Origin: Guptibacillus hwajinpoensis | GTDB lineage: Bacteria; Bacillota; Bacilli; Bacillales; Guptibacillaceae | Assembly: GCF_020171785.1 (NCBI RefSeq) | Contig: NZ_JAIVAE010000002.1 | Coordinates: 1-64,000 of the forward strand | Direction of reading: 5' to 3' | DNA: 64,000 bases | Shown: positions 1-64,000 of the stretch, piece after piece | Position numbering within the stretch: the stretch's first letter is position 1 | Layout of the letters: every line of letters begins with the position of its first letter | Made by a program: the position numbers and the translations under genes | The notes under the pieces: generated by a model | The model's database searches: none | What the model was told of the DNA's origin: nothing | The model's input: only the letters and a program-made list of their open reading frames with translations

Positions 1-240
1 GATCTAGCTCCAGCGCCCAGGTCCTCGAGACGCTTCAGACTTTCATCCGAACACAAAGACCGTGTTCAAATGAAAGTCTTCCAGCGCTTGTCGGACCTTA
101 ACGGGCGCTTGCGCTTTTCTGATCTAGCTCCAGCGCCCAGGTCCTCGAGACGCTTCAGACTTTCATCCGAACACAAAGACCGTGTTCAAATGAAAGTCTT
201 CCAGCGCTTGTCGGACCTTAACGGGCGCTTGCGCTTTTCT
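1..240. repeat. Two exact tandem copies of a 120-bp palindromic intergenic repeat
   Basis: Positions 1-120 and 121-240 are identical. Each unit is one long imperfect inverted repeat: the left arm (AGCGCCC-AGGTCC, then GACTTTCAT) is complementary to the right arm (ATGAAAGTC, then GGACCT...GGGCGCT) around a centre at about unit position 60. Open frames across it are side effects of the repeat. Intergenic hairpin repeats of this kind are common in Bacillaceae. The array may continue left of the window. Confidence 0.85.
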
Positions 241-243
241 GTA

Positions 244-420
244 TTAAAGCATTTTATATTCTTCGTGTCTTACGACGATTCGTTTTTCTTCGTCTTCTGA
301 GTATTCTTCCCATTCAGCCACAATCGTATTGTTCAGTAAGCTAACTACTTTAGCTTTTCGGTTATCGATTTCGACTACACTACCGATTTCAGGGAGAATG
401 ATTTCCTGTTCTTCCTCCAT
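244..420 (-). CDS. Small DUF2187 (YkvS-like) protein
   Basis: This is a 58-residue acidic protein. The longer open frame (to 663) is not used: the ATG at 420 follows a good ribosome site (GAGGGA in the minus-strand leader). It has a KOW-like small beta pattern, with PEIGSVVEID near the start, then VVSLLNNTIV, and ends with RHEEYKML. That resembles B. subtilis YkvS, which ends in a similar H-x-x-Y-K motif. The family's function is unknown; an RNA-binding-like fold is only a guess. It stands alone and ends right beside the palindromic repeat. Confidence 0.6.
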   Translation of the reverse strand: MEEEQEIILPEIGSVVEIDNRKAKVVSLLNNTIVAEWEEYSEDEEKRIVVRHEEYKML

Positions 421-723
421 GCAAATCCCTCTTTTCCATTTAAACTGATTTATATAATAACATAATTCATTTCTTATGCCTAACAATCTGGAAAATTTGC
501 CACTCACTTTTAAATTAGAGGTTAAAAGTGAGCGGTATTCCTGTTCATAACGTTCACGTGGTGTGCATATAGTGAAACATAGCCTATTCTCTCCCCCCTC
601 CTTGTGAGGGGAATTTTTGTGTGTTGAAACTGACTTGATAAACAGGTACTTTCTCTCTTTCATGTCTTAGGTCCAAGGTGTAAAATAAGGTTGGGAATGA
701 ATACATATTCAGGAGGTTATGAA
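421..723. other. Intergenic region with two hairpins
   Basis: No convincing gene lies here. An 11-bp inverted repeat (503-513 with 522-532, CTCACTTTTAA/TTAAAAGTGAG) has no T-run. A short GC-rich stem (595-600 with 606-611) is followed by AATTTTT and could be a weak terminator on the plus strand. The region also holds the ribosome site AGGAGG (711-716) of the next gene. Confidence 0.5.
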
Positions 724-1206
724 ATGTTTCGTCAAATGGAGGATTTTGTTCATGTTTGGGAGCGCGAAACGGCGCAAACTGGGAAACTGTTAAGTTATTT
801 AACAGATGAGTCTCTTTCACAAAAGGTTGCACCAGATCATTTTACACTTGAAAAGTTAGGGGTTCACTTATCACAGGCAATCACGTTTATGATGTCGAGT
901 GCTGGACTTGATCTAACTCCTTTAGAAGAGCGGGAGTCATACAATGCTCATGAAATTAAAGCGGTATATGAGCAAACGGCTGAAGGTTTCGTTCGTGTGC
1001 TACAAGATCAGTGGAATGATGAAAAGTTATCAGAATCAACAACGTTTTTTGGTAGTGAAACAACTTACGGAAGTATTCTGTATTTATTGCTTCAACATCA
1101 AACACACCACCGAGGACAAATGACGGTTTTGATGCGTCAAGCAGGTTTAACCGTTCCTGGAATGGTAGGACCATCTCGAGAAGAGTGGGCTGCTATGAAG
1201 GGGTAA
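724..1206 (+). CDS. DinB family protein
   Basis: The product is 160 residues. The ATG at 724 is chosen because AGGAGG sits 8 bases upstream; an in-frame TTG at 691 lacks a site. DinB proteins are four-helix bundles carrying a metal bound by three histidines. The candidate ligands here are the His in LGVHLSQ and the two in HQTHHRGQ, and the C-terminal HHRGQ is the most diagnostic family motif. Members such as BshB2/YfiT-like proteins are metal-dependent thiol transferases or hydrolases, but the substrate cannot be read here. The gene is monocistronic with its own terminator. Confidence 0.85.
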
Positions 1207-1216
1207 TGAATGCGAA

Positions 1217-1257
1217 ACAGAGGGTTTCTTCACTATAGAAGAAACCCTCTGTTTATT
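1217..1257 (+). terminator. Intrinsic terminator of the DinB gene
   Basis: A 15-bp perfect stem (1217-1231 with 1238-1252, ACAGAGGGTTTCTTC) with a 6-base loop and a T-rich tail. Confidence 0.85.
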
Positions 1258-1327
1258 TGTTAGAAGAAAAAAGACAATAAATCTCTTTTCCTTACATATA
1301 CTGCCTGTGAAAAGAGGTGGAAATGTG

Positions 1328-1927
1328 GTGGATGAAAAGCAATCATGTTCTCTTCCGAACTGTGCACAAACAAACGATCAGGCTCCTTTATTTCGGGCTG
1401 AAGCCTATGATCCGATTGAGAAGAAGATAAAAGAAATCGATCTTGCGGACTATAAAGGAAAATGGGTAATCTTATTTTTCTATACAAGTGATTTTACCTT
1501 TGTGTGACCAACAGAACTAGCAGCGGTCGCTGCTATTTATCCAGAGCTTCAAGCTATGAATACGGTTGTACTCGGTATTAGTACAGATAGTGTGTATGCC
1601 CATAAAGTTTTTACCGAAGTGTCACCAGCCGCCTCTAAAGTGAACTATCCTCTTGTTAGTGATCGGAATCACCGGATTAGCCGCGACTACCGCGTGTTAA
1701 ATGAAGAAGAAGGTGCAACGTATCGAGGAACAGTTATTATTAATCCAGAAGGCATCATCGTTTCAAAAATGATGTATCCTGTCGAGGTGGGAAGAAACGC
1801 TTATGAAATACTTCGTCTTATGCAAGCACTTCAATACAATAAAAAAACGGGAGAAGCAGTGCCCGCAAATTGGATGCCGGGTCAACCAGGAATCGTTCGG
1901 CGGTCAACGTATATTGGAAGGGTGTGA
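1328..1927 (+). CDS. Putative selenocysteine peroxiredoxin (in-frame TGA at the catalytic Cys)
   Basis: The reading frame from the GTG at 1328 (or 1325; AGGTGG lies just upstream) to 1927 is continuous except for one TGA at 1505-1507. The residues around it, TSDFTFV-TGA-PTELAAV, are the peroxiredoxin active-site block, where families have FVCPTE. The TGA therefore stands exactly at the peroxidatic cysteine (residue 60 of 199). Downstream the product is intact: [30 protein letters not shown] and [16 protein letters not shown]. The usual resolving Cys of VCPANW is Val here (AVPANW), but an extra pair C7-x4-C12 lies near the N-terminus. The TGA is followed by C and by a hairpin fitting the bacterial SECIS consensus. 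Alternatives are a point-mutated pseudogene or a sequencing error. No selA, selB, selC or selD lies in the window. A conventional Cys peroxiredoxin is at 21060-21722. Confidence 0.75.
1505..1535 (+). promoter_or_regulatory. SECIS-like hairpin following the in-frame TGA
   Basis: Directly after the TGA (1505-1507), TAGCAGC (1518-1524) pairs perfectly with GCTGCTA (1529-1535) around the tetraloop GGTC (1525-1528). Bacterial SECIS elements have an apical loop about 16-37 bases after the UGA with a G among its first two bases. This loop begins 18 bases after the TGA and reads GGUC, like the GGUC in E. coli fdhF. The helix also encodes Ala-Ala-Val-Ala-Ala, so some self-complementarity could arise by chance. 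Confidence 0.6.
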
Positions 1928-1960
1928 GAGCTTCGGAATCTGTCCGCTGCTCTTTTTTTT
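1927..1960 (+). terminator. Terminator of the peroxiredoxin gene
   Basis: A stem AGAGC/GCTCT with inner CGGA/TCCG, then eight T residues. It starts on the stop codon. An intact terminator is consistent with a gene that is still expressed. Confidence 0.7.
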
Positions 1961-2127
1961 ATAGCAGGCCATCAATTCGATAGCATGTTAGAAGGTAGGG
2001 GAGAAGGGGAAGAATAGTACTGTTGAAGGTTATGGTTTGAAATACGCGAAAATAGTGGAATGTTTTCCAATTGATTAATTACGTTGGAGTTCTAAAAGAA
2101 GTTGTTAGAAGGGAGGGGAGTTTCACA

Positions 2128-2739
2128 ATGAATCCAACGAAACAAGCTAAAATATTTGATACACATGCAAAAATGTACGAAAAAAGAAGACGAAAAACGA
2201 CTATAGATACGAAGTGGAGACACGAGTTATTAGCTAAGGCAGATGGAGATATACTTGAGCTATCTGTAGGAACAGGAACGAATTTTCCGATCTATCAAAA
2301 CATTTCATCGCTCATAGCAGTTGATTTTAGTTTGGAAATGGTTCGGTATGCGAGGGAGGCTGCAAAGGAAACGACATATCCGTGTACGGTGCTCCATAAG
2401 GATGTGGAAAAACTTGAGTTTGAAGAAAATACATTTGATACGGTTGTATCGACGCTGTCTATGTGTTCTTACCCACACCCAGCCTTTGTGCTAGAGCAAA
2501 TGGCGAAATGGTGTAAACCAGGCGGACAAGTTTTATTGTTTGAGCATGGCGTTAGCACAAACCCCTTAGTAGGCAAATTACAGAATAAACTAGATCCCTT
2601 CTTATCGAAAAGGATAGGCTGTCATGTTGACAGAGATATGCTGGGTTATGTTAAGCAATCAAGCTTGCATGTGAATCGGATTGAAAGCCACTTATTTGGT
2701 ATGTTTCATCTTATCTTTGCAACAAAACGCGAGGCATAG
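2128..2739 (+). CDS. Class I SAM-dependent methyltransferase
   Basis: The product is 203 residues. The ATG at 2128 follows GGGAGGGGAG; the upstream TTG at 2071 has no site. Motif I is ILELSVGTGTN, followed by AVDFSLEMV (end of beta 2), HKDVEKLEF, and FDTVVSTLSMCSYP as motif IV. The late segment with GCHVDRDMLGYVKQ and the general shape resemble METTL7/PmtA-like methyltransferases that act on thiols or phospholipids. The substrate is unknown. It stands alone between two noncoding stretches. Confidence 0.8.
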   Translation: MNPTKQAKIFDTHAKMYEKRRRKTTIDTKWRHELLAKADGDILELSVGTGTNFPIYQNISSLIAVDFSLEMVRYAREAAKETTYPCTVLHKDVEKLEFEENTFDTVVSTLSMCSYPHPAFVLEQMAKWCKPGGQVLLFEHGVSTNPLVGKLQNKLDPFLSKRIGCHVDRDMLGYVKQSSLHVNRIESHLFGMFHLIFATKREA

Positions 2740-3040
2740 CAAAAGGATGATTTTATCTAAACTTGTCGAATAATGACTTGTTTTGATAAGTGGTTACGAT
2801 TGGATCAAGATTGTGATTTAATAGAAGAAGTGACGAGCGGACAGTGAACGAAATACCTTAAAAAATTGATTCGAATGAAACCTTTTCTATTGTCAAAACG
2901 TCTATAGAATGAACCGATTTGATAACGAAAGTTCGTCGCAAAAAATTAGAGTAATCGCCTTTTGTAACATTCGGATTACTTTTTTGTTACGTTAATGTTA
3001 CAATGAGCGTGTTAATCTAAATGAAAGTGTGGCTATAAAT
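2740..3040. other. Noncoding region upstream of asnO with a terminator-like hairpin
   Basis: No credible ORF. At 2950-2985 a 7-bp stem (AGTAATC/GATTACT, 17-base loop) runs into TTTTT, about 55 bases before the asnO start. It could end the methyltransferase transcript or attenuate asnO. No T-box or riboswitch motif is visible. Confidence 0.45.
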
Positions 3041-4948
3041 ATGTGTGGTTTTGTTGGGGTATTACGTACAGAACCAGGAAAAACGGATCATCACAATCAT
3101 GCTGATTTCAAGAAAAGAAATCAAATTATTACGCATAGAGGTCCCGATGATGAGGGCTATTATACAGATGAATCAATTTCTCTTGGTTTTAGAAGACTAA
3201 GTATTATCGACCTTGAAAGTGGCCATCAGCCATACCATTATGAAAATAAGCGCTATTGGATGGTTTTTAATGGGGAAGTTTATAACTATGTTGAACTTCG
3301 TGAACGATTAAAGAAAGAAGGTTATACGTTCCAAACAGAGTCAGACACAGAAGTTGTGCTAACTCTGTTTGTTCATAAAGGAGAACAGGCATTCGCAGAA
3401 TTAAGGGGGATGTTTTCAATCCTCATTTGGGACAAGCTTGAAAAGAAACTCGTTGGTGCTCGTGATCCTTTTGGCATTAAGCCGCTTTACTATAAGCAAA
3501 CAGAAGAAGAAGTTATTTTTGCTTCTGAGAAAAAAAGTATTACGATGATTGATCAGTTCGAAGCAGTGAATCCGGCAGCTCTTCAGCATTATTTAAGTTT
3601 TCAATATGTGCCAGAACCTTTGACAATGACAGAGGGTATTAAGAAAGTCGAGCCTGGTCATTATTTTGTGAAGAAACATCACGAGCCCATGCTATTCAAA
3701 CGTTATTTCCACGCAACATTCACACCAATAACAGCCGAACGAAATTGGGTGAAGGGTATTCAAAACGTTCTTTATGATTCCGTTAATATGCATATGCGTA
3801 GTGATGTGCCAGTAGGTTCTTTCTTATCTGGAGGAATTGACTCATCCATTATCGTTTCCATGGCAAAGAAATTCAATCCGCAAATTAAAACTTTTTCTGT
3901 TGGTTTTGAGCGTGAAGGATACTCTGAAGTTGACGTTGCCAAGGAAACAGCTGATAAACTTGAGGTGCCTAATTATTCATATATGATTTCGGCTAAGGAA
4001 TATGTTCAAAAGCTTCCTAAAATTATGTGGCATATGGATGATCCTCTGGCTGATCCAGCTTGTGTCCCTCTTTATTTCGTGGCACGAGAAGCAAGAAAGC
4101 ACGTAACGGTTGTTTTATCAGGTGAAGGTGCTGATGAGCTCTTTGGTGGATATAATATTTATCGTGAACCGGATTCGCTTCGTCTTTTCCAGCCAATGCC
4201 TGGTGTGATGAAGAAGATGGTGAACCGTGTTGCGAATGTGATGCCTGAGGGCGTTCGAGGAAAAAGTTTTCTTGAGAGGGGTTCAACACCACTTTCTGAG
4301 CGTTATATCGGTAATGCTAAGATGTTTGAGGAGAATGAAAAGAAAAAGCTCCTCACCACTTACTACGAAAATGAGCATTATCAAAAAATCACCAAACCGT
4401 TTTATCAAAATGTGAAGCGAGACAATCCGGTTAATCAGATGCAATACATCGACATTCAAACGTGGTTAAGAGGAGATATTCTTTTAAAAGCGGATAAGAT
4501 GACGATGGCGAATGCTCTTGAATTACGCGTTCCATTTCTAGATAAAGAAGTGTTTAAAGTCGCACGTGAGATTCCTGTTCATGAAAAAATAGCAGACGGT
4601 ACAACAAAGTCGATTCTTAGGAAAGCTGCGCGTGGCATTGTGCCGGATCATGTTTTGGATCGAAAGAAACTTGGTTTCCCAGTACCGATTCGCCACTGGT
4701 TACGAAATGAATTATACGAATGGGCAAAGCAGTTGATTCATGTGAGCGAAACCGATTATTTGATCGATAAAACGATTGTGATCAAGCTTCTTCAAGCACA
4801 TAAAGCTGAAAAAGGAGATTATTCACGAAAAATATGGACCGTGCTAATTTTTATGCTATGGCATCAAATTTTTGTAGAAGGCGTTTATTCGTTTGAAGAA
4901 CTGCAAAAAGAAGACGAAATTGTAAGCAAAGTAGCAACGTATCGGTAA
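3041..4948 (+). CDS. asnO: Asparagine synthetase (glutamine-hydrolysing), AsnO type
   Basis: AsnB-family enzymes make asparagine from aspartate, glutamine and ATP. The ATG at 3041 is required even though an in-frame GTG lies at 3029, because class II glutaminase uses Cys2 as nucleophile after Met removal (MCGFVGV). The glutaminase domain shows HRGPDDEGY, FNGEVYNY and SDTEVVL. The synthetase domain carries the PP-loop SGGIDSS near residue 262, SGEGADELFGGY and RVPFLDKEV. The 635-residue length and sequence match B. subtilis AsnO (YisO), which is linked to sporulation, better than AsnB or AsnH. The ribosome site before the ATG is weak. Confidence 0.92.
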   Translation: MCGFVGVLRTEPGKTDHHNHADFKKRNQIITHRGPDDEGYYTDESISLGFRRLSIIDLESGHQPYHYENKRYWMVFNGEVYNYVELRERLKKEGYTFQTESDTEVVLTLFVHKGEQAFAELRGMFSILIWDKLEKKLVGARDPFGIKPLYYKQTEEEVIFASEKKSITMIDQFEAVNPAALQHYLSFQYVPEPLTMTEGIKKVEPGHYFVKKHHEPMLFKRYFHATFTPITAERNWVKGIQNVLYDSVNMHMRSDVPVGSFLSGGIDSSIIVSMAKKFNPQIKTFSVGFEREGYSEVDVAKETADKLEVPNYSYMISAKEYVQKLPKIMWHMDDPLADPACVPLYFVAREARKHVTVVLSGEGADELFGGYNIYREPDSLRLFQPMPGVMKKMVNRVANVMPEGVRGKSFLERGSTPLSERYIGNAKMFEENEKKKLLTTYYENEHYQKITKPFYQNVKRDNPVNQMQYIDIQTWLRGDILLKADKMTMANALELRVPFLDKEVFKVAREIPVHEKIADGTTKSILRKAARGIVPDHVLDRKKLGFPVPIRHWLRNELYEWAKQLIHVSETDYLIDKTIVIKLLQAHKAEKGDYSRKIWTVLIFMLWHQIFVEGVYSFEELQKEDEIVSKVATYR

Positions 4949-4950
4949 AT

Positions 4951-4984
4951 AAAAAGGGTGATCCTCTAGAGGATCATCCTTTTT
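4951..4984. terminator. Bidirectional terminator between asnO and the DUF2254 gene
   Basis: AAAAAGG-GTGATCCTC pairs with GAGGATCA-TCCTTTTT around a 2-base loop, giving a T-run on both strands between convergent genes. Confidence 0.85.
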
Positions 4985-5000
4985 GCGTTCACGTCAAAAA

Positions 5001-6383
5001 TTAGGAATGCTTTTCTTCAATTTGAAGAAGGCGTTTTTCGATTGATTTATAATCATCTTGATGCCCTGTAAAGACGGCGAGGTCATAGAGACGGTTTAGC
5101 AAGTAATCACGGTCAAGATGGTAGATGAACTGTTTTGGAATATGGTCCATCGAATTTTTAGCGAAATCCCAAACAACATCAAGCTTATCTTTACTAATCG
5201 ATTGGGCAACCATACTAAGGGCCGCGATAATTTCAGTTATGATCGGATAATTGTCTCCAGCGTAATGCCTTAAATAGCCAAAACCACGATAAAGATAATA
5301 ATTAAAATCTTCTGTATCCATGACAACTCTTACTTGTTGTTCACGATCGGCTAGATAAGGGGTGAATGTGATGTCTCGTTCGACTTCGAGAAGGAGATCA
5401 GCCATTTGGTGAATGACGGTTATGGTCGTTTGGGGATCATCATTACCTAATGATTTCACACCGATTTCTGCGAGTTTCGTCATTCCCATCTTTAAGTCTT
5501 GAATCTCCGTTTCTTTATAGCCCTGCTCAATGTGATCGCAGTACTTTTCTACGTTTACTCGCTCTGCACCAGTCCCCCAGTAAGAAAAGAAGCGGTTCCC
5601 TTTTAATACATAATCTCCTACTTTATTATGAAGTTTAATAATGATTTGATCTTTTTGAGCTTCATCAATCATCGCTTTAAAATCAATAAGTTGGATGTAG
5701 CCTGAGTCAGGAGCTGTAATAAGCGTTTCGGTTTCTCGTTCTTTCTCCATGAGATCGCCGGGGTCTTCACAGCGAAATTGTTCTAGGTCGTTTCTGAGTG
5801 TTTCTCTCACAATCGAAATCGATTCTTCCTTCATGTTTGTGGCAATATTATGTACCTGCATCCAACTTGTAGCATGGTTGATGAAGAAAATAAACGTCAC
5901 CACCGTCACAAAGGCGAGGAAAACGGTCGTGCCTGGAATGGCAACGAAATACTCATCTTCTTTACTTGTAATAAATAAGAAAACGACAAGAACATAAACA
6001 AAGCTTCCGTGGAAAATACCGATAAAGTGCTGAGTGGTTCGATCGGCTACGAAATTAAGTAGCATACGAGGTGAAAATTGCCCGCTAAATGTTGTCAGAA
6101 CAACAAGTAAGGAGTTAAGCGTAAAGGCACTTAGCGTTAAAATCCCGCCAATAAGGGCACTAATGAGTAACCTGGTAGGTTGTGCAGTCGTTCGAATCAT
6201 GTTGGGTGTGTACTGTGAAAGCTCGAGAACTAAATCTAAATATAACGTGAGAGCGACAAAAACAAAGGCACCTAAAATATATAATCCTGGCATATACCAG
6301 AGCGTTGCCTGAAGTTCATGTTTACGGATACGCTTTGACATCTCGAAATACTTCCGTAACTGCCATGGTAAGAGTTTCTTCAT
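5001..6383 (-). CDS. DUF2254 family membrane protein
   Basis: This is a 460-residue predicted inner-membrane protein. Four hydrophobic segments fall in the first 190 residues (YILGAFVFVALTLYLDLV, LLISALIGGILTLSAFTL, GIFHGSFVYVLVVFLFIT, TTVFLAFVTVVTFIFFI), followed by a long soluble C-terminal region containing SGYIQLIDF and GDYVLKGN. This is the DUF2254 architecture, which has no established function. The ATG at 6383 is preferred over an in-frame TTG at 6404 because GGGAG lies 11 bases before it. It is convergent with asnO and monocistronic. Confidence 0.8.
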   Translation of the reverse strand: MKKLLPWQLRKYFEMSKRIRKHELQATLWYMPGLYILGAFVFVALTLYLDLVLELSQYTPNMIRTTAQPTRLLISALIGGILTLSAFTLNSLLVVLTTFSGQFSPRMLLNFVADRTTQHFIGIFHGSFVYVLVVFLFITSKEDEYFVAIPGTTVFLAFVTVVTFIFFINHATSWMQVHNIATNMKEESISIVRETLRNDLEQFRCEDPGDLMEKERETETLITAPDSGYIQLIDFKAMIDEAQKDQIIIKLHNKVGDYVLKGNRFFSYWGTGAERVNVEKYCDHIEQGYKETEIQDLKMGMTKLAEIGVKSLGNDDPQTTITVIHQMADLLLEVERDITFTPYLADREQQVRVVMDTEDFNYYLYRGFGYLRHYAGDNYPIITEIIAALSMVAQSISKDKLDVVWDFAKNSMDHIPKQFIYHLDRDYLLNRLYDLAVFTGHQDDYKSIEKRLLQIEEKHS

Positions 6384-6605
6384 TATGACTGGGGCTCCCT
6401 TCAATATCTTTCATTAACACTTTAGAATTACCCTCAGTGTGGGTCGTTAAACCGTGGAGGGGAAAAAAGTATTCTTTTTTTCAAGTAATGTAAGGCGGTT
6501 AACCAAAACACACTTTTTAAAATCGTTCTGAATCAGCGTACATGCATAGGTTAAGAAGGCGGGGGAATAATGAATTGATAGAGCATGAAAACGAAGGTGA
6601 TCAAC

Positions 6606-7076
6606 ATGATGTTCGAAAAAGCAATCCTCTGGTTATTAGTTTTTTTAGGGATTGGTTTATTTATATTTAGTCTTCGAAAGCCCCCATTAAAAGAATGGCT
6701 TCTCTTTTTTTTACTTACAGGGTATTTTTCTTCGATTATTGGCGTGATTGTTGTCGAAGAAGGGATGCTTACTTATCCTGTCAACTTGTTTAATCGACAT
6801 TTTGACTCTAGCCTTACATATGAATATGTATTATTTCCGGTATTAGGCATTTATTATTATCAGTCGACATTTCGTTCAGGATGGGTTGGTTATGTTGGGA
6901 AGGCAGCCATTTATTCGGCGATTATTACGATCTTGGAATTTTTTCTCGAAAAATATACAGATCTTATTCACTATGAGAGCTGGACTTGGTGGTATACGTT
7001 TTTAAGTACACTGTTATTGTTGGTGATGATTAGGGTGATTGTAAAATATTTACCTGGTGTCGAACGGCAGAGATAA
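6606..7076 (+). CDS. CBO0543-like small multipass membrane protein
   Basis: The product is 156 residues and almost wholly hydrophobic, with about five predicted membrane segments. The start at 6606 has AAGGTG seven bases upstream; the in-frame ATG at 6585 has none. Features such as YYYQS, LEFFLEKYTDLIHYESWTWW and the general layout match the CBO0543 family of Firmicutes membrane proteins, whose function is unknown. A second family member is at 11270-11761. Membership is by pattern only. Confidence 0.6.
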   Translation: MMFEKAILWLLVFLGIGLFIFSLRKPPLKEWLLFFLLTGYFSSIIGVIVVEEGMLTYPVNLFNRHFDSSLTYEYVLFPVLGIYYYQSTFRSGWVGYVGKAAIYSAIITILEFFLEKYTDLIHYESWTWWYTFLSTLLLLVMIRVIVKYLPGVERQR

Positions 7077-7139
7077 CGCATGATTTTTACAATAGGAATG
7101 AATACTATCTTCAGAGTCCATTGAATGGAGGTAGTCAAG

Positions 7140-7460
7140 TTGTTACAAAAACTAATCTTATTATTAAGTATAACGTTGCTTTTCTTAGTCCCGATTAACG
7201 TTCATGCGGAAGCTCCTTCTTATGCAAAATGGGGAAAAATAGCTATTGAGGAAACGACGAAAAAATATCCAGATCAACAAGTGACTGACTATAGGTACGA
7301 TGGGAAAGTATTTATCTCTGATGTAAGAGAACAATATGATTTCGAATTTACGTTAAAGCAAAACGGTCAGTCAAGAGAGATTCGCGTGTATGTACTCGTT
7401 AATCCTCAAAAAGATAAGCTGATCGATGTGAAGTATGATGAGATTGAAGAATTTCAATAA
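7140..7460 (+). CDS. Secreted DUF3889 protein (YqzG/YhdC-like)
   Basis: The product is 106 residues starting at TTG 7140, with GGAGGT seven bases upstream. An ATG at 7125 would overlap that ribosome site. A signal peptide is clear: LLQKLILLLSITLLFLVP followed by an Ala-rich cleavage site near HAEA. The mature part begins YAKWGKIAIEETTKKYP, the DUF3889 hallmark also seen in B. subtilis YqzG. The function is unknown; the protein is probably extracellular. Confidence 0.75.
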   Translation: MLQKLILLLSITLLFLVPINVHAEAPSYAKWGKIAIEETTKKYPDQQVTDYRYDGKVFISDVREQYDFEFTLKQNGQSREIRVYVLVNPQKDKLIDVKYDEIEEFQ

Positions 7461-7468
7461 ACCGCGTT

Positions 7469-7495
7469 AAAGCCAGTTGTAATAACTGGCTTTTT
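7469..7495 (+). terminator. Terminator of the DUF3889 gene
   Basis: AAAGCCAGTT pairs with AACTGGCTTT over a 5-base loop, followed by T residues. Confidence 0.85.
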
Positions 7496-7590
7496 GATGT
7501 TGGCGCTGTAAAAGAAGGATTTTAGTGTGTTAAATCGAATAATAGTAGCTAGAGATAAAGAGCGATTTCACAAATAAGGAGAGGAAGAGT

Positions 7591-7893
7591 GTGAACATTA
7601 TTAAGCGTAAGGCAGATGTAGAAGCATTGCTAAAGAATTTCGATCAACTCGCTGAATTTGATCAGGTTGGTCAAAAGCATTATATGGTTTTTGAGGATAC
7701 TGAAAGAAATGGCCTTTGTACGCTCATGAAATATAAAAACTCGTCGTTTTCTATTCATTGTAAAGGTGCATCGTATTGCGATGAAGAGGAGCGGTTTTTG
7801 GAATCTGAAGAACTTATTCACTATTTATGGAAGAGGCGAAAAGCCGTTAATGCCGTGCTTCGTGATTCAATGAAGGAAAAGATTGAAGCTTAG
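7591..7893 (+). CDS. Hypothetical 100-residue soluble protein
   Basis: I do not recognise this family. It starts at GTG 7591 with AAGGAGAGG just upstream, so it is likely translated. The protein is charged, without membrane segments, with two Cys in the middle (HCKGASYC) and a basic-acidic C-terminus. An 8-bp inverted repeat lies after it (7898-7905 with 7928-7935) without a strong T-run. Confidence 0.6.
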   Translation: MNIIKRKADVEALLKNFDQLAEFDQVGQKHYMVFEDTERNGLCTLMKYKNSSFSIHCKGASYCDEEERFLESEELIHYLWKRRKAVNAVLRDSMKEKIEA

Positions 7894-8024
7894 AACAAAG
7901 GAATCGAGTTTTACTCTTTGTATAATTGATTCCTTATAAAATGAAGCAAGAGTGCTGAAGAGTTTCTGAGATTCGTGTAGACTGTATAGGGTAACAGAAT
8001 GCAGTTAAGAATTGAGGGACTCTA

Positions 8025-8939
8025 GTGTTAGGTGTATTTATTGAGATTATCGTGCCCGTGTTTATACTAATTGGGATTGGCGTAATGCTACATCGCATAT
8101 TTCAATTTGATTTATACACGCTTGCAAAAGTAAACATTTATTTCATTGTGCCTGGATTTATTTTTCTAAAGCTTTATGAAACAGCTTTTTCTTTATCATT
8201 ATTTCTATCCGTACTTACGTTCTTCAGCATTTTAATTGTGGTTTTATACGTTGTATCTAATGTAATCAGTCGATTATTTGGCTACAGTCGAAGCGTACGT
8301 GCTTCGTTTACAAACAGCATACTGTTTTATAATTCAGGAAACTATGGCGTCCCTGTAAATGATCTCGTTTTTAAACAAGACCCCTTTGCGATGTCGATTC
8401 AAGTCATTATCTTAACGTTCCAGAACATCCTGACGTTCTCGTGGGGGATTTTTGCATTGAAAACGGTCGAAGGAAGCAAGGTAAGCGCGCTTCTTGGTTA
8501 TTTTAAAATGCCGGTTTTATATGCAATGTTACTTGGGATCGGATTCAATTTACTAGATGTCACTGTTCCTGAGTTTGTCCTCATACCAGCTGATTACATT
8601 GCCGATTCGATGATCGCGATCGCGTTATTGACACTTGGCGCTCAAGTTGCTCAACTACGTTTAGCAAAGAATTTATCTGTTGTGTATGTAAGCTTGATCA
8701 TCCGTCTTTTACTTGGACCACTCATTGCGCTCGGCATTATTTTTGTATTAGGGATTGAGGGCGTAACAGCGCAGGCGCTGTTTATTTCCTCCGCGATGCC
8801 AACAGCAGTAAATAGTGCGATCATTGCGCAAGAATATGAGAATGAGCCCGAGCTTTCTGCACAAATTGTATTGGCCTCCACCGTATTCAGTATGATTACG
8901 GTTACTGCGGTTATTTCGATTGGTCGTTTGTTATTTTAA
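8025..8939 (+). CDS. AEC family (auxin efflux carrier-type) transporter
   Basis: The product is 304 residues with about ten predicted membrane segments. It starts at GTG 8025 with GAGGG eight bases before it. The helices show the AEC pattern: an N-terminal half ending FYNSGNYGVPV (the conserved N-x-G-N-x-G element), and a C-terminal half with ALLTLGAQVAQL and SSAMPTAVNSAIIAQEY. Relatives such as YfdV or MleP-type carriers export organic anions such as malate or malonate. The substrate cannot be read here. A structured noncoding stretch follows. Confidence 0.85.
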   Translation: MLGVFIEIIVPVFILIGIGVMLHRIFQFDLYTLAKVNIYFIVPGFIFLKLYETAFSLSLFLSVLTFFSILIVVLYVVSNVISRLFGYSRSVRASFTNSILFYNSGNYGVPVNDLVFKQDPFAMSIQVIILTFQNILTFSWGIFALKTVEGSKVSALLGYFKMPVLYAMLLGIGFNLLDVTVPEFVLIPADYIADSMIAIALLTLGAQVAQLRLAKNLSVVYVSLIIRLLLGPLIALGIIFVLGIEGVTAQALFISSAMPTAVNSAIIAQEYENEPELSAQIVLASTVFSMITVTAVISIGRLLF

Positions 8940-9000
8940 CGGAAGAGGGATAACGAATTGGAAATCAGAACCATTGATTTTGTCTGATGGAAGGTGTAGA

Positions 9001-9230
9001 GTATAAGCATAAGCAATACCCATTTCCTGCAACGCACGTTAACAACGGTTGTCTCAAACCGATGCTAGTTTTCCGGGAACTCTACATCCAGTTGCTGATA
9101 ACAAGCCGGCCTTCTGAGCGGGACGTTAAAGGTAGCTGTGCGGGTACCCACCTGCTTTTACGCGGGCTTTGAGACACTTATAGTGACGACGGAGCGGGTT
9201 TGGGTTTAAACTTGCTTATGTGATTACATA
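9001..9230 (+). ncRNA. Candidate structured ncRNA (6S-like architecture)
   Basis: This stretch has no believable gene but pairs over long range. CATAAGCAA (9008-9016) is complementary to TTGCTTATG (9212-9220), and GTCTCAAA (9051-9058) to TTTGAGAC (9168-9175). The two helices nest and leave strands of about 34 bases on each side, like a closing stem, central bubble and terminal stem. Local hairpins such as GGTA/TACC (9131-9148) lie inside. A perfect terminator follows at 9253. The layout suggests 6S RNA, but I did not recognise conserved sequence, so the class is uncertain. The ends are approximate. Confidence 0.45.
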
Positions 9231-9252
9231 GAGTGATGAATGTTCATAGATG

Positions 9253-9288
9253 AAAGGCATGGAAGCAAATTGCTTCCATGCCTTTTTT
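9253..9288 (+). terminator. Strong terminator after the structured intergenic RNA
   Basis: AAGGCATGGAAGCAA pairs perfectly with TTGCTTCCATGCCTT (15 bp), then TTTTTT on the plus strand. It lies 310 bases past the AEC stop, so it may end a separate transcript. Confidence 0.85.
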
Positions 9289-9327
9289 AGTGTGCAGAGC
9301 ACCTATTCGACACCTTTCGAGCTCAAA

Positions 9328-9346
9328 CGGGTGGTGACAGGCACTC
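9328..9346 (+). repeat. Copy 1 of a 19-bp direct repeat flanking splAB
   Basis: CGGGTGGTGACAGGCACTC occurs here and again, identically and in the same orientation, at 11065-11083. It resembles the GGTGGTGACAGGCAC-type small repeats seen between Bacillaceae genes. Confidence 0.7.
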
Positions 9347-9360
9347 CCCGCACTCCCTAT

Positions 9361-10389
9361 CTAAGTGAAGTACTCCAATTTCGCATCTGGGAAGAACTTA
9401 TTGATGTATCCTCCTAATGTGTCTTTCATATCCTGCTGCTGATCTTTTTGATAGACGTACTTGCCAATGCCGTATTTTCCCCATTTGTACATCCGGTCTT
9501 CTTCTTCCATTTCAAGTTTTGTCATCGGGTAATTTTTTTGAATGACGCGTTTCGCCGGTTTTGTGAACCGGTGCTGAATGAGTTCAAATGTTAAATCTTT
9601 CGTTGCGCTTTTAGGAAGCTTTGCTTCAAGTTTCTCAAACAAAGTTAAATAGCCTTGTTTCCAATCATCATACAAGTAAATAGGTGCGATGATAAACCCA
9701 AGTGGATAACCAGCTTCAGCGACTTTCGCTGCTGCTTCAATCCGTTCATCCAGTCGCGATGTACCCGGTTCAAGAAACTTAATCACATAATCGGCATTCA
9801 TACTAAAGCGAAAGCGCGTCCTTCCTTGATGGTCTGCATCGAGAAGGTGATCCACGTGTGCGAACTTTGTTACGAAGCGGAGGCGTCCGTAATCTGATTT
9901 TCCGAAGTATTCAATCGCGTGTTTTAATGTATGTGTTAAATGATCAATGCCAACGATGTCCGACGTACAGGATGCTTCAAATCGAGTTGGTTCTGGCGCT
10001 CTCTCCTGCATATATTTCTCGGCTGCATCGAATATGTCATCTGTATTCACGTACGTTCGGATATACGGCTTGCTTCCCATTGTGGTTTGTAGATAACAAT
10101 AATGACAGTGGCCCATACAACCAGTTGCAAACGGAATCGCATATTCAGCAGAAGGTTTGGATGTATCAAACTTTAACGTTTTTCTTACGCCAACTACAAG
10201 CGTTGATTTAGCAACGCGATACTGTTGGAAATGATTATCTCCGGGGAGATTCCTTACTTGATTGTGTGAGGTGGTTTCCCTGATTTCAATATCCATTTTA
10301 GTAAACTTCTCGTGGAGTTCCCGTCCAAGAGGATATTCTAACGCTCTTGGTTCCATATAGACAAGCTGAGGCACAAATGGTTTAACCAA
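9361..10389 (-). CDS. splB: Spore photoproduct lyase
   Basis: SplB is a radical-SAM enzyme that reverses the spore photoproduct (5-thyminyl-5,6-dihydrothymine) in DNA during germination. The 342-residue length equals that of B. subtilis SplB. The Fe-S motif CMGHCHYC puts cysteines at 91, 95 and 98, and the conserved hydrogen-donor cysteine is at 141 (EASCTSD), the positions known in B. subtilis. The start is TTG 10389, with GGAGGT before it. It lies 11 bases after splA and is cotranscribed with it. In B. subtilis the operon is made in the forespore; I did not identify the promoter here. Confidence 0.95.
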   Translation of the reverse strand: MVKPFVPQLVYMEPRALEYPLGRELHEKFTKMDIEIRETTSHNQVRNLPGDNHFQQYRVAKSTLVVGVRKTLKFDTSKPSAEYAIPFATGCMGHCHYCYLQTTMGSKPYIRTYVNTDDIFDAAEKYMQERAPEPTRFEASCTSDIVGIDHLTHTLKHAIEYFGKSDYGRLRFVTKFAHVDHLLDADHQGRTRFRFSMNADYVIKFLEPGTSRLDERIEAAAKVAEAGYPLGFIIAPIYLYDDWKQGYLTLFEKLEAKLPKSATKDLTFELIQHRFTKPAKRVIQKNYPMTKLEMEEEDRMYKWGKYGIGKYVYQKDQQQDMKDTLGGYINKFFPDAKLEYFT

Positions 10390-10400
10390 TGAAAGACCTC

Positions 10401-10661
10401 CTATTCGATCGATCCGAAGTATGTGGCATAGGCCTGTTCTGCTTCCGCTTCTGAATGATAAATCGCAATATCAGAATCAAGTGGGTAGTAAGTCTCGTAT
10501 AAGAACAAGGCTAGCTTACCAGGTTGATCAGGATCGTTCACAACAGCAGCTTCCTGGATGTTCGCAACATTGTAAGTATGCGGATTACGATACATGACGT
10601 AAACGACGTCACCCGCTTGATATCCTTGCCCTGAATCATACGTTGAATCATGTAAATCCAT
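10401..10661 (-). CDS. splA: SplA, regulator of the spore photoproduct lyase operon
   Basis: The product is 86 residues. It contains GYQAGDVVYVMYRNPHTYNVANIQEA and LALFLYETYYPL, closely matching the SplA family, described as a TRAP-like negative regulator of splB. The ATG at 10661 follows AAAGGAGTGATA. It is the first gene of the splA-splB operon, and its presence supports the splB call. The whole operon is bracketed by the 19-bp direct repeat. Confidence 0.9.
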   Translation of the reverse strand: MDLHDSTYDSGQGYQAGDVVYVMYRNPHTYNVANIQEAAVVNDPDQPGKLALFLYETYYPLDSDIAIYHSEAEAEQAYATYFGSIE

Positions 10662-10808
10662 CTTATCACTCCTTTACGTTCTTCTTCCTCATTGTTCCAC
10701 AAGAGCGTGGATTCCTTTCTGGTAAATAACGCCTATTTCCGTCATGAAGCGTTGAAAGAATGCATACGATGTTCTGTTGACTTGATTTTAGGGGAGGTGC
10801 GTGAAGGG

Positions 10809-11009
10809 ATGTTGAAATGGTTTAAAATCTTGGTGCCTTCACATAGTTTGACAGACAGGATCTTTGCTCGGTTCAAACTGTACAGGAAATTGAGAGGTGG
10901 CACATGGCAAAAGGTATCTGATCGAGTAGCTCCTAAGAAAAGCGTGTGGGTTAGAAAGGCGGTTAATGCTCAGGAATATTATGTATGGAAAACAGAGGTC
11001 CATGAATAG
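10809..11009 (+). CDS. Hypothetical 66-residue basic protein
   Basis: No family recognised. The ATG at 10809 has GGGGAGG 11 bases upstream; the open frame extends further upstream without a good site. The product is Arg/Lys rich (FARFKLYRKLRGG, KKSVWVRKAV) and ends with EYYVWKTEVHE. It may be a real small gene or a remnant; it lies between splA and the second copy of the 19-bp repeat. Confidence 0.4.
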   Translation: MLKWFKILVPSHSLTDRIFARFKLYRKLRGGTWQKVSDRVAPKKSVWVRKAVNAQEYYVWKTEVHE

Positions 11010-11064
11010 GGTCGGATTTCAACGCCTCTATTATAATAAACTCTCGACATGTATTGACAAATAG

Positions 11065-11083
11065 CGGGTGGTGACAGGCACTC
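11065..11083 (+). repeat. Copy 2 of the 19-bp direct repeat, with palindromic flanks
   Basis: The sequence is identical to 9328-9346. Here the repeat is flanked by perfect inverted arms, AAATAGCG on the left and CGCTATTT on the right, so the whole unit could fold into a hairpin. Confidence 0.7.
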
Positions 11084-11269
11084 GCTATTTCTATATGAAA
11101 TGAATAAATTAATGGAAAAGCCCTATACTATTTTGTATATATATGTCAAAACGTAATCTAGAAAGAACAGTAATAAAAAAGTAGTGGAGTTGGAGAGAAA
11201 TATAAGGCAGACTAGGTGTAAAAATCGGAAGAGCAAGCCCTTTAACCGTTTGGAAGTAGGAGATAAGTA

Positions 11270-11761
11270 ATGAATATTGGTATCGTTATTCTACTAGCGT
11301 TACTTGCCTTATGGAAAGCTGATTGGAGAAATTGGGAGAAATACTACCCATCTATGCTATACATCGCATTAGCCGCATCTGTATATGAAATCATTGCTTA
11401 TGAGAAATTTCATTTGTGGGATTTTAAAGAAAGTATCCTTCTTTCTAAAGTAATGGTTCATTTCATACATAATTTAATCATAAATCCTCTTGTTGTCTTG
11501 CTCTTTTTATCAAATTATCCTTCTTCTGGAAGTGAAGTGATCTACAATGCAAAATGGGTTGTAGGATTTTGGATTGTTGAATGTTTGGTATCAACAACCG
11601 ATGCAATTACTTATCATAATGGATGGAATTTGGGTTGGTCCTTATTATTTCTTATCGTTATGTTTCCAATGGTTCGTCTTCATCACCTTAACAAAAGCCT
11701 CGCACTGCCTTTATCTATTGGAATTTCATTACTCCTTTTACTTCTATTTGATTACATCTAG
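11270..11761 (+). CDS. CBO0543-like small multipass membrane protein (second copy)
   Basis: The product is 163 residues with about five to six hydrophobic segments, starting at ATG 11270 after AGTAGGAGATA. It shares layout with the protein at 6606-7076: short N-terminal helix, YPSMLYIALAA, FHLWDF, TTDAITYHNGW and a very hydrophobic C-terminus (GISLLLLLLFDYI). I assign it to the CBO0543 family by appearance. The function is unknown. A strong terminator follows at 11829. Confidence 0.6.
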   Translation: MNIGIVILLALLALWKADWRNWEKYYPSMLYIALAASVYEIIAYEKFHLWDFKESILLSKVMVHFIHNLIINPLVVLLFLSNYPSSGSEVIYNAKWVVGFWIVECLVSTTDAITYHNGWNLGWSLLFLIVMFPMVRLHHLNKSLALPLSIGISLLLLLLFDYI

Positions 11762-11828
11762 TAAAGCAATCATTGGGTAAGAGACACTAGTTGGCTAAAC
11801 GAAAGTGGCTTAAAATAAATTAATTTCA

Positions 11829-11870
11829 TAAAGACAGTCATCAATATGCAGGTATTGTTGACTGTCTTTT
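11829..11870 (+). terminator. Terminator before the AbrB-family transporter
   Basis: AAAGACAGTCATCAATA pairs with TATTGTTGACTGTCTTT around a 6-base loop, followed by T residues. It shows that the next gene starts after this hairpin, not at an ATG inside it. Confidence 0.85.
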
Positions 11871-11932
11871 CCTATGAATGGAAAACGTCTATACTTGGTG
11901 ATGTAGTGAATGTTACTAAAGGAGAACGTACG

Positions 11933-13021
11933 ATGCAGTTATTCTTATCAAATAAACCATCTGCTTTTATTGAAACCATCGTAAGTGGATTACTAGGATC
12001 ACTTTTGTTTCATCTTCTTCAAGCGCCTCTTCCATGGATGCTTGGTCCGTTAACTGGCGTAACGATCTGGCATTTTAGTACAGGAAGGACGCTCTATTGG
12101 CCTACTTCATTACGAAACATAGCTCTGCTTTTAATTGGTTATATGCTTGGTTCCTCTTTCACGCAGCGCACAGTTCACGAAATAACCCAACATTTCCCAT
12201 ATATTATTGCAGTTACCCTATCAACAGTTTTTGGAAGTTTATTACTCGGGCTGATTATTGTGAAAAAAACAAACATCAAGCTAATCGACGGATTATTCGG
12301 GAGCGTACCAGGGGGATTATCTCAAGTTGCTATTCTAAGTGAAGAGATAAAAGAAATCGACACTGGAACAATTGTGTTTATGCAAACAATCCGTGTCATC
12401 CTAGTCATCTTGTTAATCCCATTTCTTACAATGTATTTTATTAAACCAGAATCCTCGCTGAATAGTCCAGCTTCTGAAGTTGGTACGGAAGCTGTTGCTT
12501 TTCCTTCCTTGTTCGGTCTTTTTTTACTTGCGATCATTGGAGCGTTTTTAGGGAAGAAATTAAAGCTTCCGGCTGCATTTTTAACAGGCCCCTTGCTTAT
12601 CATCGCACTATTTTCGATAACAGCAGTGGAAGTGCCTGCTCTTCCGCCATTTTTCGTTTTGATTTCTCAATACTTATTGGGAATTTATCTTGGTCTGTAT
12701 TTGAAAAAAGAAATGCGCAGTAACATCCGGATAATCGGGATTTATTCAATTTCCACCAGTATTCTCTTGGTGTTTTTTTCATTTTTACTAGCAGTTCTTT
12801 TAACAAAAATAACGTCGCTTCACTTGGCAACGGCATTTCTCAGTACGGCTCCAGGAGGACTAGCTGAAATGGGTGTTACGGCAACACTAGTTGATGCTGA
12901 CCTTGCAATGATTAGCGGCTATCAACTTTTTCGAATTTTTTTTATTATGTTTATCGCACTTCCATTGTTGAAATGGTGGATCAGAAGAAAAGTTCGATTG
13001 AATCCATCAAAATTTCTCTAG
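11933..13021 (+). CDS. AbrB (AmoA-like) family membrane transporter
   Basis: The product is 362 residues with about ten predicted membrane segments in two repeated halves. Each half carries the signature seen in COG3180 proteins: GSVPGGLSQVAIL in the first and STAPGGLAEMGVTA in the second, plus LPWMLGPLTG near the N-terminus. The ATG at 11933 has AAAGGAG eight bases upstream. The family is often annotated as ammonia monooxygenase-like or AbrB duplication proteins; it is a probable secondary transporter of unknown substrate. Confidence 0.8.
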   Translation: MQLFLSNKPSAFIETIVSGLLGSLLFHLLQAPLPWMLGPLTGVTIWHFSTGRTLYWPTSLRNIALLLIGYMLGSSFTQRTVHEITQHFPYIIAVTLSTVFGSLLLGLIIVKKTNIKLIDGLFGSVPGGLSQVAILSEEIKEIDTGTIVFMQTIRVILVILLIPFLTMYFIKPESSLNSPASEVGTEAVAFPSLFGLFLLAIIGAFLGKKLKLPAAFLTGPLLIIALFSITAVEVPALPPFFVLISQYLLGIYLGLYLKKEMRSNIRIIGIYSISTSILLVFFSFLLAVLLTKITSLHLATAFLSTAPGGLAEMGVTATLVDADLAMISGYQLFRIFFIMFIALPLLKWWIRRKVRLNPSKFL

Positions 13022-13155
13022 TCTTATATGGAAAATCTCTAGAAGCTTTGACGAAAACAGATTCTCCTACATATAAAGAACAATGAACGCAAATTCGATG
13101 ATAACGTTTGTAGGATAAGCATTAACAAGATATCAATAGAGGAGGATCAACCAGG

Positions 13156-13719
13156 ATGGATGCTTTTCAGATGATCACTTTTATTAAAGAACTTGAACGA
13201 TTAAAGGATACAACTCGGACGGCATACATGAGAAGCGGCAGACGAGAGAGTGTGGCAGAACATTCCTGGCGCCTCGCGATGTTTGCTTTTGCCCTGAGTG
13301 ATCAATTCCCTGAGCTCGATCACTTTCGTGTTTTGTGTATGTGTCTTGTGCACGACCTTGGTGAAGCGTATGACGGGGATATTTCTGCAACGATACAGGT
13401 TAATCAACAAGAAAAGATTCGAAAAGAAGAGGAAGCGGTGCAACGTCTCACTTCGGCTCTTAGTGGAAAACAAAGTGGTACTATTCTTTCGCTATGTCAG
13501 GAGTATAATCGTGGCGAAACGAAAGAATCTCTGTTTGTCAAAGCGCTAGATAAAATGGAGACGATCATTCAGCACACTCAGGGAACGAATCCACCTGGGT
13601 TTGATTATGAGTTTAATCTTACTTATGGGAAAGAGTATGCACAATATGATGAAATGATAAAGGCAATACGTCATGAAATTGATAAAGAAACGTTAAAAAA
13701 AATGAATGAAAATGCGTAA
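13156..13719 (+). CDS. HD-domain hydrolase, YfbR/HDDC2-like
   Basis: The product is 187 residues. The metal-binding HD set is present: H36 in AEHSWR, H66-D67 in LVHDLGEA, and a later Asp in KALDKMET. This order and the start LERLKDTTRTAYM match the HDDC2/YfbR group of 5'-deoxynucleotidases, so hydrolysis of deoxynucleoside monophosphates is likely but inferred. The start ATG 13156 follows AGAGGAGGAT. It is followed after 18 bases by a histidine phosphatase gene, probably in one operon. Confidence 0.8.
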   Translation: MDAFQMITFIKELERLKDTTRTAYMRSGRRESVAEHSWRLAMFAFALSDQFPELDHFRVLCMCLVHDLGEAYDGDISATIQVNQQEKIRKEEEAVQRLTSALSGKQSGTILSLCQEYNRGETKESLFVKALDKMETIIQHTQGTNPPGFDYEFNLTYGKEYAQYDEMIKAIRHEIDKETLKKMNENA

Positions 13720-13737
13720 AAGGTAAGGTGTAAGAAG

Positions 13738-14280
13738 GTGGAAATTAGATTAATTCGACATGGGAAATCAGCGTGTGATTTTTCAAAGCGTATAACGAGC
13801 TGCGATTACCGAGAATGGGTGATCAAATACGGAGAATTAGGGATATGCGATGAAGCACCTGCAAACGTACAACGGGCATTAAGAGACGCATCTATCGTAT
13901 TTACAAGTGATTTCAAACGTGCTATCGACTCTGCCCAATCAGCGGTTGCCTTCCAAAGTGATTCAATCTATCGGGAACTCGAACTTCCTCATTACCCCGT
14001 TAAGTTACTCAAGCTAAACCCTCGCACATGGACAGTTTTCTATCGGTTTCTCTGGCTGATGGGATTTTCCAAGAAGGTAGAAAATAAAAAACGAGCGACG
14101 AAGCGGGCAAAAACGGCCGCTCAGCAATTAGAAGATAGCGCACGGAAACACGGTACTGTCATTTTAGTCGGACATGGATTTTTTAACCGCTATATAGGAA
14201 ATACCTTAACAAAACGGGGCTGGACATTAGAAGGGAACAAGGGCACGACAAACTGGACAATCCATACGTATACTAAATGA
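13738..14280 (+). CDS. Histidine phosphatase superfamily protein
   Basis: The product is 180 residues starting at GTG 13738. The N-terminal LIRHGKS carries the phospho-accepting His, and VGHGFFNR supplies the second His. FTSDFKRAIDSAQS is the usual middle motif (SxxxRAxxSA). It is a divergent branch, short compared with typical phosphoglycerate mutases. The substrate is unknown. Pairing with an HD nucleotidase suggests phosphate-ester hydrolysis, which is inference. Confidence 0.8.
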   Translation: MEIRLIRHGKSACDFSKRITSCDYREWVIKYGELGICDEAPANVQRALRDASIVFTSDFKRAIDSAQSAVAFQSDSIYRELELPHYPVKLLKLNPRTWTVFYRFLWLMGFSKKVENKKRATKRAKTAAQQLEDSARKHGTVILVGHGFFNRYIGNTLTKRGWTLEGNKGTTNWTIHTYTK

Positions 14281-14809
14281 CATAGATGGGTTTCTTTTAC
14301 TACAAGGCGGTGAACGAATCGGACTGCCACGTTCCAAAAAAATAATCGAGTGATTTTCCTTCAATCCTTATTATGCTGGAATATTTTTAGGAGTGCGGTG
14401 GAAAAAAGAATTATTTCATAGAGCTCATACATCATAATGGTGGCATACGAAGTCATTCTCTTATGAGAGCGGTTACGTAGTTTTCATCTTCAGTTAAGTA
14501 AAGTGATTTGTTAACATTGCAAGTGTGGGGAGAATTTTGCTTTTCCTAAAAAAGATTCAAGAAAGCACATTTAAAGAAGAACCTCGATGTTATCGCAGCA
14601 AAGCATAAAGGAAGAAGCTGGGGGTCATTTAGCTGATCGCTTGTGAAATCAAGGGGTTGTCAAAAATGAAAAAGTAGGTAAAATGGACGCAAGGTTAAAG
14701 AATTGAAGTGTTTGGCATCATAGAAAAACATGCCAAACATATCATGGAAGTATAGAAATTAAACTGTTCCACAGAGGAACCATTACATGCTTGGAAAGGG
14801 GAAAAAATC
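14281..14809. other. 530-bp stretch without a gene
   Basis: No ORF of quality is present in either strand. Two hairpins lie just before the next gene: a perfect 10-bp stem TGTTTGGCAT/ATGCCAAACA (14709-14718 with 14730-14739) without a T-run, and GTTCC/GGAAC (14766-14780). They could form a leader structure for the gene at 14810. The rest is featureless to me. Confidence 0.5.
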
Positions 14810-15055
14810 ATGAATCGTTCAGTGGTCTGTCCATGTGAGGGTGTTATTGAGAAGATCTTTGTTCATCATTCATCCCGCGTTTATGAGTGGGAGCCAATGT
14901 TTGTCATCCGAAACGGGCAGGGCAATACCCAGAAAATTACGCTTGGAGTAAGCGGAGAAATTTCTGAACTTCATGTGAAAGAGAATGATCGTGTGACAGG
15001 CGGATACATTCTTGCATCAATGAAAGAAGATGACTTTGTAACAGGAAGCGATTAA
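14810..15055 (+). CDS. Small biotin/lipoyl-like (barrel-sandwich) domain protein
   Basis: The product is 81 residues, start ATG 14810 after GGAAAGGGG. Two similar beta halves are visible: EGVIEKIFVHHSSRVYEWEPMFVI and GEISELHVKENDRVTGGYILASM. This is the pattern of biotinyl or lipoyl carrier domains. The modification motif (EAMKM or DKA) is absent between the halves, so it is probably not acylated and may act as a binding or scaffold domain. It stands alone and is followed by a terminator. Confidence 0.55.
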   Translation: MNRSVVCPCEGVIEKIFVHHSSRVYEWEPMFVIRNGQGNTQKITLGVSGEISELHVKENDRVTGGYILASMKEDDFVTGSD

Positions 15056-15102
15056 TAATCGGTCGTTGCCGAACACATTGATAAATAAGATTGACACGAA
15101 CT

Positions 15103-15144
15103 GGTGCAAGCATGACGGGCTACCGTAGTGCTTGTGCCTTTTTT
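15103..15144 (+). terminator. Terminator of the lipoyl-like gene
   Basis: GGTGCAAGCA pairs with TGCTTGTGCC (two G-T wobbles), with an inner ACGG/CCGT helix, then TTTTTT. Confidence 0.75.
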
Positions 15145-15292
15145 ATTTGGTGAGTTAAACCTTTCTCTCTTTTTGTTTACAAAAGTTTCTTGTCAGATTC
15201 TAACGAATATGTCTTGCAGGATCCATTAATTTTTAGTAAAGTACACATATATTACACCTGAGATGGACAAATGTTTTTGTATGGAGGACACT

Positions 15293-16483
15293 ATGAAGAA
15301 AATTGGACTATTGCCACGTATTCTTATTGCTATTGCCCTTGGTATTGTTATTGGAGCTTATCTTCCTGAAGCGGTTGTACGTATTTTCGCGACGTTTAAT
15401 GGGATTTTCGGAAACTTTCTTGGTTTCGCGATTCCATTAATCATTATTGGCTTTATTGCACCTGGAATAGGTGAAATTGGGAAAGGCGCGGGAAAGTTGA
15501 TCGGGATCACAACTACGGTTGCCTACCTTTCTACTTTTTTGGCTGGTTTGCTTGCCTTCTTCGCAGCACGAAATCTTTACCCCCTCTTTCTTGAAACGGG
15601 CGGAGCTGCAGCAGAAATGGCAAACCCTGAAGAGTCGTTGTTAAAACCTTTTTTCGAAGTTGAAATTCCGCCTATTATGGGTGTGATGACAGCGCTCGTA
15701 CTGGCGTTTACTCTAGGACTTGGAATGGCCGCCATGAAGGGAAAGATGTTAAAAGGCGTTATGGTTGAGTTTCGAACCATTATTGAGAAAGTGATTCGTT
15801 TTGTCATCATTCCATTATTACCGCTTCATATTCTTGGTATTTTTGCTAACATGACGAGTGCTGGTCAAGTTCAGACAATCTTAAGCGTATTTGCAAAAGT
15901 GTTTGTCATGATCATACTCCTTCACCTGACAATGCTATTAATCCAATATAGTGTGACAGGTGCTGCTACGTCACGTAATCCGTTGAAGCTTCTTAAAGGG
16001 ATGATGCCAGCTTACTTTACAGCGCTTGGTACTCAGTCTTCAGCGTCTACGATTCCTGTAACATTAAGGCAAACGAAAAAGAACGGTGTACGTGAGAAAA
16101 TAGCTGACTTCAGCGTTCCACTTCTTGCAACGATTCACCTTTCAGGAAGTACAATTACAATCGTTTCTTGTGCGATGGCAGTGATGTTGTTGAATGGACA
16201 AGACCCAACGTTTGCATCGATTATTCCATTTATTCTTATGTTAGGGATAACGATGATTGCTGCACCAGGCGTACCGGGCGGTGCTGTGATGGCGGCGATT
16301 GGTTTGCTTGAGACAATGCTTGGATTTGATCCAACAATGGTATCGCTTATGATCGCGTTATATCTTGCACAGGATAGCTTCGGTACAGCTTGTAATGTGA
16401 CAGGTGATGGTGCTCTGTCTGGTCTTGTTGATCGATTAACGAGAGAGAAATCACCAGTGAAAAGTACGGTTAAAGCTGGATAA
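15293..16483 (+). CDS. Dicarboxylate/amino acid:cation symporter (DAACS family)
   Basis: The product is 396 residues and multipass. The ATG at 15293 has GGAGGA six bases upstream. Family landmarks are the serine-rich segment ALGTQSSASTIPVTL (re-entrant loop 1), PLLATIHLSGSTI, APGVPGGAVMAAIG (re-entrant loop 2) and YLAQDSFGTACNVTGDGA near the C-terminus. These correspond to the GltPh/SstT-type fold that takes up glutamate, aspartate, serine or C4-dicarboxylates with sodium or protons. The subgroup and substrate are not resolved. Monocistronic with its own terminator. Confidence 0.87.
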   Translation: MKKIGLLPRILIAIALGIVIGAYLPEAVVRIFATFNGIFGNFLGFAIPLIIIGFIAPGIGEIGKGAGKLIGITTTVAYLSTFLAGLLAFFAARNLYPLFLETGGAAAEMANPEESLLKPFFEVEIPPIMGVMTALVLAFTLGLGMAAMKGKMLKGVMVEFRTIIEKVIRFVIIPLLPLHILGIFANMTSAGQVQTILSVFAKVFVMIILLHLTMLLIQYSVTGAATSRNPLKLLKGMMPAYFTALGTQSSASTIPVTLRQTKKNGVREKIADFSVPLLATIHLSGSTITIVSCAMAVMLLNGQDPTFASIIPFILMLGITMIAAPGVPGGAVMAAIGLLETMLGFDPTMVSLMIALYLAQDSFGTACNVTGDGALSGLVDRLTREKSPVKSTVKAG

Positions 16484-16489
16484 AGAACT

Positions 16490-16514
16490 GGACAGGCACT
16501 CGCCTGTCCTTTTT
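16490..16514 (+). terminator. Terminator of the DAACS symporter
   Basis: GGACAGGC pairs with GCCTGTCC over a 4-base loop, then TTTTT. Confidence 0.85.
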
Positions 16515-16605
16515 GTATGCATAGCGTTCGTCTCTTTATTCTCCGAAGAAAAGAGGGTTTCATACGGTTACTCCCGAATTGAATGAAGTTGAGGAGGTGA
16601 GAGCG

Positions 16606-17358
16606 ATGAACACCATTTTAAATCAGAACAAACAAAGCTGGGATAAAGTAGCGCATCATTTTAATGGAATTGATGCGCTACCGCACTATGGTCCTTATGC
16701 ACAAACAGAGGAAGACCTTCATTTATTTGATGGAGTGGCAAATGCGAAAGTGCTCGAAATTGGCTATGGTAGTGGCCATTCACTTCGGTATATGGCTAGA
16801 AGAGGGGCTTCTGAACTTTGGGGAGTTGATTTGTCTGAAGAACAAAGAAGAACGGCAGAAAGTACGCTAGCCGGTTTATCAGCTAAGTTATTTTGTGCGC
16901 CGATGGAACAAGAGATCGGTTTACCAAAAAACTATTTTGATCACGTTTTTTCGATCTATGCGATTGGGTGGACTACGGATTTAACTCGTACGTTTGAGTT
17001 GGTTTATTCTTATTTAAAAAAGGGAGGAAGTTTTATTTTTAGCTGGGATCATCCTCTTTATGCGCATGTAACGAGTGAGAATGGTGAGATTTCGTTGAAC
17101 GGTTCTTATCAGCAGGAAGGATTACATACGTTTGAAGATTTTAAAGGGGAAGGCGTCCGGATGACAATCCATAAGCGGAAAATGGCCACGTATATCAATC
17201 AGTTGATCCAGGCTGGTTTTACCATTCAAGAGGTCATTGAAAGTGATGTTTCACCTCTGTATAACGAAGAGGACGAGGTTATCTCTGACCGTTATTATTC
17301 TCTTTATAAAGCGAGAAAGTTCCCAACTACGATGATTCTTAAAGCAGTTAAAGAATAA
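16606..17358 (+). CDS. Class I SAM-dependent methyltransferase
   Basis: The product is 250 residues, start ATG 16606 with GGAGGTGAG nine bases before it. Motif I is VLEIGYGSGHSLRYMA, followed by LWGVDLSEEQ and the motif IV region YFDHVFSIYAIGWTTDL. The N-terminal NKQSWDKVAHHF is typical of Bacillus UbiE/COQ5-like small-molecule methyltransferases. The substrate is unknown. It is unrelated in detail to the methyltransferase at 2128. Confidence 0.82.
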   Translation: MNTILNQNKQSWDKVAHHFNGIDALPHYGPYAQTEEDLHLFDGVANAKVLEIGYGSGHSLRYMARRGASELWGVDLSEEQRRTAESTLAGLSAKLFCAPMEQEIGLPKNYFDHVFSIYAIGWTTDLTRTFELVYSYLKKGGSFIFSWDHPLYAHVTSENGEISLNGSYQQEGLHTFEDFKGEGVRMTIHKRKMATYINQLIQAGFTIQEVIESDVSPLYNEEDEVISDRYYSLYKARKFPTTMILKAVKE

Positions 17359-17448
17359 ATGGAAATTTTCGGGAGAAAACGAAACTTTTATGATGATAGA
17401 TCGTAACTTTAAAAGAGAGTTAGTTCATCATTAAGGAAGTGATCCGGT

Positions 17449-17895
17449 ATGATCGTTAAATTTCTCGCAAGCTTTAGTTTTCTAGTCATGGCTGTTCTTT
17501 TTGCTGGAGTACTGAGCAAGGTTTCTTCGGTTGTTGAAACACGCTTTTTAAGTAAGCTAAGTGCTCGAAAGCAGAGAAACGTTTTAATAGGAGGGACGGT
17601 TTTTTTAGAATCGTGCCTTGTCATGCTACTAGCTAAAGCTAGTGAATGGTCTTACATCGATTCTTTGTTTGTTGCGAGTCTATTATTAATAGCGCTTATC
17701 TGGTTACCTGCTTACTTTAGGCCTTATCAGGAGAATGCCAGTCGTACTATTGGGAGGTTTCATCGAGGACTTCACTCAGGTGAAATTGATATACATAACG
17801 GAGGATCACGGCACCCTTTTTTTATCGGAACGTTGATTTTTTGTACAGTGGGATTACTAACTGTTTTTGCATACTATTTTTCGTATATTACGTAA
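17449..17895 (+). CDS. Hypothetical four-helix membrane protein
   Basis: The product is 148 residues, start ATG 17449 after AGGAAGTGAT. Four hydrophobic segments are visible: FLASFSFLVMAVLFAGVL, LIGGTVFLESCLVMLLA, SLFVASLLLIALIWLPAYF and FFIGTLIFCTVGLLTVFAYYF. The last two are separated by a polar His/Arg-rich loop (GRFHRGLHSGEIDIHNGGSR). No family recognised with confidence. Confidence 0.6.
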   Translation: MIVKFLASFSFLVMAVLFAGVLSKVSSVVETRFLSKLSARKQRNVLIGGTVFLESCLVMLLAKASEWSYIDSLFVASLLLIALIWLPAYFRPYQENASRTIGRFHRGLHSGEIDIHNGGSRHPFFIGTLIFCTVGLLTVFAYYFSYIT

Positions 17896-17931
17896 AAGTG
17901 AATTGAGAAAAGCTATATGAGGAGCTGATCA

Positions 17932-18699
17932 TTGTTGAAATATTCCCTGTGCATTGGAGCCTATCCAGGTGAGGATGTTTTCGCTCACCTGGAAAAAGTG
18001 AAAGATCATGGATTTCATGGGCTAGAATACTATGATTGGACGGAATTAAATCTGGAGCAAGTGGCTAAGGCCCAGAGTCGAATTGGCGTTGGAATTACAG
18101 CCATTTGTACGCGTTTTTTTAATTTAGTTAATCCGAAACTGCGAGAATCGTATCTTCAAAGCTTATCAGAAACGATTGAAGCGTGTAAAAAACTTGGAAC
18201 GCCGTCGATCATTACCCAAACGGGAAATATGATGGTCGATACGCCCATTAGCCTACAGCAAGAAGCGATGGTTGAAACACTTAAAAGAAGTGCGGAACTG
18301 TGTGAAAAGGCTAATGTTGTACTTGAAGTTGAACCGTTAAATGGGCTGGTTGATCATGAAGGTCATTTTCTACAATATTCAGATCAGGCAGTGTCGATTG
18401 TCGATCAAGTGGATAGTCCACATGTAAAACTATTATTTGACGTGTATCATCAGCAAATTACGGAAGGAAATGTTACTCGTAACGCAACAAAGTTTTGTAA
18501 CCGAATCAATCATTATCATATTGCTGATAATCCTGGACGTCATGAGCCGGGTACAGGTGAGCTGAATTTTCGGAATATCTTAAAAGCGATTAAGAAGACA
18601 GGCTTTGAGGGGTTTATTGGACTGGAGTGCAACTACACAATTCCAACAGATCAAGCAATCGACTCGTTTAAGAAGAAAATTATACAGTTTGTTGAATAA
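17932..18699 (+). CDS. Hydroxypyruvate isomerase-like TIM-barrel protein
   Basis: The product is 255 residues, starting at TTG 17932 with GAGGAG upstream. The sequence follows the xylose-isomerase-like TIM barrel of Hyi/OtnI proteins: HGFHGLEYYDW, VLEVEPLNGLVDHEGHFL (metal Glu), LLFDVYHQQ (Asp and His), NHYHIADNPGRHEPGTGEL and GLECNY with the last Glu. Such enzymes interconvert hydroxypyruvate and tartronate semialdehyde or isomerise other sugar acids. The actual substrate is not evident, and no glyoxylate pathway gene is adjacent. Confidence 0.8.
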   Translation: MLKYSLCIGAYPGEDVFAHLEKVKDHGFHGLEYYDWTELNLEQVAKAQSRIGVGITAICTRFFNLVNPKLRESYLQSLSETIEACKKLGTPSIITQTGNMMVDTPISLQQEAMVETLKRSAELCEKANVVLEVEPLNGLVDHEGHFLQYSDQAVSIVDQVDSPHVKLLFDVYHQQITEGNVTRNATKFCNRINHYHIADNPGRHEPGTGELNFRNILKAIKKTGFEGFIGLECNYTIPTDQAIDSFKKKIIQFVE

Positions 18700-18708
18700 G
18701 CTACATGA

Positions 18709-18756
18709 AAAAGAGCGAGGAAGACGTGTTTGATATACGTTATCCTCGTTCTTTCT
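18709..18756. terminator. Bidirectional terminator between the isomerase and rhodopsin genes
   Basis: AAAGAGCGAGG...ACGT pairs with ACGT...CCTCGTTCTTT with a small internal loop, lying between two converging genes. Confidence 0.8.
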
Positions 18757-18762
18757 TTGACA

Positions 18763-19443
18763 CTATTCTTTTATTTTTCGAAGACCATGAAGATCCAGAA
18801 TGCCAAAACCAACTTTTGAGAAAATCGGAAGAACGATAAAGGCTAGTGTATCAACCATACCTTTTGTTAGGCCAACGCCTGATGCGCCAAAGAACCATGC
18901 CAACGGATAAAGCACCCAAAAAGATGTTAGATAAATGGCCATTCGCTTATAATGCTTGGCAAGTTGGTCGCTTTCATTTGCCATCCTCTTAAGAGGACCC
19001 CAGATAATCCTTAATATGATCGCAAGGGCAACAAGCCCTAGACTATACCAGATGTATTTTAGTGTATCAGGTGAAAAATCGGCGATTAGTCCAGTTAAAA
19101 TCATGAAAACGTCAGCTATAATCAGAGACGCGATCAGTGTGCGGTTGATTTTCTTTTGGTAGAACATCGCGGTTAAGGCAAGTGGTAATAGTAACAGGGG
19201 AGTAGAGACCACCCAATCTAAGTATCGTGCAAAGTAAATCGTTTTCTCTGGTCTTTCTAATAGCCCCTGACCTAATGCAATGGATAAATAAGCGACTCCA
19301 GACCATCCTGTAATGACGATGGCGATCACATATTCATACAAAGGCACGCCTTTTGGTTTTCGACTTAGGAGATAAAAATAAATGGCGCTTGAGATCATCA
19401 CGATAAAATAAAAAATGTGTAAAGATGTTTCGATTGAGTTCAT
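18763..19443 (-). CDS. Microbial rhodopsin, Anabaena sensory rhodopsin-like
   Basis: The product is a 226-residue, seven-helix retinal protein. The helix G Lys that binds retinal is K210 (PIFSKVGFG), and the helix F pocket FWVLYPLAWFFG keeps the Trp, Tyr, Pro and Trp of bacteriorhodopsin. Helix C reads RYLDWVVSTPLLLLP: R73 and D76 match R82 and D85 of bacteriorhodopsin, but the Asp85/Thr89/Asp96 set is Asp/Ser/Pro here. The helix G counterion Asp212 is Pro (P206), as in Anabaena sensory rhodopsin, and D217 matches that protein's cytoplasmic acceptor. These substitutions argue for sensing or weak or inverted transport rather than ordinary proton pumping. No transducer and no carotenoid oxygenase gene is adjacent. 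The ATG at 19443 has GTGAGGTGA before it. Confidence 0.9.
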   Translation of the reverse strand: MNSIETSLHIFYFIVMISSAIYFYLLSRKPKGVPLYEYVIAIVITGWSGVAYLSIALGQGLLERPEKTIYFARYLDWVVSTPLLLLPLALTAMFYQKKINRTLIASLIIADVFMILTGLIADFSPDTLKYIWYSLGLVALAIILRIIWGPLKRMANESDQLAKHYKRMAIYLTSFWVLYPLAWFFGASGVGLTKGMVDTLAFIVLPIFSKVGFGILDLHGLRKIKE

Positions 19444-19509
19444 GTTTCACCTCACTTGGATTTGTGATATCCAGTATTGACAGTGAATATGGATTTATTC
19501 AGCAGAGGT

Positions 19510-19535
19510 GTTTGCTATAGCAATGTAAGGCAAAC
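19510..19535. promoter_or_regulatory. Palindromic site between rhodopsin and exonuclease genes
   Basis: The divergent spacer holds a perfect 12-bp palindrome, TTGCTATAGCAA (19512-19523), nested with a second inverted repeat GTTTGC (19510-19515) and GCAAAC (19530-19535). It is placed as an operator could be, 67 bp upstream of the rhodopsin start. The binding protein is unknown. Confidence 0.4.
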
Positions 19536-19597
19536 AGCTAGACGAATCAGTAAGAACCTTTTAAAATGTGGGTAATGAACGGGAAAGGAGTTTCCGT

Positions 19598-20215
19598 ATG
19601 AATTTTGTAGCATTAGATTTTGAAACAGCAAATTCTTCACGAGGAAGCGTGTGCTCGATTGGTCTTGTGGAATATGAAGATGGTCAGCTAGTTCGAGAAT
19701 ATTATCGTTTAGTGAAACCGAAACAAAATGTTTTCTCTGGCATCAATATTAGCATTCACGGAATTACAGAAGAAGATGTTGAAGATGCACCTGAATTTGA
19801 TGTTCTGTGGCGAGAGGAAATTCGTGAGTTAGTTGAGGGGAAATTCCTAATTGCTCATAATGCGCAATTTGATATGAGCGTGCTACGTGCTGTTCTTGAT
19901 CAATATGGCCTCCCATATCCAATGCTTGCGTATAACTGCACTGTGAACCTATCAAAAAAGACTTGGGTGTTACCCAAGTATAAATTAAATGTTGTCTCTG
20001 ATTATCTTGGCATACAACTTGATCATCACCATGCGCTAGATGATGCAAGAGCTTCTGCTCAGATTTTCTTAAAAGTCGCAGAGACGTTAAATACAGCAGA
20101 TATCAATGAACTTATCGCAAGAACAGGAACAGCAAACGGCGTTTTATTTGATAGCGGCTATGAACCTGCCAAATTAAATAAAAAAAACACAAAGAAAACC
20201 CCTGCACCACGTTAA
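19598..20215 (+). CDS. DnaQ-like 3'-5' exonuclease domain protein
   Basis: The product is 205 residues, start ATG 19598 with AAAGGAG upstream. DEDDh exonuclease motifs are present: FVALDFETAN (ExoI, Asp and Glu), LIAHNAQFDMSVL (ExoII) and HHHALDDARASAQIF (ExoIII, His and Asp). The C-terminus is lysine rich (KLNKKNTKKTPAPR). Stand-alone proteins of this type in Bacillus resemble the epsilon proofreading subunit, but their role is not settled. The stop codon lies within the terminator. Confidence 0.85.
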   Translation: MNFVALDFETANSSRGSVCSIGLVEYEDGQLVREYYRLVKPKQNVFSGINISIHGITEEDVEDAPEFDVLWREEIRELVEGKFLIAHNAQFDMSVLRAVLDQYGLPYPMLAYNCTVNLSKKTWVLPKYKLNVVSDYLGIQLDHHHALDDARASAQIFLKVAETLNTADINELIARTGTANGVLFDSGYEPAKLNKKNTKKTPAPR

Positions 20216-20240
20216 ATTTTGGTGAGGGGTTTTCGTGCTT
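20194..20240. terminator. Bidirectional terminator, exonuclease and rex-like genes
   Basis: AAAACCCCTGCACC pairs with GGTGAGGGGTTTT around the exonuclease stop codon; T-runs appear on both strands between convergent genes. Confidence 0.8.
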
Positions 20241-20243
20241 CTT

Positions 20244-20873
20244 TTAAAAGAAATGAATCAGGAACGAGAGTGTATCCAGTTCACGTGCTAAATCAATTTG
20301 TTGAAGGTGAACGTTAGCTGGGAGCTTAAGGTAAGCCGATGAAAAATTCATAATACCAAGTATTCCGGTTTCAGATAGCTTTTCAGAAACCATTTGCGCT
20401 GAAGCGGCGGGAATAGCTAGAATGGCTACCGTTACACTAGCGGTTAACCGTTCATTCATTTCATCGATATGATAGACTGGGACACCTGCAATGGTTTTGC
20501 CAACGACTTTTGGATTATTATCAAACGCCATTTTAATTTTAGGAGTCGATTTTCGTAAGTGATTATAGTGAAGAAGCGCAGTACCCAGTCGTCCTGCGCC
20601 AATTAAAGCTGCTTCAGGCTCAGTCTTTTCGTTTACGATCAAGTGAAGGTGATTCACAAGTTTTTTAACTTCGTACGCTGCCCCTTTACGGCCTGGGGCT
20701 TTTATCTTAGAAAAATCTCTCCTCACAAGATCCGATTTAAAATTAAGCGCATGACCAATCTCAACAGAGGAGATCGATTTTTGCCCTGATTTCTTTACGC
20801 TCTTTAAATAAGAAAGGTAGAGAGGAAGACGCTTTATGATTGCATTTGGAAGTTTATTCTCTTCCTTTTTCAT
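20244..20873 (-). CDS. Rex-family redox-sensing repressor
   Basis: The product is 209 residues. It matches Rex from end to end: N-terminal winged helix (IIKRLPLYLSYLKS, LVRRDFSKIKAPGRKGAAYEV) and a Rossmann domain (ALIGAGRLGTALLHY, MAFDNNPKVVGKTIAGVPVYHID, VAILAIPAASAQ). Rex senses the NADH/NAD ratio and represses fermentative and respiratory genes. The glycine motif is GAGRLG, whereas B. subtilis Rex has GVGNLG, and several core positions differ. This may be a second, diverged Rex copy, so I leave the symbol empty. The ATG at 20873 follows GGAGGTAA. Confidence 0.85.
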   Translation of the reverse strand: MKKEENKLPNAIIKRLPLYLSYLKSVKKSGQKSISSVEIGHALNFKSDLVRRDFSKIKAPGRKGAAYEVKKLVNHLHLIVNEKTEPEAALIGAGRLGTALLHYNHLRKSTPKIKMAFDNNPKVVGKTIAGVPVYHIDEMNERLTASVTVAILAIPAASAQMVSEKLSETGILGIMNFSSAYLKLPANVHLQQIDLARELDTLSFLIHFF

Positions 20874-21024
20874 ACGATTACCTCCGTCAAACTAGATCCG
20901 CTTTCTTCTCTATTATAATCTTAATCTAGCAAAGTGCAATTTGGAAAATAATCCAAAAGAACTAGTGAGGAGATAGGCTCCTGTAAAATCCTCAAACGAT
21001 GGAATTCATATAGAGTCAACAGAA

Positions 21025-21052
21025 AAAGAACCGGTCATTGGGCCGGTTCTTT
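21025..21052 (-). terminator. Terminator of the 1-Cys peroxiredoxin gene
   Basis: AAAGAACCGG pairs with CCGGTTCTTT; on the minus strand it is followed by TTTTT. Confidence 0.85.
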
Positions 21053-21059
21053 CAAAAGG

Positions 21060-21722
21060 TTATTGATTTAAATCTTTTTTGCATAAATACCAATCAATGC
21101 ATTCAAGACCTTCTTCTTTTTCCCTCTTTTTCATATCTTCCTGTGTTTTAGGAGGCGAAACAAGGACTTGATCTCCTGGTTCCCAATTGGCGGGTGTCGG
21201 AGCACCGTGCTCATCCGTAGTTTTTAACGCCTTTACTAATCTCATAATTTCATGCATGTTGCGACCGGTCGTAAGAGGATAGTAGATGACAGCTCGGACA
21301 ACTTGTTTATCATCAACTACGAAGACTGCACGACTCGTTTCCGTTTGACTTTCTTCCGGCATGATCATACCGTAGCGTGTTGCCACTTTTCGATCGAGAT
21401 CAGCAATTACCGGAAATTCAATTTCGGTATCAAAGTTCTTCTCAATGTTTCGAACCCATGCTAAATGTGAGGAAACGCTATCGACACTAAGGCCGATTAA
21501 CTCAACATCAAGCTTTCGTAACTCTGGATAAATTTCCTGAAAAGCCACGAATTCTGTCGTGCATACCGGCGTGAAGTCAGCGGGATGCGAAAATAACACA
21601 AACCATTTTCCTTTGTAATCATCGAGTGAAAGTTGACCGTGTGTCGTGTTGGCAGTAAAGTCAGGGGCTGGGGACCCGATTCGTGGTAGCTGATAAGCTG
21701 TTTCTGTTTGTTGTTCTGACAT
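21060..21722 (-). CDS. Peroxiredoxin, Prx6-like with C-terminal cysteines
   Basis: The product is 220 residues and reduces peroxides in the cytosol. The active-site block PADFTPVCTTEF gives peroxidatic C54 with the normal PxxxTxxC motif. GLSVDSVSSHLAW and GRNMHEIMRLVKAL place it in the Prx6 subfamily. Two extra cysteines, C208 and C214 (ECIDWYLCKK), lie at the C-terminus as in archaeal Prx6-type enzymes that form an internal disulfide. It provides a normal counterpart to the TGA-containing peroxiredoxin at 1328-1927. The start ATG 21722 follows GGAGGATG. Confidence 0.9.
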   Translation of the reverse strand: MSEQQTETAYQLPRIGSPAPDFTANTTHGQLSLDDYKGKWFVLFSHPADFTPVCTTEFVAFQEIYPELRKLDVELIGLSVDSVSSHLAWVRNIEKNFDTEIEFPVIADLDRKVATRYGMIMPEESQTETSRAVFVVDDKQVVRAVIYYPLTTGRNMHEIMRLVKALKTTDEHGAPTPANWEPGDQVLVSPPKTQEDMKKREKEEGLECIDWYLCKKDLNQ

Positions 21723-21892
21723 AGTGAAACATCCTCCTTCTATTCGAATCTATGATTGGTTTTCCCTCCTATTTTTTAACTAAACTGTCTTTTTTGTGAG
21801 GATTATTGTCAAGATAACTTATGGAAAAGAATGAAAATGATAGAATGAAAGAGAGGAAAAGTAATCCAAAGATAGAAGAGAGGAGAAATCGT

Positions 21893-22741
21893 ATGCAAAT
21901 CGAATTTCTTGGTACCGGTGGGGCTATGGCGATCCCTCGTCCACTATGTCAGTGCGCCGTTTGTGTAGAAGCGAGAGAGAAAGGTGTCCCTTATAGTCGA
22001 TCGGGTCCTAGTGTTTTTGTTCACGGTCCTAACGTATTAATTGATACGCCTGAAGATAGCTATATGCAGTTAAATCGCTCGCAGATCTCGAGGATAGACG
22101 GCGTGTTTTATTCGCATTGGCACCCTGATCATGTTATGGGGAGGCGGGTGCTAGAATCAATAAATGCAGACTGGGTCAACCATCCCCCAGAAGGAACAAC
22201 AACGGACGTTTATTTGCCTGAGCAAGTGGCGATTGACTTTCAAACTAGATTAGGTAGTGGTGAACATCTTGCTTTCTTTGATCAACAAAAATACATAGCG
22301 CTTCATAAGCTGAACGATGGGGACAAAGTAACCATTAATGGCGTGTCCATTACGCCGTTTCGCTTATCTGAGGATTATGTTTATGCGTTCCTGTTTGAAG
22401 GAGAAGGCAAACGGATATTGATTGCTCCAGATGAACTTTATGGTTGGGAGCCAGAGGACCTTGGTGAATTGGATGTAGCGGTATTGCCGACTGGCATCTG
22501 CGAATTTCACCCTTTAACAGGAGAGCGACAAATCAGTGAAGATCATCCTGTATTGAAAGAAGAAGCAACATTTCGTCAAACACTGGCTATTATTGAAAAG
22601 TTACAGGTAAAAGAAGTGTATTTAACACATCTTGAAGAACCTGATCAATTGAGCTATGATGATTTCAAAAAAGTGGAAGAAACGCTTCCGCATGATAAAA
22701 ACATTTTATTTGCGTATGACACCTTAACAATTAATCTATAG
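21893..22741 (+). CDS. MBL-fold metallohydrolase, PhnP-like
   Basis: The product is 282 residues. The ATG at 21893 has GAGAGGAG upstream; 24 extra codons to 21821 look non-coding. It has FLGTGGAMAIPRPLCQCAVC, a pair of cysteines as in PhnP-type enzymes, YSHWHPDHVMG as the metal-binding HxHxDH motif, LIAPDELYGW, and THLEEP near the end. PhnP hydrolyses cyclic phosphodiesters, and related enzymes act on tRNA or cyclic nucleotides. The substrate is not clear and no phosphonate genes are nearby. Confidence 0.8.
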   Translation: MQIEFLGTGGAMAIPRPLCQCAVCVEAREKGVPYSRSGPSVFVHGPNVLIDTPEDSYMQLNRSQISRIDGVFYSHWHPDHVMGRRVLESINADWVNHPPEGTTTDVYLPEQVAIDFQTRLGSGEHLAFFDQQKYIALHKLNDGDKVTINGVSITPFRLSEDYVYAFLFEGEGKRILIAPDELYGWEPEDLGELDVAVLPTGICEFHPLTGERQISEDHPVLKEEATFRQTLAIIEKLQVKEVYLTHLEEPDQLSYDDFKKVEETLPHDKNILFAYDTLTINL

Positions 22742-22808
22742 GAAGACACGGTTTAAAAATCCGAACTTTAGGGAACCATTTTTCTAGATATAGAAACGAG
22801 GTGAGCGT

Positions 22809-23063
22809 ATGGAACTGTCATTTGGGCTTATTCTTAATATTGTAATAGCCATTTATTTATTTGTGGATGCAAAAAAACGGGATAAGAGCTCTTTTTTCTG
22901 GGCGATTTTAGGGTTGATCTTTGGACCAATCGTTCTAGGGATCTACTTTATTCAAACAGGTAGAAAAGGCATTGGTTGGCTTATTATCATTCTAGCCCTT
23001 ATTTGGTTTATTATTGCCATTGTGTTAGGTATATTGGCAGGGATCATTGGTCTCTTATTTTAA
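22809..23063 (+). CDS. Small hydrophobic membrane protein
   Basis: The product is 84 residues with three predicted membrane segments (FGLILNIVIAIYLFVDA, FFWAILGLIFGPIVLGIYFI, a long Ile/Leu-rich C-terminal helix). It starts at ATG 22809 with GAGGTGAGC upstream and has its own terminator. No family recognised with certainty. Confidence 0.65.
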   Translation: MELSFGLILNIVIAIYLFVDAKKRDKSSFFWAILGLIFGPIVLGIYFIQTGRKGIGWLIIILALIWFIIAIVLGILAGIIGLLF

Positions 23064-23067
23064 GATT

Positions 23068-23095
23068 AAACCTGAAGTGTACGCTTCAGGTTTTT
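23068..23095 (+). terminator. Terminator of the small membrane protein gene
   Basis: AAACCTGAAG pairs with CTTCAGGTTT over a 6-base loop, then T residues. Confidence 0.85.
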
Positions 23096-23234
23096 CTATG
23101 GGTTTAAGACTTCATGGAATGTGGAAGGGTATTGAGATACTATTAAAACAAATGAGCGCTTGAGGTGAATGTGTTAAATTGACGAATGAGGGGATCTCAC
23201 ATTCATAGATAAGTAATGACTCAAGGGGGAAGCA

Positions 23235-23444
23235 ATGGATGAAGAAGCAAAAGTGATAGATTGGATCACTTCCGAAGTCGAAGTAGAATCATGCACCATG
23301 CAAGATTATCCGGTGTACCATTCGGGTAAACGAGTCATCGATCGAAGCGGAGATTATCTTATTGTCTACTTTCATCCGTTGCTTGAAAAAGTAGTTTATA
23401 CGTTTAAAGGGATTGAAGATTGTTTTTTTATTGCTCATCGTTAA
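23235..23444 (+). CDS. Hypothetical 69-residue protein
   Basis: The start ATG 23235 has AAGGGGGA five bases upstream. The product is soluble, acidic at the start, with two Cys (C20, C62) and a beta-rich centre (GDYLIVYFHPLLEKVVYTF). I do not recognise it. Monocistronic. Confidence 0.6.
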   Translation: MDEEAKVIDWITSEVEVESCTMQDYPVYHSGKRVIDRSGDYLIVYFHPLLEKVVYTFKGIEDCFFIAHR

Positions 23445-23480
23445 GCAATTTTGAAATAGGTAAAATCGAATAAATATAGC

Positions 23481-23510
23481 AAAGAGGAGCGCAGATGCGC
23501 TCCTCTTTGG
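23481..23510. terminator. Hairpin between the 69-residue gene and thiM
   Basis: AAAGAGGAGCGCA pairs perfectly with TGCGCTCCTCTTT. The T-run is short on both strands; it lies between convergent genes. Confidence 0.75.
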
Positions 23511-23513
23511 TGT

Positions 23514-24323
23514 TTATTTAACAAGGTGGATATTTGTTTCAATGTCTTCTGGCGTTATAAGCGAAAGTTGATTTAAAAGCGCGATTTGAAAGTCGCCTGG
23601 CCGATTTTCAATATGATCGGCGGCTTTTTCGCTTGCCACACCATAAAACGCAAGTACGCCGTACGCAGCTAACATCGGATCTGACTCAACAGCTGCGAAA
23701 GCTCCGAGAAGAGAGGAGAGAAGGCAGCCAGTACCGGTTACCTTCGTTAAGATCGGGTGGCCGTTACCAAGTTTAAGTGTCGTTTCGCCATCTGAAACAA
23801 TGTCGATCGCCCCTGTAACGATGACGGTACAGCCAAACATTTTTGCGGCTTTTCTTGCTAGCATTTCGCTATTTCCTTCTCCTTCTGTAGCATCAACGCC
23901 CTTAATTGACCAGTTTTTCCCTGAAACATTGGCAATTTCAGCTCCATTTCCTCTTAGAAATTGCACGTCGACTTCTTTGAGAATATGTCGAGCTGTTGAT
24001 GTTCGATACGGAGTGGCCCCTGCTCCAACCGGGTCGAGAATAACAGGAATGCTCATTTCATTCGCCGCTTTCCCAGCGATGACCATTGCTTCCACGAGTT
24101 CTTTTGTTAACGTGCCGATATTTAAAACAAGAGCTCCAGAAATCTTGGCCATATCAGCGACTTCTTCTTTCGCATAAGCCATAACAGGGCTTGCTCCTGC
24201 GGCGAGTAAGCCGTTCGCTGTAAAATTAGTCACGACGGTATTCGTTATATTATGAACGAGAGGAGATGCCTCTCTTACTTTAGTAATGAGGTCAGCTGCC
24301 TGAGATTTTTCCACGGTCAACAT
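23514..24323 (-). CDS. thiM: Hydroxyethylthiazole kinase
   Basis: ThiM phosphorylates 4-methyl-5-(2-hydroxyethyl)thiazole in thiamine salvage. The 269-residue product closely follows B. subtilis Thi[48 protein letters not shown], and [17 protein letters not shown] with the catalytic Cys of GTGC. The ATG at 24323 is directly preceded by AGAAAGG, so the second codon (TTG) is a possible start. It stands alone with no thiE, thiD or tenA next to it, and no TPP riboswitch motif is visible in its leader. Confidence 0.9.
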
Positions 24324-24505
24324 CCTTTCTTGCTTGTCATTTCTAATGGTTTTTCCTTTTTTTATTGTAACAATAAGGCGTGTTTGTGAAAATAAAAAGA
24401 AAGGAGTCCTTTTTTAAGGTCTTGAGTAACGATTCCAAAAACGTATGATCCATGAAAACGGAAATGGTAGTCGGTATCCGGCTTTTTCAAGTTGTTTTAG
24501 AAGGT

Positions 24506-24667
24506 TTATAAACGCGCCGCCAACGCGCCGCCAACGCGGCGCTGCTGTTTTAATTTTTCTTCATTCGCTTTTACTGTAATGCGATAGCCATCTTGAAGTC
24601 CCTCGACTTTCACTTCTTTTGCACCAAGCTTTTCGGTAGTTTCTTTCATCACTTTCGGATCCTCCAT
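24506..24667 (-). CDS. Small ABC1-kinase-coupled ORF, apparently truncated by an 11-bp repeat
   Basis: The ATG at 24667 overlaps the TAA of the upstream ABC1 kinase by one base (TAATG), so translation is probably coupled. As written it encodes 53 residues: a charged N-terminus (VMKETTEKLGAKEVKVEGLQ) and an odd tail, RRVGGALAARL. The tail is encoded by a tandem 11-bp repeat. Deleting one unit puts the gene in frame with a protein-like continuation (FINLLKQLEKAGYRLPFPF, then SWIIRFWNRY) ending at 24414, for an 80-residue protein. The present form may be a frameshifted or phase-variable version. Family unknown. Confidence 0.55.
   Translation of the reverse strand: MEDPKVMKETTEKLGAKEVKVEGLQDGYRITVKANEEKLKQQRRVGGALAARL
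24511..24538. repeat. 11-bp tandem repeat inside a coding sequence
   Basis: The unit AACGCGCCGCC occurs at 24511-24521 and 24522-24532, followed by a partial third unit (AACGCG). As 11 is not a multiple of 3, any change in copy number shifts the frame of the minus-strand gene. Confidence 0.85.
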
Positions 24668-26298
24668 TATTCTTTCTCCTTTTTTAACCAGAGTCGTTTT
24701 TCCCGTGCACTAACAGTAAAGAGAGCGAGTAGCGCAATGCCGCCTGATATGACAGTGGGAAGGAATAGGGACTGAATCTCAAAAGCAAGACTTATACAAA
24801 ATCCAATAAAACTTAACGAAAAGAGAATAAAGGCATAGTGTTTATTCCATAACATGCTTTTGGAGCGAATTTCTGTTTTCTTCAAGTTTTCTTCCCATTG
24901 ACGATGATTGGTGAATTCATCTGAAAGTCGATCAAGGGGATTTTCAATTGAAGAAATTCTTGCATAGAACTGCTTCAAAAGTTGTTTAGGGTTATAGCCA
25001 GCCGATTCCTCGCGATTGATCCACTCTTTAACAATTGGTTTGCCTTCTTCAATTAAGTCAATATCAGGGTCCAAGGTATAAAGGATGCCGACAATTGTTG
25101 AAATGGCTCTCCCTAGAAAAGCGAATTCACTCGGTAATTGAATAGGCTGCTTGTTTACGAGGGTTTGTACTTCCTTCAAAACTTGTTCAGCGGTATCTTC
25201 ATTCATCATTGTTAAATCCTGTTCAATGAATAAGGTGACTAGCGTTTGAATGGCTTTCTCTATCTGTCTTTTATCAGAGTTAGGAAGAAGGAAGCGCAAT
25301 TCGTCTAGCGCCTCTGTAACATCGCTATACTGACTAAGCACGATCCCGGTAATGAGCTTTCGAATGGAAAGGGCATCCCTTGCTTCGATATGTCCGACCA
25401 TGCCAAAATCGATGAAAACGATCGTCCCGTCTTCTTGAATAAGAAGATTGCCAGAGTGAGGATCGGCATGAAATTGTCCTTCTTGAAGAAGCTGTTCAAG
25501 ATACCCCTTTAAAAGCTTGCGAGCTAGCTCTCGTCGATCAATGGCTTTCTCATCAATATAAGAAAGGTTTGTTATACGAGCGCCTTCCATCCATTCCATG
25601 ACGAGCACTTTTTTCGTTGACCATTCTGGGACGTAATTTGGCACCCGATAGCTTGGACTATCACTGTAGCGCTCCTTAAAGTGAAGGCCATTTTTCAATT
25701 CTTTCTTAAAATCAAGCTCATCTTCAATCACATGACGAACTTCACCGTAAAGCCTGCTTAAATCAAGCTGCTTGCCGTACGACGTAAACTTATCCATAAG
25801 CCAGAACACGATGCGAAGGGCTTGAAAGTCAGCCCTAATAATCTTTCGAATGTTCGGGCGGCGTATTTTAATTGCTACTTCTTCGCCCGATTTTAATGTT
25901 GCTCTGTACACCTGTCCTATGGAAGCTGATGCAATCGGACGATCTGAAAGGTGGTCAATCACATCTAGAACGTTCGCTGCCCATTCTTCTTCAAGAATTT
26001 GTTTCGCTTTCTCCCATGAAAAAGAAGGGACGCGGTCAACGAGATCTTCAATTTCTTCTAGAAAAACTTTTGGAAGGATATCCGCTCTTGTTGAGAGGAA
26101 TTGTCCTAGCTTAACGAGCAATCCTTCAAGCCGAATCGCTTTTTCCTTGTACTCCTTTGCCTGCTTTTTTAATAGTTTTTGCCAGCGTTCCTGATCCCAT
26201 GAATGCTTGCTTTTTCTTCGAAAGCGTTCAAGTTGGAGGAAGAACTTAACGGACATCCAAACGATCACACTAATCCGATACAGCGATTGATATTTCAT
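24667..26298 (-). CDS. ABC1/AarF/UbiB-family protein kinase-like protein
   Basis: The product is 543 residues. Family marks are the K63-x-G-Q66 motif (LVKLGQFLSTRADILP), the Ala-rich nucleotide loop ASASIGQVYRA, VAIKIRRPN with the ATP Lys, HADPHSGNLL as catalytic loop, and FIDFGMVG as the metal Asp. Two hydrophobic segments at the C-terminus (YAFILFSLSFIGFCISLAF, VISGGIALLALFTV) anchor it in the membrane. Relatives control isoprenoid-lipid or quinone metabolism by ATPase activity. It is translationally coupled to the small gene downstream. Confidence 0.9.
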   Translation of the reverse strand: MKYQSLYRISVIVWMSVKFFLQLERFRRKSKHSWDQERWQKLLKKQAKEYKEKAIRLEGLLVKLGQFLSTRADILPKVFLEEIEDLVDRVPSFSWEKAKQILEEEWAANVLDVIDHLSDRPIASASIGQVYRATLKSGEEVAIKIRRPNIRKIIRADFQALRIVFWLMDKFTSYGKQLDLSRLYGEVRHVIEDELDFKKELKNGLHFKERYSDSPSYRVPNYVPEWSTKKVLVMEWMEGARITNLSYIDEKAIDRRELARKLLKGYLEQLLQEGQFHADPHSGNLLIQEDGTIVFIDFGMVGHIEARDALSIRKLITGIVLSQYSDVTEALDELRFLLPNSDKRQIEKAIQTLVTLFIEQDLTMMNEDTAEQVLKEVQTLVNKQPIQLPSEFAFLGRAISTIVGILYTLDPDIDLIEEGKPIVKEWINREESAGYNPKQLLKQFYARISSIENPLDRLSDEFTNHRQWEENLKKTEIRSKSMLWNKHYAFILFSLSFIGFCISLAFEIQSLFLPTVISGGIALLALFTVSAREKRLWLKKEKE

Positions 26299-26389
26299 AG
26301 ACGACTCCTACTCCTGAATAAGTTGTTTAGTGTTTAACATAGCCTATTTCCATCAATTAGAAACAATTTATATGAGTAAGGAGCACATC

Positions 26390-26420
26390 AAAAAACCCCT
26401 ATCACAACTAGCGATAGGGG
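26390..26420 (-). terminator. Terminator of the FdhF/YdeP gene
   Basis: CCCCTATC pairs with GATAGGGG; on the minus strand TTTTTT follows. Confidence 0.8.
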
Positions 26421-26440
26421 ATAGATTGGAAATACATCAC

Positions 26441-28801
26441 TTAAACCGGTGCATTTACTTCGAGATCTTCAATTTCTTTCTCCTGATATTCCACATCTTT
26501 TCTAGCATTAAAGCGATCTGCTTTTTCAACGGTTACGGTAATGTTGTAGTCTGGAATACCCGCATATTTCTCATATCTTCCTCGAGGTAAGAGGAAGTTT
26601 CCTTCAGGAAAGTGTACTTCTAGATTGCCGCTTGCAATATCTACAAATTTAGCTCTTCCTTGAAAGACACCGAATCCATTGTATACGACAATTCCTTCCC
26701 CTTCAGTGATGCTTAGTCTGCTTGCATCTGTTGCATTCATAAGAACGTCATATCGCTCTGCTTTATTGAACGGGTCCGTTTCTTTATAAACCATAGAGTT
26801 AAATTGTTTGCCGCGTCGTGAGGTCACGATAAATTGTCCTTCCTTTTTACCCAGGTCGGGTATTTCAACAGAGACAAGGTTTCCTTTCCCATCGGGCGTC
26901 GGGCATATCCCATCTTCACATAACCAGGCGCCACCCCACTGGAATACATCGCCTTTCTTAGAGAGGTGTTGAACACCGTCATAATCGGGATTTGCGATGG
27001 CGATTTCATCTCGAATCTCCTGACCTGTTGTGAAATCAACAAAGTGTGCCGTCTCTGGTTTGATTCGTTTAGCAAGGTCGATGTAGATCTTCCATTCTGA
27101 TCGAGCTTCTTCTACCTGATTTTGATTTCCTTCTATTTCGGGCGAAAAATAAACCATTCGCTCGGTTGAAGTAGATGTAACGCCACCTTCTTGTTCATAT
27201 CTCGTTCGAGCGGGTAGCACGATAACGGCTTCTTTCGCATCCACCAGAGTAGAGGTGTTAAGGATAATATCCTGGTGAACGCGAATCTCTAGCTCAGACA
27301 GGGCTTTTTCTATAAAATCAGGATCTGGCATCGTTTCAAGGAAATTTCCTCCTGATAAGTAGTAAAGTTTAATCTTTCGTTCGTGATCTTCTGGAAGGAC
27401 GATGTTTTCTAACGTCACCCCAACGATATCACCCTGCCATTTCGGTAGCTCGAATCCCCATACTTGTTCCATGCGACGAATGTTATTGGCGTCAAATCCA
27501 CCTCCAGGTAAAACAAACGGATCGGCTCCCATTTCTCCCGAGCCTTGTACAGACGAGTGGCCACGGAAAGGCATTAAGCCACTGTTTTTTTTGCCAAGAA
27601 ACCCACGAAGTAGAGCAAGATTAGCGACTTGGGAAATGTTGTCTGTAGCGAAGGAGTGCATGGTTAACCCAAGGGCCCATGCAAAAACAGCGCTTTGACT
27701 TTTGGCGAGAAGAAGAGAGAGTTCGATGATGCGTTCTTTTGCTATGCCGGAAGAGCGGACGATCTCCTCCCATGATTGGAGTTGAACGTTTGCTTTTAAC
27801 GCTTCATACCCATTCACATGCTTTTGAACAAAGGAGTGATTAATCGCTGAGCCATGCTTCTCCTCTTCCATGTCAAACCAGTGCTTCATAATGCCGTGCA
27901 TAAAGGCAATATCTCCTCCAACGTTTACCTGATAGAAGTCGTCCGCTAATTTGGTTCCAAATAGAGCGGATTCACCGTTTGATGGGATCCAATATTTGTC
28001 CATGGCTGGCTCTTTGTACGGATTGACCATAATGATTTTTGTTCCTCTTTTTTTCGCTTCAAGCATGTACTTCGTGGAGACAGGAGAACTATTTGAGGCA
28101 ACGCTTCCCCAGAACATTAAAACGTCCGTTCCAAACCAATCCTGATAATTTACTGTCGACGCACCTACACCGATTGAGCGTTTTAAGGCGGTTTTACTCG
28201 GTGAGTGGCAAATACGTGATGCGTTGTCAATATGATTCGTGCCTAGAAATCGAGCTACTTTCGACGCTACGTAATAAGACTCGTTTGTAATTCCTCTGGA
28301 AGTTAAGTAAAAGGCATACTGTTTTGGATCAAGTTTTTTCATCTTTTGTGCGATAAGGTCCATTGCCTCCTCCCAAGTAAGACGAGAGAAGTGGTTTTCT
28401 CCTTTTCGGCGAATTAATGGGTAAGGAATCCGTCCTAATTTGCGAAGTTCGGTACTGCTGTATTGACGGAGCTCTTTAATATCGGAATGAAGCACATCCG
28501 GATCGATTGCTGGCATTGTGTTTAGTCTTAGTACGTTAAGTCGTGTTGTGCAAACGTGAGGACCTTTTAATGTTTGATCGTATAATCCTGAAACTCCTAA
28601 AGCACAGCCATCACAAACGCCCTGGGTTAAAATTCGGGTCGCATAGCTGATATTATCACGATTTTCCCATGCGATTTTGGCAGTGTCTCGGAAGTGCTGA
28701 GGTTTTACTTTTCCTAATCCAAAGGGGATGGGACTTACCCAATGCTTTGGCTGGGGTTTCTTTGTTGCTTTAATTGGTCCTTGATGTTTTGTTTTACCCA
28801 T
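26441..28801 (-). CDS. FdhF/YdeP-family molybdopterin oxidoreductase
   Basis: The product is 786 residues. The ATG at 28801 has AAAGGAG upstream; a GTG at 28810 is too close to it. It is a bis-MGD enzyme of the formate dehydrogenase-H/YdeP group: the early cysteines CDGCALG lie in a motif unlike the classical 4Fe-4S site, and the active-site region reads NASRICHSPSK with Cys, not TGA. MVNPYKEP, MPFRGHSSVQGSGEMG and the C-terminal FNSMVYKETDPFNKAERYDV follow the family. The physiological substrate of this branch is uncertain; formate is a guess supported by the OFA carrier upstream. Its 5' leader ends in a terminator preceded by a motif shared with the OFA leader. Confidence 0.85.
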   Translation of the reverse strand: MGKTKHQGPIKATKKPQPKHWVSPIPFGLGKVKPQHFRDTAKIAWENRDNISYATRILTQGVCDGCALGVSGLYDQTLKGPHVCTTRLNVLRLNTMPAIDPDVLHSDIKELRQYSSTELRKLGRIPYPLIRRKGENHFSRLTWEEAMDLIAQKMKKLDPKQYAFYLTSRGITNESYYVASKVARFLGTNHIDNASRICHSPSKTALKRSIGVGASTVNYQDWFGTDVLMFWGSVASNSSPVSTKYMLEAKKRGTKIIMVNPYKEPAMDKYWIPSNGESALFGTKLADDFYQVNVGGDIAFMHGIMKHWFDMEEEKHGSAINHSFVQKHVNGYEALKANVQLQSWEEIVRSSGIAKERIIELSLLLAKSQSAVFAWALGLTMHSFATDNISQVANLALLRGFLGKKNSGLMPFRGHSSVQGSGEMGADPFVLPGGGFDANNIRRMEQVWGFELPKWQGDIVGVTLENIVLPEDHERKIKLYYLSGGNFLETMPDPDFIEKALSELEIRVHQDIILNTSTLVDAKEAVIVLPARTRYEQEGGVTSTSTERMVYFSPEIEGNQNQVEEARSEWKIYIDLAKRIKPETAHFVDFTTGQEIRDEIAIANPDYDGVQHLSKKGDVFQWGGAWLCEDGICPTPDGKGNLVSVEIPDLGKKEGQFIVTSRRGKQFNSMVYKETDPFNKAERYDVLMNATDASRLSITEGEGIVVYNGFGVFQGRAKFVDIASGNLEVHFPEGNFLLPRGRYEKYAGIPDYNITVTVEKADRFNARKDVEYQEKEIEDLEVNAPV

Positions 28802-28832
28802 TTGTTTCACTCCTTTAATTCATTCACTACAA

Positions 28833-28916
28833 ATAAAAAACCACTGCCTCGCCCGTCACTTGTGACGGAAAAGCAGTGGTTGAGTCTTTAGCAGGGTCGC
28901 TACCAAGTGCCTAACC
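28833..28916 (-). promoter_or_regulatory. Leader element with terminator before the FdhF/YdeP gene
   Basis: Read on the minus strand, a compact motif GGTAGCGACCCTGCTAA (28904-28888) is followed after a few bases by a terminator: ACCACTGC (28880-28873) pairs with GCAGTGGT (28847-28840), an inner CCGTCAC/GTGACGG helix lies inside, and TTTTTT follows. GGTT (28916-28913) can also pair with AACC (28882-28879), which forms the 5' side of the terminator, so an alternative fold is possible. The same motif-plus-terminator order occurs before the OFA gene. It may instead simply end the DUF2294 transcript. Confidence 0.5.
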
Positions 28917-28927
28917 AGAGGTTATTT

Positions 28928-29302
28928 CTATGTTTTCAATTGAAAACTTTTCATTTTTTCTTCTATGTTTTGATCAAATACAAAGATTGACATCCCAAAA
29001 TCACGATCAATATCGATATCGACGAAGAGGTCAAGGAATTTACTATCTAGAAACTCTTCCATCTGCACCGGAGGATTATTGCGATACATTTCTTTCACCA
29101 TTTCAGTTCTTGCAGCTCGAAGCATTTGTTTACCGTCATCTGCGCTAGCAATAAATTTTTCTACAGGTGAAAGGTTTCCTTCCATTTCACAAATTGCCCA
29201 GTTTTTGCAAAACGTTGTTGTGATCTTACTCGGTCCTTTGCCCATGTGTTTCTTACGAAAAGAACGAACAAGGTTGCTAAATTCTGCTTCATACTTATTC
29301 AT
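28928..29302 (-). CDS. DUF2294 (MpsC-like) protein
   Basis: The product is 124 residues, start ATG 29302 after AAGGTAGGA. It contains KKHMGKGPSKITTTF, ICEMEGNLSPVEKF and ARTEMVKEMY, the pattern of DUF2294, the domain named after MpsC of the bicarbonate-accumulating MpsABC system. Such proteins are also found beside formate dehydrogenase genes in Bacillaceae, as here. The biochemical role is unknown. It lies between the OFA carrier (70 bp upstream) and the molybdoenzyme. Confidence 0.65.
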   Translation of the reverse strand: MNKYEAEFSNLVRSFRKKHMGKGPSKITTTFCKNWAICEMEGNLSPVEKFIASADDGKQMLRAARTEMVKEMYRNNPPVQMEEFLDSKFLDLFVDIDIDRDFGMSIFVFDQNIEEKMKSFQLKT

Positions 29303-29371
29303 ACTGTCCTACCTTCTTATTGAGATGATCTTATCCACACTTTACTACATGATCATCACTACTTAAAGAAT

Positions 29372-30628
29372 TTACATATTTACAGCCGTAGGTGCTTCAT
29401 TCTCTTTCCGTAGCCTACGAATATCTTTTCGAATGACGATTGAAATAATGAGGGCGACAACAAACATGCCCGCAAAGAAAGTTAAGCTAGCAGCGTAACT
29501 TCCAGTTGTATCTTTCATCCATGCAGCAAACATAGGTCCAACAAGTCCTGCTGCAGCCCAAGCTGTTAGAATATACCCATGAATCGCACCGAGCTGTTTA
29601 GTGCCAAACATATCACCAATATAAGCTGGGATAGAGGCAAACCCTCCGCCATAGCATGTATACACGATCGCTAGCATGATTTGAAACAAGATCGCTGTTG
29701 TTGTATGTGGAAGAAGAGCAAACAAGCCAATTTGCAGAACGAAGAAAGTAGTATACGTATTGGGACGCCCGATGTAATCGGAAACGGATGCCCAACCGAT
29801 TCGCCCAAGCCCATTGAAAATTCCCAGGACACCAACGAGTGCTGCAGCTTCGGTAGTTGATAATCCGATGCTTTCTTGCGCAAGCGGTTTTGCAGCAGAC
29901 AAAATGGCAATTCCGCATGTTACATTAATAAATAGCATGAGCCATAAATAATAAAATCGTGACGTTTTGATCGCTTCGTTGGCTGTTAACTGGGAAAGAT
30001 CACCGGATTTTTTCGACTGCTTCTGTTTTTCTTTAAATCCTTTAGGGGCCCAGCCTTCAGGTGGCTTCTCTAAATATAAAGAAGAGGCGACCATGATAAA
30101 GAAATAACTTGCTCCGAGTATGTAAAAAGTATTGGCGGTTCCAACGGATTTAATTAACGTATCCATTACAGGACTTGCGATCGCTGCTGCGAATCCAAAA
30201 CCCATTATGGCAAGTCCAGTCGCAAGACCGCGCCGGTCAGGAAACCACTTAACTAGCGTTGAGACAGGAGCGATATACCCTACCCCAAGGCCAATTCCTC
30301 CAAGTGCTCCATAGAATATGTAAAGAAGAGGAAGAGAGCCGAGATTTACAGCGAACCCAGAACCGAATATACCAATTCCAAAAAAACTAGCTGCAAGAAG
30401 GCCAGCTTTCCTTGGGCCATACTTTTCTACAAAATGACCGAGAAATGCTGCGGATAAACCTAAAAATAATATAGCTAGACTAAATGTAAATTGTACTTGT
30501 TTAGCCGACCAGCCAAATTCGTTAATAAGTGGGTCGGTGAAGTTACTCCAGGCATAAACGGAACCGATCGAAATATGAATCCCTACTGCAGATGTTGCAA
30601 TTAGCCACCTGTTTTTAACCTTTTCCAT
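29372..30628 (-). CDS. OFA-family MFS carrier (oxalate/formate antiporter type)
   Basis: The product is 418 residues with twelve predicted helices. Typical OFA sequence includes GSVYAWSNFTDPLINEFGW near the N-terminus, LGGIGLGVGYIAPVSTLVKWFPDRRGLATG after helix 4, and GGGFASIPAYIGDMFGTKQLGAIHG in the second half. Members exchange oxalate and formate or carry other monocarboxylates. The start ATG 30628 follows AAAGGAGATG. It is the first gene of the formate-like locus and has a long leader with a terminator. Confidence 0.87.
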   Translation of the reverse strand: MEKVKNRWLIATSAVGIHISIGSVYAWSNFTDPLINEFGWSAKQVQFTFSLAILFLGLSAAFLGHFVEKYGPRKAGLLAASFFGIGIFGSGFAVNLGSLPLLYIFYGALGGIGLGVGYIAPVSTLVKWFPDRRGLATGLAIMGFGFAAAIASPVMDTLIKSVGTANTFYILGASYFFIMVASSLYLEKPPEGWAPKGFKEKQKQSKKSGDLSQLTANEAIKTSRFYYLWLMLFINVTCGIAILSAAKPLAQESIGLSTTEAAALVGVLGIFNGLGRIGWASVSDYIGRPNTYTTFFVLQIGLFALLPHTTTAILFQIMLAIVYTCYGGGFASIPAYIGDMFGTKQLGAIHGYILTAWAAAGLVGPMFAAWMKDTTGSYAASLTFFAGMFVVALIISIVIRKDIRRLRKENEAPTAVNM

Positions 30629-30676
30629 CCACTACATCTCCTTTAGTACATTATCAAGCTAACTAAAAATACAAAA

Positions 30677-30850
30677 TAAAAAACTGTCGATCGACCAAAT
30701 AAGAGAATGGGCATTCTCTTGGAGGTGATTGACAGTTAGTAGTTAGCAGGGAACGCTACTATCTAAACCAACAGTTAATCGCTTTCACTTTTGTTGTAAC
30801 CATCAAAACCGATGACAGGTTCGCTACCTCGTGTCTTTAATTGTTACAAC
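30677..30850 (-). promoter_or_regulatory. Complex leader with two motif copies and a terminator before the OFA gene
   Basis: On the minus strand, an 8-bp outer helix GTTGTAAC (30850-30843) / GTTACAAC (30800-30793) encloses GACACGAGGTAGCGAACCTG (copy 1, 30835-30816). A second copy, AGTAGCGTTCCCTGCTAACT (30760-30741), can form TAGTAGC/GCT-A-ACTA. It is followed at once by a terminator: ACTGTC pairs with GACAGT, with an inner AAGAGAATG hairpin and a T-run at 30682-30677. The gene starts 48 bases later. The order, aptamer-like domain then terminator, is that of a riboswitch or attenuator. I could not match it to a known class. Confidence 0.55.
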
Positions 30851-30929
30851 ATCATGAACTTTTATAAATAATAGCATAAATTTTTACAACCAATCAATAA
30901 ATTCTTGAAGTTTAGTAGAATTGAGTGAA

Positions 30930-31154
30930 TTATTTAGATCGGTTTTTAACCTTCTTATGAATGAAAAAAGAAAGTAGAGCAGAGGTTGCCAGTACAATAA
31001 TGGTTACTAAAAAAGAATTTTCCGCACTTGTATAATTGCCTGCACTAGAATAGGAGGATTGGTGATGGAAAACAGTGAAAAAAATTCCTGATAGAAGCTG
31101 GAAACAAAAAAATAACACGATAAAACTGCTAACGAATGAGAGGTAATTCTTCAT
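30930..31154 (-). CDS. Small two-helix membrane protein
   Basis: The product is 74 residues, ATG 31154 with AAAGGAA upstream. One hydrophobic segment lies at the N-terminus (FVSSFIVLFFCFQLLSGIFF) and one near the C-terminus (FLVTIIVLATSALLSFFI), ending in a basic tail. Not recognised. It lies upstream of the OFA leader on the same strand. Confidence 0.55.
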   Translation of the reverse strand: MKNYLSFVSSFIVLFFCFQLLSGIFFTVFHHQSSYSSAGNYTSAENSFLVTIIVLATSALLSFFIHKKVKNRSK

Positions 31155-31349
31155 CAGTATTGTTCCTTTCTATAATCAATCAAGCTAGTTAAAACAGCTT
31201 ATTAATAGTACTTCGCGTTTCATATAAATTACTAGGGGGAGAAAAATCAAAGCTACACAGATCCTTGATCGTAAGAACTGTTTCGCCTTCCAAAAAGAGG
31301 GGAATGGTAGAAACAGACTTTGCAATTTCTGTTTAGGGAGGACAATATC

Positions 31350-32237
31350 GTGAAACGTGCTATGCTCATAATTAATCCATCGTCTGGTAAAGAAAAAGCA
31401 ATGAATTACGAAGAAGAAGCCGTAAACATTTTACAACAAAATCATGTGGACGTTACAGTAAAATATACAGAAAAAGAAGGGGATGCGATCCGTTTTGCTA
31501 AAGCCGCATGCGAGAATCATTTTAACACGCTTGTCGCAATGGGCGGAGATGGAACGATTAATGAAGCGATTAACGGTTTAGCAAGTGAGTCGGAGCGCCC
31601 TAATTTTGGCTTTATTCCTTTAGGGACGGTTAATGATTTCGCAAGGGCGCTTGGTATTCCAATGCAACCGAAAAAAGCGCTAAAAGTTCTAGCACAACAG
31701 GTTACTAAACCGGTTGATATCGGACGTATTAATAATCAGTACTTTATGAATGTGCTTGCTGTAGGAGCGATTGCAGAAGCCGTATACGACGTAACGCCTG
31801 AGCAAAAATCCAAATTTGGACCGCTTGCTTATTTAATTGAAGGTGGAAAAGCACTAAAAGATAAAACACCATTTGACCTAAAAGTGACGTATGATGGGAA
31901 ACAATGGAATGGAGAAGCGTACATCATGCTGATTGCTTTAACGAATTCTGTAGGAGGGATTCAGTCTTTCGCCCAGCATGCTGAAGTGAATGATGGGTAT
32001 TTTCATGTCTTTATTTTAAGAGAATTTTCTCTACCTAAAGTATTTAAAATTATCCCAGATCTCTTTAGTGGAAATTTACAAGACAACGGTCAAGTGGAAT
32101 ATTTTCCGGCATCTAAATTAAAAGTAGAGTCAGATGATGAGCTTGTCGTCAATATTGATGGGGATGAAGGTGTCCATCTTCCATTTGAAGCAGAAGTGAA
32201 GCACAATGAATTACATATTTTTGTTCCTGAAGAGTAG
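31350..32237 (+). CDS. Diacylglycerol kinase-family lipid kinase (YegS/DgkB type)
   Basis: The product is 295 residues, starting at GTG 31350 with AGGGAGG eight bases upstream. The catalytic loop VAMGGDGTINEAINGL and the lipid-kinase motifs IINPSSGKEKA and FIPLGTVNDFARALGIP define the family. The C-terminal lobe (VNIDGDEGVHLPFEAEV) is complete. Members phosphorylate diacylglycerol or related lipids at the inner face of the membrane. Several paralogs occur in Bacillus (DgkB, BmrU, YtlR), so the symbol is left open. Monocistronic. Confidence 0.87.
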   Translation: MKRAMLIINPSSGKEKAMNYEEEAVNILQQNHVDVTVKYTEKEGDAIRFAKAACENHFNTLVAMGGDGTINEAINGLASESERPNFGFIPLGTVNDFARALGIPMQPKKALKVLAQQVTKPVDIGRINNQYFMNVLAVGAIAEAVYDVTPEQKSKFGPLAYLIEGGKALKDKTPFDLKVTYDGKQWNGEAYIMLIALTNSVGGIQSFAQHAEVNDGYFHVFILREFSLPKVFKIIPDLFSGNLQDNGQVEYFPASKLKVESDDELVVNIDGDEGVHLPFEAEVKHNELHIFVPEE

Positions 32238-32359
32238 GACCTCTACTCTTTTTTCACGTTGACTGAATCGAATACCTGGTGCATTTAAATGTCCTGCTTC
32301 TTATTCTCATTCTTCTTGAATAGGCTAGTTGTGATGAAAACTGGGATGAGGTGGAAAGC

Positions 32360-33307
32360 ATGGGGCAAAAAGTATTGTTTTTTGGAGACGTTGGAATTGA
32401 CGACACGATTGCTCTGTTGTTTGCTTATTTATCAGAAGGTATAGATGTCATTGGCATAGTCGCCTGTTATGGTAATGTATCGAAAGAGCAAACAACGCGG
32501 AATGTGCGTTACTTACTTCAAGAAGTTGACCGAACAGATATCCCGGTAATGGGTGGTGCCGAAAAGCCAATGACAGGTGAAGTGCCAACATATTATCCGA
32601 ATGTTCACGGTCCGGAAGGTTTGGGTCCGATTAGCCCGCCACCAATTGAAGCTGAGCCATTAGAAAATTTCTTTGAAGTGATTACTCTCATTGAAAAATA
32701 TGGTGAAGATCTGGTTATTGTTAACGTGGGCAGAATGACTTCGCTTGCCACGCTGTTTCTTCTCTATCCAGATACGATGAAAATGATTCGATCGTTCTAT
32801 ATTATGGGTGGAGCATTCAATGTACCAGGGAACGTCACTCCGAGTGCAGAAGCGAATTTTCATGCGGATCCCGTTGCAGCGAATATCGTCATGAAGTATG
32901 CAGAGAATGTTTTCTTATTTCCACTTAACGTAACTCAACACGCTATTGTAACATCAGGAATGGTCAATTATATAGAAGCAGTAAGTAAGCCTCCTTTTCT
33001 TAAACCGCTACTTGATTATTATTACGAGGAATTTTATCAAAAAATGATTCCGGACATTGAAGGAAGTCCCGTTCACGATGCGCTCACGATCATGAGCGTC
33101 GAAAATAATAGCATCTGTACTTTTTACCGTACGCCAGTTGCAGTAGAAATTACTGGAGAGGCGCGGGGGCTTAGCATCGGTGATTTTAGAAAATCCTTTG
33201 AACAAGGAGAATTTGATAATAGGCCGGCTCATCATGTGGCGATCGAACTGAATTATTTTACGTTTTATAAATTATTTATGGAAACGATGACGGGAGAGAC
33301 ATTTTAG
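32360..33307 (+). CDS. Nucleoside hydrolase (IunH-type)
   Basis: The product is 315 residues, ATG 32360 after GAGGTGG. The calcium-binding start reads FFGDVGIDDTIAL: the usual DxDPGxDD is altered in its first Asp (Phe here), but the three metal Asp equivalents (D10, D14, D15 in the Crithidia enzyme) are kept. Also present are VHGPEGLGP, VNVGRMTSLA, MGGAFNVPGN and AEANFHADPVAA. It probably cleaves the N-glycosidic bond of purine or pyrimidine ribosides. The altered first residue hints at a divergent branch. Confidence 0.85.
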   Translation: MGQKVLFFGDVGIDDTIALLFAYLSEGIDVIGIVACYGNVSKEQTTRNVRYLLQEVDRTDIPVMGGAEKPMTGEVPTYYPNVHGPEGLGPISPPPIEAEPLENFFEVITLIEKYGEDLVIVNVGRMTSLATLFLLYPDTMKMIRSFYIMGGAFNVPGNVTPSAEANFHADPVAANIVMKYAENVFLFPLNVTQHAIVTSGMVNYIEAVSKPPFLKPLLDYYYEEFYQKMIPDIEGSPVHDALTIMSVENNSICTFYRTPVAVEITGEARGLSIGDFRKSFEQGEFDNRPAHHVAIELNYFTFYKLFMETMTGETF

Positions 33308-33494
33308 AAAGTGAAACCTTTTCTTGTCATTTTTCGTAAAGAGAGTAAAATCGATAAGAAAACACCATCTAATAGCTACCTAGTGACAAATTGACTTTGA
33401 TTAAGTATAGAAGTCGGTTCCCCTTATACAAGACATCTGTTGCGAATAGATTAAAATAGACAAACGTAACAAATGCAAGAAATGAAGAGGGTGC

Positions 33495-34109
33495 TTGGAC
33501 TTGAACGACATTGAGAGAATGATGATTCATATCAGAATAGAAGGGACAAGTGTTCTTCAGAAACCAGATGACTTAACGATCATCGGGAGAGGAAGAAGTG
33601 CGGTTGTTTTTAAGATCCCGGATACGCAAAAAGTTCTTAAAGTTTTTTATCCTGAATTTGTTCATCTTGCAAGACTTGAAGCATCGATTTATCAAGAGTT
33701 AAACAATAATGAATACTATCCTTCTTTCTATGAAGGAGGAGAGGGATATGTCGTATTAGAATATTTAGAAGGACTGACCTTTTACGAATGTTTAATTCAA
33801 GGAATCGTGATTACAGAGGAAATGATTGCAAAAGTTGATCATGCTCTAAACTACGCGCGTAAGAAGGGGCTAAATCCTTCGGATACGCATCTTCAGAACG
33901 TTATGCTACTATCGAATGGGGAAGTTGGCGTCATTGATGTCGTTCGCTTTCGCCAAAGCAAGGTGTGTACACACTGGGAAGATCTTAAGGTAGCTTATGA
34001 ACGCTTTTACTCATCTCGTTTCTTTCCAAAAAAATATCCAGTGTGGTTCGTGGAGATGATTATTCGCCTTTATCGTAAAGGCTTTATTCGATTGAAAAAA
34101 AGGAAGTGA
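33495..34109 (+). CDS. Small protein kinase-like protein (YrzF-like)
   Basis: The product is 204 residues, starting at TTG 33495 or 33501 after GAAGAGGG. It shows a compact kinase fold: IGRGRSAVVFKI (Gly loop), VLKVFYPE (ATP Lys), YVVLEYLEGLTF (hinge), DTHLQNVMLL (catalytic loop, with HRD replaced by a variant) and VGVIDVVRF in the DFG position. B. subtilis YrzF is a similar short Ser/Thr kinase. Because the loop is atypical, activity is uncertain. It is 7 bases from the AI-2E-family gene and cotranscribed with it. Confidence 0.75.
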   Translation: MDLNDIERMMIHIRIEGTSVLQKPDDLTIIGRGRSAVVFKIPDTQKVLKVFYPEFVHLARLEASIYQELNNNEYYPSFYEGGEGYVVLEYLEGLTFYECLIQGIVITEEMIAKVDHALNYARKKGLNPSDTHLQNVMLLSNGEVGVIDVVRFRQSKVCTHWEDLKVAYERFYSSRFFPKKYPVWFVEMIIRLYRKGFIRLKKRK

Positions 34110-34116
34110 AGACTCA

Positions 34117-35217
34117 GTGCAACAATCGCGCTTATTTCGATTTTTTATTTGGCTTCTTCTTATTTTTACAGTGATTTGGGTTGGCAGTAAGATTGAATTT
34201 ATTTTTCGTCCCCTTGTTATCCTAGTCACAACCTTAGCGTTTCCGATTATTGCAGCAGGAGTGTTTTATTACATTCTACGCCCAGTCATTGCGCTATTAG
34301 AAAAATGGAAAATACCAAGGCCGCTCGGTATTCTTCTCGTTTATCTGGCGCTAGCTGGTGGTGTAACGGGACTTGTTATTAGTATTGGCCCTGTACTTGT
34401 TGAGCAATTTAATAGTCTTGTGAAGGGTGCCCCAACGCTTGTGAATGATTTGCAATCCGCCATTACCGATTGGCAGAGGAATCCGTACATAGCTAGAATT
34501 CTTCAAAGTGAGATGGTTGACATACAGGGGTTGACTGATCGTATTTCTGGTTCAATCGGAGAAATTAGCTCTTCTTTCGGAAATTACATCTTTTCAATCC
34601 TAAATGTTGTCACGAACGTGCTCGTTGGGATTGTTCTTCTTCCATTCATTTTGTTCTTTATGCTGAAAGATGGAAAAAAGCTGATGCCATCCTTACTTCG
34701 AGTCGTTCCTAAAGCCCACCGGAAAGAGGGAGCGAAAATACTAGAAGATATGGATGATGCGCTAAGCGGATTTATCCAGGGACAGTTGATTGTAAGTGTC
34801 TTTATCGGAACGTTTGTTTATATTTGGTATGTTATTATTGATCTTGATTATGCCTTAATCCTTGCGATGATTGCTCTCTTCCTTAACGTTGTCCCATTTA
34901 TCGGTCCGATTATCGGAACAGCACCAGGCGTCATCGTCGGACTGATCCAATCACCGTTAACAGCCCTATGGGTTGTCCTTGGTGTCATTGTGATTCAACA
35001 AATTGAAAGTAATCTTGTCTCACCGCTTGTGATGGGGCGTAAGCTGGATATTCATCCTTTAACGATCATCTTGCTCCTATTGGTGGCCAGTAGTCTTGCA
35101 GGGTTTCTCGGGCTTATTCTCGCCATCCCAACGTACGCAGTACTAAAAGTAATCTTTACTCATACGTATCGCTTAATTAAGCTGCAGCAGCGAGGCAAGC
35201 ATTCAACAAACGAATAA
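34117..35217 (+). CDS. AI-2E family transporter (UPF0118)
   Basis: The product is 366 residues, starting at GTG 34117 with AGGAAGTG upstream. N-terminal helices, a long amphipathic middle (LVKGAPTLVNDLQSAI) and a helical C-terminal half with NVVPFIGPIIGTAPGVIVG and QQIESNLVSPLVMGRKL are the signatures of the YtvI/YrrI/TqsA group. Members include sodium-proton antiporters and putative AI-2 exporters. In a suspected halophile a cation role is plausible but not shown. Confidence 0.87.
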   Translation: MQQSRLFRFFIWLLLIFTVIWVGSKIEFIFRPLVILVTTLAFPIIAAGVFYYILRPVIALLEKWKIPRPLGILLVYLALAGGVTGLVISIGPVLVEQFNSLVKGAPTLVNDLQSAITDWQRNPYIARILQSEMVDIQGLTDRISGSIGEISSSFGNYIFSILNVVTNVLVGIVLLPFILFFMLKDGKKLMPSLLRVVPKAHRKEGAKILEDMDDALSGFIQGQLIVSVFIGTFVYIWYVIIDLDYALILAMIALFLNVVPFIGPIIGTAPGVIVGLIQSPLTALWVVLGVIVIQQIESNLVSPLVMGRKLDIHPLTIILLLLVASSLAGFLGLILAIPTYAVLKVIFTHTYRLIKLQQRGKHSTNE

Positions 35218-35220
35218 ATA

Positions 35221-35252
35221 AAGACAGGTTCGCTAAGCGAACCTGTCTTTTT
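35221..35252. terminator. Bidirectional terminator between AI-2E-type and 3D-domain genes
   Basis: AAGACAGGTTCGCT pairs with AGCGAACCTGTCTT, 14 bp with almost no loop, then TTTTT. Confidence 0.88.
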
Positions 35253-35253
35253 A

Positions 35254-36054
35254 CTATTCAATGACGCGTACCGTTACATCTTTGCGACCCCAGTTAAGGG
35301 CGTTTTGTTGACTAGGAATAAAAACATCAATTCGATTGTGATCGATGTCACCACCGATGTCAGCTGCAATCGCAGTTCCATATCCTTCCACCTCAACAAT
35401 AGAGCCTAGTGGGATTTGATCTGGGTCAACAGCAATCACTTTCGCATCAGGGTATTTTTCTAAATCAATGCCCATCTTCGTCACGCCAGAGCAACCTGTG
35501 CAGTCGGCCGTATAAGCTGTACTTTCAACAGTCATTTCTTTTCCAGCCGCCGACTCAGGTAATGCCATTTGATCTAACGCTCTTCGTGTAGCTGGTCCAG
35601 CAATTCCATCAGCTGCTAGCCCTTTGCTACGCTGAAATTGTTCAACAGTAGCGACCGTTCCTGAACCGTAAATTCCATCGACTTGTCCTTCATAGCCAGC
35701 TTGTTGGAGCTGACTTTGTATATGTATGACCTGTTTTCCGATATCGCCTCTTCTAAGTACTTGAACCGCTTTGTTTGTTTCTGATCCGGCAAGACCATCG
35801 ACTTGCAAATTCCGGCTTTCTTGAAACGCAGCAACCGCATTTTCCGTAATATCACCAAAATAACCTGTAGCTGTGTGGTAAGGAAACATTCCTTTTGTCA
35901 TTAAATAGTTCTGTAGTTCTTTCACATCTTGCCCAGAATTCCCATTTTGCATCGTTCGATCTCCTAATGCCGCTGAAGCAAAGGATGGTGTGGCTACAAA
36001 AATAGCGCTTACGATTAGTAGCGCTGCCACGATTCTCATTTTTTGAATCATCAT
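35254..36054 (-). CDS. Secreted wall protein: two peptidoglycan-binding repeats and a 3D domain
   Basis: The product is 266 residues, ATG 36054 after AAGGAGGAG. A signal peptide ends near SFASAA. Two PG_binding_1 repeats follow (QDVKELQNYL...GYFGDITENAVAAFQ and GKQVIHIQSQL...DGIYGSGTVATVEQFQ), then a C-terminal 3D domain with the three Asp: STAYTAD, IAVDPDQIPLGS and AADIGGDI...RIDVF. Relatives such as YocH and YabE-type muralytic proteins are lytic transglycosylases acting in stationary phase or spore outgrowth. The two cysteines in TADCTGCSG are common in the Bacillus versions. Confidence 0.88.
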   Translation of the reverse strand: MMIQKMRIVAALLIVSAIFVATPSFASAALGDRTMQNGNSGQDVKELQNYLMTKGMFPYHTATGYFGDITENAVAAFQESRNLQVDGLAGSETNKAVQVLRRGDIGKQVIHIQSQLQQAGYEGQVDGIYGSGTVATVEQFQRSKGLAADGIAGPATRRALDQMALPESAAGKEMTVESTAYTADCTGCSGVTKMGIDLEKYPDAKVIAVDPDQIPLGSIVEVEGYGTAIAADIGGDIDHNRIDVFIPSQQNALNWGRKDVTVRVIE

Positions 36055-36242
36055 TTCTCCTCCTTAAATGATTTTACATTACAAGTGAAACCATTCGGCT
36101 AGAAGAAAGGATATTCGACGTTTTATCAACAATATACGACATATTGATTAGAAAAAGACCAGATAATGGAATGGTTGAACGATGAAAAGAGATTCAATTG
36201 GAATTGATCGTTGACTCTTTCACTTAAGAAAAGGAAAATGGA

Positions 36243-36551
36243 ATGCGTATCTATAAGAACGGTTTTACGAAAGGGGAAACGCGTGTTGTGAAAGATCTTG
36301 ACCGAAAGTGGATTCATTTAATTAACATCATCTTAGGAGTCATTATCGTTCCATATTCCATACTTGAATTCGTTGCAGTCCTCAAGTTAGCTGACAATCA
36401 TGACTATTTATTCGTCCCTATTGGGCTACTCGCACTCTGGCTAATCCTGTATCTTGTTCAGTTAAAAAAGAGGAAAACCCTCCTTGTAATGGGCGCTGTT
36501 TTCCTAAATGTGTTCTACTTATTTTTTGTAATCCCACAATTGCTATATTAA
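36243..36551 (+). CDS. Hypothetical three-helix membrane protein
   Basis: The product is 102 residues, ATG 36243 with AAAAGGA upstream. The N-terminus is polar and basic (YKNGFTKGETRVVKDLDRKW), followed by three hydrophobic segments (INIILGVIIVPYSILEFVAV, YLFVPIGLLALWLILYLV, LLVMGAVFLNVFYLFFV). Not recognised. Confidence 0.6.
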   Translation: MRIYKNGFTKGETRVVKDLDRKWIHLINIILGVIIVPYSILEFVAVLKLADNHDYLFVPIGLLALWLILYLVQLKKRKTLLVMGAVFLNVFYLFFVIPQLLY

Positions 36552-36662
36552 AAAACTTTCTGGATCTTCAACATAATGAATACTTTTATGAAAAGCGGGT
36601 ATTGTACTAAAGTGGTCATAGTGATCAACAAAGTACTTAGAAGATAAAGGAGAGGAATTCAA

Positions 36663-37325
36663 ATGACTAAAGTATTAATGGTCGTAACAAATCATACAGA
36701 AATCGATTCAGAACACAAAACAGGGTTATGGCTTGAAGAGTTCGCTGTCCCTTACAACATCTTCAAGGAAAAAGGATATGATATTAAAGTAACTTCGATC
36801 CAGGGTGGCGAAGTTGAACTTGATCCAAATAGTATTCCAGAAGAAGATCCGAAAGAATGGGAAGATGCACAAAACCAGCTTAAGAATACAACAAAGGTAA
36901 CGAAAGAAGACGCGAATAACTTTGATGTTGTGTTCCTACCAGGTGGTCACGGTACGATGTTTGACTTCCCAAATAGTGAAGTTCTTCAGCATATTCTTCA
37001 GGAACAAGCTGAAGCTAATAAAATTATCGGCTCTGTTTGCCACGGTCCTGCTGGACTAGTGAACGTTACGTATAAAGACGGTACTCCTCTTGTAAAAGGG
37101 AAGAAAGTAAGTGCATTTACTGATTCAGAGGAACGTGAAATGGGTCTTGTTGAACAAATGCCATTCTTGCTAGAATCAAAGCTTCGTGAAAAAGGTGCGA
37201 AATTTGAACTAGCGGATAATTGGTCCGTTTTTTCTGTTCGTGACGGTAACTTGATTACAGGACAAAATCCTCAGTCAAGTGAAAGTGCTGCGAATAAAAT
37301 CATTGAAGCAATTGAAGGAAAATAA
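36663..37325 (+). CDS. DJ-1/PfpI-family protein (Hsp31/glyoxalase III-like)
   Basis: The product is 220 residues, ATG 36663 after AAAGGAGAGG. The nucleophile elbow is GSVCHGPAGL, with the catalytic Cys-His pair, and VVFLPGGHGTMFDF carries the second element of the class I amidotransferase-like fold. The start MTKVLMVVTNHTEI and length match Hsp31-type proteins, which act as glutathione-independent glyoxalase III, deglycase or holdase. Role inferred from the family. Monocistronic. Confidence 0.85.
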   Translation: MTKVLMVVTNHTEIDSEHKTGLWLEEFAVPYNIFKEKGYDIKVTSIQGGEVELDPNSIPEEDPKEWEDAQNQLKNTTKVTKEDANNFDVVFLPGGHGTMFDFPNSEVLQHILQEQAEANKIIGSVCHGPAGLVNVTYKDGTPLVKGKKVSAFTDSEEREMGLVEQMPFLLESKLREKGAKFELADNWSVFSVRDGNLITGQNPQSSESAANKIIEAIEGK

Positions 37326-37481
37326 AAATATTCTTATCGTAATAAAGCGAAATGCTTTGATAGAATAAGGATTTAGAAGGAGTGGGCCTGTTTTGGTTCG
37401 CTCCTTTTCTATGTTTGTTCTTTTTTCTAAAGAGGAACAGAGTAAGCAGATGTAGAATGAATGAAGAAGAGGATGATGAGT

Positions 37482-37760
37482 TTGAAATTCATTTTATCTC
37501 ACCCTTTTGTTAAGGTGACACGTAAAATAGAACGGAACGAGCAGAAAACGCTTGAGCAGGAGCACGCTTTAAATTTATACGAAGATCGTATTATCGTTGG
37601 GCAGGATCAATTTGCGATACAAGATGTGTTTGACATGTCATATCGTTTTCAATCAACTCTTTATGGCTTTTTATACCTTCATACCAATCGTGGTGTGGTG
37701 ACATTTATAATTAAAAAGGATCCAACGGTTTTTATTAATGAGTACCGAAAGCTCATATAA
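37482..37760 (+). CDS. Hypothetical PH-like small protein
   Basis: The product is 92 residues from TTG 37482, preceded by GAAGAGG; an in-frame ATG at 37461 is possible but has a poor site. The middle is beta rich (ALNLYEDRIIVGQDQFAIQDVFDMSYRF, then GFLYLHTNRGVVTFII) and ends with a helix (DPTVFINEYRKL), which recalls bacterial PH-like domains. No firm family. Confidence 0.55.
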   Translation: MKFILSHPFVKVTRKIERNEQKTLEQEHALNLYEDRIIVGQDQFAIQDVFDMSYRFQSTLYGFLYLHTNRGVVTFIIKKDPTVFINEYRKLI

Positions 37761-37841
37761 GGTATAGGAAGCAAATTGAAAAAATAAATTAACTATAGCT
37801 TTGTTTAATGAAATTGAAATGAGAGAAGGGGGTAGGTTGTG

Positions 37842-38708
37842 ATGGGGATCGACAAAAGGGTAGTGCTTTCTAATGGCGTTAAAATGCCTTGTTTAGGCTA
37901 CGGTGTTTTTAAAATGAGCGATGAAGAAGTAATTAAAGGTGTTAAGGTTGCTCTAGAAACAGGCTATCGAGGAATTGATACGGCTTCTTATTATGAAAAT
38001 GAAGAAGCGGTTGGAATGGCGATAAAGGACTCGGGCGTTCCGAGGGAGGAAATCTTTCTTACTTCTAAAGTCTGGAATGACGAACAGGGATATAACGCTA
38101 CATTAGCCGCGTTTGAGCGGTCGCTTGAGCGCCTCGGCACTGATTATCTCGATCTTTACTTAGTTCATTGGCCCGTACCGCACTTATTCCTTGAAACATG
38201 GCAGGCGTTAGAAAAGCTCTATCATGAGGGGAAAGTTTGTGCAATTGGTGTTAGCAATTTTGAAACCCATCATCTTGAAGCCATTTCTCGGATCTCAACT
38301 GTGACACCGGTGCTCAATCAAATTGAGCTACATCCGGAATTAATTCAAGGCGAACTGCGAGATTATTGCCGATCAAAAGGAATCCGAGTTCAAGCATGGT
38401 CTCCGTTAAAGAGGGGGCAGGTGCTAAGTCATTCTGTTATTCAAGCTATCAGCGATCGTTATGGGAAAACCCCTGCTCAAGTTGTGATTAGATGGTGCTT
38501 ACAACATGACCTTCTTTTAAATGTAAAATCAACTCGTGAAGAACGAATTAAAGAAAATGCAGACGTGTACGATTTCCAATTGACGGATGAAGAGATGACA
38601 TCGATTGATTCCCTTCATGTAAATAGTCGTATCGCCCATCATCCAGATCATCTGGATTTTTATGAAAGAACGGTTCCGGGTTTTAAAAAATCAAAATCTA
38701 CCACCTAA
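37842..38708 (+). CDS. Aldo/keto reductase
   Basis: The product is 288 residues, ATG 37842 with GGGGGTAGG upstream. The catalytic tetrad is visible: Asp in YRGIDTASYY (with Tyr following), Lys in FLTSKVW and His in LYLVHWPVP. IGVSNFETHHLEAI and VLNQIELHPE are NADPH-binding and active-site elements. It is close to B. subtilis YvgN and YtbE, which reduce glyoxal, methylglyoxal and other carbonyls. It follows the DJ-1 gene, so a shared theme of reactive carbonyl clearance is possible. Confidence 0.9.
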   Translation: MGIDKRVVLSNGVKMPCLGYGVFKMSDEEVIKGVKVALETGYRGIDTASYYENEEAVGMAIKDSGVPREEIFLTSKVWNDEQGYNATLAAFERSLERLGTDYLDLYLVHWPVPHLFLETWQALEKLYHEGKVCAIGVSNFETHHLEAISRISTVTPVLNQIELHPELIQGELRDYCRSKGIRVQAWSPLKRGQVLSHSVIQAISDRYGKTPAQVVIRWCLQHDLLLNVKSTREERIKENADVYDFQLTDEEMTSIDSLHVNSRIAHHPDHLDFYERTVPGFKKSKSTT

Positions 38709-38735
38709 AAAAGACGCCATTGGCGCCTTTTTTTT
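38709..38735. terminator. Terminator after the aldo/keto reductase
   Basis: AAAGACGCCA pairs with TGGCGCCTTT (one mismatch), then a T-run of at least six; convergent with the cupin gene. Confidence 0.8.
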
Positions 38736-38741
38736 GTGGAA

Positions 38742-39242
38742 CTATTGTTTTGTCCAGCTTTTTTTTAAGGGCCCATCCACTCCGAAAATGGGATCGAATT
38801 CAGGTACAGGCACATTTTGAATGTTCTTAAGAACCGTAGGACGCTCATTTGGCTCCCCAGTTCTAAGATCGTGATCGCGGCCATCTGGATAGGCGCCGAC
38901 AACGAGAAAATCGGAGGAAGCTTGTTCTCTTTTGTGACCAACTCCTGCGGGTATGACAACAACGTCTCCTTCCTCGACACGAATCGTTTCTCCTTTTTCA
39001 CCCCCGAACGTAATCGAAGCGTCTCCTTTTACAATACCAAGTACTTCGTGTGTGTTGCTGTGGTAGTGGTGATAAGGAAAAACGCCATTTTGCCATGCGT
39101 TCGTCCACTTGTTCTTGTTAAAAAGGGCCATCGCATCGCGGTTTTCTAAAGCAGCATGATAAAGGGTAAGAGGGTAGAAAGCGTTGTTTGGAATCTTGCC
39201 GTCATCATCAAAGTAAAGCGTTTTAATCATTTCTTTCTTCAT
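38742..39242 (-). CDS. Cupin-domain protein, YjlB-like
   Basis: The product is 166 residues, ATG 39242 with GAAGGAGTG upstream. It contains the two cupin motifs: HHYHSNTHEVLGIVKG (metal His, His and Glu) and GDVVVIPAGVGHKRE (last His). The start, FDDDGKIPNNAFYPLTLY, is typical of YjlB proteins. Their substrate is unknown. Confidence 0.8.
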   Translation of the reverse strand: MKKEMIKTLYFDDDGKIPNNAFYPLTLYHAALENRDAMALFNKNKWTNAWQNGVFPYHHYHSNTHEVLGIVKGDASITFGGEKGETIRVEEGDVVVIPAGVGHKREQASSDFLVVGAYPDGRDHDLRTGEPNERPTVLKNIQNVPVPEFDPIFGVDGPLKKSWTKQ

Positions 39243-39374
39243 GTCATCACTCCTTCTTTCATATGTATACGTTTTTAAGTAAAGTGAAACATGAGCGTTT
39301 AGGAAATGGAGTGAAGGGAATTTACCTACGAATCAATCCTTCCCCCTTAGGTTGAAAAAAGCTGAGCTTTGGAG

Positions 39375-39434
39375 TTGACTAACTTGTCTATACAAGATAG
39401 ACTACAAATTGAAACATGAACTTGTCTATACAAG
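39375..39434 (+). promoter_or_regulatory. Promoter of the tre operon with two TreR-type operators
   Basis: Two identical 14-bp palindromes, CTTGTCTATACAAG, lie at 39383-39396 and 39421-39434, 38 bp apart. TTGACT (39375-39380) and TAGACT (39398-39403) with a 17-bp spacer form a promoter. Operator 1 fills that spacer and operator 2 covers the early transcribed region, which explains repression. TreR of B. subtilis binds similar palindromes; binding here is inferred from the treR gene in the same operon. Confidence 0.8.
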
Positions 39435-39446
39435 ATGTTAAATAAA

Positions 39447-39460
39447 TGAAAGCGGTTGAA
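39447..39460 (+). promoter_or_regulatory. Possible CcpA (cre) site
   Basis: TGAAAGCGGTTGAA matches the cre consensus at all but two positions and lies between operator 2 and the first tre gene. Catabolite repression of trehalose genes is known in Bacillus. The match is imperfect. Confidence 0.35.
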
Positions 39461-39474
39461 AGGAGAAGATATCA

Positions 39475-39972
39475 ATGTTAAAAAAACTATTTGGTAAAAA
39501 GGAAAAACCTTCGGAAGAGGTTATCTATGCTCCATTAAACGGTAAGGTTGTTGAACTTGAAACGGTTCCTGATCCGACATTTTCACAAAAAATGATGGGA
39601 GACGGTGTTGCGATCGAACCGACAGATGGCAAAGTTGTATCACCGGTAAACGGTAAGGTTATTCAATTTTTCCACACAAAGCATGCTGTTGGGATTGAGT
39701 CTGAATCAGGTCTTGAGATCTTGATCCATGTTGGTCTTGAAACAGTTGGCATGGGTGGCGAAGGTTTTGAAGGTCATGTGAAAGAAGGCGACAAAGTAAA
39801 AGTTGGCGATCCACTTATTACTGTTGACCTTGATCTTGTGAAAGAAAAAGCAGCAAGTACCATTACGCCTGTCATTATTACAAATGCAGATGTTCTTGAA
39901 AATGTTGAGAAAAAATACTCAGCTGGTGCTTCAAATGAAACAGAAATTATGACTACGAAAGTAAAAGGTTAA
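39475..39972 (+). CDS. PTS glucose-type IIA protein of the trehalose operon
   Basis: The product is 165 residues. It has the IIA-Glc fold marks: H70 in HTKHAVGI and the phosphorylated H85 in [12 protein letters not shown], and ends with a tail lacking other domains. The start ATG 39475 follows AAAGGAGAAG. TreP of B. subtilis has no IIA domain and borrows one from another permease. Here a separate IIA is the first gene of the tre operon and would phosphorylate TreP. Confidence 0.9.
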
Positions 39973-39981
39973 AGGCATGTA

Positions 39982-40015
39982 ACTTAGAGAGTACTGTTCA
40001 ACGTGCTCTCTAAGT
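39982..40015 (+). terminator. Intercistronic hairpin between IIA and treP
   Basis: ACTTAGAGAG pairs with CTCTCTAAGT around a 14-base loop; a T-run (CTTTTTTA) follows a few bases on. It may act as a partial terminator or RNA-stability element setting a high IIA to TreP ratio. Confidence 0.5.
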
Positions 40016-40046
40016 AAATAGCTTTTTTACTAAGGGGGAAGAAAAC

Positions 40047-41450
40047 ATGGCGATTAATCGAGAGTCGGTTGAACACATTCTTGAAGCCATTGGTGGAAAA
40101 GAAAATATTTCGACCGCCACACATTGTGTGACTCGTCTGCGTCTTGTCTTACATGACGAAAGTAAAGTTGATACAAAAGCATTAGAAGAGAACGAACTTG
40201 TGAAAGGATCATTTTCGGCTAATGGACAGTTCCAGGTAGTTATTGGACAGGGAACGGTTGATAAAGTATTTAAGATTTTTGCAGAGTTGGCAGAAATTGA
40301 AAGCGCGTCCAAACAGGATGTAAAGGATGCGGCAGCAAGTAAACAAAACATCCTTCAGCGCGGCGTGAAGACGCTAGCCGACATTTTTATTCCGATTTTG
40401 CCTGCAATCGTAACAGCTGGCTTGCTTCTTGGGATTAATAATATTCTCACAGCGCCAGATATTTTCTTTAGCGATCCGCTAGTCGAAGTCTATCCGCAAT
40501 GGGCTGATTTAGCGAGTATTATTAACCTGATTGCCAATACAGCCTTCGTCTTTTTACCAGGTCTGATCGGTTGGTCAGCCGCCAAGCAATTTGGCGGAAG
40601 TCCATTGCTCGGTATTGTTCTTGGTCTCATTCTCGTGCATCCGGACTTACTGAATGCATGGGCATACGGTGAGGCAGACGATATTCCAACATGGAACTTA
40701 TTCGGACTAGAAATTGAGAAAATCGGGTATCAAGGTCAAGTATTACCGGTACTCGTATCGGCATATATCCTAGCGAAAATTGAAACGTTTTTAAACAAGC
40801 GCATACCAGATTCCATTCAGATGCTAATCGTAGCTCCTGTTGCGCTACTCGTCACTGGTTTTCTTGCGTTTACGCTTATTGGGCCCGTTACATTTTGGAT
40901 TGCCAATCTCTTAACAGATGGCTTTATTGGCCTATTTGATTTTGCACCAGCCATTGGTGGACTAGTCTACGGTGCGCTGTATGCGCCGCTTGTTATTACA
41001 GGAATGCACCATACGTTCCTTGCTGTTGACTTACAGTTAATTGGTAGTACGGGCAGCACGTTCTTATGGCCAATGCTTGCTTTATCAAATATTGCGCAGG
41101 GTGCAGCTGCACTTGCGATGATGTTGATTACACGTAATGAAAAAACAAAAGGTCTTGCAGGAACGTCAGCTGTATCTGCCTTTCTTGGTGTGACCGAGCC
41201 CGCGTTGTTCGGGGTGAACTTACGCTTTAAATTCCCATTCTTCGCTGCGATAATCGGATCAGCGATTGCTGGTCTTGTTATTACCGTAAGTGGTGTTGAA
41301 GCAACATCGATTGGTGTTGGCGGTATACCAGGATTCCTTTCCATTTTTAAAGAATACTGGGGTGCTTTCTTTACAGGTATGGCTATTGCGCTTGTAGTGC
41401 CGTTTATTTTAACATTTTTATATGGAAAAGTAAGAAAAGTAAGCGAGTAA
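40047..41450 (+). CDS. treP: PTS trehalose transporter subunit IIBC
   Basis: The product is 467 residues. The IIB domain (about 1-90) carries the phosphorylated C27 in ATHCVTRLRL. The IIC domain begins at about 105 (KTLADIFIPILPAIVTAGLLLG) and has the sugar-binding region GLVYGALYAPLVITGMHHTF and FLGVTEPALFGVNLR. It imports trehalose as trehalose-6-phosphate. It lies between its own IIA and the phosphotrehalase gene, which supports trehalose over sucrose as substrate. Confidence 0.92.
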   Translation: MAINRESVEHILEAIGGKENISTATHCVTRLRLVLHDESKVDTKALEENELVKGSFSANGQFQVVIGQGTVDKVFKIFAELAEIESASKQDVKDAAASKQNILQRGVKTLADIFIPILPAIVTAGLLLGINNILTAPDIFFSDPLVEVYPQWADLASIINLIANTAFVFLPGLIGWSAAKQFGGSPLLGIVLGLILVHPDLLNAWAYGEADDIPTWNLFGLEIEKIGYQGQVLPVLVSAYILAKIETFLNKRIPDSIQMLIVAPVALLVTGFLAFTLIGPVTFWIANLLTDGFIGLFDFAPAIGGLVYGALYAPLVITGMHHTFLAVDLQLIGSTGSTFLWPMLALSNIAQGAAALAMMLITRNEKTKGLAGTSAVSAFLGVTEPALFGVNLRFKFPFFAAIIGSAIAGLVITVSGVEATSIGVGGIPGFLSIFKEYWGAFFTGMAIALVVPFILTFLYGKVRKVSE

Positions 41451-41453
41451 AGA

Positions 41454-41509
41454 AAAGGAGCGATATCATCTGGTGCGTAGTAGCTCCGATGGTATCGCCT
41501 TTGTTTTTA
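41454..41509 (+). terminator. Hairpin between treP and treA
   Basis: AAAGGAGCGATATCATC pairs imperfectly with GATGGTATCGCCTTT, followed by GTTTTTAA. Since treA needs expression, it is likely a leaky terminator or stabilising element. Confidence 0.45.
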
Positions 41510-41541
41510 ACTATTTAATCTAATAATAGGAGTGGAATCAG

Positions 41542-43230
41542 ATGCAACCATGGTGGAAGAAATCCGTTGTTTATCAAATTTATCCAAAAAGCTTTAATGA
41601 TACAACGGGGAGTGGAACAGGAGATATTCAGGGGATTATTGAAAAACTTGATTATTTAAAAGAGCTGGGAGTAGATGTTGTTTGGTTAACGCCTATCTAT
41701 GACTCTCCTCAAAATGATAATGGTTACGACATTCGTGATTATTTTAGTATTTATGAAGAGTATGGCACGATGGAAGACTTTGATCGTCTTTTAACAGAAG
41801 CTCATGCAAGAGACATTAAAATTATTATGGATATCGTTGTCAACCATACGTCAACGGAACATCAATGGTTTGTCGAATCTCGTAAATCAAAAGATAATCC
41901 TTATCGGGATTATTACATTTGGAAAGACGGCGTTGATGGAGCAGAACCGACAAATTGGCAGTCAAAGTTTGGCGGCAATGCTTGGCAGTTCGATAAGGAA
42001 ACGGGTCAATACTATTTACATCTCTTTGATGTTACTCAGGCTGATCTAAATTGGGAAAATGAGAAAGTGCGCGATGAAGTGTATGATATGATGACATTCT
42101 GGTTTGAAAAGGGAGTAGATGGTTTCAGACTTGATGTCATTAACCTGATCTCGAAAAATCAAAATTTCCCGAATGATGATGGGTCTGTCGCACCTGGGGA
42201 CGGACGCAAATTCTATACAGATGGTCCTCGCGCTCATGAATTTATGAACGAAATGAATCGGAACGTCTTTATGAAGTATAACAGCATGACAGTTGGTGAG
42301 ATGTCATCTACGACAATTGAAGACTGCATTCAATATTCGAACCCTGATCGCAATGAATTAAGTATGACGTTCAATTTCCACCACCTTAAAGTCGATTACC
42401 CTAACGGAGAGAAATGGTCTGTGGCTGACTTTGATTTCTTGAAGCTTAAAGAGATTCTTTCCACATGGCAGAGAGAAATGATCAAAGGTGGCGGGTGGAA
42501 TGCGCTCTTCTGGTGCAACCATGACCAGCCTCGCATTGTATCGCGCTATGGAAATGACGGAGAGTACAGACGAGAATCAGCTAAAATGCTTGCTACGACG
42601 ATGCATCTGATGCAAGGTACTCCTTATATTTACCAGGGAGAAGAAATTGGGATGACAAACCCTAAGTTTGACGCAATCTCTTCTTATCGTGATGTAGAGT
42701 CATTGAATATTTTCTCGATCTTAAAAGAGGAAAAAGGGTATAGTGAGGAAGAGGTTCTTGAGATTCTTCGACATAAATCAAGAGATAACTCAAGAACACC
42801 TGTGCAGTGGACATCCGAGCCTCATGCCGGTTTTACGACAGGTGAGCCATGGATTCCAGTAGCCAAAAACTATGAGACAATTAACGTAGAAGAGACGCTA
42901 AAAGAAAGAAATTCCGTTTTCGAACATTATCAACAGCTGATCTCACTGAGAAAAAATGTGGATCTCATCACATATGGAGATTATGAACTCCTTTTAGATG
43001 AAGATCCTCAACTATTTGCTTATGTACGTAATGGAGAAAATGAAAAGTTACTTGTCATTAATAATTTCTATGAAACAGAAGCAACCTTTGAACTGCCCTC
43101 CCATGTGGAAGTAGATGGGTATCATGCAGAGGTATTGATTTCGAACTACGAAGATTCTCCATCAACTTTTAAGAAAGTGACGTTACGACCATATGAGTCG
43201 ATCGCATATCATCTAACTGAGACAAGGTGA
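41542..43230 (+). CDS. treA: Alpha,alpha-phosphotrehalase
   Basis: This is a GH13 enzyme of 562 residues that splits trehalose-6-phosphate into glucose and glucose-6-phosphate in the cytosol. Start ATG 41542 after ATAGGAGTGG. Conserved regions: DIVVNHTSTEHQWF, GFRLDVIN with nucleophile D198, VGEMSS with acid/base E253, NHDQPR with D328, and GTPYIYQGEEIGMTN. Position downstream of treP and upstream of treR identifies it as TreA (TreC of E. coli) rather than oligo-1,6-glucosidase. Confidence 0.93.
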   Translation: MQPWWKKSVVYQIYPKSFNDTTGSGTGDIQGIIEKLDYLKELGVDVVWLTPIYDSPQNDNGYDIRDYFSIYEEYGTMEDFDRLLTEAHARDIKIIMDIVVNHTSTEHQWFVESRKSKDNPYRDYYIWKDGVDGAEPTNWQSKFGGNAWQFDKETGQYYLHLFDVTQADLNWENEKVRDEVYDMMTFWFEKGVDGFRLDVINLISKNQNFPNDDGSVAPGDGRKFYTDGPRAHEFMNEMNRNVFMKYNSMTVGEMSSTTIEDCIQYSNPDRNELSMTFNFHHLKVDYPNGEKWSVADFDFLKLKEILSTWQREMIKGGGWNALFWCNHDQPRIVSRYGNDGEYRRESAKMLATTMHLMQGTPYIYQGEEIGMTNPKFDAISSYRDVESLNIFSILKEEKGYSEEEVLEILRHKSRDNSRTPVQWTSEPHAGFTTGEPWIPVAKNYETINVEETLKERNSVFEHYQQLISLRKNVDLITYGDYELLLDEDPQLFAYVRNGENEKLLVINNFYETEATFELPSHVEVDGYHAEVLISNYEDSPSTFKKVTLRPYESIAYHLTETR

Positions 43231-43234
43231 GTCT

Positions 43235-43954
43235 ATGAAGCAAACGAAGTATCAGCAAATCTACAATGATCTCTCTGAGAATATTCGAAACGGAACCTAT
43301 AAGCCGAATAGTAAACTGCCATCTGAGCATGAGCTTGCAGAAACCTATGGCACATCAAGAGAAACCATCCGCAAAGCGTTAAATTTACTATCCCAGAACG
43401 GGATGATTCAAAAAATTAAAGCAAGAGGATCGGTCGTTCTTGACTTAAGTCGTTATGAATTTCCTGTTTCTGGACTTGTAAGCTTCAAAGAAATTTCAGA
43501 AAAGATGAACCGATCTTCAAGAACAATCGTTCATCACCTTGAAAAAAAGCTACCAGAGGAATGGGTTCGCGAACAACTTGAGCTTGAAGTGGGCGCTGAA
43601 GTTTGGCACGTCCTTCGTGCGCGTGAGATTGAAGGCGAAAAAATCATCTTAGATCGCGACTTTTTTTCCGCTAAGTGGGTACCTGAACTGACACGAACGA
43701 TTTGTGAGAATTCAATCTACGATTATTTGGAAAATGATCTTGGTCTTTCCGTAAGCTATGCAAAAAAGGAAATTGTCGTAGAAGAGGCTGACGAAGAGGA
43801 TCGACGTTATCTAGATTTGCATGATTACAAACATGTGGTGGTCGTTCGAAATTACGTTTATTTAAATGATACAACATTAATTGAATATACCGAATCACGA
43901 CACCGTCTAGATAAATTCCGATTTGTCGATTTTGCAAGACGTGAAAAACAATAA
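43235..43954 (+). CDS. treR: Trehalose operon repressor, GntR family
   Basis: The product is 239 residues, starting 4 bases after treA. The N-terminal winged helix reads YKPNSKLPSEHELAETYGTSRETIRKALNLL, the GntR/HutC consensus. The C-terminal UTRA effector domain contains SRTIVHHLEKKLPEEW and IEYTESRHRLDKFRF. TreR releases DNA when trehalose-6-phosphate is present. The palindromes at 39383 and 39421 are the expected targets; being last in the operon makes it autoregulated. Confidence 0.92.
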   Translation: MKQTKYQQIYNDLSENIRNGTYKPNSKLPSEHELAETYGTSRETIRKALNLLSQNGMIQKIKARGSVVLDLSRYEFPVSGLVSFKEISEKMNRSSRTIVHHLEKKLPEEWVREQLELEVGAEVWHVLRAREIEGEKIILDRDFFSAKWVPELTRTICENSIYDYLENDLGLSVSYAKKEIVVEEADEEDRRYLDLHDYKHVVVVRNYVYLNDTTLIEYTESRHRLDKFRFVDFARREKQ

Positions 43955-43955
43955 A

Positions 43956-43986
43956 GAGGGCGCTCCAATAAAATGGAGCGCTTTTT
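43956..43986 (+). terminator. Terminator of the tre operon
   Basis: GCGCTCCA pairs with TGGAGCGC over a 6-base A/T loop, then TTTTT. Confidence 0.88.
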
Positions 43987-44072
43987 CATGTTCTTTTTAA
44001 TTTGAGGGAAGGAAACCATACTCTATTCTCGAAAGAAGAATGGTGTCGGAAAACATGATAGGAGCGATCAGA

Positions 44073-44561
44073 TTGAACGTAACCGAAGAAAAGATCACAC
44101 TCACAAAAGTAGCATCTCATCACCTTACATGGTTAAAGCGATTTACCTTACATGAACATCAGCTCGCTTTCACTTCAATGGCGATGCCTGCTTATGAAAA
44201 ATGCATGCGCGATCCTAATCGTTTACCTGTAGCGATTTTGGAAGGCGTTCGAACGGTTGGTTTTTTTGTTCTCGATCAAGGGGACGATGTTTTCTCGTAT
44301 ACAACTCGTCCAAATGCGATTTTATTAAGAGCGTACTCAATCAACTTACCAGATCAAGGCCGTGGTATTGCGAAAGCATCTCTTCGACAATTAAAGCCAT
44401 TTGTAGAGAAACATTGGCCTGACTGTAGAGAAGTCGTGCTCGGTGTAAATGAAGATAATCTTTCAGCCAAAAAAGTCTACCTTGAGGCTGGATTTATTGA
44501 CACAAGTGAGCAGAAAATGGGGCGCTCAGGTCCTCAAGCGATTCTAAAATTCCTTATCTAA
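44073..44561 (+). CDS. GNAT family N-acetyltransferase
   Basis: The product is 162 residues from TTG 44073, which has TAGGAG upstream; the ATG at 44040 is an alternative with a weaker site. The acetyl-CoA loop is LPDQGRGIAKASLRQL (the Q/R-x-x-G-x-A/G pattern), followed by VVLGVNEDNLSAKKVYLEAGFI. The substrate is unknown. Confidence 0.82.
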   Translation: MNVTEEKITLTKVASHHLTWLKRFTLHEHQLAFTSMAMPAYEKCMRDPNRLPVAILEGVRTVGFFVLDQGDDVFSYTTRPNAILLRAYSINLPDQGRGIAKASLRQLKPFVEKHWPDCREVVLGVNEDNLSAKKVYLEAGFIDTSEQKMGRSGPQAILKFLI

Positions 44562-44630
44562 TCTTCTTGCGCGATGCTCACTCATAAAGCTAGGCACTTA
44601 GTGCAATTGTGTTGAAAGGGGAGAAACAGC

Positions 44631-45713
44631 GTGTGGTATGATACGAGAATTACTTCCATGTTAAACATAAGCTATCCAATTGTTCAGGCAGGAATGGCGG
44701 GAGGTGTGACGACCCCTCAGCTAGTTGCTTCCGTCTCGAACACTGGAGGACTCGGAAGCTTAGGGGCAGGCTATATGACACCTGAACAGATGAAGAAGGC
44801 AATAAGTGATATTAAACGCCTCACTTCAAAACCTTTTGCGGTTAATTTATTTATTCCAGAGGACGATCCTTCTTCGGAAGAGAGTATTGCAAACGTGCAA
44901 GTAAAGCTTCAACACTATGAGAACCAACTCGGTATTTCTGACCAAGAACGTAAGAGGAAGTCGTTTGTAGAAACTCAAAAAGAATATCAAGATAAGCTTC
45001 AGATTATCATTGATGAAGCCATTCCAGTATGCAGTTTTACCTTCGGGGTCCCTTCTATAGAAGAAGTGCAGCGTTTAAAAAAAGAGAAAGTAATTTTAGT
45101 GGGAACAGCTACGACGGTAAAAGAAGCGATCATCAATGAGAAAATTGGAATGGATCTTGTTGTCATGCAAGGAATGGAAGCAGGCGGTCACCGAGGAACG
45201 TTTACAGGTGATTTTCAAGCTTCACTGATTGGCAGTGCTTCACTTATTCCTCAAACGGTCGATGCCATTAAAATTCCTGTTATTGCAGCAGGGGGTATTA
45301 TGGACGGAAGAGGGATTCTTAGTATGCTCGCTCTTGGAGCAGATGCTGTTCAAATGGGCACAGCGTTTGTAACATGTCAGGAAAGTGGTGCAAATCCAGT
45401 TCATCAACATGCCATCTTAACTAGTACAGAAGATCAGACAGTTGTAACGCCAGTGTTTAGTGGGAAGCCTGCACGTGGCATAAATAATGACTTCGTTACT
45501 GAGATGGCGAGTCAAAACGATTTACCGGGATACCCAACGTTAAATACGTTAACGAAAGAAGTAAGAAAACAAGCAGCGAATCAGAACCGTCCAGAGTGGA
45601 TGTCGCTATGGTCAGGGCAAAGCCCGCGTCTCAGCACATCGAAATCTGTAGAGCAAATTATTGATTGTAGCGTGAAACAAGTAACGGATATTTTGGAAGG
45701 GTTAACGACATAA
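44631..45713 (+). CDS. Nitronate monooxygenase-family flavoprotein
   Basis: The product is 360 residues, GTG start 44631 with AAAGGGGAG upstream. It is a TIM barrel binding FMN: PIVQAGMAGGVTTPQLV, NTGGLGSLGAGYM, VVMQGMEAGGHRGTF with the catalytic-region His, and IAAGGIMDGRGILSMLALGADAVQMGTAF. Family members oxidise propionate 3-nitronate or related nitronates. Annotation of paralogs (FabK-like, 2-nitropropane dioxygenase) is often mixed; the middle and C-terminus here fit the nitronate group. Confidence 0.87.
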   Translation: MWYDTRITSMLNISYPIVQAGMAGGVTTPQLVASVSNTGGLGSLGAGYMTPEQMKKAISDIKRLTSKPFAVNLFIPEDDPSSEESIANVQVKLQHYENQLGISDQERKRKSFVETQKEYQDKLQIIIDEAIPVCSFTFGVPSIEEVQRLKKEKVILVGTATTVKEAIINEKIGMDLVVMQGMEAGGHRGTFTGDFQASLIGSASLIPQTVDAIKIPVIAAGGIMDGRGILSMLALGADAVQMGTAFVTCQESGANPVHQHAILTSTEDQTVVTPVFSGKPARGINNDFVTEMASQNDLPGYPTLNTLTKEVRKQAANQNRPEWMSLWSGQSPRLSTSKSVEQIIDCSVKQVTDILEGLTT

Positions 45714-45730
45714 ATGCGATGAAAATGATC

Positions 45731-45763
45731 AGGCCCCTCTCACTATGTGAGAAGGGCCCTTTC
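45731..45763 (+). terminator. Terminator of the nitronate monooxygenase gene
   Basis: AGGCCCCTCTCAC pairs with GTGAGAAGGGCCCT with small mismatches; only a short T-run follows. Confidence 0.65.
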
Positions 45764-45782
45764 AATGACTTGCATTGGTACG

Positions 45783-45829
45783 GCCGGTCATCTGACAGCA
45801 TCTTTTATTATGAAAAGATAATGACCGGC
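45783..45829. repeat. Nested palindrome (two stems) in the spacer
   Basis: GCCGGTCAT (45783-45791) pairs with ATGACCGGC (45821-45829), and inside it ATCTTTT pairs with AAAAGAT. There is no T-run, so it is not a typical terminator. It may be a small mobile-repeat relic or an RNA element. Confidence 0.6.
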
Positions 45830-45943
45830 TGTATCATGAAGTTTAGTCATAAATCAGTCAGACAATACCCGTTTCTTTAGAAAGTTATTAGGGAATTGTA
45901 AAACGAATAGAATGTATGTAGCATTTAAGGAGGACGTTTAACA

Positions 45944-46945
45944 ATGAAAGCAGTCGTTATTAATGATTTTGGAAAACCTTCTACGTTTAGCATAACGAAT
46001 CTCTCTACAAGAGAGTTGAAGCCAGGCGAATTGAAGATTAATGTAAAAGCAACAAGTGTGAATCCAGTTGATACAAAGGTTCGTTCTGGTCAAGCTGAAG
46101 CATTTGCACCAGCATTTCCAGCGGTTCTCCATGGTGATGTCGCCGGTATTGTAGAGGAAGTATACGAAGGAAGCCCTTTTAAAAAGGGTGATGAAGTGTA
46201 TGCCTGTGCAGGTGGTGTAAAAGGTCTTGACGGAGCACTTCGAGAACAAATGATTGTTGACCAAAAGCTCGTTGCGAGGAAGCCTGAACGATTATCGATG
46301 AAAGAAGCTGCAGCACTACCGTTAGTCTCCATTACGGCATGGGAAGCCCTTGTGGACCGCATGAACGTTCAGCCAGGTCAAAGCGTTCTTATCCATGGTG
46401 CAACGGGTGGTGTCGGGCACATCGCCATTCAGCTTGCGAAATCATTAGGAGCGATAGTGTACACGACGGCGTCTACTTCAGAGAAAATGAAAATCGGTCA
46501 AGATCTTGGAGCAGATTATGCGATCAACTATAAAGAAAGAACCGTAGAAGAATACGTAAAGCAGTATACAGATGGAAAAGGATTTGATGCAGTTTTTGAT
46601 ACGGTAGGCGGTGAAAATATGGAAAAGGCGTTCCAGGCAGTGAGGAACGGCGGACAAGTTGCCTGTATCGTTGGTAGCGGTGAGCATGATATGACACAAC
46701 TGTATGTGAAAAGTGCTACCTATCATGGCGTATTAATGCTCATTCCGATGCTAACAAATGAAGGAAGAGACCACCATGGTGAAATCTTAACGAGCATAGC
46801 GCGAATGGTAGACCATGGGATACTTAAACCGGTGTTGGATGAAGAGAGCTTTACGTTCTCTACTATTGCGGAAGCACACAATCGTCTTGAATCAGGAAAG
46901 ACGATCGGGAAAGTTGTAGCAGAGAATGATCTTTCACAAATTTAA
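45944..46945 (+). CDS. Zinc-independent MDR alcohol dehydrogenase / quinone oxidoreductase
   Basis: The product is 333 residues, ATG 45944 after AAGGAGGAC. It is of the medium-chain reductase type without zinc ligands: KATSVNPVDTKVRSGQ, LHGDVAGIVEEV, and VLIHGATGGVGHIAIQLAKSLGA as the NADPH-binding motif. FDTVGGENMEKAF and KPVLDEESFTFSTIAEAHNRLESG follow. Likely reduces quinones or enones; substrate not known. Confidence 0.87.
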   Translation: MKAVVINDFGKPSTFSITNLSTRELKPGELKINVKATSVNPVDTKVRSGQAEAFAPAFPAVLHGDVAGIVEEVYEGSPFKKGDEVYACAGGVKGLDGALREQMIVDQKLVARKPERLSMKEAAALPLVSITAWEALVDRMNVQPGQSVLIHGATGGVGHIAIQLAKSLGAIVYTTASTSEKMKIGQDLGADYAINYKERTVEEYVKQYTDGKGFDAVFDTVGGENMEKAFQAVRNGGQVACIVGSGEHDMTQLYVKSATYHGVLMLIPMLTNEGRDHHGEILTSIARMVDHGILKPVLDEESFTFSTIAEAHNRLESGKTIGKVVAENDLSQI

Positions 46946-46965
46946 GATCAGAATAAAGGTATGAC

Positions 46966-47007
46966 AAAAGGAACCTTTCTACATGTGGAAAGGTTCCTTT
47001 TCTTTTA
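46966..47007. terminator. Bidirectional terminator after the MDR gene
   Basis: AAAAGGAACCTTTC pairs perfectly with GAAAGGTTCCTTTT over an 8-base loop, followed by TCTTTT; convergent with the betaine-binding gene. Confidence 0.88.
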
Positions 47008-47037
47008 GATAAAGAATTCGAAGATGAAATGAGTGCG

Positions 47038-47892
47038 TTAGTTCGTCCACTCGGAAACGAGTTCTTTGTTCTCTTCAATCCACTGCTGTGCACCTGTTTC
47101 GGCATCATCAGCGTCTTTAATCGTAGCCATCAGACTACCAAGAGAGTCATCGTCCATCTGCCAATTGTTCATCCACTCAACAATCTCAGGGTGATCGTCA
47201 CTGAAATTTGTTCTTGTCATAAAAAAGATATCATCTGCTTCACCATAGACGTTCTTTGGATCTTCGAGATATTTCAAATCATATTCTGCAAAAGCCCAAT
47301 GAGGGTTCCACAATGTAACGACAATGGGTTCCTCGTCTTCATACGCTTTTTTTAATTCACTCATCATCGCAGGCCCTGAACTATCCACTAAGTCATAGTT
47401 TAAGTTATATTCTTCAAGCGCGGTACGACTCATTTCCATCAAGCTTGCACCAGGATCGATCCCGACGATTTCTTCTATGCCCAGCTCTTCTTTTTTGTCA
47501 TTTAGCTCTTCCATGCTCGTGATGTCCATATAAGAAGGAACGACAAGTCCAAGTCCTGTACCTTCATACCATGCTTCGTGTAAGACAATATCTTCTTTGT
47601 ATTCCTCGTACAATGGTTTATCTGTTGTAGGGAGCCATACTTCAGCAGCTATATCAAGATCGCCTTGTGAAAGTCCGGCCCATACAGGGGATTTTTCCAT
47701 TGATTTAAGTTCAATGTCATATCCTTTTTCTTCTAAAATAACTTTCCACATGTTTGAAACCGCAATGTTTTCAGCCCAGTTGTTTAAGCCCAACACGACG
47801 CTACCTTTCGATTTCTCTGCACCCTCTTCTGAACCGCTACATGCAGCCAGCGACAGTGCTACAATGACCATGATTAAGATTCCTCTCCTCAT
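47038..47892 (-). CDS. Glycine betaine/choline-type ABC substrate-binding lipoprotein
   Basis: The product is 284 residues. A lipoprotein signal is clear (IMVIVALSLAACSGS, Cys18 as lipid site). The binding protein belongs to the OpuAC/ProX family, with aromatic residues for the quaternary-ammonium cage: NNWAENIAVSNMW, AAEVWLPTTD, and TLWNPHWAFAEYDLKYLEDP. It would capture betaine-type osmolytes at the outer face of the membrane. No permease or ATPase gene is adjacent, so it must serve a distant transporter or act as an orphan sensor. Confidence 0.87.
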   Translation of the reverse strand: MRRGILIMVIVALSLAACSGSEEGAEKSKGSVVLGLNNWAENIAVSNMWKVILEEKGYDIELKSMEKSPVWAGLSQGDLDIAAEVWLPTTDKPLYEEYKEDIVLHEAWYEGTGLGLVVPSYMDITSMEELNDKKEELGIEEIVGIDPGASLMEMSRTALEEYNLNYDLVDSSGPAMMSELKKAYEDEEPIVVTLWNPHWAFAEYDLKYLEDPKNVYGEADDIFFMTRTNFSDDHPEIVEWMNNWQMDDDSLGSLMATIKDADDAETGAQQWIEENKELVSEWTN

Positions 47893-48027
47893 AGATACTC
47901 TCCTTTTTCTGTTCTATTTTCATGTGCGAAAATGCACATGTTGTTTATCATAACAAATATGTCACACTTTTGCAGGTTTATTACAAAATCAGGACAGTGT
48001 ATGATGAGAGATGAGGAGGGATGGCGA

Positions 48028-48222
48028 ATGATCACGATCGCAACAACGCTTATTATTATTTTTCTTGTCATTATTTTAATTGGTACATTGATGGTTGCTG
48101 GAAAGAGTGATCCGGGGTATGGGAAAAAGGCGAAAAATACGACCGTCACCATTTCAGCCATTTATCTTTTTGTAACCGTTTTAGCGGTAGCTGGAATTGC
48201 CGTTTACGTCTATTTGATTTAA
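48028..48222 (+). CDS. Small two-helix membrane protein
   Basis: The product is 64 residues, ATG 48028 with GAGGAGGG upstream. It has two hydrophobic segments (ATTLIIIFLVIILIGTLMVA and VTISAIYLFVTVLAVAGIAVYVYLI) with a short polar loop (GKSDPGYGKKAKN). Bacillus often has such short hydrophobic proteins; not recognised. Confidence 0.6.
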   Translation: MITIATTLIIIFLVIILIGTLMVAGKSDPGYGKKAKNTTVTISAIYLFVTVLAVAGIAVYVYLI

Positions 48223-48230
48223 ATGGTCAC

Positions 48231-48277
48231 CTACAAAATAGGACTGAACCGGTTTTAGGTTCAGTCCTATTTTGTAG
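48231..48277. terminator. Very strong bidirectional terminator
   Basis: CTACAAAATAGGACTGAACC pairs perfectly over 20 bp with GGTTCAGTCCTATTTTGTAG; it includes the stop codon of the LysE-type gene on the minus strand. Confidence 0.9.
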
Positions 48278-48905
48278 CGACAAAGATCATCTCAGCTGCA
48301 AGGTAACCAAAGCGTAAACCGAAGAATAATAATACAACACTAGCGGTTACACTAATGGCACGTAGTGTACGAGGTTTTAATAACGATTTTCCGAAATGGA
48401 CGGTCATACAAAGGTTGATATTCCAGAGTCCAATTCCAATAAACACGAGAGCAGATAGAAAGAAAGCTTGCCATTTATCAGGTTGTTGAAGAGAAACACT
48501 AAGAACAGAGCCATAAATGCCTAGCCAGAATAAAAGATTCATTGGATTAAAGGCAGCAATCATAAAACCAGTAGCATAAGCATGTATGAGTCCAGACCCC
48601 TCTTTGTCCTTTTCTTCATCAAGACTTATTCGTGATAAGAACCCTTGTATTCCAGAAACCGTTAAAATAATCGCACCAAGAAGCATGAGTGAGATTTGGA
48701 CAGCAGTTAACTTAACAAATGTTGCGATACCGAAATACATTAAGTACATCAGAATAAGATCAGCACTCATTCCGCCTGCTCCAACTAGAAGTGACGACCA
48801 AAACCCTTTGTGAATCCCCCTTTTCATGATTTCAATATTGATTGGTCCAAGTGGCGCAGCAATGGATAAGCCTAGGACGATATGAGTTAGTGCAATCTCG
48901 AGCAT
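48267..48905 (-). CDS. LysE-family amino acid exporter
   Basis: The product is 212 residues with six predicted helices. The ATG at 48905 (MLEIALTHIVLGLSIAAPLGP) has AAAGGAG 10 bases before it; the ATG at 48914 is too close to that site. The motif APLGPINIEIMKRGI is the LysE/RhtB signature, and GFMIAAFNPMNLLFWLGIYGS is the second. Exports amino acids or related compounds. Confidence 0.87.
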   Translation of the reverse strand: MLEIALTHIVLGLSIAAPLGPINIEIMKRGIHKGFWSSLLVGAGGMSADLILMYLMYFGIATFVKLTAVQISLMLLGAIILTVSGIQGFLSRISLDEEKDKEGSGLIHAYATGFMIAAFNPMNLLFWLGIYGSVLSVSLQQPDKWQAFFLSALVFIGIGLWNINLCMTVHFGKSLLKPRTLRAISVTASVVLLFFGLRFGYLAAEMIFVATK

Positions 48906-49137
48906 GACGTCCATTCTCCTTTATTTATAGCTGGGAAATATGTTACATAACGTGATTTTTAATACTCATTCTTACTTACCTTAATACATGTCCTAATGGT
49001 GTATTTTAGAAGTACAATTTTGAATTTGTTCGAAAATATGCTATTATGCTTTTTTGGGTCGCTCAATATTTTGAAGAAGATGTGGAAAATTGTATAATGA
49101 AGGTTACTACTACCATTGGAATTGATGTGATGTGGAT

Positions 49138-52100
49138 ATGAAGCATTTTTCTATGTTTACAAAAAGTGAAATAAAAGAACGTTTTCCGGTCAGCTTCTAT
49201 CAACGGGGGTTAACGTATTTTCAAAATGGGCGCGTTTCTGAGCTTACATATGATCAAGAAGATCAAGCCTACCGAGCTTATGTAAACGGCAGTTCAGAAT
49301 ATGGCGTGTTAATTGAGCTACTTGGTGATAATTGGTTTGGATCTTGTGAATGTCAGGCATTTCAAACCTATGGAACATGCAAGCATCTTGCTGCTGTTCT
49401 TATCGCGATTAGTGAAGAAGGTCCGCCAGAGAAAGAAAGCGAGAAACCATCGCAGGTAACTCAATCACCACGAAGTTATAACGAAACGAATCAGCTTATC
49501 CAAGTGCTAAGTGATTATCAACCGGAACCGGGTCGCTCAAACGCGAGAGCAGATCAGCTTAAGGTTGAATTTACTTTGAAAGCAAGCTCATACCCAACTT
49601 TACGTAAATCTCAAGGTGATTCCCCCTGGACGTTAGAGCTTAAAGTAGGGGTGAATCGATTATATGTCGTCAAAGATATTCGCTCATTTCTTGATGCAGT
49701 CCTTGAAGATCAGTCCTACTGGTTTACGAAAAAGTTCAGCTATGAACCTGATGAACACACGTTTCATGAATCAGATGAGCCGCTTATGCAAATTCTGCTT
49801 TCAATTAGACGGAATGAAAAGGTTTATTTGGATTTGCCTGATAATTGGGGACGTTTCACTGAAAACCGTGAATTAATCCTACCTCCAATAACAGCAAATG
49901 AATTTCTTGCAGAATATTTAAAACAAGGTCGTTTCTTACGTTTTGAGTATAATCGCACTCTTCATGAAGAAATTGCGCTTGTGGATCGTAGTCTTCCATT
50001 TTCGTTTGAAATTGAAGAAAAGGATAATGATTATGTGATCCAGTTAAATGGTTTTCAAAGCGCAGCATATTTCCCAACTTATGGATGGTTATTTCATGAT
50101 GAGAAGCTTTTCAAGCTAACTAAAAAGCAGCAGTCTTTATTACGGGATTTATCAGCTTTTCGAAACGCTGCTAAAAAAAGTGAACTTTCTATTTCGCCAG
50201 CACAAATTGAACCATTTCTATCTCAAGTCGTTCCTGGATTAAGAAAACTTGGTGACGTGATCATTTCTGAGCAAATCAACGATAAAATCATTAATCCGGA
50301 TTTACAAGCCCGAGTGTACGTGAATGCAGAGGGAGAGCGTTTGCTCGTTACAGTAGAATACGAATACGGTGATGACGTAATCAATCCATTTAAGGATAAT
50401 TCTCGGATTGTCAATGATCTTGGAGGCATTGTTCTTAGAGATAGTGAAAAAGAACAAACGATTATGTCGTTGATTGAACAAGCTTCATTGAAATTTAACG
50501 GGAAAGAACTTTATGTTGAAGATGAAGCGCTCATTTTTGATTTTCTTCATTGGACAATCCCTGAACTCAATGACCTTGCGGATGTTTTTCTAACAGAATC
50601 CGCACGAGCCTGGTTATTAGATGAATCATCAGCTCCTGTTACCTCTGTTGACATGGACAACAGTGGGAATTGGCTCGACGTTAGTTTTGACATGAAAGGG
50701 CTCGACGACGAAGAAATTTCGAATATCCTAAAAGCGGTCATTGAAAAAGACCGTTATTATCGCCTTTCGAATGGTACCTTTGTTTCAATGGAAAATGAAG
50801 ATTTTCAACATGTTAGTCAATTATTCGACGACCTAAATATTAAACAAAATGATATTGAGCGAGGAGAGCTTCACCTTCCGCTATATCGTGGCCTGCAGCT
50901 TGATGAAAGAATGAGTGGAGGGAAACACGCCTCTCGTTATAGCAAAGCTTTTCGAGACCTGATCTCGCGACTCAAACATCCGGAAGATCTTCAATTTCAT
51001 CTTCCATCCGGCCTAGAAGCCGATCTGCGTTCTTACCAGATGACTGGTTTTCAATGGTTGAAGGCACTGGCGCATTATCATCTTGGAGGCATTCTTGCGG
51101 ATGATATGGGGCTTGGAAAGACGTTGCAGAGCATTGCCTATTTGCTTTCTGAGAAAGAAGATAATTCTGACGCAACTGCTCTTGTAGTTGCGCCTGCTTC
51201 ACTCATTTATAATTGGAAAAAAGAATTTGAGAAGTTTGCGCCAGAACTTATGATTGAAGTCAACACGGGTACTCCAGCAGAACGGAAGGAGCTTCTTAGC
51301 AAGGGCCTTCAACCAGACGTATGGATTACTTCTTATCCGACGCTCAGACAGGACATTGATCATTATGAAACGATTCAATTTGATTCCGTCATTCTTGATG
51401 AAGCGCAGGCGATTAAAAACCCGGCGACCAAAACGTCGCAGGCTGTAAGGATGCTTCAGGCAAAGAAGCGATTTGCACTAAGCGGTACACCAATTGAAAA
51501 TTCACTTGATGAACTGTGGGCATTATTCCACTCGATTATGCCAGGCTTCTTTCCTGATCAAGCCACGTTTCGAAATTTGCCACATGAGCGAATTTCAACA
51601 ATGGTCAAACCGTTTATCCTAAGAAGAGTGAAAAAAGATGTTCTTAAAGAGCTTCCTGACAAAATTGAAACTGTTCAAGTATCGGAGTTAACAAAACAGC
51701 AGAAAGAGCTGTATATCGGGTACTTGCACCGCATTCAACAGGAAACGAAAGAAAGTCTCGCAGGCGATGGTTTTCAAAAGAACCGCATGAAAATTCTTGC
51801 TGGACTTACGCGTCTGCGTCAATTATGCTGTCATCCCTCTCTTTTTGTAGAAAACTATGAAGGACAATCAGGAAAACTTGAGCAGCTTTTAGAGATCGTT
51901 ACAACATCTATTGAGAATCAAAAGCGACTGCTTATTTTCTCTCAGTTTTCTAGTATGTTGAAAATCATTCATCAAAAGCTAGCCGATCTTGGTTATTCGG
52001 TTTTCTATTTAGATGGACAAACGCCTTCGAAAGATCGTGTTGAAATGACGGAACGGTTCAATGGGGGAGAAAATCAAATCTTTTTAATCTCATTGAAAGC

Positions 52101-52380
52101 TGGCGGCACTGGGTTGAACTTAACAGGCGCAGATACAGTTATCTTATATGATCTCTGGTGGAATCCTGCGGTTGAAGAGCAGGCAGCAGGGCGAGCTCAC
52201 CGAATTGGCCAGAAAAAAGTGGTGCAAGTAATGAGGTTAATTACCCAGGGCACCATAGAAGAAAAAATTTATGAGCTTCAACAGAAGAAAAAAGAGCTCA
52301 TTGAAAAGGTTATTCAACCTGGCGAAACGATGATTTCCAGTTTATCTGAAGATGAAATTAAAGATATTTTAAGTATCTAA
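49138..52380 (+). CDS. SNF2-family helicase with N-terminal SWIM zinc finger
   Basis: The product is 1080 residues from ATG 49138 (GTG 49132 is an alternative; neither has a strong ribosome site). A SWIM motif CECQAFQTYGTCKH (C70, C72, C81, H83) is followed by a long linker and the SNF2 motor: ADDMGLGKTLQSIAYLL (Walker A), VVAPASLIYNWKKEF, ILDEAQAIKNPATKTSQAV (Walker B), ALSGTPIENSLDELWALF, SQFSSMLKIIHQKL, SLKAGGTGLNLTGADTV and AAGRAHRIGQKKVVQV. This matches B. subtilis YwqA. Role in DNA remodelling or repair is unproven. An HNH gene follows 70 bp downstream. Confidence 0.9.
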   Translation: MKHFSMFTKSEIKERFPVSFYQRGLTYFQNGRVSELTYDQEDQAYRAYVNGSSEYGVLIELLGDNWFGSCECQAFQTYGTCKHLAAVLIAISEEGPPEKESEKPSQVTQSPRSYNETNQLIQVLSDYQPEPGRSNARADQLKVEFTLKASSYPTLRKSQGDSPWTLELKVGVNRLYVVKDIRSFLDAVLEDQSYWFTKKFSYEPDEHTFHESDEPLMQILLSIRRNEKVYLDLPDNWGRFTENRELILPPITANEFLAEYLKQGRFLRFEYNRTLHEEIALVDRSLPFSFEIEEKDNDYVIQLNGFQSAAYFPTYGWLFHDEKLFKLTKKQQSLLRDLSAFRNAAKKSELSISPAQIEPFLSQVVPGLRKLGDVIISEQINDKIINPDLQARVYVNAEGERLLVTVEYEYGDDVINPFKDNSRIVNDLGGIVLRDSEKEQTIMSLIEQASLKFNGKELYVEDEALIFDFLHWTIPELNDLADVFLTESARAWLLDESSAPVTSVDMDNSGNWLDVSFDMKGLDDEEISNILKAVIEKDRYYRLSNGTFVSMENEDFQHVSQLFDDLNIKQNDIERGELHLPLYRGLQLDERMSGGKHASRYSKAFRDLISRLKHPEDLQFHLPSGLEADLRSYQMTGFQWLKALAHYHLGGILADDMGLGKTLQSIAYLLSEKEDNSDATALVVAPASLIYNWKKEFEKFAPELMIEVNTGTPAERKELLSKGLQPDVWITSYPTLRQDIDHYETIQFDSVILDEAQAIKNPATKTSQAVRMLQAKKRFALSGTPIENSLDELWALFHSIMPGFFPDQATFRNLPHERISTMVKPFILRRVKKDVLKELPDKIETVQVSELTKQQKELYIGYLHRIQQETKESLAGDGFQKNRMKILAGLTRLRQLCCHPSLFVENYEGQSGKLEQLLEIVTTSIENQKRLLIFSQFSSMLKIIHQKLADLGYSVFYLDGQTPSKDRVEMTERFNGGENQIFLISLKAGGTGLNLTGADTVILYDLWWNPAVEEQAAGRAHRIGQKKVVQVMRLITQGTIEEKIYELQQKKKELIEKVIQPGETMISSLSEDEIKDILSI

Positions 52381-52450
52381 TCGATTGGCATTCGTCATGC
52401 CGTATAGTGTAGAAGAAACTAACAAACACTAGCTAATGGAGGATATGAGA

Positions 52451-52738
52451 ATGGATGTATGTGAACTATGTGGAAGAAGTGGCGTGACGTGTACAATCCA
52501 TCACTTGACCCCTAAGGAAGAGGGTGGAGCACATAAACCGACCGCATCTCTTTGTGTCCCGTGTCACAAGCAAATCCATGCTTTGTATACAAACCAAGAA
52601 TTAGCGATTAGACTCGATTCGATTGTAAAGCTGAAGCAAGACGAACAAATTCGTCGTTATTTGAAGTGGATCAGAAAACAACCTGCATCAAAGAGTGTGA
52701 AAATGAAAAAATCAAATCATCGAAAGCAAAAAAAATAA
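52451..52738 (+). CDS. HNH endonuclease-like zinc protein (YisB-like)
   Basis: The product is 95 residues; ATG 52451 is 8 bases after GGAGG, and earlier in-frame ATGs overlap that site. Zinc pairs are CELC and CVPC. The beta-beta-alpha nuclease core reads TIHHLTPKEEGG...LCVPCHKQIHAL, with His residues in HNH positions. The C-terminus is strongly basic (KMKKSNHRKQKK). Small stand-alone HNH proteins are common in Bacillus; activity not shown. It is cooriented with the SNF2 gene. Confidence 0.82.
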   Translation: MDVCELCGRSGVTCTIHHLTPKEEGGAHKPTASLCVPCHKQIHALYTNQELAIRLDSIVKLKQDEQIRRYLKWIRKQPASKSVKMKKSNHRKQKK

Positions 52739-52929
52739 ATTTTCGGATTTTATTTTTTCAAAAACCCTTAGGATATGCAGGTTTAGCCACCTAAATGCCA
52801 TGCACAGTTATTTAGTACTAGAAATTACGCGTTTCGACATTTTTTATAGTGGTATAAATAGGTAGAGGTAAAATTGTACTAATTTATACGATGAGATTAC
52901 AGAAATTATTCTAAGTTGAGGTGAAGTGT

Positions 52930-54504
52930 ATGAGGGAAAAAGTATCCTCCGTTTTTTGGAGCACGCTGGTAATTAGTTTAATTATGGTCATCTGGGGGGC
53001 AATTTCTCCAGATACGTTAGCATCCATGTCATCAAGTGCACAGTCCTTTATTTCAAACAAGTTAGGGTGGTACTACCTGATCCTTGTGACGCTGTTGGTG
53101 ATTTTTTGTGTGTTTATTATTTTCACTCCGTACGGGAAAATTAAATTAGGAAAGCCCGATGAAAAACCAGAATTTACACGTTTAAGCTGGTTTGCCATGC
53201 TGTTTAGTGCAGGAATGGGTATTGGGCTTGTATTCTGGGGTACGGCAGAACCGATGTCCCATTATGCAGTCAATGCACCGACTGCAGAAACAGGATCACC
53301 CGCTGCAATTAAAGAAGCCCTACAATATTCGTACTTCCACTGGGGAGTTCATGCATGGGCAATTTATGCAATCGTAGCGCTTGTTCTTGCTTACTTTAAG
53401 TTTAGACATGACCGTCCTGGTTTGATTAGCGCTACACTTTACCCTATTTTTGGTGAGCGTGTAAATGGATTGTTAGGTAAAGTAATCGATGTACTTGCCG
53501 TTTTTGCAACGATCGTTGGTGTTGCAACAACGCTGGGATTTGGAGCTGTTCAAATCAACGGAGGACTTTCTTACTTAACTGATATACCAAATAGCTTTAG
53601 TTCACAACTCATTATTATCGGTGTTGTTACCGTGCTGTTCATGATTTCAGCTTGGACAGGAATTGGGAAAGGGATTAAGTACTTAAGTAATGCAAACCTT
53701 GGACTAGCAGGTATCCTTTTCCTTGCTGTGTTTATCCTTGGTCCAACGATATACATTCTAAATATGTTCACTGATACCATCGGTGCTTACATTACAAACT
53801 TTATGGCGATGAGTTTCCGCATCGCGCCATTGAATCCAGAAAATAGAGAGTGGATTAACAACTGGACTATTTTCTACTGGGCATGGTGGATTTCATGGTC
53901 GCCATTCGTTGGTATTTTCATTGCCCGTGTTTCACGCGGAAGAACAATTCGAGAGTTTCTTGTAGGTGTCCTTCTTGTGCCTTCAATCGTTGGTTTCCTA
54001 TGGTTCTCAACGTTTGGTATTTCAGGAATAAATATTCAGCAGCAAGGAATTGCTGATATTGCCTCACTTGCAACAGAAGAATCGCTGTTTGGAACTCTAC
54101 AGAATTACCCACTAGGTACAGTGTTATCAATTGTAGCCATTACCTTAATTGGAACATTCTTTATTACATCTGCGGACTCTGCTACGTTCGTGCTTGGAAT
54201 GCAGACAACGTATGGTTCTTTAAATCCAGGTTCAAACGTTAAATTAACATGGGGAGTTATCCAATCTTCCATGGCAGCTGTTCTGCTTTACACAGGTGGC
54301 CTACAAGCGTTACAGAATGTATTAATTCTGGCAGCTTTGCCGTTCTCGGTCATCATGATTCTTATGACGGTTTCGTTCTACAAAGCGCTTAAGAAAGAGA
54401 AATACTTGGTCGCAAAAGATCCGAAACCGAAAAAAGAAAAACGCAAAGAGAAAAAAGCAGGGACAGATAATAAAGTAGACAACCCTACACCTGCAACCAA
54501 ATAG
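52930..54504 (+). CDS. BCCT-family transporter (betaine/choline/carnitine)
   Basis: The product is 524 residues, ATG 52930 with GAGGTGAAG upstream, twelve predicted helices. BCCT motifs include MGIGLVFWGTAEPMSHY (with the glycine-rich MGIG of the substrate path), FHWGVHAWAIYA, WTIFYWAWWISWSPFVGIFIARVSRGRTIREF (signature), and FITSADSATFVLGM. It resembles OpuD/BetP types. A basic tail (KPKKEKRKEKKAG) may sense ionic strength as in BetP. It supplies osmoprotectants, fitting a saline habitat. Confidence 0.92.
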   Translation: MREKVSSVFWSTLVISLIMVIWGAISPDTLASMSSSAQSFISNKLGWYYLILVTLLVIFCVFIIFTPYGKIKLGKPDEKPEFTRLSWFAMLFSAGMGIGLVFWGTAEPMSHYAVNAPTAETGSPAAIKEALQYSYFHWGVHAWAIYAIVALVLAYFKFRHDRPGLISATLYPIFGERVNGLLGKVIDVLAVFATIVGVATTLGFGAVQINGGLSYLTDIPNSFSSQLIIIGVVTVLFMISAWTGIGKGIKYLSNANLGLAGILFLAVFILGPTIYILNMFTDTIGAYITNFMAMSFRIAPLNPENREWINNWTIFYWAWWISWSPFVGIFIARVSRGRTIREFLVGVLLVPSIVGFLWFSTFGISGINIQQQGIADIASLATEESLFGTLQNYPLGTVLSIVAITLIGTFFITSADSATFVLGMQTTYGSLNPGSNVKLTWGVIQSSMAAVLLYTGGLQALQNVLILAALPFSVIMILMTVSFYKALKKEKYLVAKDPKPKKEKRKEKKAGTDNKVDNPTPATK

Positions 54505-54507
54505 TTT

Positions 54508-54543
54508 TAAAAAGGCGATGAGATAGACCTCATCGTCTTTTTG
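54508..54543 (+). terminator. Terminator of the BCCT gene
   Basis: AAAGGCGATGAG pairs with CTCATCGTCTTT over a 6-base loop, then TTTT. Confidence 0.87.
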
Positions 54544-54620
54544 CATGCAATCGTTAAATCTTTACAACTATAAGCAGTCAGGATAAAATAATTGAGGTTA
54601 TTCATTATTTTAAAGTGGGG

Positions 54621-55451
54621 ATGACGATGAAGGCATTAGTGCAAAAAGCTAGTGAACAAATTTTGGATCGAAAAGAGAAAATTGCAGAACAAATTACGAT
54701 TGAACAGAATAAAAAATATCCAATCGAGCTAAAAAATAAAACCGATGAGCTTTTTCCATTGCGCGTGGAATTGGTAACGATTTATGCAAGGTCACTCGCA
54801 CTTCGAGAAGAGGAAGCTGAAAAAAGTATTGAGGCGTGGGGGATTGAAACAGGAAGAATGTGTGCACGCTTAGAAACCACACTTGATTCGATGCTAGGGG
54901 AAGTACCACAGTATCGAACATACATAGGTGAGGTTTTAAAAGAAGTAGCCATAGAACAACAAATAGGAATTGAAGAATTGTATGAGCTCATCTCTAGACT
55001 TGATCATGTTATGAATTTAGTCGTTTATTATTTTAGCGTTCCGTTTGTTGAATACCAGACGAATTTGCTTGAACAGTCTAGAAACGAAATTCTTGAGTTA
55101 TCAGCGCCAGTGGTTCCAATCATGGAAGGCGTAGCGGTATTGCCATTGATTGGAACAATTGATACGTATAGAGCAAAGTTGATTATGGAAGAATCACTTA
55201 ATCAAAGCGTTCGCCTCCGTTTGGATTACTTTGTTTTAGACCTTTCAGGTGTTCCGATTGTCGATACATTTGTCATTCAGCAGCTTTTTCAAATTATTGA
55301 AGCGCTTCGACTCGTTGGAGTGGAAGCAAGAATTAGTGGCATTAAACCAGAAATTGCATTATCAGTCGTTAAATTAGATATTAGTTTCAAAATGGTGAAC
55401 ACCTATTCGACGCTAAAGCAAGCACTTGCCGATTTAGTTATCCAATGCTAA
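54621..55451 (+). CDS. RsbR-type STAS protein (stressosome co-antagonist)
   Basis: The product is about 276 residues; ATG 54621 or 54627 (no strong ribosome site, GTGGGG nearby). The N-terminal half (to about residue 150) is an alpha-helical globin-like RsbR_N region, and the C-terminal half is a STAS domain. Both RsbT phosphorylation sites are present in context: LIGTIDTYRAK and VPIVDTFVIQQL. RsbR paralogs build the stressosome that controls SigB or related outputs. No rsbS or rsbT is adjacent, as for B. subtilis RsbRB-RD. Confidence 0.87.
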   Translation: MTMKALVQKASEQILDRKEKIAEQITIEQNKKYPIELKNKTDELFPLRVELVTIYARSLALREEEAEKSIEAWGIETGRMCARLETTLDSMLGEVPQYRTYIGEVLKEVAIEQQIGIEELYELISRLDHVMNLVVYYFSVPFVEYQTNLLEQSRNEILELSAPVVPIMEGVAVLPLIGTIDTYRAKLIMEESLNQSVRLRLDYFVLDLSGVPIVDTFVIQQLFQIIEALRLVGVEARISGIKPEIALSVVKLDISFKMVNTYSTLKQALADLVIQC

Positions 55452-55597
55452 TTTTGAAAAAAACAATCAAATCTTTCAATATTGTAAACAAATCAGTTTT
55501 CTGATTAACTTTAGGTAACAAATATCAGGACCTGGGGTTTAGAAATATCTATATATGTGAATGGTTAACTATTGGATAAAGGAAAGCTGGTGATTCT

Positions 55598-56311
55598 ATG
55601 CTTACGGAATTATTTAATAAGTCCAGACATACTGTCGTTCTTACAGGTGCAGGAATGAGTACAGAAAGCGGTTTGCCTGACTTTCGATCTGCGCTTGATG
55701 GCATGTGGAACGAAGTGGACCCCCTCCAGCTTGCGAGCAGAGACGCAATGCAATACGAACGGAATATGTTTGTTCGTTTTTATAAACAGCGCATAAAAAA
55801 GTTGAAAGAAGCATCGCCACATCCGGGATATTTTCATCTCGCTGAATGGGAGCGAGATGGTAAGGTCGCATCGATTCTTACTCAAAATGTTGATGGCTTC
55901 CATCAATTGGCGGGGAGCCGAAACGTTGCAGAAATGCATGGTTCGTTAAGAGAAATGTACTGTGATGATTGTGGAGAAAAATCTTCTAGTGACGGATATT
56001 TGGATGATGTTTTAGCATGCGAATGCGGTGGCTTTAATCGCCCTGGAGTTGTACTATTTGGTGAACCATTGCCGCTAAATGCCATTCACCAGGCAAAGGT
56101 GGAAGCTAAAAAAGCGGAATTATTCATTGTTCTCGGCTCTTCTCTTCAAGTAGCACCAGCAAATGTTTTTCCTATGGAAGCTAAGCGAAACGGAGCGAAG
56201 CTTGTTATTGTGAATGAGGAAAAAACAGATTATGACAAAGTAGCTGATCTCGTGATTCATGACAAAATAGGAAAAGTATTAGCGGACCTAGCTGAAGATA
56301 AAGCCCGTTAG
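55598..56311 (+). CDS. Sir2-family NAD-dependent protein deacylase
   Basis: The product is 237 residues, ATG 55598 after AAAGGAAAGC. Sirtuin motifs: VVLTGAGMSTESGLPDFRS (NAD binding), TQNVDGFHQLAG, and MHGSLREMYC with the catalytic His. Zinc cysteines occur as YCDDCG and ACECGG, and GVVLFGEPLP and GSSLQVAPAN follow. Length and layout match the bacterial SrtN type. Monocistronic. Confidence 0.92.
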   Translation: MLTELFNKSRHTVVLTGAGMSTESGLPDFRSALDGMWNEVDPLQLASRDAMQYERNMFVRFYKQRIKKLKEASPHPGYFHLAEWERDGKVASILTQNVDGFHQLAGSRNVAEMHGSLREMYCDDCGEKSSSDGYLDDVLACECGGFNRPGVVLFGEPLPLNAIHQAKVEAKKAELFIVLGSSLQVAPANVFPMEAKRNGAKLVIVNEEKTDYDKVADLVIHDKIGKVLADLAEDKAR

Positions 56312-56330
56312 GATAAAAGAAAATAAAGTG

Positions 56331-56360
56331 AAAAATACCGACGTTTGTCGGTATTTTTTT
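56331..56360 (+). terminator. Terminator of the sirtuin gene
   Basis: AAAATACCGAC pairs with GTCGGTATTTT over a 4-base loop, then T residues. Confidence 0.88.
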
Positions 56361-56425
56361 GATCGTATTTCCTCTATTTATTAAACTTTAGAAATAGTAA
56401 GATAAAATGAGGAAGGAGTTGGGAA

Positions 56426-56896
56426 ATGTTGATTAACCTATTACCAATGAGTGAATTCGATTTCAACCAATTTTTAGATGCTTCAATTGCTAACTATGCG
56501 AAAGAAAAAGCTGCGGCAGGTAACTGGAGAGCGGAGGAAGCCTTTGAGAAATCCAGGCAGGAATTTGATCGTTTACTACCTGAGGGTAGGAATACAAAGG
56601 GTCATACACTATATACAATAGTGGTAGAGGGTAGTGAAGAGAAGGTAGGCAGTCTATGGGTTAAAACAGACTGGAATGCAAAAGAAGCGTTCATTTATGA
56701 ATTTCATGTGCATGAGGAAAAACAAGGGAATGGTTTCGGCACCGAAGCGATAAACGTTCTTGAAAGGATTTTAAAGGATCGTGGAATTACAGGACTGTCA
56801 CTTCATGTTTTTGCTCATAATAAACAAGCGATTCGTTTATATGAACGTCTGGGGTTTGCAACAACAAATATTAATATGAAGAAATTATTGGACTGA
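56426..56896 (+). CDS. GNAT family N-acetyltransferase
   Basis: The product is 156 residues, ATG 56426 after GGAAGGAGTTGGG. Acetyl-CoA motif HEEKQGNGFGTEAINVL and the family end LHVFAHNKQAIRLYERLGF are clear. The N-terminus (EFDFNQFLDASIANYAKEKAAAG) is typical of the Bacillus YjdJ/YobR-like group. Substrate unknown. It lies 31 bases before the LOG-type gene and is likely cotranscribed with it. Confidence 0.85.
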   Translation: MLINLLPMSEFDFNQFLDASIANYAKEKAAAGNWRAEEAFEKSRQEFDRLLPEGRNTKGHTLYTIVVEGSEEKVGSLWVKTDWNAKEAFIYEFHVHEEKQGNGFGTEAINVLERILKDRGITGLSLHVFAHNKQAIRLYERLGFATTNINMKKLLD

Positions 56897-56927
56897 TGGT
56901 GTATAAGGTAGAGAGGAGGATGAAAAA

Positions 56928-57524
56928 GTGAATGAATTGAAGAGAATAACGGTTTTTTGCGGATCCAGTAATAACGTTGATCAGAAATATTTCAAGGCAG
57001 TGGAAGAACTGGGGGCTGTTTTAGCGGAAAAGAATATTGAAGTGATCTACGGTGGTGGGAACGTTGGTCTCATGGGCGCACTTGCCAGAACAGTGCTAAA
57101 ACATGGAGGGCGAGTAACGGGAATTATCCCACGAAAAATCTATGATAACGTCAGTCATATCGAGTTATCCGACCTTATCATTGTGGAAACAATGCATGAG
57201 CGGAAGGCAAAAATGTACGAGTCAGGAGATGCTTTTCTTGCTCTTCCAGGTGGGATCGGCACGCTCGAAGAATTAACAGAAATCTTCACGTGGTACCAGT
57301 TGGAATATCATAATAAGCCAATTGGCCTTTTAAATACAAAAGGGTATTATGATCCTTTTTACCGCATGCTTGAACATATGGTGGAGGAAGGCTTTCTCCA
57401 TAACCGCTATATGGAACCGTTGCTAACCGAGGAGAGTCCGAAACAGTTAGTTGAAAACATCCGTTCACACTCTGTCCCATTAATGAATAAATGGAAGCAA
57501 GATGATATCGGCGATCGCATTTAA
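56928..57524 (+). CDS. LOG-family protein (TIGR00730, YvdD-like)
   Basis: The product is 198 residues, GTG start 56928 with GAGGAGG upstream. Signature motifs: VFCGSSNNVDQKY, VIYGGGNVGLMGALA and ALPGGIGTLEELTEIFTW (the PGGxGTxxE motif of cytokinin-activating LOG enzymes). The reaction is hydrolysis of a nucleoside 5'-monophosphate to base and ribose phosphate; the bacterial substrate is likely AMP-type. Confidence 0.88.
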   Translation: MNELKRITVFCGSSNNVDQKYFKAVEELGAVLAEKNIEVIYGGGNVGLMGALARTVLKHGGRVTGIIPRKIYDNVSHIELSDLIIVETMHERKAKMYESGDAFLALPGGIGTLEELTEIFTWYQLEYHNKPIGLLNTKGYYDPFYRMLEHMVEEGFLHNRYMEPLLTEESPKQLVENIRSHSVPLMNKWKQDDIGDRI

Positions 57525-57552
57525 ATACCGGAGAATCCGGTATTTTTTTTGA
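57523..57552 (+). terminator. Terminator of the LOG-family gene
   Basis: AAATACCGGA pairs with TCCGGTATTT over a 3-base loop, then a T-run; starts at the stop codon. Confidence 0.88.
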
Positions 57553-57688
57553 ATTCTATTGTTAAGGAACACGATTCGTGCGATTAATTGATTAAATATT
57601 CAGATAAAAAGAAGGGTTTTTACCTGTGAGAATTGAACTATACATACGCTACTTAAACTCAAGTTAAAAAGAAAATGGAGGGTTTTAC

Positions 57689-59242
57689 ATGTATAGTACG
57701 ATCGGTTCTTTATTTCTTCAAACGGTAAAAAAGTATGGAAAAGAAGAAGCGCTTGTGGATGTCGACCGGGACATCAGATGGTCTTATGATGAATGGAACG
57801 TAGAAGTAAACCGGCTTTCAAACGCCCTCATCGATGCTGGAGTAAAAAAGGGCGATCGCGTATCCACTTTTTTATTTAATACGATCGAATTAGCGACCTT
57901 ATTTTTCTCATGTGCAAAAATAGGGGCCGTATTAAATCCAATTAATTTCCGCTTAAAGTCAAATGAAATCGCTTACATTATTGAAGATGCTAAACCGAGT
58001 ATTTTCGTATTTGAGCCTGCTCTTGCACCGGTCGTTGCAGAAGTTCAAGAACGATATCCCGATGTATCGTTCTGGTCAACAGAGGCGGCACCGGACTTTG
58101 CAGATAGCTACAGTGAACACGTTCGTCTTTCACATAGTGGTGAACCTACGATTGAAGTAGATGAAAATGATACGTATGCGATCATGTACACAAGTGGTAC
58201 CACTGGGCGACCTAAAGGAGTGCTGCATCGCCATCGAAACATGCTTGAACAGAGTATTCTTTGTGGCGCTTCTCTTAACTTGAAACAAGTGGATCGAGGA
58301 CTTGTCGCTGCACCGATGTTTCATTGTGCAGAGCTTCATTGCAACTTTTTACCGAGGGTACATTTTGGAGCTACGAATGTTATTATTCATCATTTTGAAC
58401 CAAGGAAAGTGCTTCAGGTTATTGAACGAGAAAAAATATCGGTGTTGTTTGCTGCACCTACAATGTGGAATATGATTTTACAAGAAGATTATGCAGCATT
58501 TGATCGAAGCAGCTTACGAGTAGGTCTGTATGGTGCTGCACCTATGGCTCCATCACTTGTTGTTGCGGTCAAAGAAAAGCTGGGTATTAATCTCATTCAG
58601 GCATATGGGATGACGGAAATGGGACCTGCCGTGACATTTCTTGATGAGCATGAGCAATTAACTAAAGTGGGATCTGCAGGAAGAGCGGCGCTGAACCATG
58701 AGGTCAGAATCGTTAGACCGAATGAAAATGGACCGTCTGAGCCTGATGATGAGCTACCAGCTGGCGAAGTTGGTGAAATTATTGTGAAAGGACCATGTAT
58801 GATGATCGGTTATTTTAATCGACCAGAAGCAACAAAGGACGCGATGTATAAAGGTTGGTACCATTCAGGTGATCTTGGTTATATGGATGAAGACCGCTAT
58901 GTCTATGTTTCTGATCGTGTCGATGATATGATCATTTCTGGTGGAGAAAACGTTTATCCAAGAGAAGTAGAAGATGTTCTCCATGCACATGCAGGGGTGC
59001 TTGACGTCGCGGTACTTGGCGAACCTGATGAAAAGTGGGGAGAAATCGTTACAGCCATTATAGTGAAGAAACAAGATTCACTAACTGAAGCTGACTTAGA
59101 TCGTTACTGCAAAGAGAGTCCAAACCTTGCTACTTATAAACGACCGCGAAAGTATTTGTTCGTAGAAGAGCTACCTCGGAATGCCAGTGGTAAAATCCAA
59201 AAGTTTCGACTTCGTGAACAATTTCAGGTTAAGTCAAACTAA
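57689..59242 (+). CDS. Acyl-CoA synthetase (AMP-forming)
   Basis: The product is 517 residues, ATG 57689 after ATGGAGGG. ANL-superfamily motifs: IMYTSGTTGRPKGVLHRH (P-loop, A3), AYGMTEMGPAV (A5), YHSGDLGYMDEDRYVYVSDRVDDMIISGGENVYPREVE (A7-A8 with the hinge region) and PRNASGKIQKF with the catalytic Lys of A10. It activates a carboxylic acid, probably a fatty or medium-chain acid, as CoA ester. Substrate not determined; no beta-oxidation genes adjacent. Confidence 0.9.
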   Translation: MYSTIGSLFLQTVKKYGKEEALVDVDRDIRWSYDEWNVEVNRLSNALIDAGVKKGDRVSTFLFNTIELATLFFSCAKIGAVLNPINFRLKSNEIAYIIEDAKPSIFVFEPALAPVVAEVQERYPDVSFWSTEAAPDFADSYSEHVRLSHSGEPTIEVDENDTYAIMYTSGTTGRPKGVLHRHRNMLEQSILCGASLNLKQVDRGLVAAPMFHCAELHCNFLPRVHFGATNVIIHHFEPRKVLQVIEREKISVLFAAPTMWNMILQEDYAAFDRSSLRVGLYGAAPMAPSLVVAVKEKLGINLIQAYGMTEMGPAVTFLDEHEQLTKVGSAGRAALNHEVRIVRPNENGPSEPDDELPAGEVGEIIVKGPCMMIGYFNRPEATKDAMYKGWYHSGDLGYMDEDRYVYVSDRVDDMIISGGENVYPREVEDVLHAHAGVLDVAVLGEPDEKWGEIVTAIIVKKQDSLTEADLDRYCKESPNLATYKRPRKYLFVEELPRNASGKIQKFRLREQFQVKSN

Positions 59243-59323
59243 CAGTAGGTGAGGTCTAGGAATGAACATTTGGATACAGTAGACATGAACGGGTTTTGGA
59301 CGGTATAATTAAAAATTGCAAGA

Positions 59324-59349
59324 AAAAGCGGGCGTTCGCTCGCTTTTTT
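59324..59349 (+). terminator. Terminator of the acyl-CoA synthetase gene
   Basis: AAAAGCGGGCG pairs with CGCTCGCTTTT (one wobble), then T residues. Confidence 0.85.
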
Positions 59350-59416
59350 TCAGTAGTATGATTTTCATGAATTTTAAATTGACGTACATACTACTAGTGA
59401 AAAGGAGGAATGCCGA

Positions 59417-60661
59417 ATGATTAAATTATTTACTGATAGCGATCTTGATGGAACGGCCTGCGCGATCATAGCAGAACTTGCTTTTGACAAAGAAGCGGAC
59501 GTGACCCATTGTACATATCGGAATTTAGATGACCGCGTCGAAGGATTTCTACAACAAAATAATGAAGATCCAATCTTCATTACTGATTTATCTGTGAACC
59601 AACACGTAGAAAAACTTTTGGATGAACGTTTTCGTGAAGGATCTCACGTTCAAATGATTGATCACCACGCAACAGCCATGCACTTTAATGAGTATAAATG
59701 GGGATTTGTTGATCCCGGTGAGAATCAAAAAACCTGTGCTGCAACTCTTTTTTATGATTTTCTATTGGAGAAAGAAAAAATTGAACGCTTAGAAAGTCTT
59801 GAGACGTTTCTTGAACTTGTTCGAAAATATGATACGTGGGAATGGGAAGAAGAAAATGAAGTGGATGCGAAACGATTAAATGATCTCTTCTCAATAATGG
59901 GGAGAGAAACGTTCAAATCTGAGATGATCAGGCGTTTAACGCGGGAAACTGATTCTTTTAAGTTTAATGATTCTGAGGAAATGATTCTTGATCTGGAAGA
60001 ACGAAAGATTGAACGGTACATTCATCAGAAGAATCGTCAGCTTGTACAAATGTTTGTTGATGAGTATTGTATCGGCCTTGTTCATGCAGAATCGTATCAT
60101 TCTGAACTTGGTAACGAGTTGAATAAGCGAAATCCTCATCTAGATTTCATTACAATTATTAATGCGGGTAGCAAGCGCCTAGGGTTTCGTACAATTCATG
60201 ACGAAGCGGATGTTTCAGAGTTTGCCTCCCGTTTTGGTGGGGGAGGGCATCCAAAAGCGGCAGGTTGTGAACTAAACGAAGATACGTTCCGAATTTTTGT
60301 GGAACCTTCTTTTGCGCTTAAACCAGTTCGAAAAGATCCCGAACGAAATAAGCTGAATGAGCGTAACAGTGAAAGCGGCTCTTTCTATGAAAACCATGAG
60401 GAGAAGATCATCTATATTCGTCCTCGTCGAGAAGGTGAGTGGGAAGTGATGTGTCGAGGGAAAGTGGAAAGTAGTGTGTTTCACGAGTTTGAAGAGGCGG
60501 AACGCCATGTGAAACGAACTTACCATGCGTGGCTTCGTTCGGATAAAGCGGTTGTCGAAGATTTTGTGAGAGTTCTCCCGTTAACAAAAGAGCAGATCAT
60601 GGATCGGTACCATACGATGATTAAAGCGATGCTTTATCAAGAAGAAGACGTTCTTAGTTGA
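59417..60661 (+). CDS. nrnB: DHH-family oligoribonuclease NrnB
   Basis: The product is 414 residues, ATG 59417 after AAAGGAGGA. It follows B. subtilis NrnB (YngD) along its whole length: FTDSDLDGTACAIIAELAF, FITDLSVN, MIDHHATAMHFNEYKWGF (DHH motif), RKYDTWEWE, LVHAESYHSELGNEL and GGGGHPKAAGC (DHHA1). NrnB degrades short oligoribonucleotides from the 3' end with manganese. The stop codon lies inside a terminator hairpin. Confidence 0.92.
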   Translation: MIKLFTDSDLDGTACAIIAELAFDKEADVTHCTYRNLDDRVEGFLQQNNEDPIFITDLSVNQHVEKLLDERFREGSHVQMIDHHATAMHFNEYKWGFVDPGENQKTCAATLFYDFLLEKEKIERLESLETFLELVRKYDTWEWEEENEVDAKRLNDLFSIMGRETFKSEMIRRLTRETDSFKFNDSEEMILDLEERKIERYIHQKNRQLVQMFVDEYCIGLVHAESYHSELGNELNKRNPHLDFITIINAGSKRLGFRTIHDEADVSEFASRFGGGGHPKAAGCELNEDTFRIFVEPSFALKPVRKDPERNKLNERNSESGSFYENHEEKIIYIRPRREGEWEVMCRGKVESSVFHEFEEAERHVKRTYHAWLRSDKAVVEDFVRVLPLTKEQIMDRYHTMIKAMLYQEEDVLS

Positions 60662-60672
60662 ACGTCTTCTTC
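60641..60672 (+). terminator. Terminator overlapping the nrnB stop codon
   Basis: GAAGAAGACGTT pairs with AACGTCTTCTTC over an 8-base loop; the T-run is modest. Confidence 0.7.
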
Positions 60673-60884
60673 TTGCATTTCTTTGTTTTATTCGTTCGGT
60701 ATGCTTGAAGCCAAGAGAGGGCGGACCTGATCGTGTGTCTAAAGGTAAGATGGATGGAAAAAAGAATCGTGGTTGTTTGCTAAGCTGTTTCCTTTTTCAA
60801 TTACATGGGTATAGTCTTATACATGCCCATGGCACTCAACCATAGCGTTGCGAGCATGCATTATGGGTGTGAAAGGAGAAAACA

Positions 60885-61088
60885 GTGAAGCGAATCATGT
60901 TTAACAATCGCTACTCGCAAGTCCTTTACCAGACACAGAAAGCCAGGGCACGATGCATAAAGTTAGAGAAGAGACCGTACATCAGGACGATCGCGACTGC
61001 AACTGGATTCTCGGAGGAAGAGATCTTAGAATCTCTCGAATTTGGTGATGTCGATTACATCATGAAGCTGCGTTTGCACTATAGCTAG
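60885..61088 (+). CDS. Small protein resembling sigma-70 region 3
   Basis: The product is 67 residues, GTG start 60885 with AAAGGAGA upstream. The segment RPYIRTIATATGFSEEEIL, then ESLEFG, resembles region 3 of SigB/SigF-type sigma factors (there of the form SPTVxEIAxxLGxSEEEVLExxExG). No region 2 or 4 is present. It may be a sigma-factor-derived regulator or a DNA-binding helix-turn-helix; the resemblance is by eye. Two hairpins lie upstream and a terminator follows. Confidence 0.55.
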   Translation: MKRIMFNNRYSQVLYQTQKARARCIKLEKRPYIRTIATATGFSEEEILESLEFGDVDYIMKLRLHYS

Positions 61089-61181
61089 ACGCGACGTTAT
61101 GCGTTGTAGCGCCATTAGGGCATGCCTCCTCTTTGTTGAATCATATTCAAAAAGAGAGCAGCTACTCATCAATAAAGTTGG

Positions 61182-61212
61182 AAGCTGATTATTTAGATAA
61201 TCGGCTTTTTTT
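61182..61212 (+). terminator. Terminator upstream of yknW
   Basis: AAGCTGATTAT pairs with ATAATCGGCTT over a 4-base loop, then T residues. Confidence 0.85.
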
Positions 61213-61328
61213 AATGAATAAAAAGTGAATGCTATCAAAATATATTAACTTTTTTTCAAAAACATGGAACTTTCGATTTACGAGAGTCGTAGAAAGAGGT
61301 GACATTATTTTGAAAGGTTGTGTACATA

Positions 61329-62009
61329 ATGAACGAAACGTTTGAAGAAACAGGTAAAGCAGAGAAACCATCGATATTTGGGATGATTTGGAGTCCGGGA
61401 GAACAGTTTGCCACCATACGCTCCAATCCGAAAATATGGGTACCCCTTATCATTGTAACTTTACTTTCATTAATTGGAGGCTGGCTAATGGTGATTGGTC
61501 CAGGCTTTGAAGAGCAATTTGCGAGAGCGGAGTTAGAGGGAGAAAACATGGACGGAATTATCTTATTTTCAAAGATTTCAACCGTTGTTTTTTCTGCGCT
61601 CGGTCCGATTTTTGGTATTCTCTTTTCAAGCTTTATTTTTTGGTTAATTAATAAAGCAACAAGCTCTGAGACTACATTTAAACAATTTTTTTCTATGAAT
61701 ACGTATATCAGCTTTATTAGTGCGATTGGCCTAGTGTTAAATGGTCTTCTTCTTGCGCTATTAGGAGGATCACCGGGTGAGCTTTATACGAGTCTTGGCG
61801 CGCTCGCTGGTTCAGAAGGATCAGTTGGTGCTTTTCTTAACGGGATTGAAATCTTCGGTATCTGGACGATTGTTTTAACAGGGATTGGACTTCGCATAAC
61901 GGCTAAGTGGCCTAAGGGACTTGCCTGGACGATCGCCATTATCTTTCTTGTCTTTACAGTTGGTGCTGCAGCGGTTGGTGGTATGATGAATACCATGTCA
62001 GGAATGTAA
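61329..62009 (+). CDS. yknW: YknW-like Yip1-domain membrane protein
   Basis: The product is 226 residues from ATG 61329 (an in-frame GTG at 61320 is less likely). The soluble start (FEETGKAEKPSIFGMIWSPGEQFATIRSNP) and five hydrophobic segments match Yip1-domain proteins and B. subtilis YknW. YknW helps assemble the YknXYZ exporter in the membrane. The next three genes are yknX, yknY and yknZ in the same order as in B. subtilis. Confidence 0.87.
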   Translation: MNETFEETGKAEKPSIFGMIWSPGEQFATIRSNPKIWVPLIIVTLLSLIGGWLMVIGPGFEEQFARAELEGENMDGIILFSKISTVVFSALGPIFGILFSSFIFWLINKATSSETTFKQFFSMNTYISFISAIGLVLNGLLLALLGGSPGELYTSLGALAGSEGSVGAFLNGIEIFGIWTIVLTGIGLRITAKWPKGLAWTIAIIFLVFTVGAAAVGGMMNTMSGM

Positions 62010-62012
62010 GGT

Positions 62013-63134
62013 ATGAAGAAAAAGATTTGGATTACCATTGTGGTAGTGATTATACTCACTCTCGTTGTAGGGGTAAATATTTATCGAACCTATGCCGATA
62101 GTACAGCTGATGTAAAGACAGAAACAGCTAAATTCGAAGAGATTAACTCCACTGTTATGACGCCTGGAACATTGGCGATGGCTAATGAAAGCACACTTTA
62201 TCAGGATTCTAGCAAAGGTGAGCTGAAAGAAATTCTTGTTAATGAAGGAGACTCTGTAAAAAAAGGAGATCCAGTGGTTCGCTATGAGAACAAGGATTTA
62301 GAAATGGAGAAAGAACAAAACGAGATCAACATTGAGTCGCTTTATCTTCGGATCAATTCACTTGATAAACAAGAGAAGCGTCTGAGAGAGAAGAAAAACG
62401 ATTTAGCAGATGATGTTGGAGTAGATGAAGCAGAGGAAACAATGGAAGCTGAAATCGAACAGGTGAAAATGGATAAGCGAATGGCAAATCTTGATTTGCG
62501 TCAGGCATTATTACAGCGAGATCGATTAAAGCAGAAGTTAAGTGACCTTGAAGAAAAAAGTGATATCAGCGGAGTTGTACTAGAAGCAAATGATTCAAGT
62601 GCCCCTCAGTCAACTCAGATGGAGAAACCGATCTTGCGGATTGGAAGCATGGAAAATCTCATCATAGAAGGAACGCTTTCCGAATACGACACGCTGAATA
62701 TTGAAGCAGGTCAACAAGTAACGATTACAACAGATGTGCTCCCTGACGAAAAGTGGGAAGCAGAAGTAATGGAAGTAGGCTATTTACCCCAAGCCTCTTC
62801 ACCTGAGGCTAATACGTCGGCCGTGCAATATCCCGTTTCTGTTAAATTTAACAACCCAGAAGACGTTCCATTAAAACCTGGATTTCAAATGATTATTGAG
62901 ATTGAAACAGAGTCACATGAAGCTTTAACCGTACCTTTAGAAGCGGTGCAACAGGATGGAGAAGAATCCTTTGTATTTGTCGTAGAAGATGGGAAGGCAG
63001 TTAAACGTCAAATTGAAACAGCTTCTTCCACTACAAAACGAATTGAAGTAACAAAGGGTTTATCTGAGAAAGCTCAAGTTGTGGTGGAAGCTCCGGATCA
63101 TTTGAAGGATAAGATGGAAGTGACCATGCAATGA
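62013..63134 (+). CDS. yknX: YknX-like periplasmic-adaptor (HlyD-type) protein
   Basis: The product is 373 residues, starting 4 bases after yknW. N-terminal anchor WITIVVVIILTLVVGVNIY, then a split lipoyl domain (LKEILVNEGDSVKKGDPVVRYE and SDISGVVLEANDSS) with a coiled-coil hairpin between them (about residues 90-180), and beta-barrel and membrane-proximal domains (GTLSEYDTLNIEAGQQVTI). It bridges the exporter to the wall side. B. subtilis YknWXYZ protects against the SdpC toxin. Confidence 0.9.
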   Translation: MKKKIWITIVVVIILTLVVGVNIYRTYADSTADVKTETAKFEEINSTVMTPGTLAMANESTLYQDSSKGELKEILVNEGDSVKKGDPVVRYENKDLEMEKEQNEINIESLYLRINSLDKQEKRLREKKNDLADDVGVDEAEETMEAEIEQVKMDKRMANLDLRQALLQRDRLKQKLSDLEEKSDISGVVLEANDSSAPQSTQMEKPILRIGSMENLIIEGTLSEYDTLNIEAGQQVTITTDVLPDEKWEAEVMEVGYLPQASSPEANTSAVQYPVSVKFNNPEDVPLKPGFQMIIEIETESHEALTVPLEAVQQDGEESFVFVVEDGKAVKRQIETASSTTKRIEVTKGLSEKAQVVVEAPDHLKDKMEVTMQ

Positions 63135-63823
63135 TCCAACTTGAGGAGATAACAAAAAGCTATACACTAGGTAAGGAAGCAGTCAACGTGCTGAGAGGAA
63201 TAAGTCTTCAAATTAAAAGCGGCGAATTTGTAGCGATTATGGGTCCGTCAGGGTCGGGGAAATCAACCTTAATGAATATTATTGGTTGTCTTGATCGGCC
63301 GACTACAGGTTCCTACTTTTTAAATGAAGAAGATGTTTCTCAACATAAAGATCATGAATTAGCTAAAGTTCGAAATCAATCGATTGGATTTGTGTTTCAA
63401 CAGTTTCAACTGTTACCAAGGTTAACTGCGCTTAAGAATGTGGAGCTTCCTATGGTTTATGCTGGGGCCTCTAAACAAGAGCGTGAAGAACGTGCGCGCG
63501 ATGCTTTAGCAAAAGTTGGCTTACAGGATCGAGTGGGACACCTTCCAAATGAGCTTTCAGGTGGTCAAAAGCAACGAGTTGCGATTGCGAGGGCCCTTGT
63601 GAATGATCCATCGCTTATTCTTGCTGACGAGCCCACTGGTGCCCTAGATACCGCAACAAGCGTAGCGATTATGGATTTATTTGTTCAACTTAATCAGGAG
63701 GGGACAACAATCGTTGTGGTCACGCACGAGCCGGAAGTTGCGGAATATGCGAGTCGGGTCATATATGTGCGAGATGGATTATTAGGACAAAACCCTCTTG
63801 AGAAAGGGGGGCAAACGAGTTGA
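63131..63823 (+). CDS. yknY: YknY-like ABC transporter ATPase
   Basis: The product is 230 residues, overlapping yknX by 4 bases (ATGA). Walker A GPSGSGKST (38-46), Q-loop FVFQQFQLLPRLTALKNV, signature LSGGQKQRVAIARAL, Walker B ILADEPTGALD and the switch His in VVVTHEPEVA are all intact. It belongs to the MacB/LolD-type ATPases that drive mechanotransmission rather than classical substrate pumping. Confidence 0.93.
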   Translation: MIQLEEITKSYTLGKEAVNVLRGISLQIKSGEFVAIMGPSGSGKSTLMNIIGCLDRPTTGSYFLNEEDVSQHKDHELAKVRNQSIGFVFQQFQLLPRLTALKNVELPMVYAGASKQEREERARDALAKVGLQDRVGHLPNELSGGQKQRVAIARALVNDPSLILADEPTGALDTATSVAIMDLFVQLNQEGTTIVVVTHEPEVAEYASRVIYVRDGLLGQNPLEKGGQTS

Positions 63824-64000
63824 GTCTTTGGGAAAATATCAAAATGGCTCTCATGTCAGTGAAAGCCCACAAGATGCGATCGATTCTAACGATGCTTGGG
63901 ATTATCATTGGTGTCGCAGCTGTCATCGTTGTTGTTGCGATCGGTCAAGGTGGAGAAGCGATGCTGAAATCCCAAATTGCTGGAGATGGCAATACGATCG
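63820..64000 (+). CDS. yknZ: YknZ-like MacB-type permease, cut by the window end
   Basis: It starts at TTG 63820, overlapping the yknY stop by four bases. The first 60 residues show the MacB_PCD start: SLWENIKMALMSVKAHKMRS, then LTMLGIIIGVAAVIVVVAIGQG (first membrane helix) and the beginning of the extracellular domain. The rest lies beyond base 64000. Confidence 0.9.
   Translation, partial: MSLWENIKMALMSVKAHKMRSILTMLGIIIGVAAVIVVVAIGQGGEAMLKSQIAGDGNTI

Follow-up and report, generated by a model that had tools for sequence, protein, structure and literature searches.

Peroxiredoxins with selenocysteine

PrxU reportedly carries selenocysteine (Sec) at its peroxidatic site. The enzyme of Eubacterium acidaminophilum (Sohling et al. 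2001) is cited as an experimental Sec-peroxiredoxin in excerpts of PMC13188914 and PMC8533274, and Prx (TxxU) is listed as a selenoprotein family in excerpts of three papers (PMC2398784, PMC9312934, PMC13188914), one example being filed under COG1225 (Bcp) in the excerpt of PMC9312934. Sec-peroxiredoxins are thus already established, so that the basic claim of the present work is not new. A survey of 2006, in the part available, gives three selenoproteins in Bacillales and 12 Sec-peroxiredoxins; it describes Sec as favoured by low oxygen and Sec-to-Cys changes as few, mostly in FdhA and SelD, with none counted for Prx (PMC1794560), and the available part of PMC13188914 says much the same on oxygen and on Sec-to-Cys changes. 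Our literature search, limited to open-licence papers and in part to excerpts of them, found no paper on the Bacilli subfamily described here, no mention of its missing resolving Cys, and nothing on an N-terminal resolving cysteine in a peroxiredoxin. What the present work adds is a subfamily of Bacilli that is Sec almost throughout and has an unusual resolving step.

The DNA analysed (the window) is a stretch of 64,000 nucleotides from Guptibacillus hwajinpoensis. With a probability that we put at about 0.94, one of its genes codes for an AhpC/Prx1-class peroxiredoxin with selenocysteine, whose UGA would be decoded by way of a SECIS hairpin and whose Sec60 would be resolved in a non-classical manner. 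A first-pass annotation of the same DNA had called the gene a candidate selenoprotein; the Sec machinery of the genome, the TGA of the orthologs, and a conserved, covarying hairpin now make this very probable.

The gene and its in-frame UGA

The peroxiredoxin frame occupies window positions 1325 or 1328 to 1927 on the forward strand and on translation is open except for a single internal TGA at 1505-1507. Either of two GTG codons (1325 or 1328) may serve as the start, and the coding sequence ends with the TGA at 1925-1927; counted from the second GTG (1328-1927) it comprises 199 residues, the internal TGA being codon 60. A putative ribosome-binding site (AGAGGTGG; 1313-1320, forward strand) lies 5' of both starts; its best match to AGGAGG is 5 of 6 bases, and the same is seen at the corresponding GTG of close relatives. 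No sigma-70-like promoter was found within window positions 1190-2150. Alignment with homologs places the TGA, which is followed by a C, at the peroxidatic Cys of Cys-type peroxiredoxins (TFVU-PTE, with U for the putative Sec). The first-pass annotation, which saw a peroxiredoxin frame broken only by a TGA at the peroxidatic Cys, is borne out by both translation and alignment. Matched to Pfam, the read-through product scores 123 bits on AhpC-TSA (cut-off 26), and it also matches Redoxin and 1-cysPrx_C. The TxxU motif is present, while the Pro of the PxxxTxxC/U signature is Thr53; in relatives this position is held by Ser, Gly, Ala or Pro.

For 17 chosen pairs of orthologs, selection was compared on the two sides of the TGA. 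Over the 139 downstream codons dN/dS ranges from 0 to 0.16, against 0 to 0.57 upstream of the TGA. The protein encoded 3' of the TGA is under purifying selection, which implies that this part is translated.

Two further features of the window were recorded: a 120-base unit in two exact head-to-tail copies at the very start of the contig (1-240), which may be a dispersed repeat that caused the assembly to break there, and a 6S RNA gene at 9021-9204 (72.8 bits, cut-off 46.4).

A SECIS element past the UGA

The bacterial SECIS hairpin (1518-1535, forward strand) has a stem of seven pairs, formed by 1518-1524 with 1529-1535, and the loop GGUC (GGTC in the DNA, 1525-1528), which stands 17 nt past the UGA. 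The stem has an energy of -9.8 kcal/mol and the 42-nt window folds at -10.6 kcal/mol. Taken alone and given its composition, this hairpin is only modestly unusual (z -1.93 against shuffles; 6 of 200 were equally good). The strong support for it is comparative and does not come from the single sequence. The tetranucleotide TGAC is invariant in all 47 close Sec orthologs. The five alanine and valine codons of the hairpin have a mean synonymous entropy of 0.64 bits. The mean is 1.78 bits in 40 conserved codons elsewhere in the gene (p 3e-4), of which a few, from 0.61, are equally low. Of 47 rows, 43 have a stem of at least 6 bp, as against 14.9% of synonymous redraws of the five codons.

The stem also covaries. 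Among 42 distinct rows, 97.6% of the cells are paired compared to a shuffle mean of 94.7%, and the covariation score amounts to 0.226 against 0.159; in neither case did any of 500 shuffles reach the observed value. The number of stem pairs with a double change, two, is a weaker statistic, matched by 41 of 500 shuffles. Sliding the stem by -3 as a control gave more double-change cells (16 against 10 at the stem), but its covariation score of 0.125 is below the 0.226 of the stem. Pair changes follow clades, and these as well as the SECIS counts below are to be read per sequence and not per independent event: at stem pair 18/27 the 42 rows divide into AU 30, GC 9 and GU 3, and once class-level and distant sequences are taken in (18 rows), UA turns up one time each at 18/27 and at 16/29. 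For these 18 rows the covariation score is 0.309 against 0.150 (0/500 shuffles). The bacterial SECIS model, in the excerpt available, mostly expects pairing at the position of loop pair 21/24 (PMC13188914). Of the 42 rows, 34 have GC here and 8 have AU, but the pair, with a score of 0.632, is suggestive only, because the +3 slide scores as high (0.661).

We applied the published bSECIS rules in an implementation of our own that requires an uninterrupted stem. As given in the excerpt of PMC13188914, the rules ask for a loop of 3-9 nt, an upper stem of 4-16 bp, an energy of at most -7.5 kcal/mol, a G within the first two loop positions, and a distance of 16-37 nt from the UGA. The window hairpin falls within all of them (loop 4, stem 7, first loop base G, 17 nt, -9.8), in agreement with the first-pass annotation, which had noted the C after the TGA and a hairpin of seven pairs closed by GGTC and had proposed a test by bacterial SECIS criteria. 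So do 43 of 47 Sec orthologs as against none of 71 Cys peroxiredoxins. The other four Sec orthologs fall short on energy only (best -6.9 against -7.5 kcal/mol), with 42-nt windows whose folds have -8.1 to -10.2 kcal/mol. L028, L061 and L074, the most distant of the Sec rows, miss the energy line too. The stem of L074 has 7 bp and the same location, with bases that are partly different.

Genes for selenocysteine synthesis and insertion

The source genome (35 contigs, 4.24 Mb) contains the complete Sec machinery for which the first-pass annotation had suggested a search. The tRNA-Sec gene is found at C2:565387-565479 (60.2 bits, cut-off 47; ARAGORN anticodon tca), and selB (C2:565989-567842), selD (C2:570417-571343) and selA (C2:571762-573123), each above its cut-off, are grouped in one cluster. 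The SelD gene has a TGA within its own GGUGCK motif, and the U-containing form of this motif also occurs in 13 of the 14 relatives' selA loci that were scanned. The sel cluster (L134 5975-13145, that is G000:C2:565974-573144) furthermore holds, between selB and selD, three genes for an ABC transporter of the phosphonate/selenate type. On a putative selenate-binding model with a cut-off of 250, the binding protein of this transporter reaches 185.7 bits, and the transporter is a possible candidate for a selenium uptake system. The notion that the Sec trait serves formate dehydrogenase was rejected for this genome: none of its four formate-dehydrogenase-like matches, one of them above cut-off, contains a TGA.

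With this machinery, a ribosome reaching the UGA at 1505-1507 would encounter the hairpin at 1518-1535 bound by SelB and Sec-tRNA-Sec, and Sec60 would be inserted as in other bacterial selenoproteins. Could the UGA, even so, act mainly as a selenium-sensing switch, which would yield a 59-residue fragment when selenium is lacking and leave the work to Cys paralogs? The genome does have such paralogs, two clearly similar and a third weak, and UGA decoding is tied to selenium supply (excerpt of PMC4513850); this dependence is general to selenoproteins, however, no feature specific to switching was seen, and a switch is compatible with the main explanation. We consider it quite improbable as the chief role of the codon and retain the Sec-peroxiredoxin as the reading of the gene.

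Taxonomic distribution

In a search of named genomes, TGA was found at the peroxidatic codon in nine of the best 80 of 551 confirmed loci: they come from Pseudalkalibacillus, Mesobacillus and other Bacillus-like species, one Clostridium, one Deferribacterales MAG, and one Tissierellia MAG. For the remaining 71 of these best 80 loci, the best match has Cys (TGT or TGC) at the homologous residue. Decoding of the UGA as some other residue (Trp, or by near-cognate suppression) without the Sec machinery would have to accommodate Cys in all 71 of these non-TGA loci, as well as a TGA that still terminates the same gene, the full Sec machinery of the genome, and a hairpin within the SECIS rules; we found nothing in its favour and give it almost no credence compared to decoding as Sec.

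Within the family, an ortholog was found in 15 of 15 genomes (with a changed frame in the G007 copy), and selA likewise in 15 of 15. The loci of G006 and G014, both from the genus group of the window, are contained exactly in L022 (Pseudalkalibacillus hwajinpoensis) and L023 (P. spartinae), which makes a Pseudalkalibacillus the likely source of the window. The order was sampled by 397 genomes at a threshold of E <= 1e-40. The 89 genomes that matched consist of 52 with an intact close ortholog containing one TGA, G190 with a close ortholog without TGA, G007, and 35 with distant matches only. The codon itself was checked in 47 of the 52, the single TGA of the other five (G097, G126, G202, G249 and G290) being the search tool's stop count only; among the 35 distant-only genomes it was checked in G283 alone. 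G283 had been considered as a distant Sec-peroxiredoxin with one TGA and was rejected: its site codon is TGT, so its TGA sits elsewhere, and it is grouped with the 35 distant matches. At the level of the class (398 genomes, E <= 1e-48) 14 genomes matched, with one TGA each; four of them are shared with the genomes sampled for the order, and of the ten that are not, eight were checked at the codon. The view of the first-pass annotation that Sec-peroxiredoxins are unusual in the Bacillus-like group does not hold up against 52 of 397 order genomes and 14 of 398 class genomes; they are not very rare.

The same counts weigh on a simpler explanation, a nonsense mutation or a misread TGC or TGT, with the gene being dead or truly encoding Cys. 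Damage does occur among these peroxiredoxin genes, as the frame-changed G007 copy illustrates. But one TGA is present in the 52 intact orthologs of the order, 47 of them verified at the codon, and in 14 of 14 class-level matches (four within the order sample), the downstream dN/dS of 0 to 0.16 in the 17 pairs indicates constraint, the stem covaries, and the recurrence of the TGA in the assemblies of other species already contradicts the idea, including the misread codon that had been named as a possible refutation. We regard an error or a pseudogene as practically negligible beside a decoded Sec codon. The G007 copy, when three frames were read, still has the Sec UGA and the hairpin, its frame change lying farther downstream; the copy was therefore not treated as simply degraded but set apart, and it carries little weight. 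As its genome keeps selA and SelB, the Sec trait does not depend on the peroxiredoxin gene alone.

The TGA form goes together with selA, which is present in all 52 TGA genomes compared to 181 of 397 overall (Fisher p 1.8e-20, uncorrected for relatedness) and in 18 of the 35 genomes that hold distant matches only. The ortholog of G190 (L165, G190:C4:147645-148229) has TGT at the site and no hairpin within the bSECIS rules, and its genome has no selA at threshold and no SelB above cut-off. Its congener G038 likewise has no selA at threshold and no SelB above cut-off, and G280 and G376, of the same family as G190, have TGA, selA and SelB. A quick tree built from 90 rows puts G190 within the Sec clade (support 90 to 91, not starred), which makes a Sec-to-Cys swap in G190 likely, though not firm. 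The ortholog alignment advised by the first-pass annotation thus gave a TGA and hairpin kept in close orthologs, and a lone TGT ortholog lacking the hairpin. The Deferribacterales and Tissierellia Sec rows (L061 4878-5600 and L074 20-628) are placed among Cys peroxiredoxins in the same tree, which suggests a separate origin of Sec in these two. We also observed a distant peroxiredoxin-like match of 30% identity with one internal TGA (G001:C2:15530-15907), where the TGA may mark a further selenoprotein or be the end stop.

A predicted Sec peroxidase has been kept in many Bacilli, with one probable Cys swap in a genome without selA. The Sec orthologs and the Cys ortholog of G190 make a natural Sec/Cys pair, which asks what selenium buys a peroxidase.

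Proposed catalysis by Sec60

The fold was predicted from an alignment of 33 rows with Cys substituted for Sec. The predicted model (mean pLDDT 87.8) has the Prx fold, its closest structures being human Prx3, tryparedoxin peroxidases, and bacterial AhpC, and in it Sec60 occupies the place of the peroxidatic Cys. Residues 1-10 at the N-terminus are of low confidence, which fits a mobile tail and proves nothing.

In peroxiredoxin chemistry the peroxidatic residue attacks the hydroperoxide. Here Sec60 would do so and be converted to a selenenic acid. The C-terminal resolving Cys is missing: where typical 2-Cys peroxiredoxins have VCPANW, the window protein has AVPANW, with Val178 (codon 1859-1861, forward strand) in place of the Cys. 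None of the 51 rows of the subfamily has a Cys within the last 60 residues, and a rough count over 71 Cys-type relatives gives 42 with a Cys in the last 30 aligned letters. The absence of the classical resolving Cys, as the first-pass annotation described it, therefore extends to the whole subfamily, and the selenenic acid must be resolved in another way; this puts the focus on how Sec60 is reduced. The annotation had further supposed that the enzyme works differently from its paralog. The missing Cys would fit such a difference throughout the subfamily. The FVCPTE-type paralog with which the comparison was made does exist, at C2:294875-295393 outside the window, but the paralog inside the window (21159-21638, reverse strand), a second peroxiredoxin with Cys, is of the HPADFTPVCTTEF type.

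Two cysteines of the N-terminal tail come into consideration. Among 47 orthologs, 43 have retained Cys12 (codon 1361-1363, forward strand), the candidate resolving residue, and 30 have Cys7 (codon 1346-1348, forward strand); no further column has Cys in at least eight rows. Because Cys12 is conserved and a C-terminal Cys is lacking, we propose that in proteins with Cys12 this residue, sometimes together with Cys7, would resolve the selenenic acid by forming a selenenylsulfide, or else that a thiol from outside, for instance thioredoxin or bacillithiol, would do so directly. Two orthologs, L171 and L173, contain Sec but not a single Cys, so that the outside-thiol route is forced in them. In L024 and L111 (Bacillus sp. 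RAR_GA_16 and G012) the N-terminus is unlike that of the relatives and resembles another frame, the remainder being intact; this is either an error or a genuine loss of the N-terminal Cys.

An alternative that concerns the resolving step alone, a mechanism by Sec only with the N-terminal Cys serving for metal, for a dimer link or for nothing, has in our estimate about an even chance. It is in keeping with L171 and L173, with the four of 47 orthologs that miss Cys12, and with the low confidence of model residues 1-10; against it, Cys12 (43/47), with Cys7 (30/47), is the sole other Cys kept in most orthologs, and the Cys-type ortholog of G190 retains both. Returning to resolution by Cys12, a broader and tentative scenario, on balance somewhat less likely than not, would have an old Bacilli subfamily to which Sec is native in presumably oxygen-exposed hosts. 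The resolving thiol, originally on the C-terminal arm, would now be found on the N-terminal tail (Cys12, often with Cys7), catalysis would pass through an N-terminal selenenylsulfide, and a lineage that loses the Sec trait would be forced either to revert from Sec to Cys, G190 being the example, or to give up the gene.

Comparison with described peroxiredoxins

The window gene deserves annotation as a single selenoprotein gene and not as two fragments. Table 11 does split it, into ORFs at 1307-1507 and 1556-1927, as the first-pass annotation expected of automatic annotation. This expectation fails for the ortholog WP_225003809.1 on a Cytobacillus spongiae replicon, which RefSeq annotates at full length across the TGA and names a peroxiredoxin, the gene table leaving selenium unmentioned. 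The two proteins are 67% identical and have in common the TGA, the GGTC hairpin, and the N-terminal FCAQ. PrxU, represented by NF040737, is like the window protein an AhpC/TSA peroxiredoxin and its best NCBIfam match; the score of 163 bits is below the cut-off of 270, so the window protein is not an NF040737 member by that model. With the Prx (TxxU) family it shares pfam00578 and TxxU (TFVU). By description, it differs from the proteins of the Prx (TxxU) surveys in being AhpC/Prx1-like, in having a conserved N-terminal Cys and no C-terminal resolving Cys, and in lacking the Pro of PxxxTxxU. Finally, the typical 2-Cys peroxiredoxins and AhpC have the fold and the surroundings of the active site in common with the window protein, from which they differ in that the latter would have Sec in place of the peroxidatic Cys and has no C-terminal resolving Cys.
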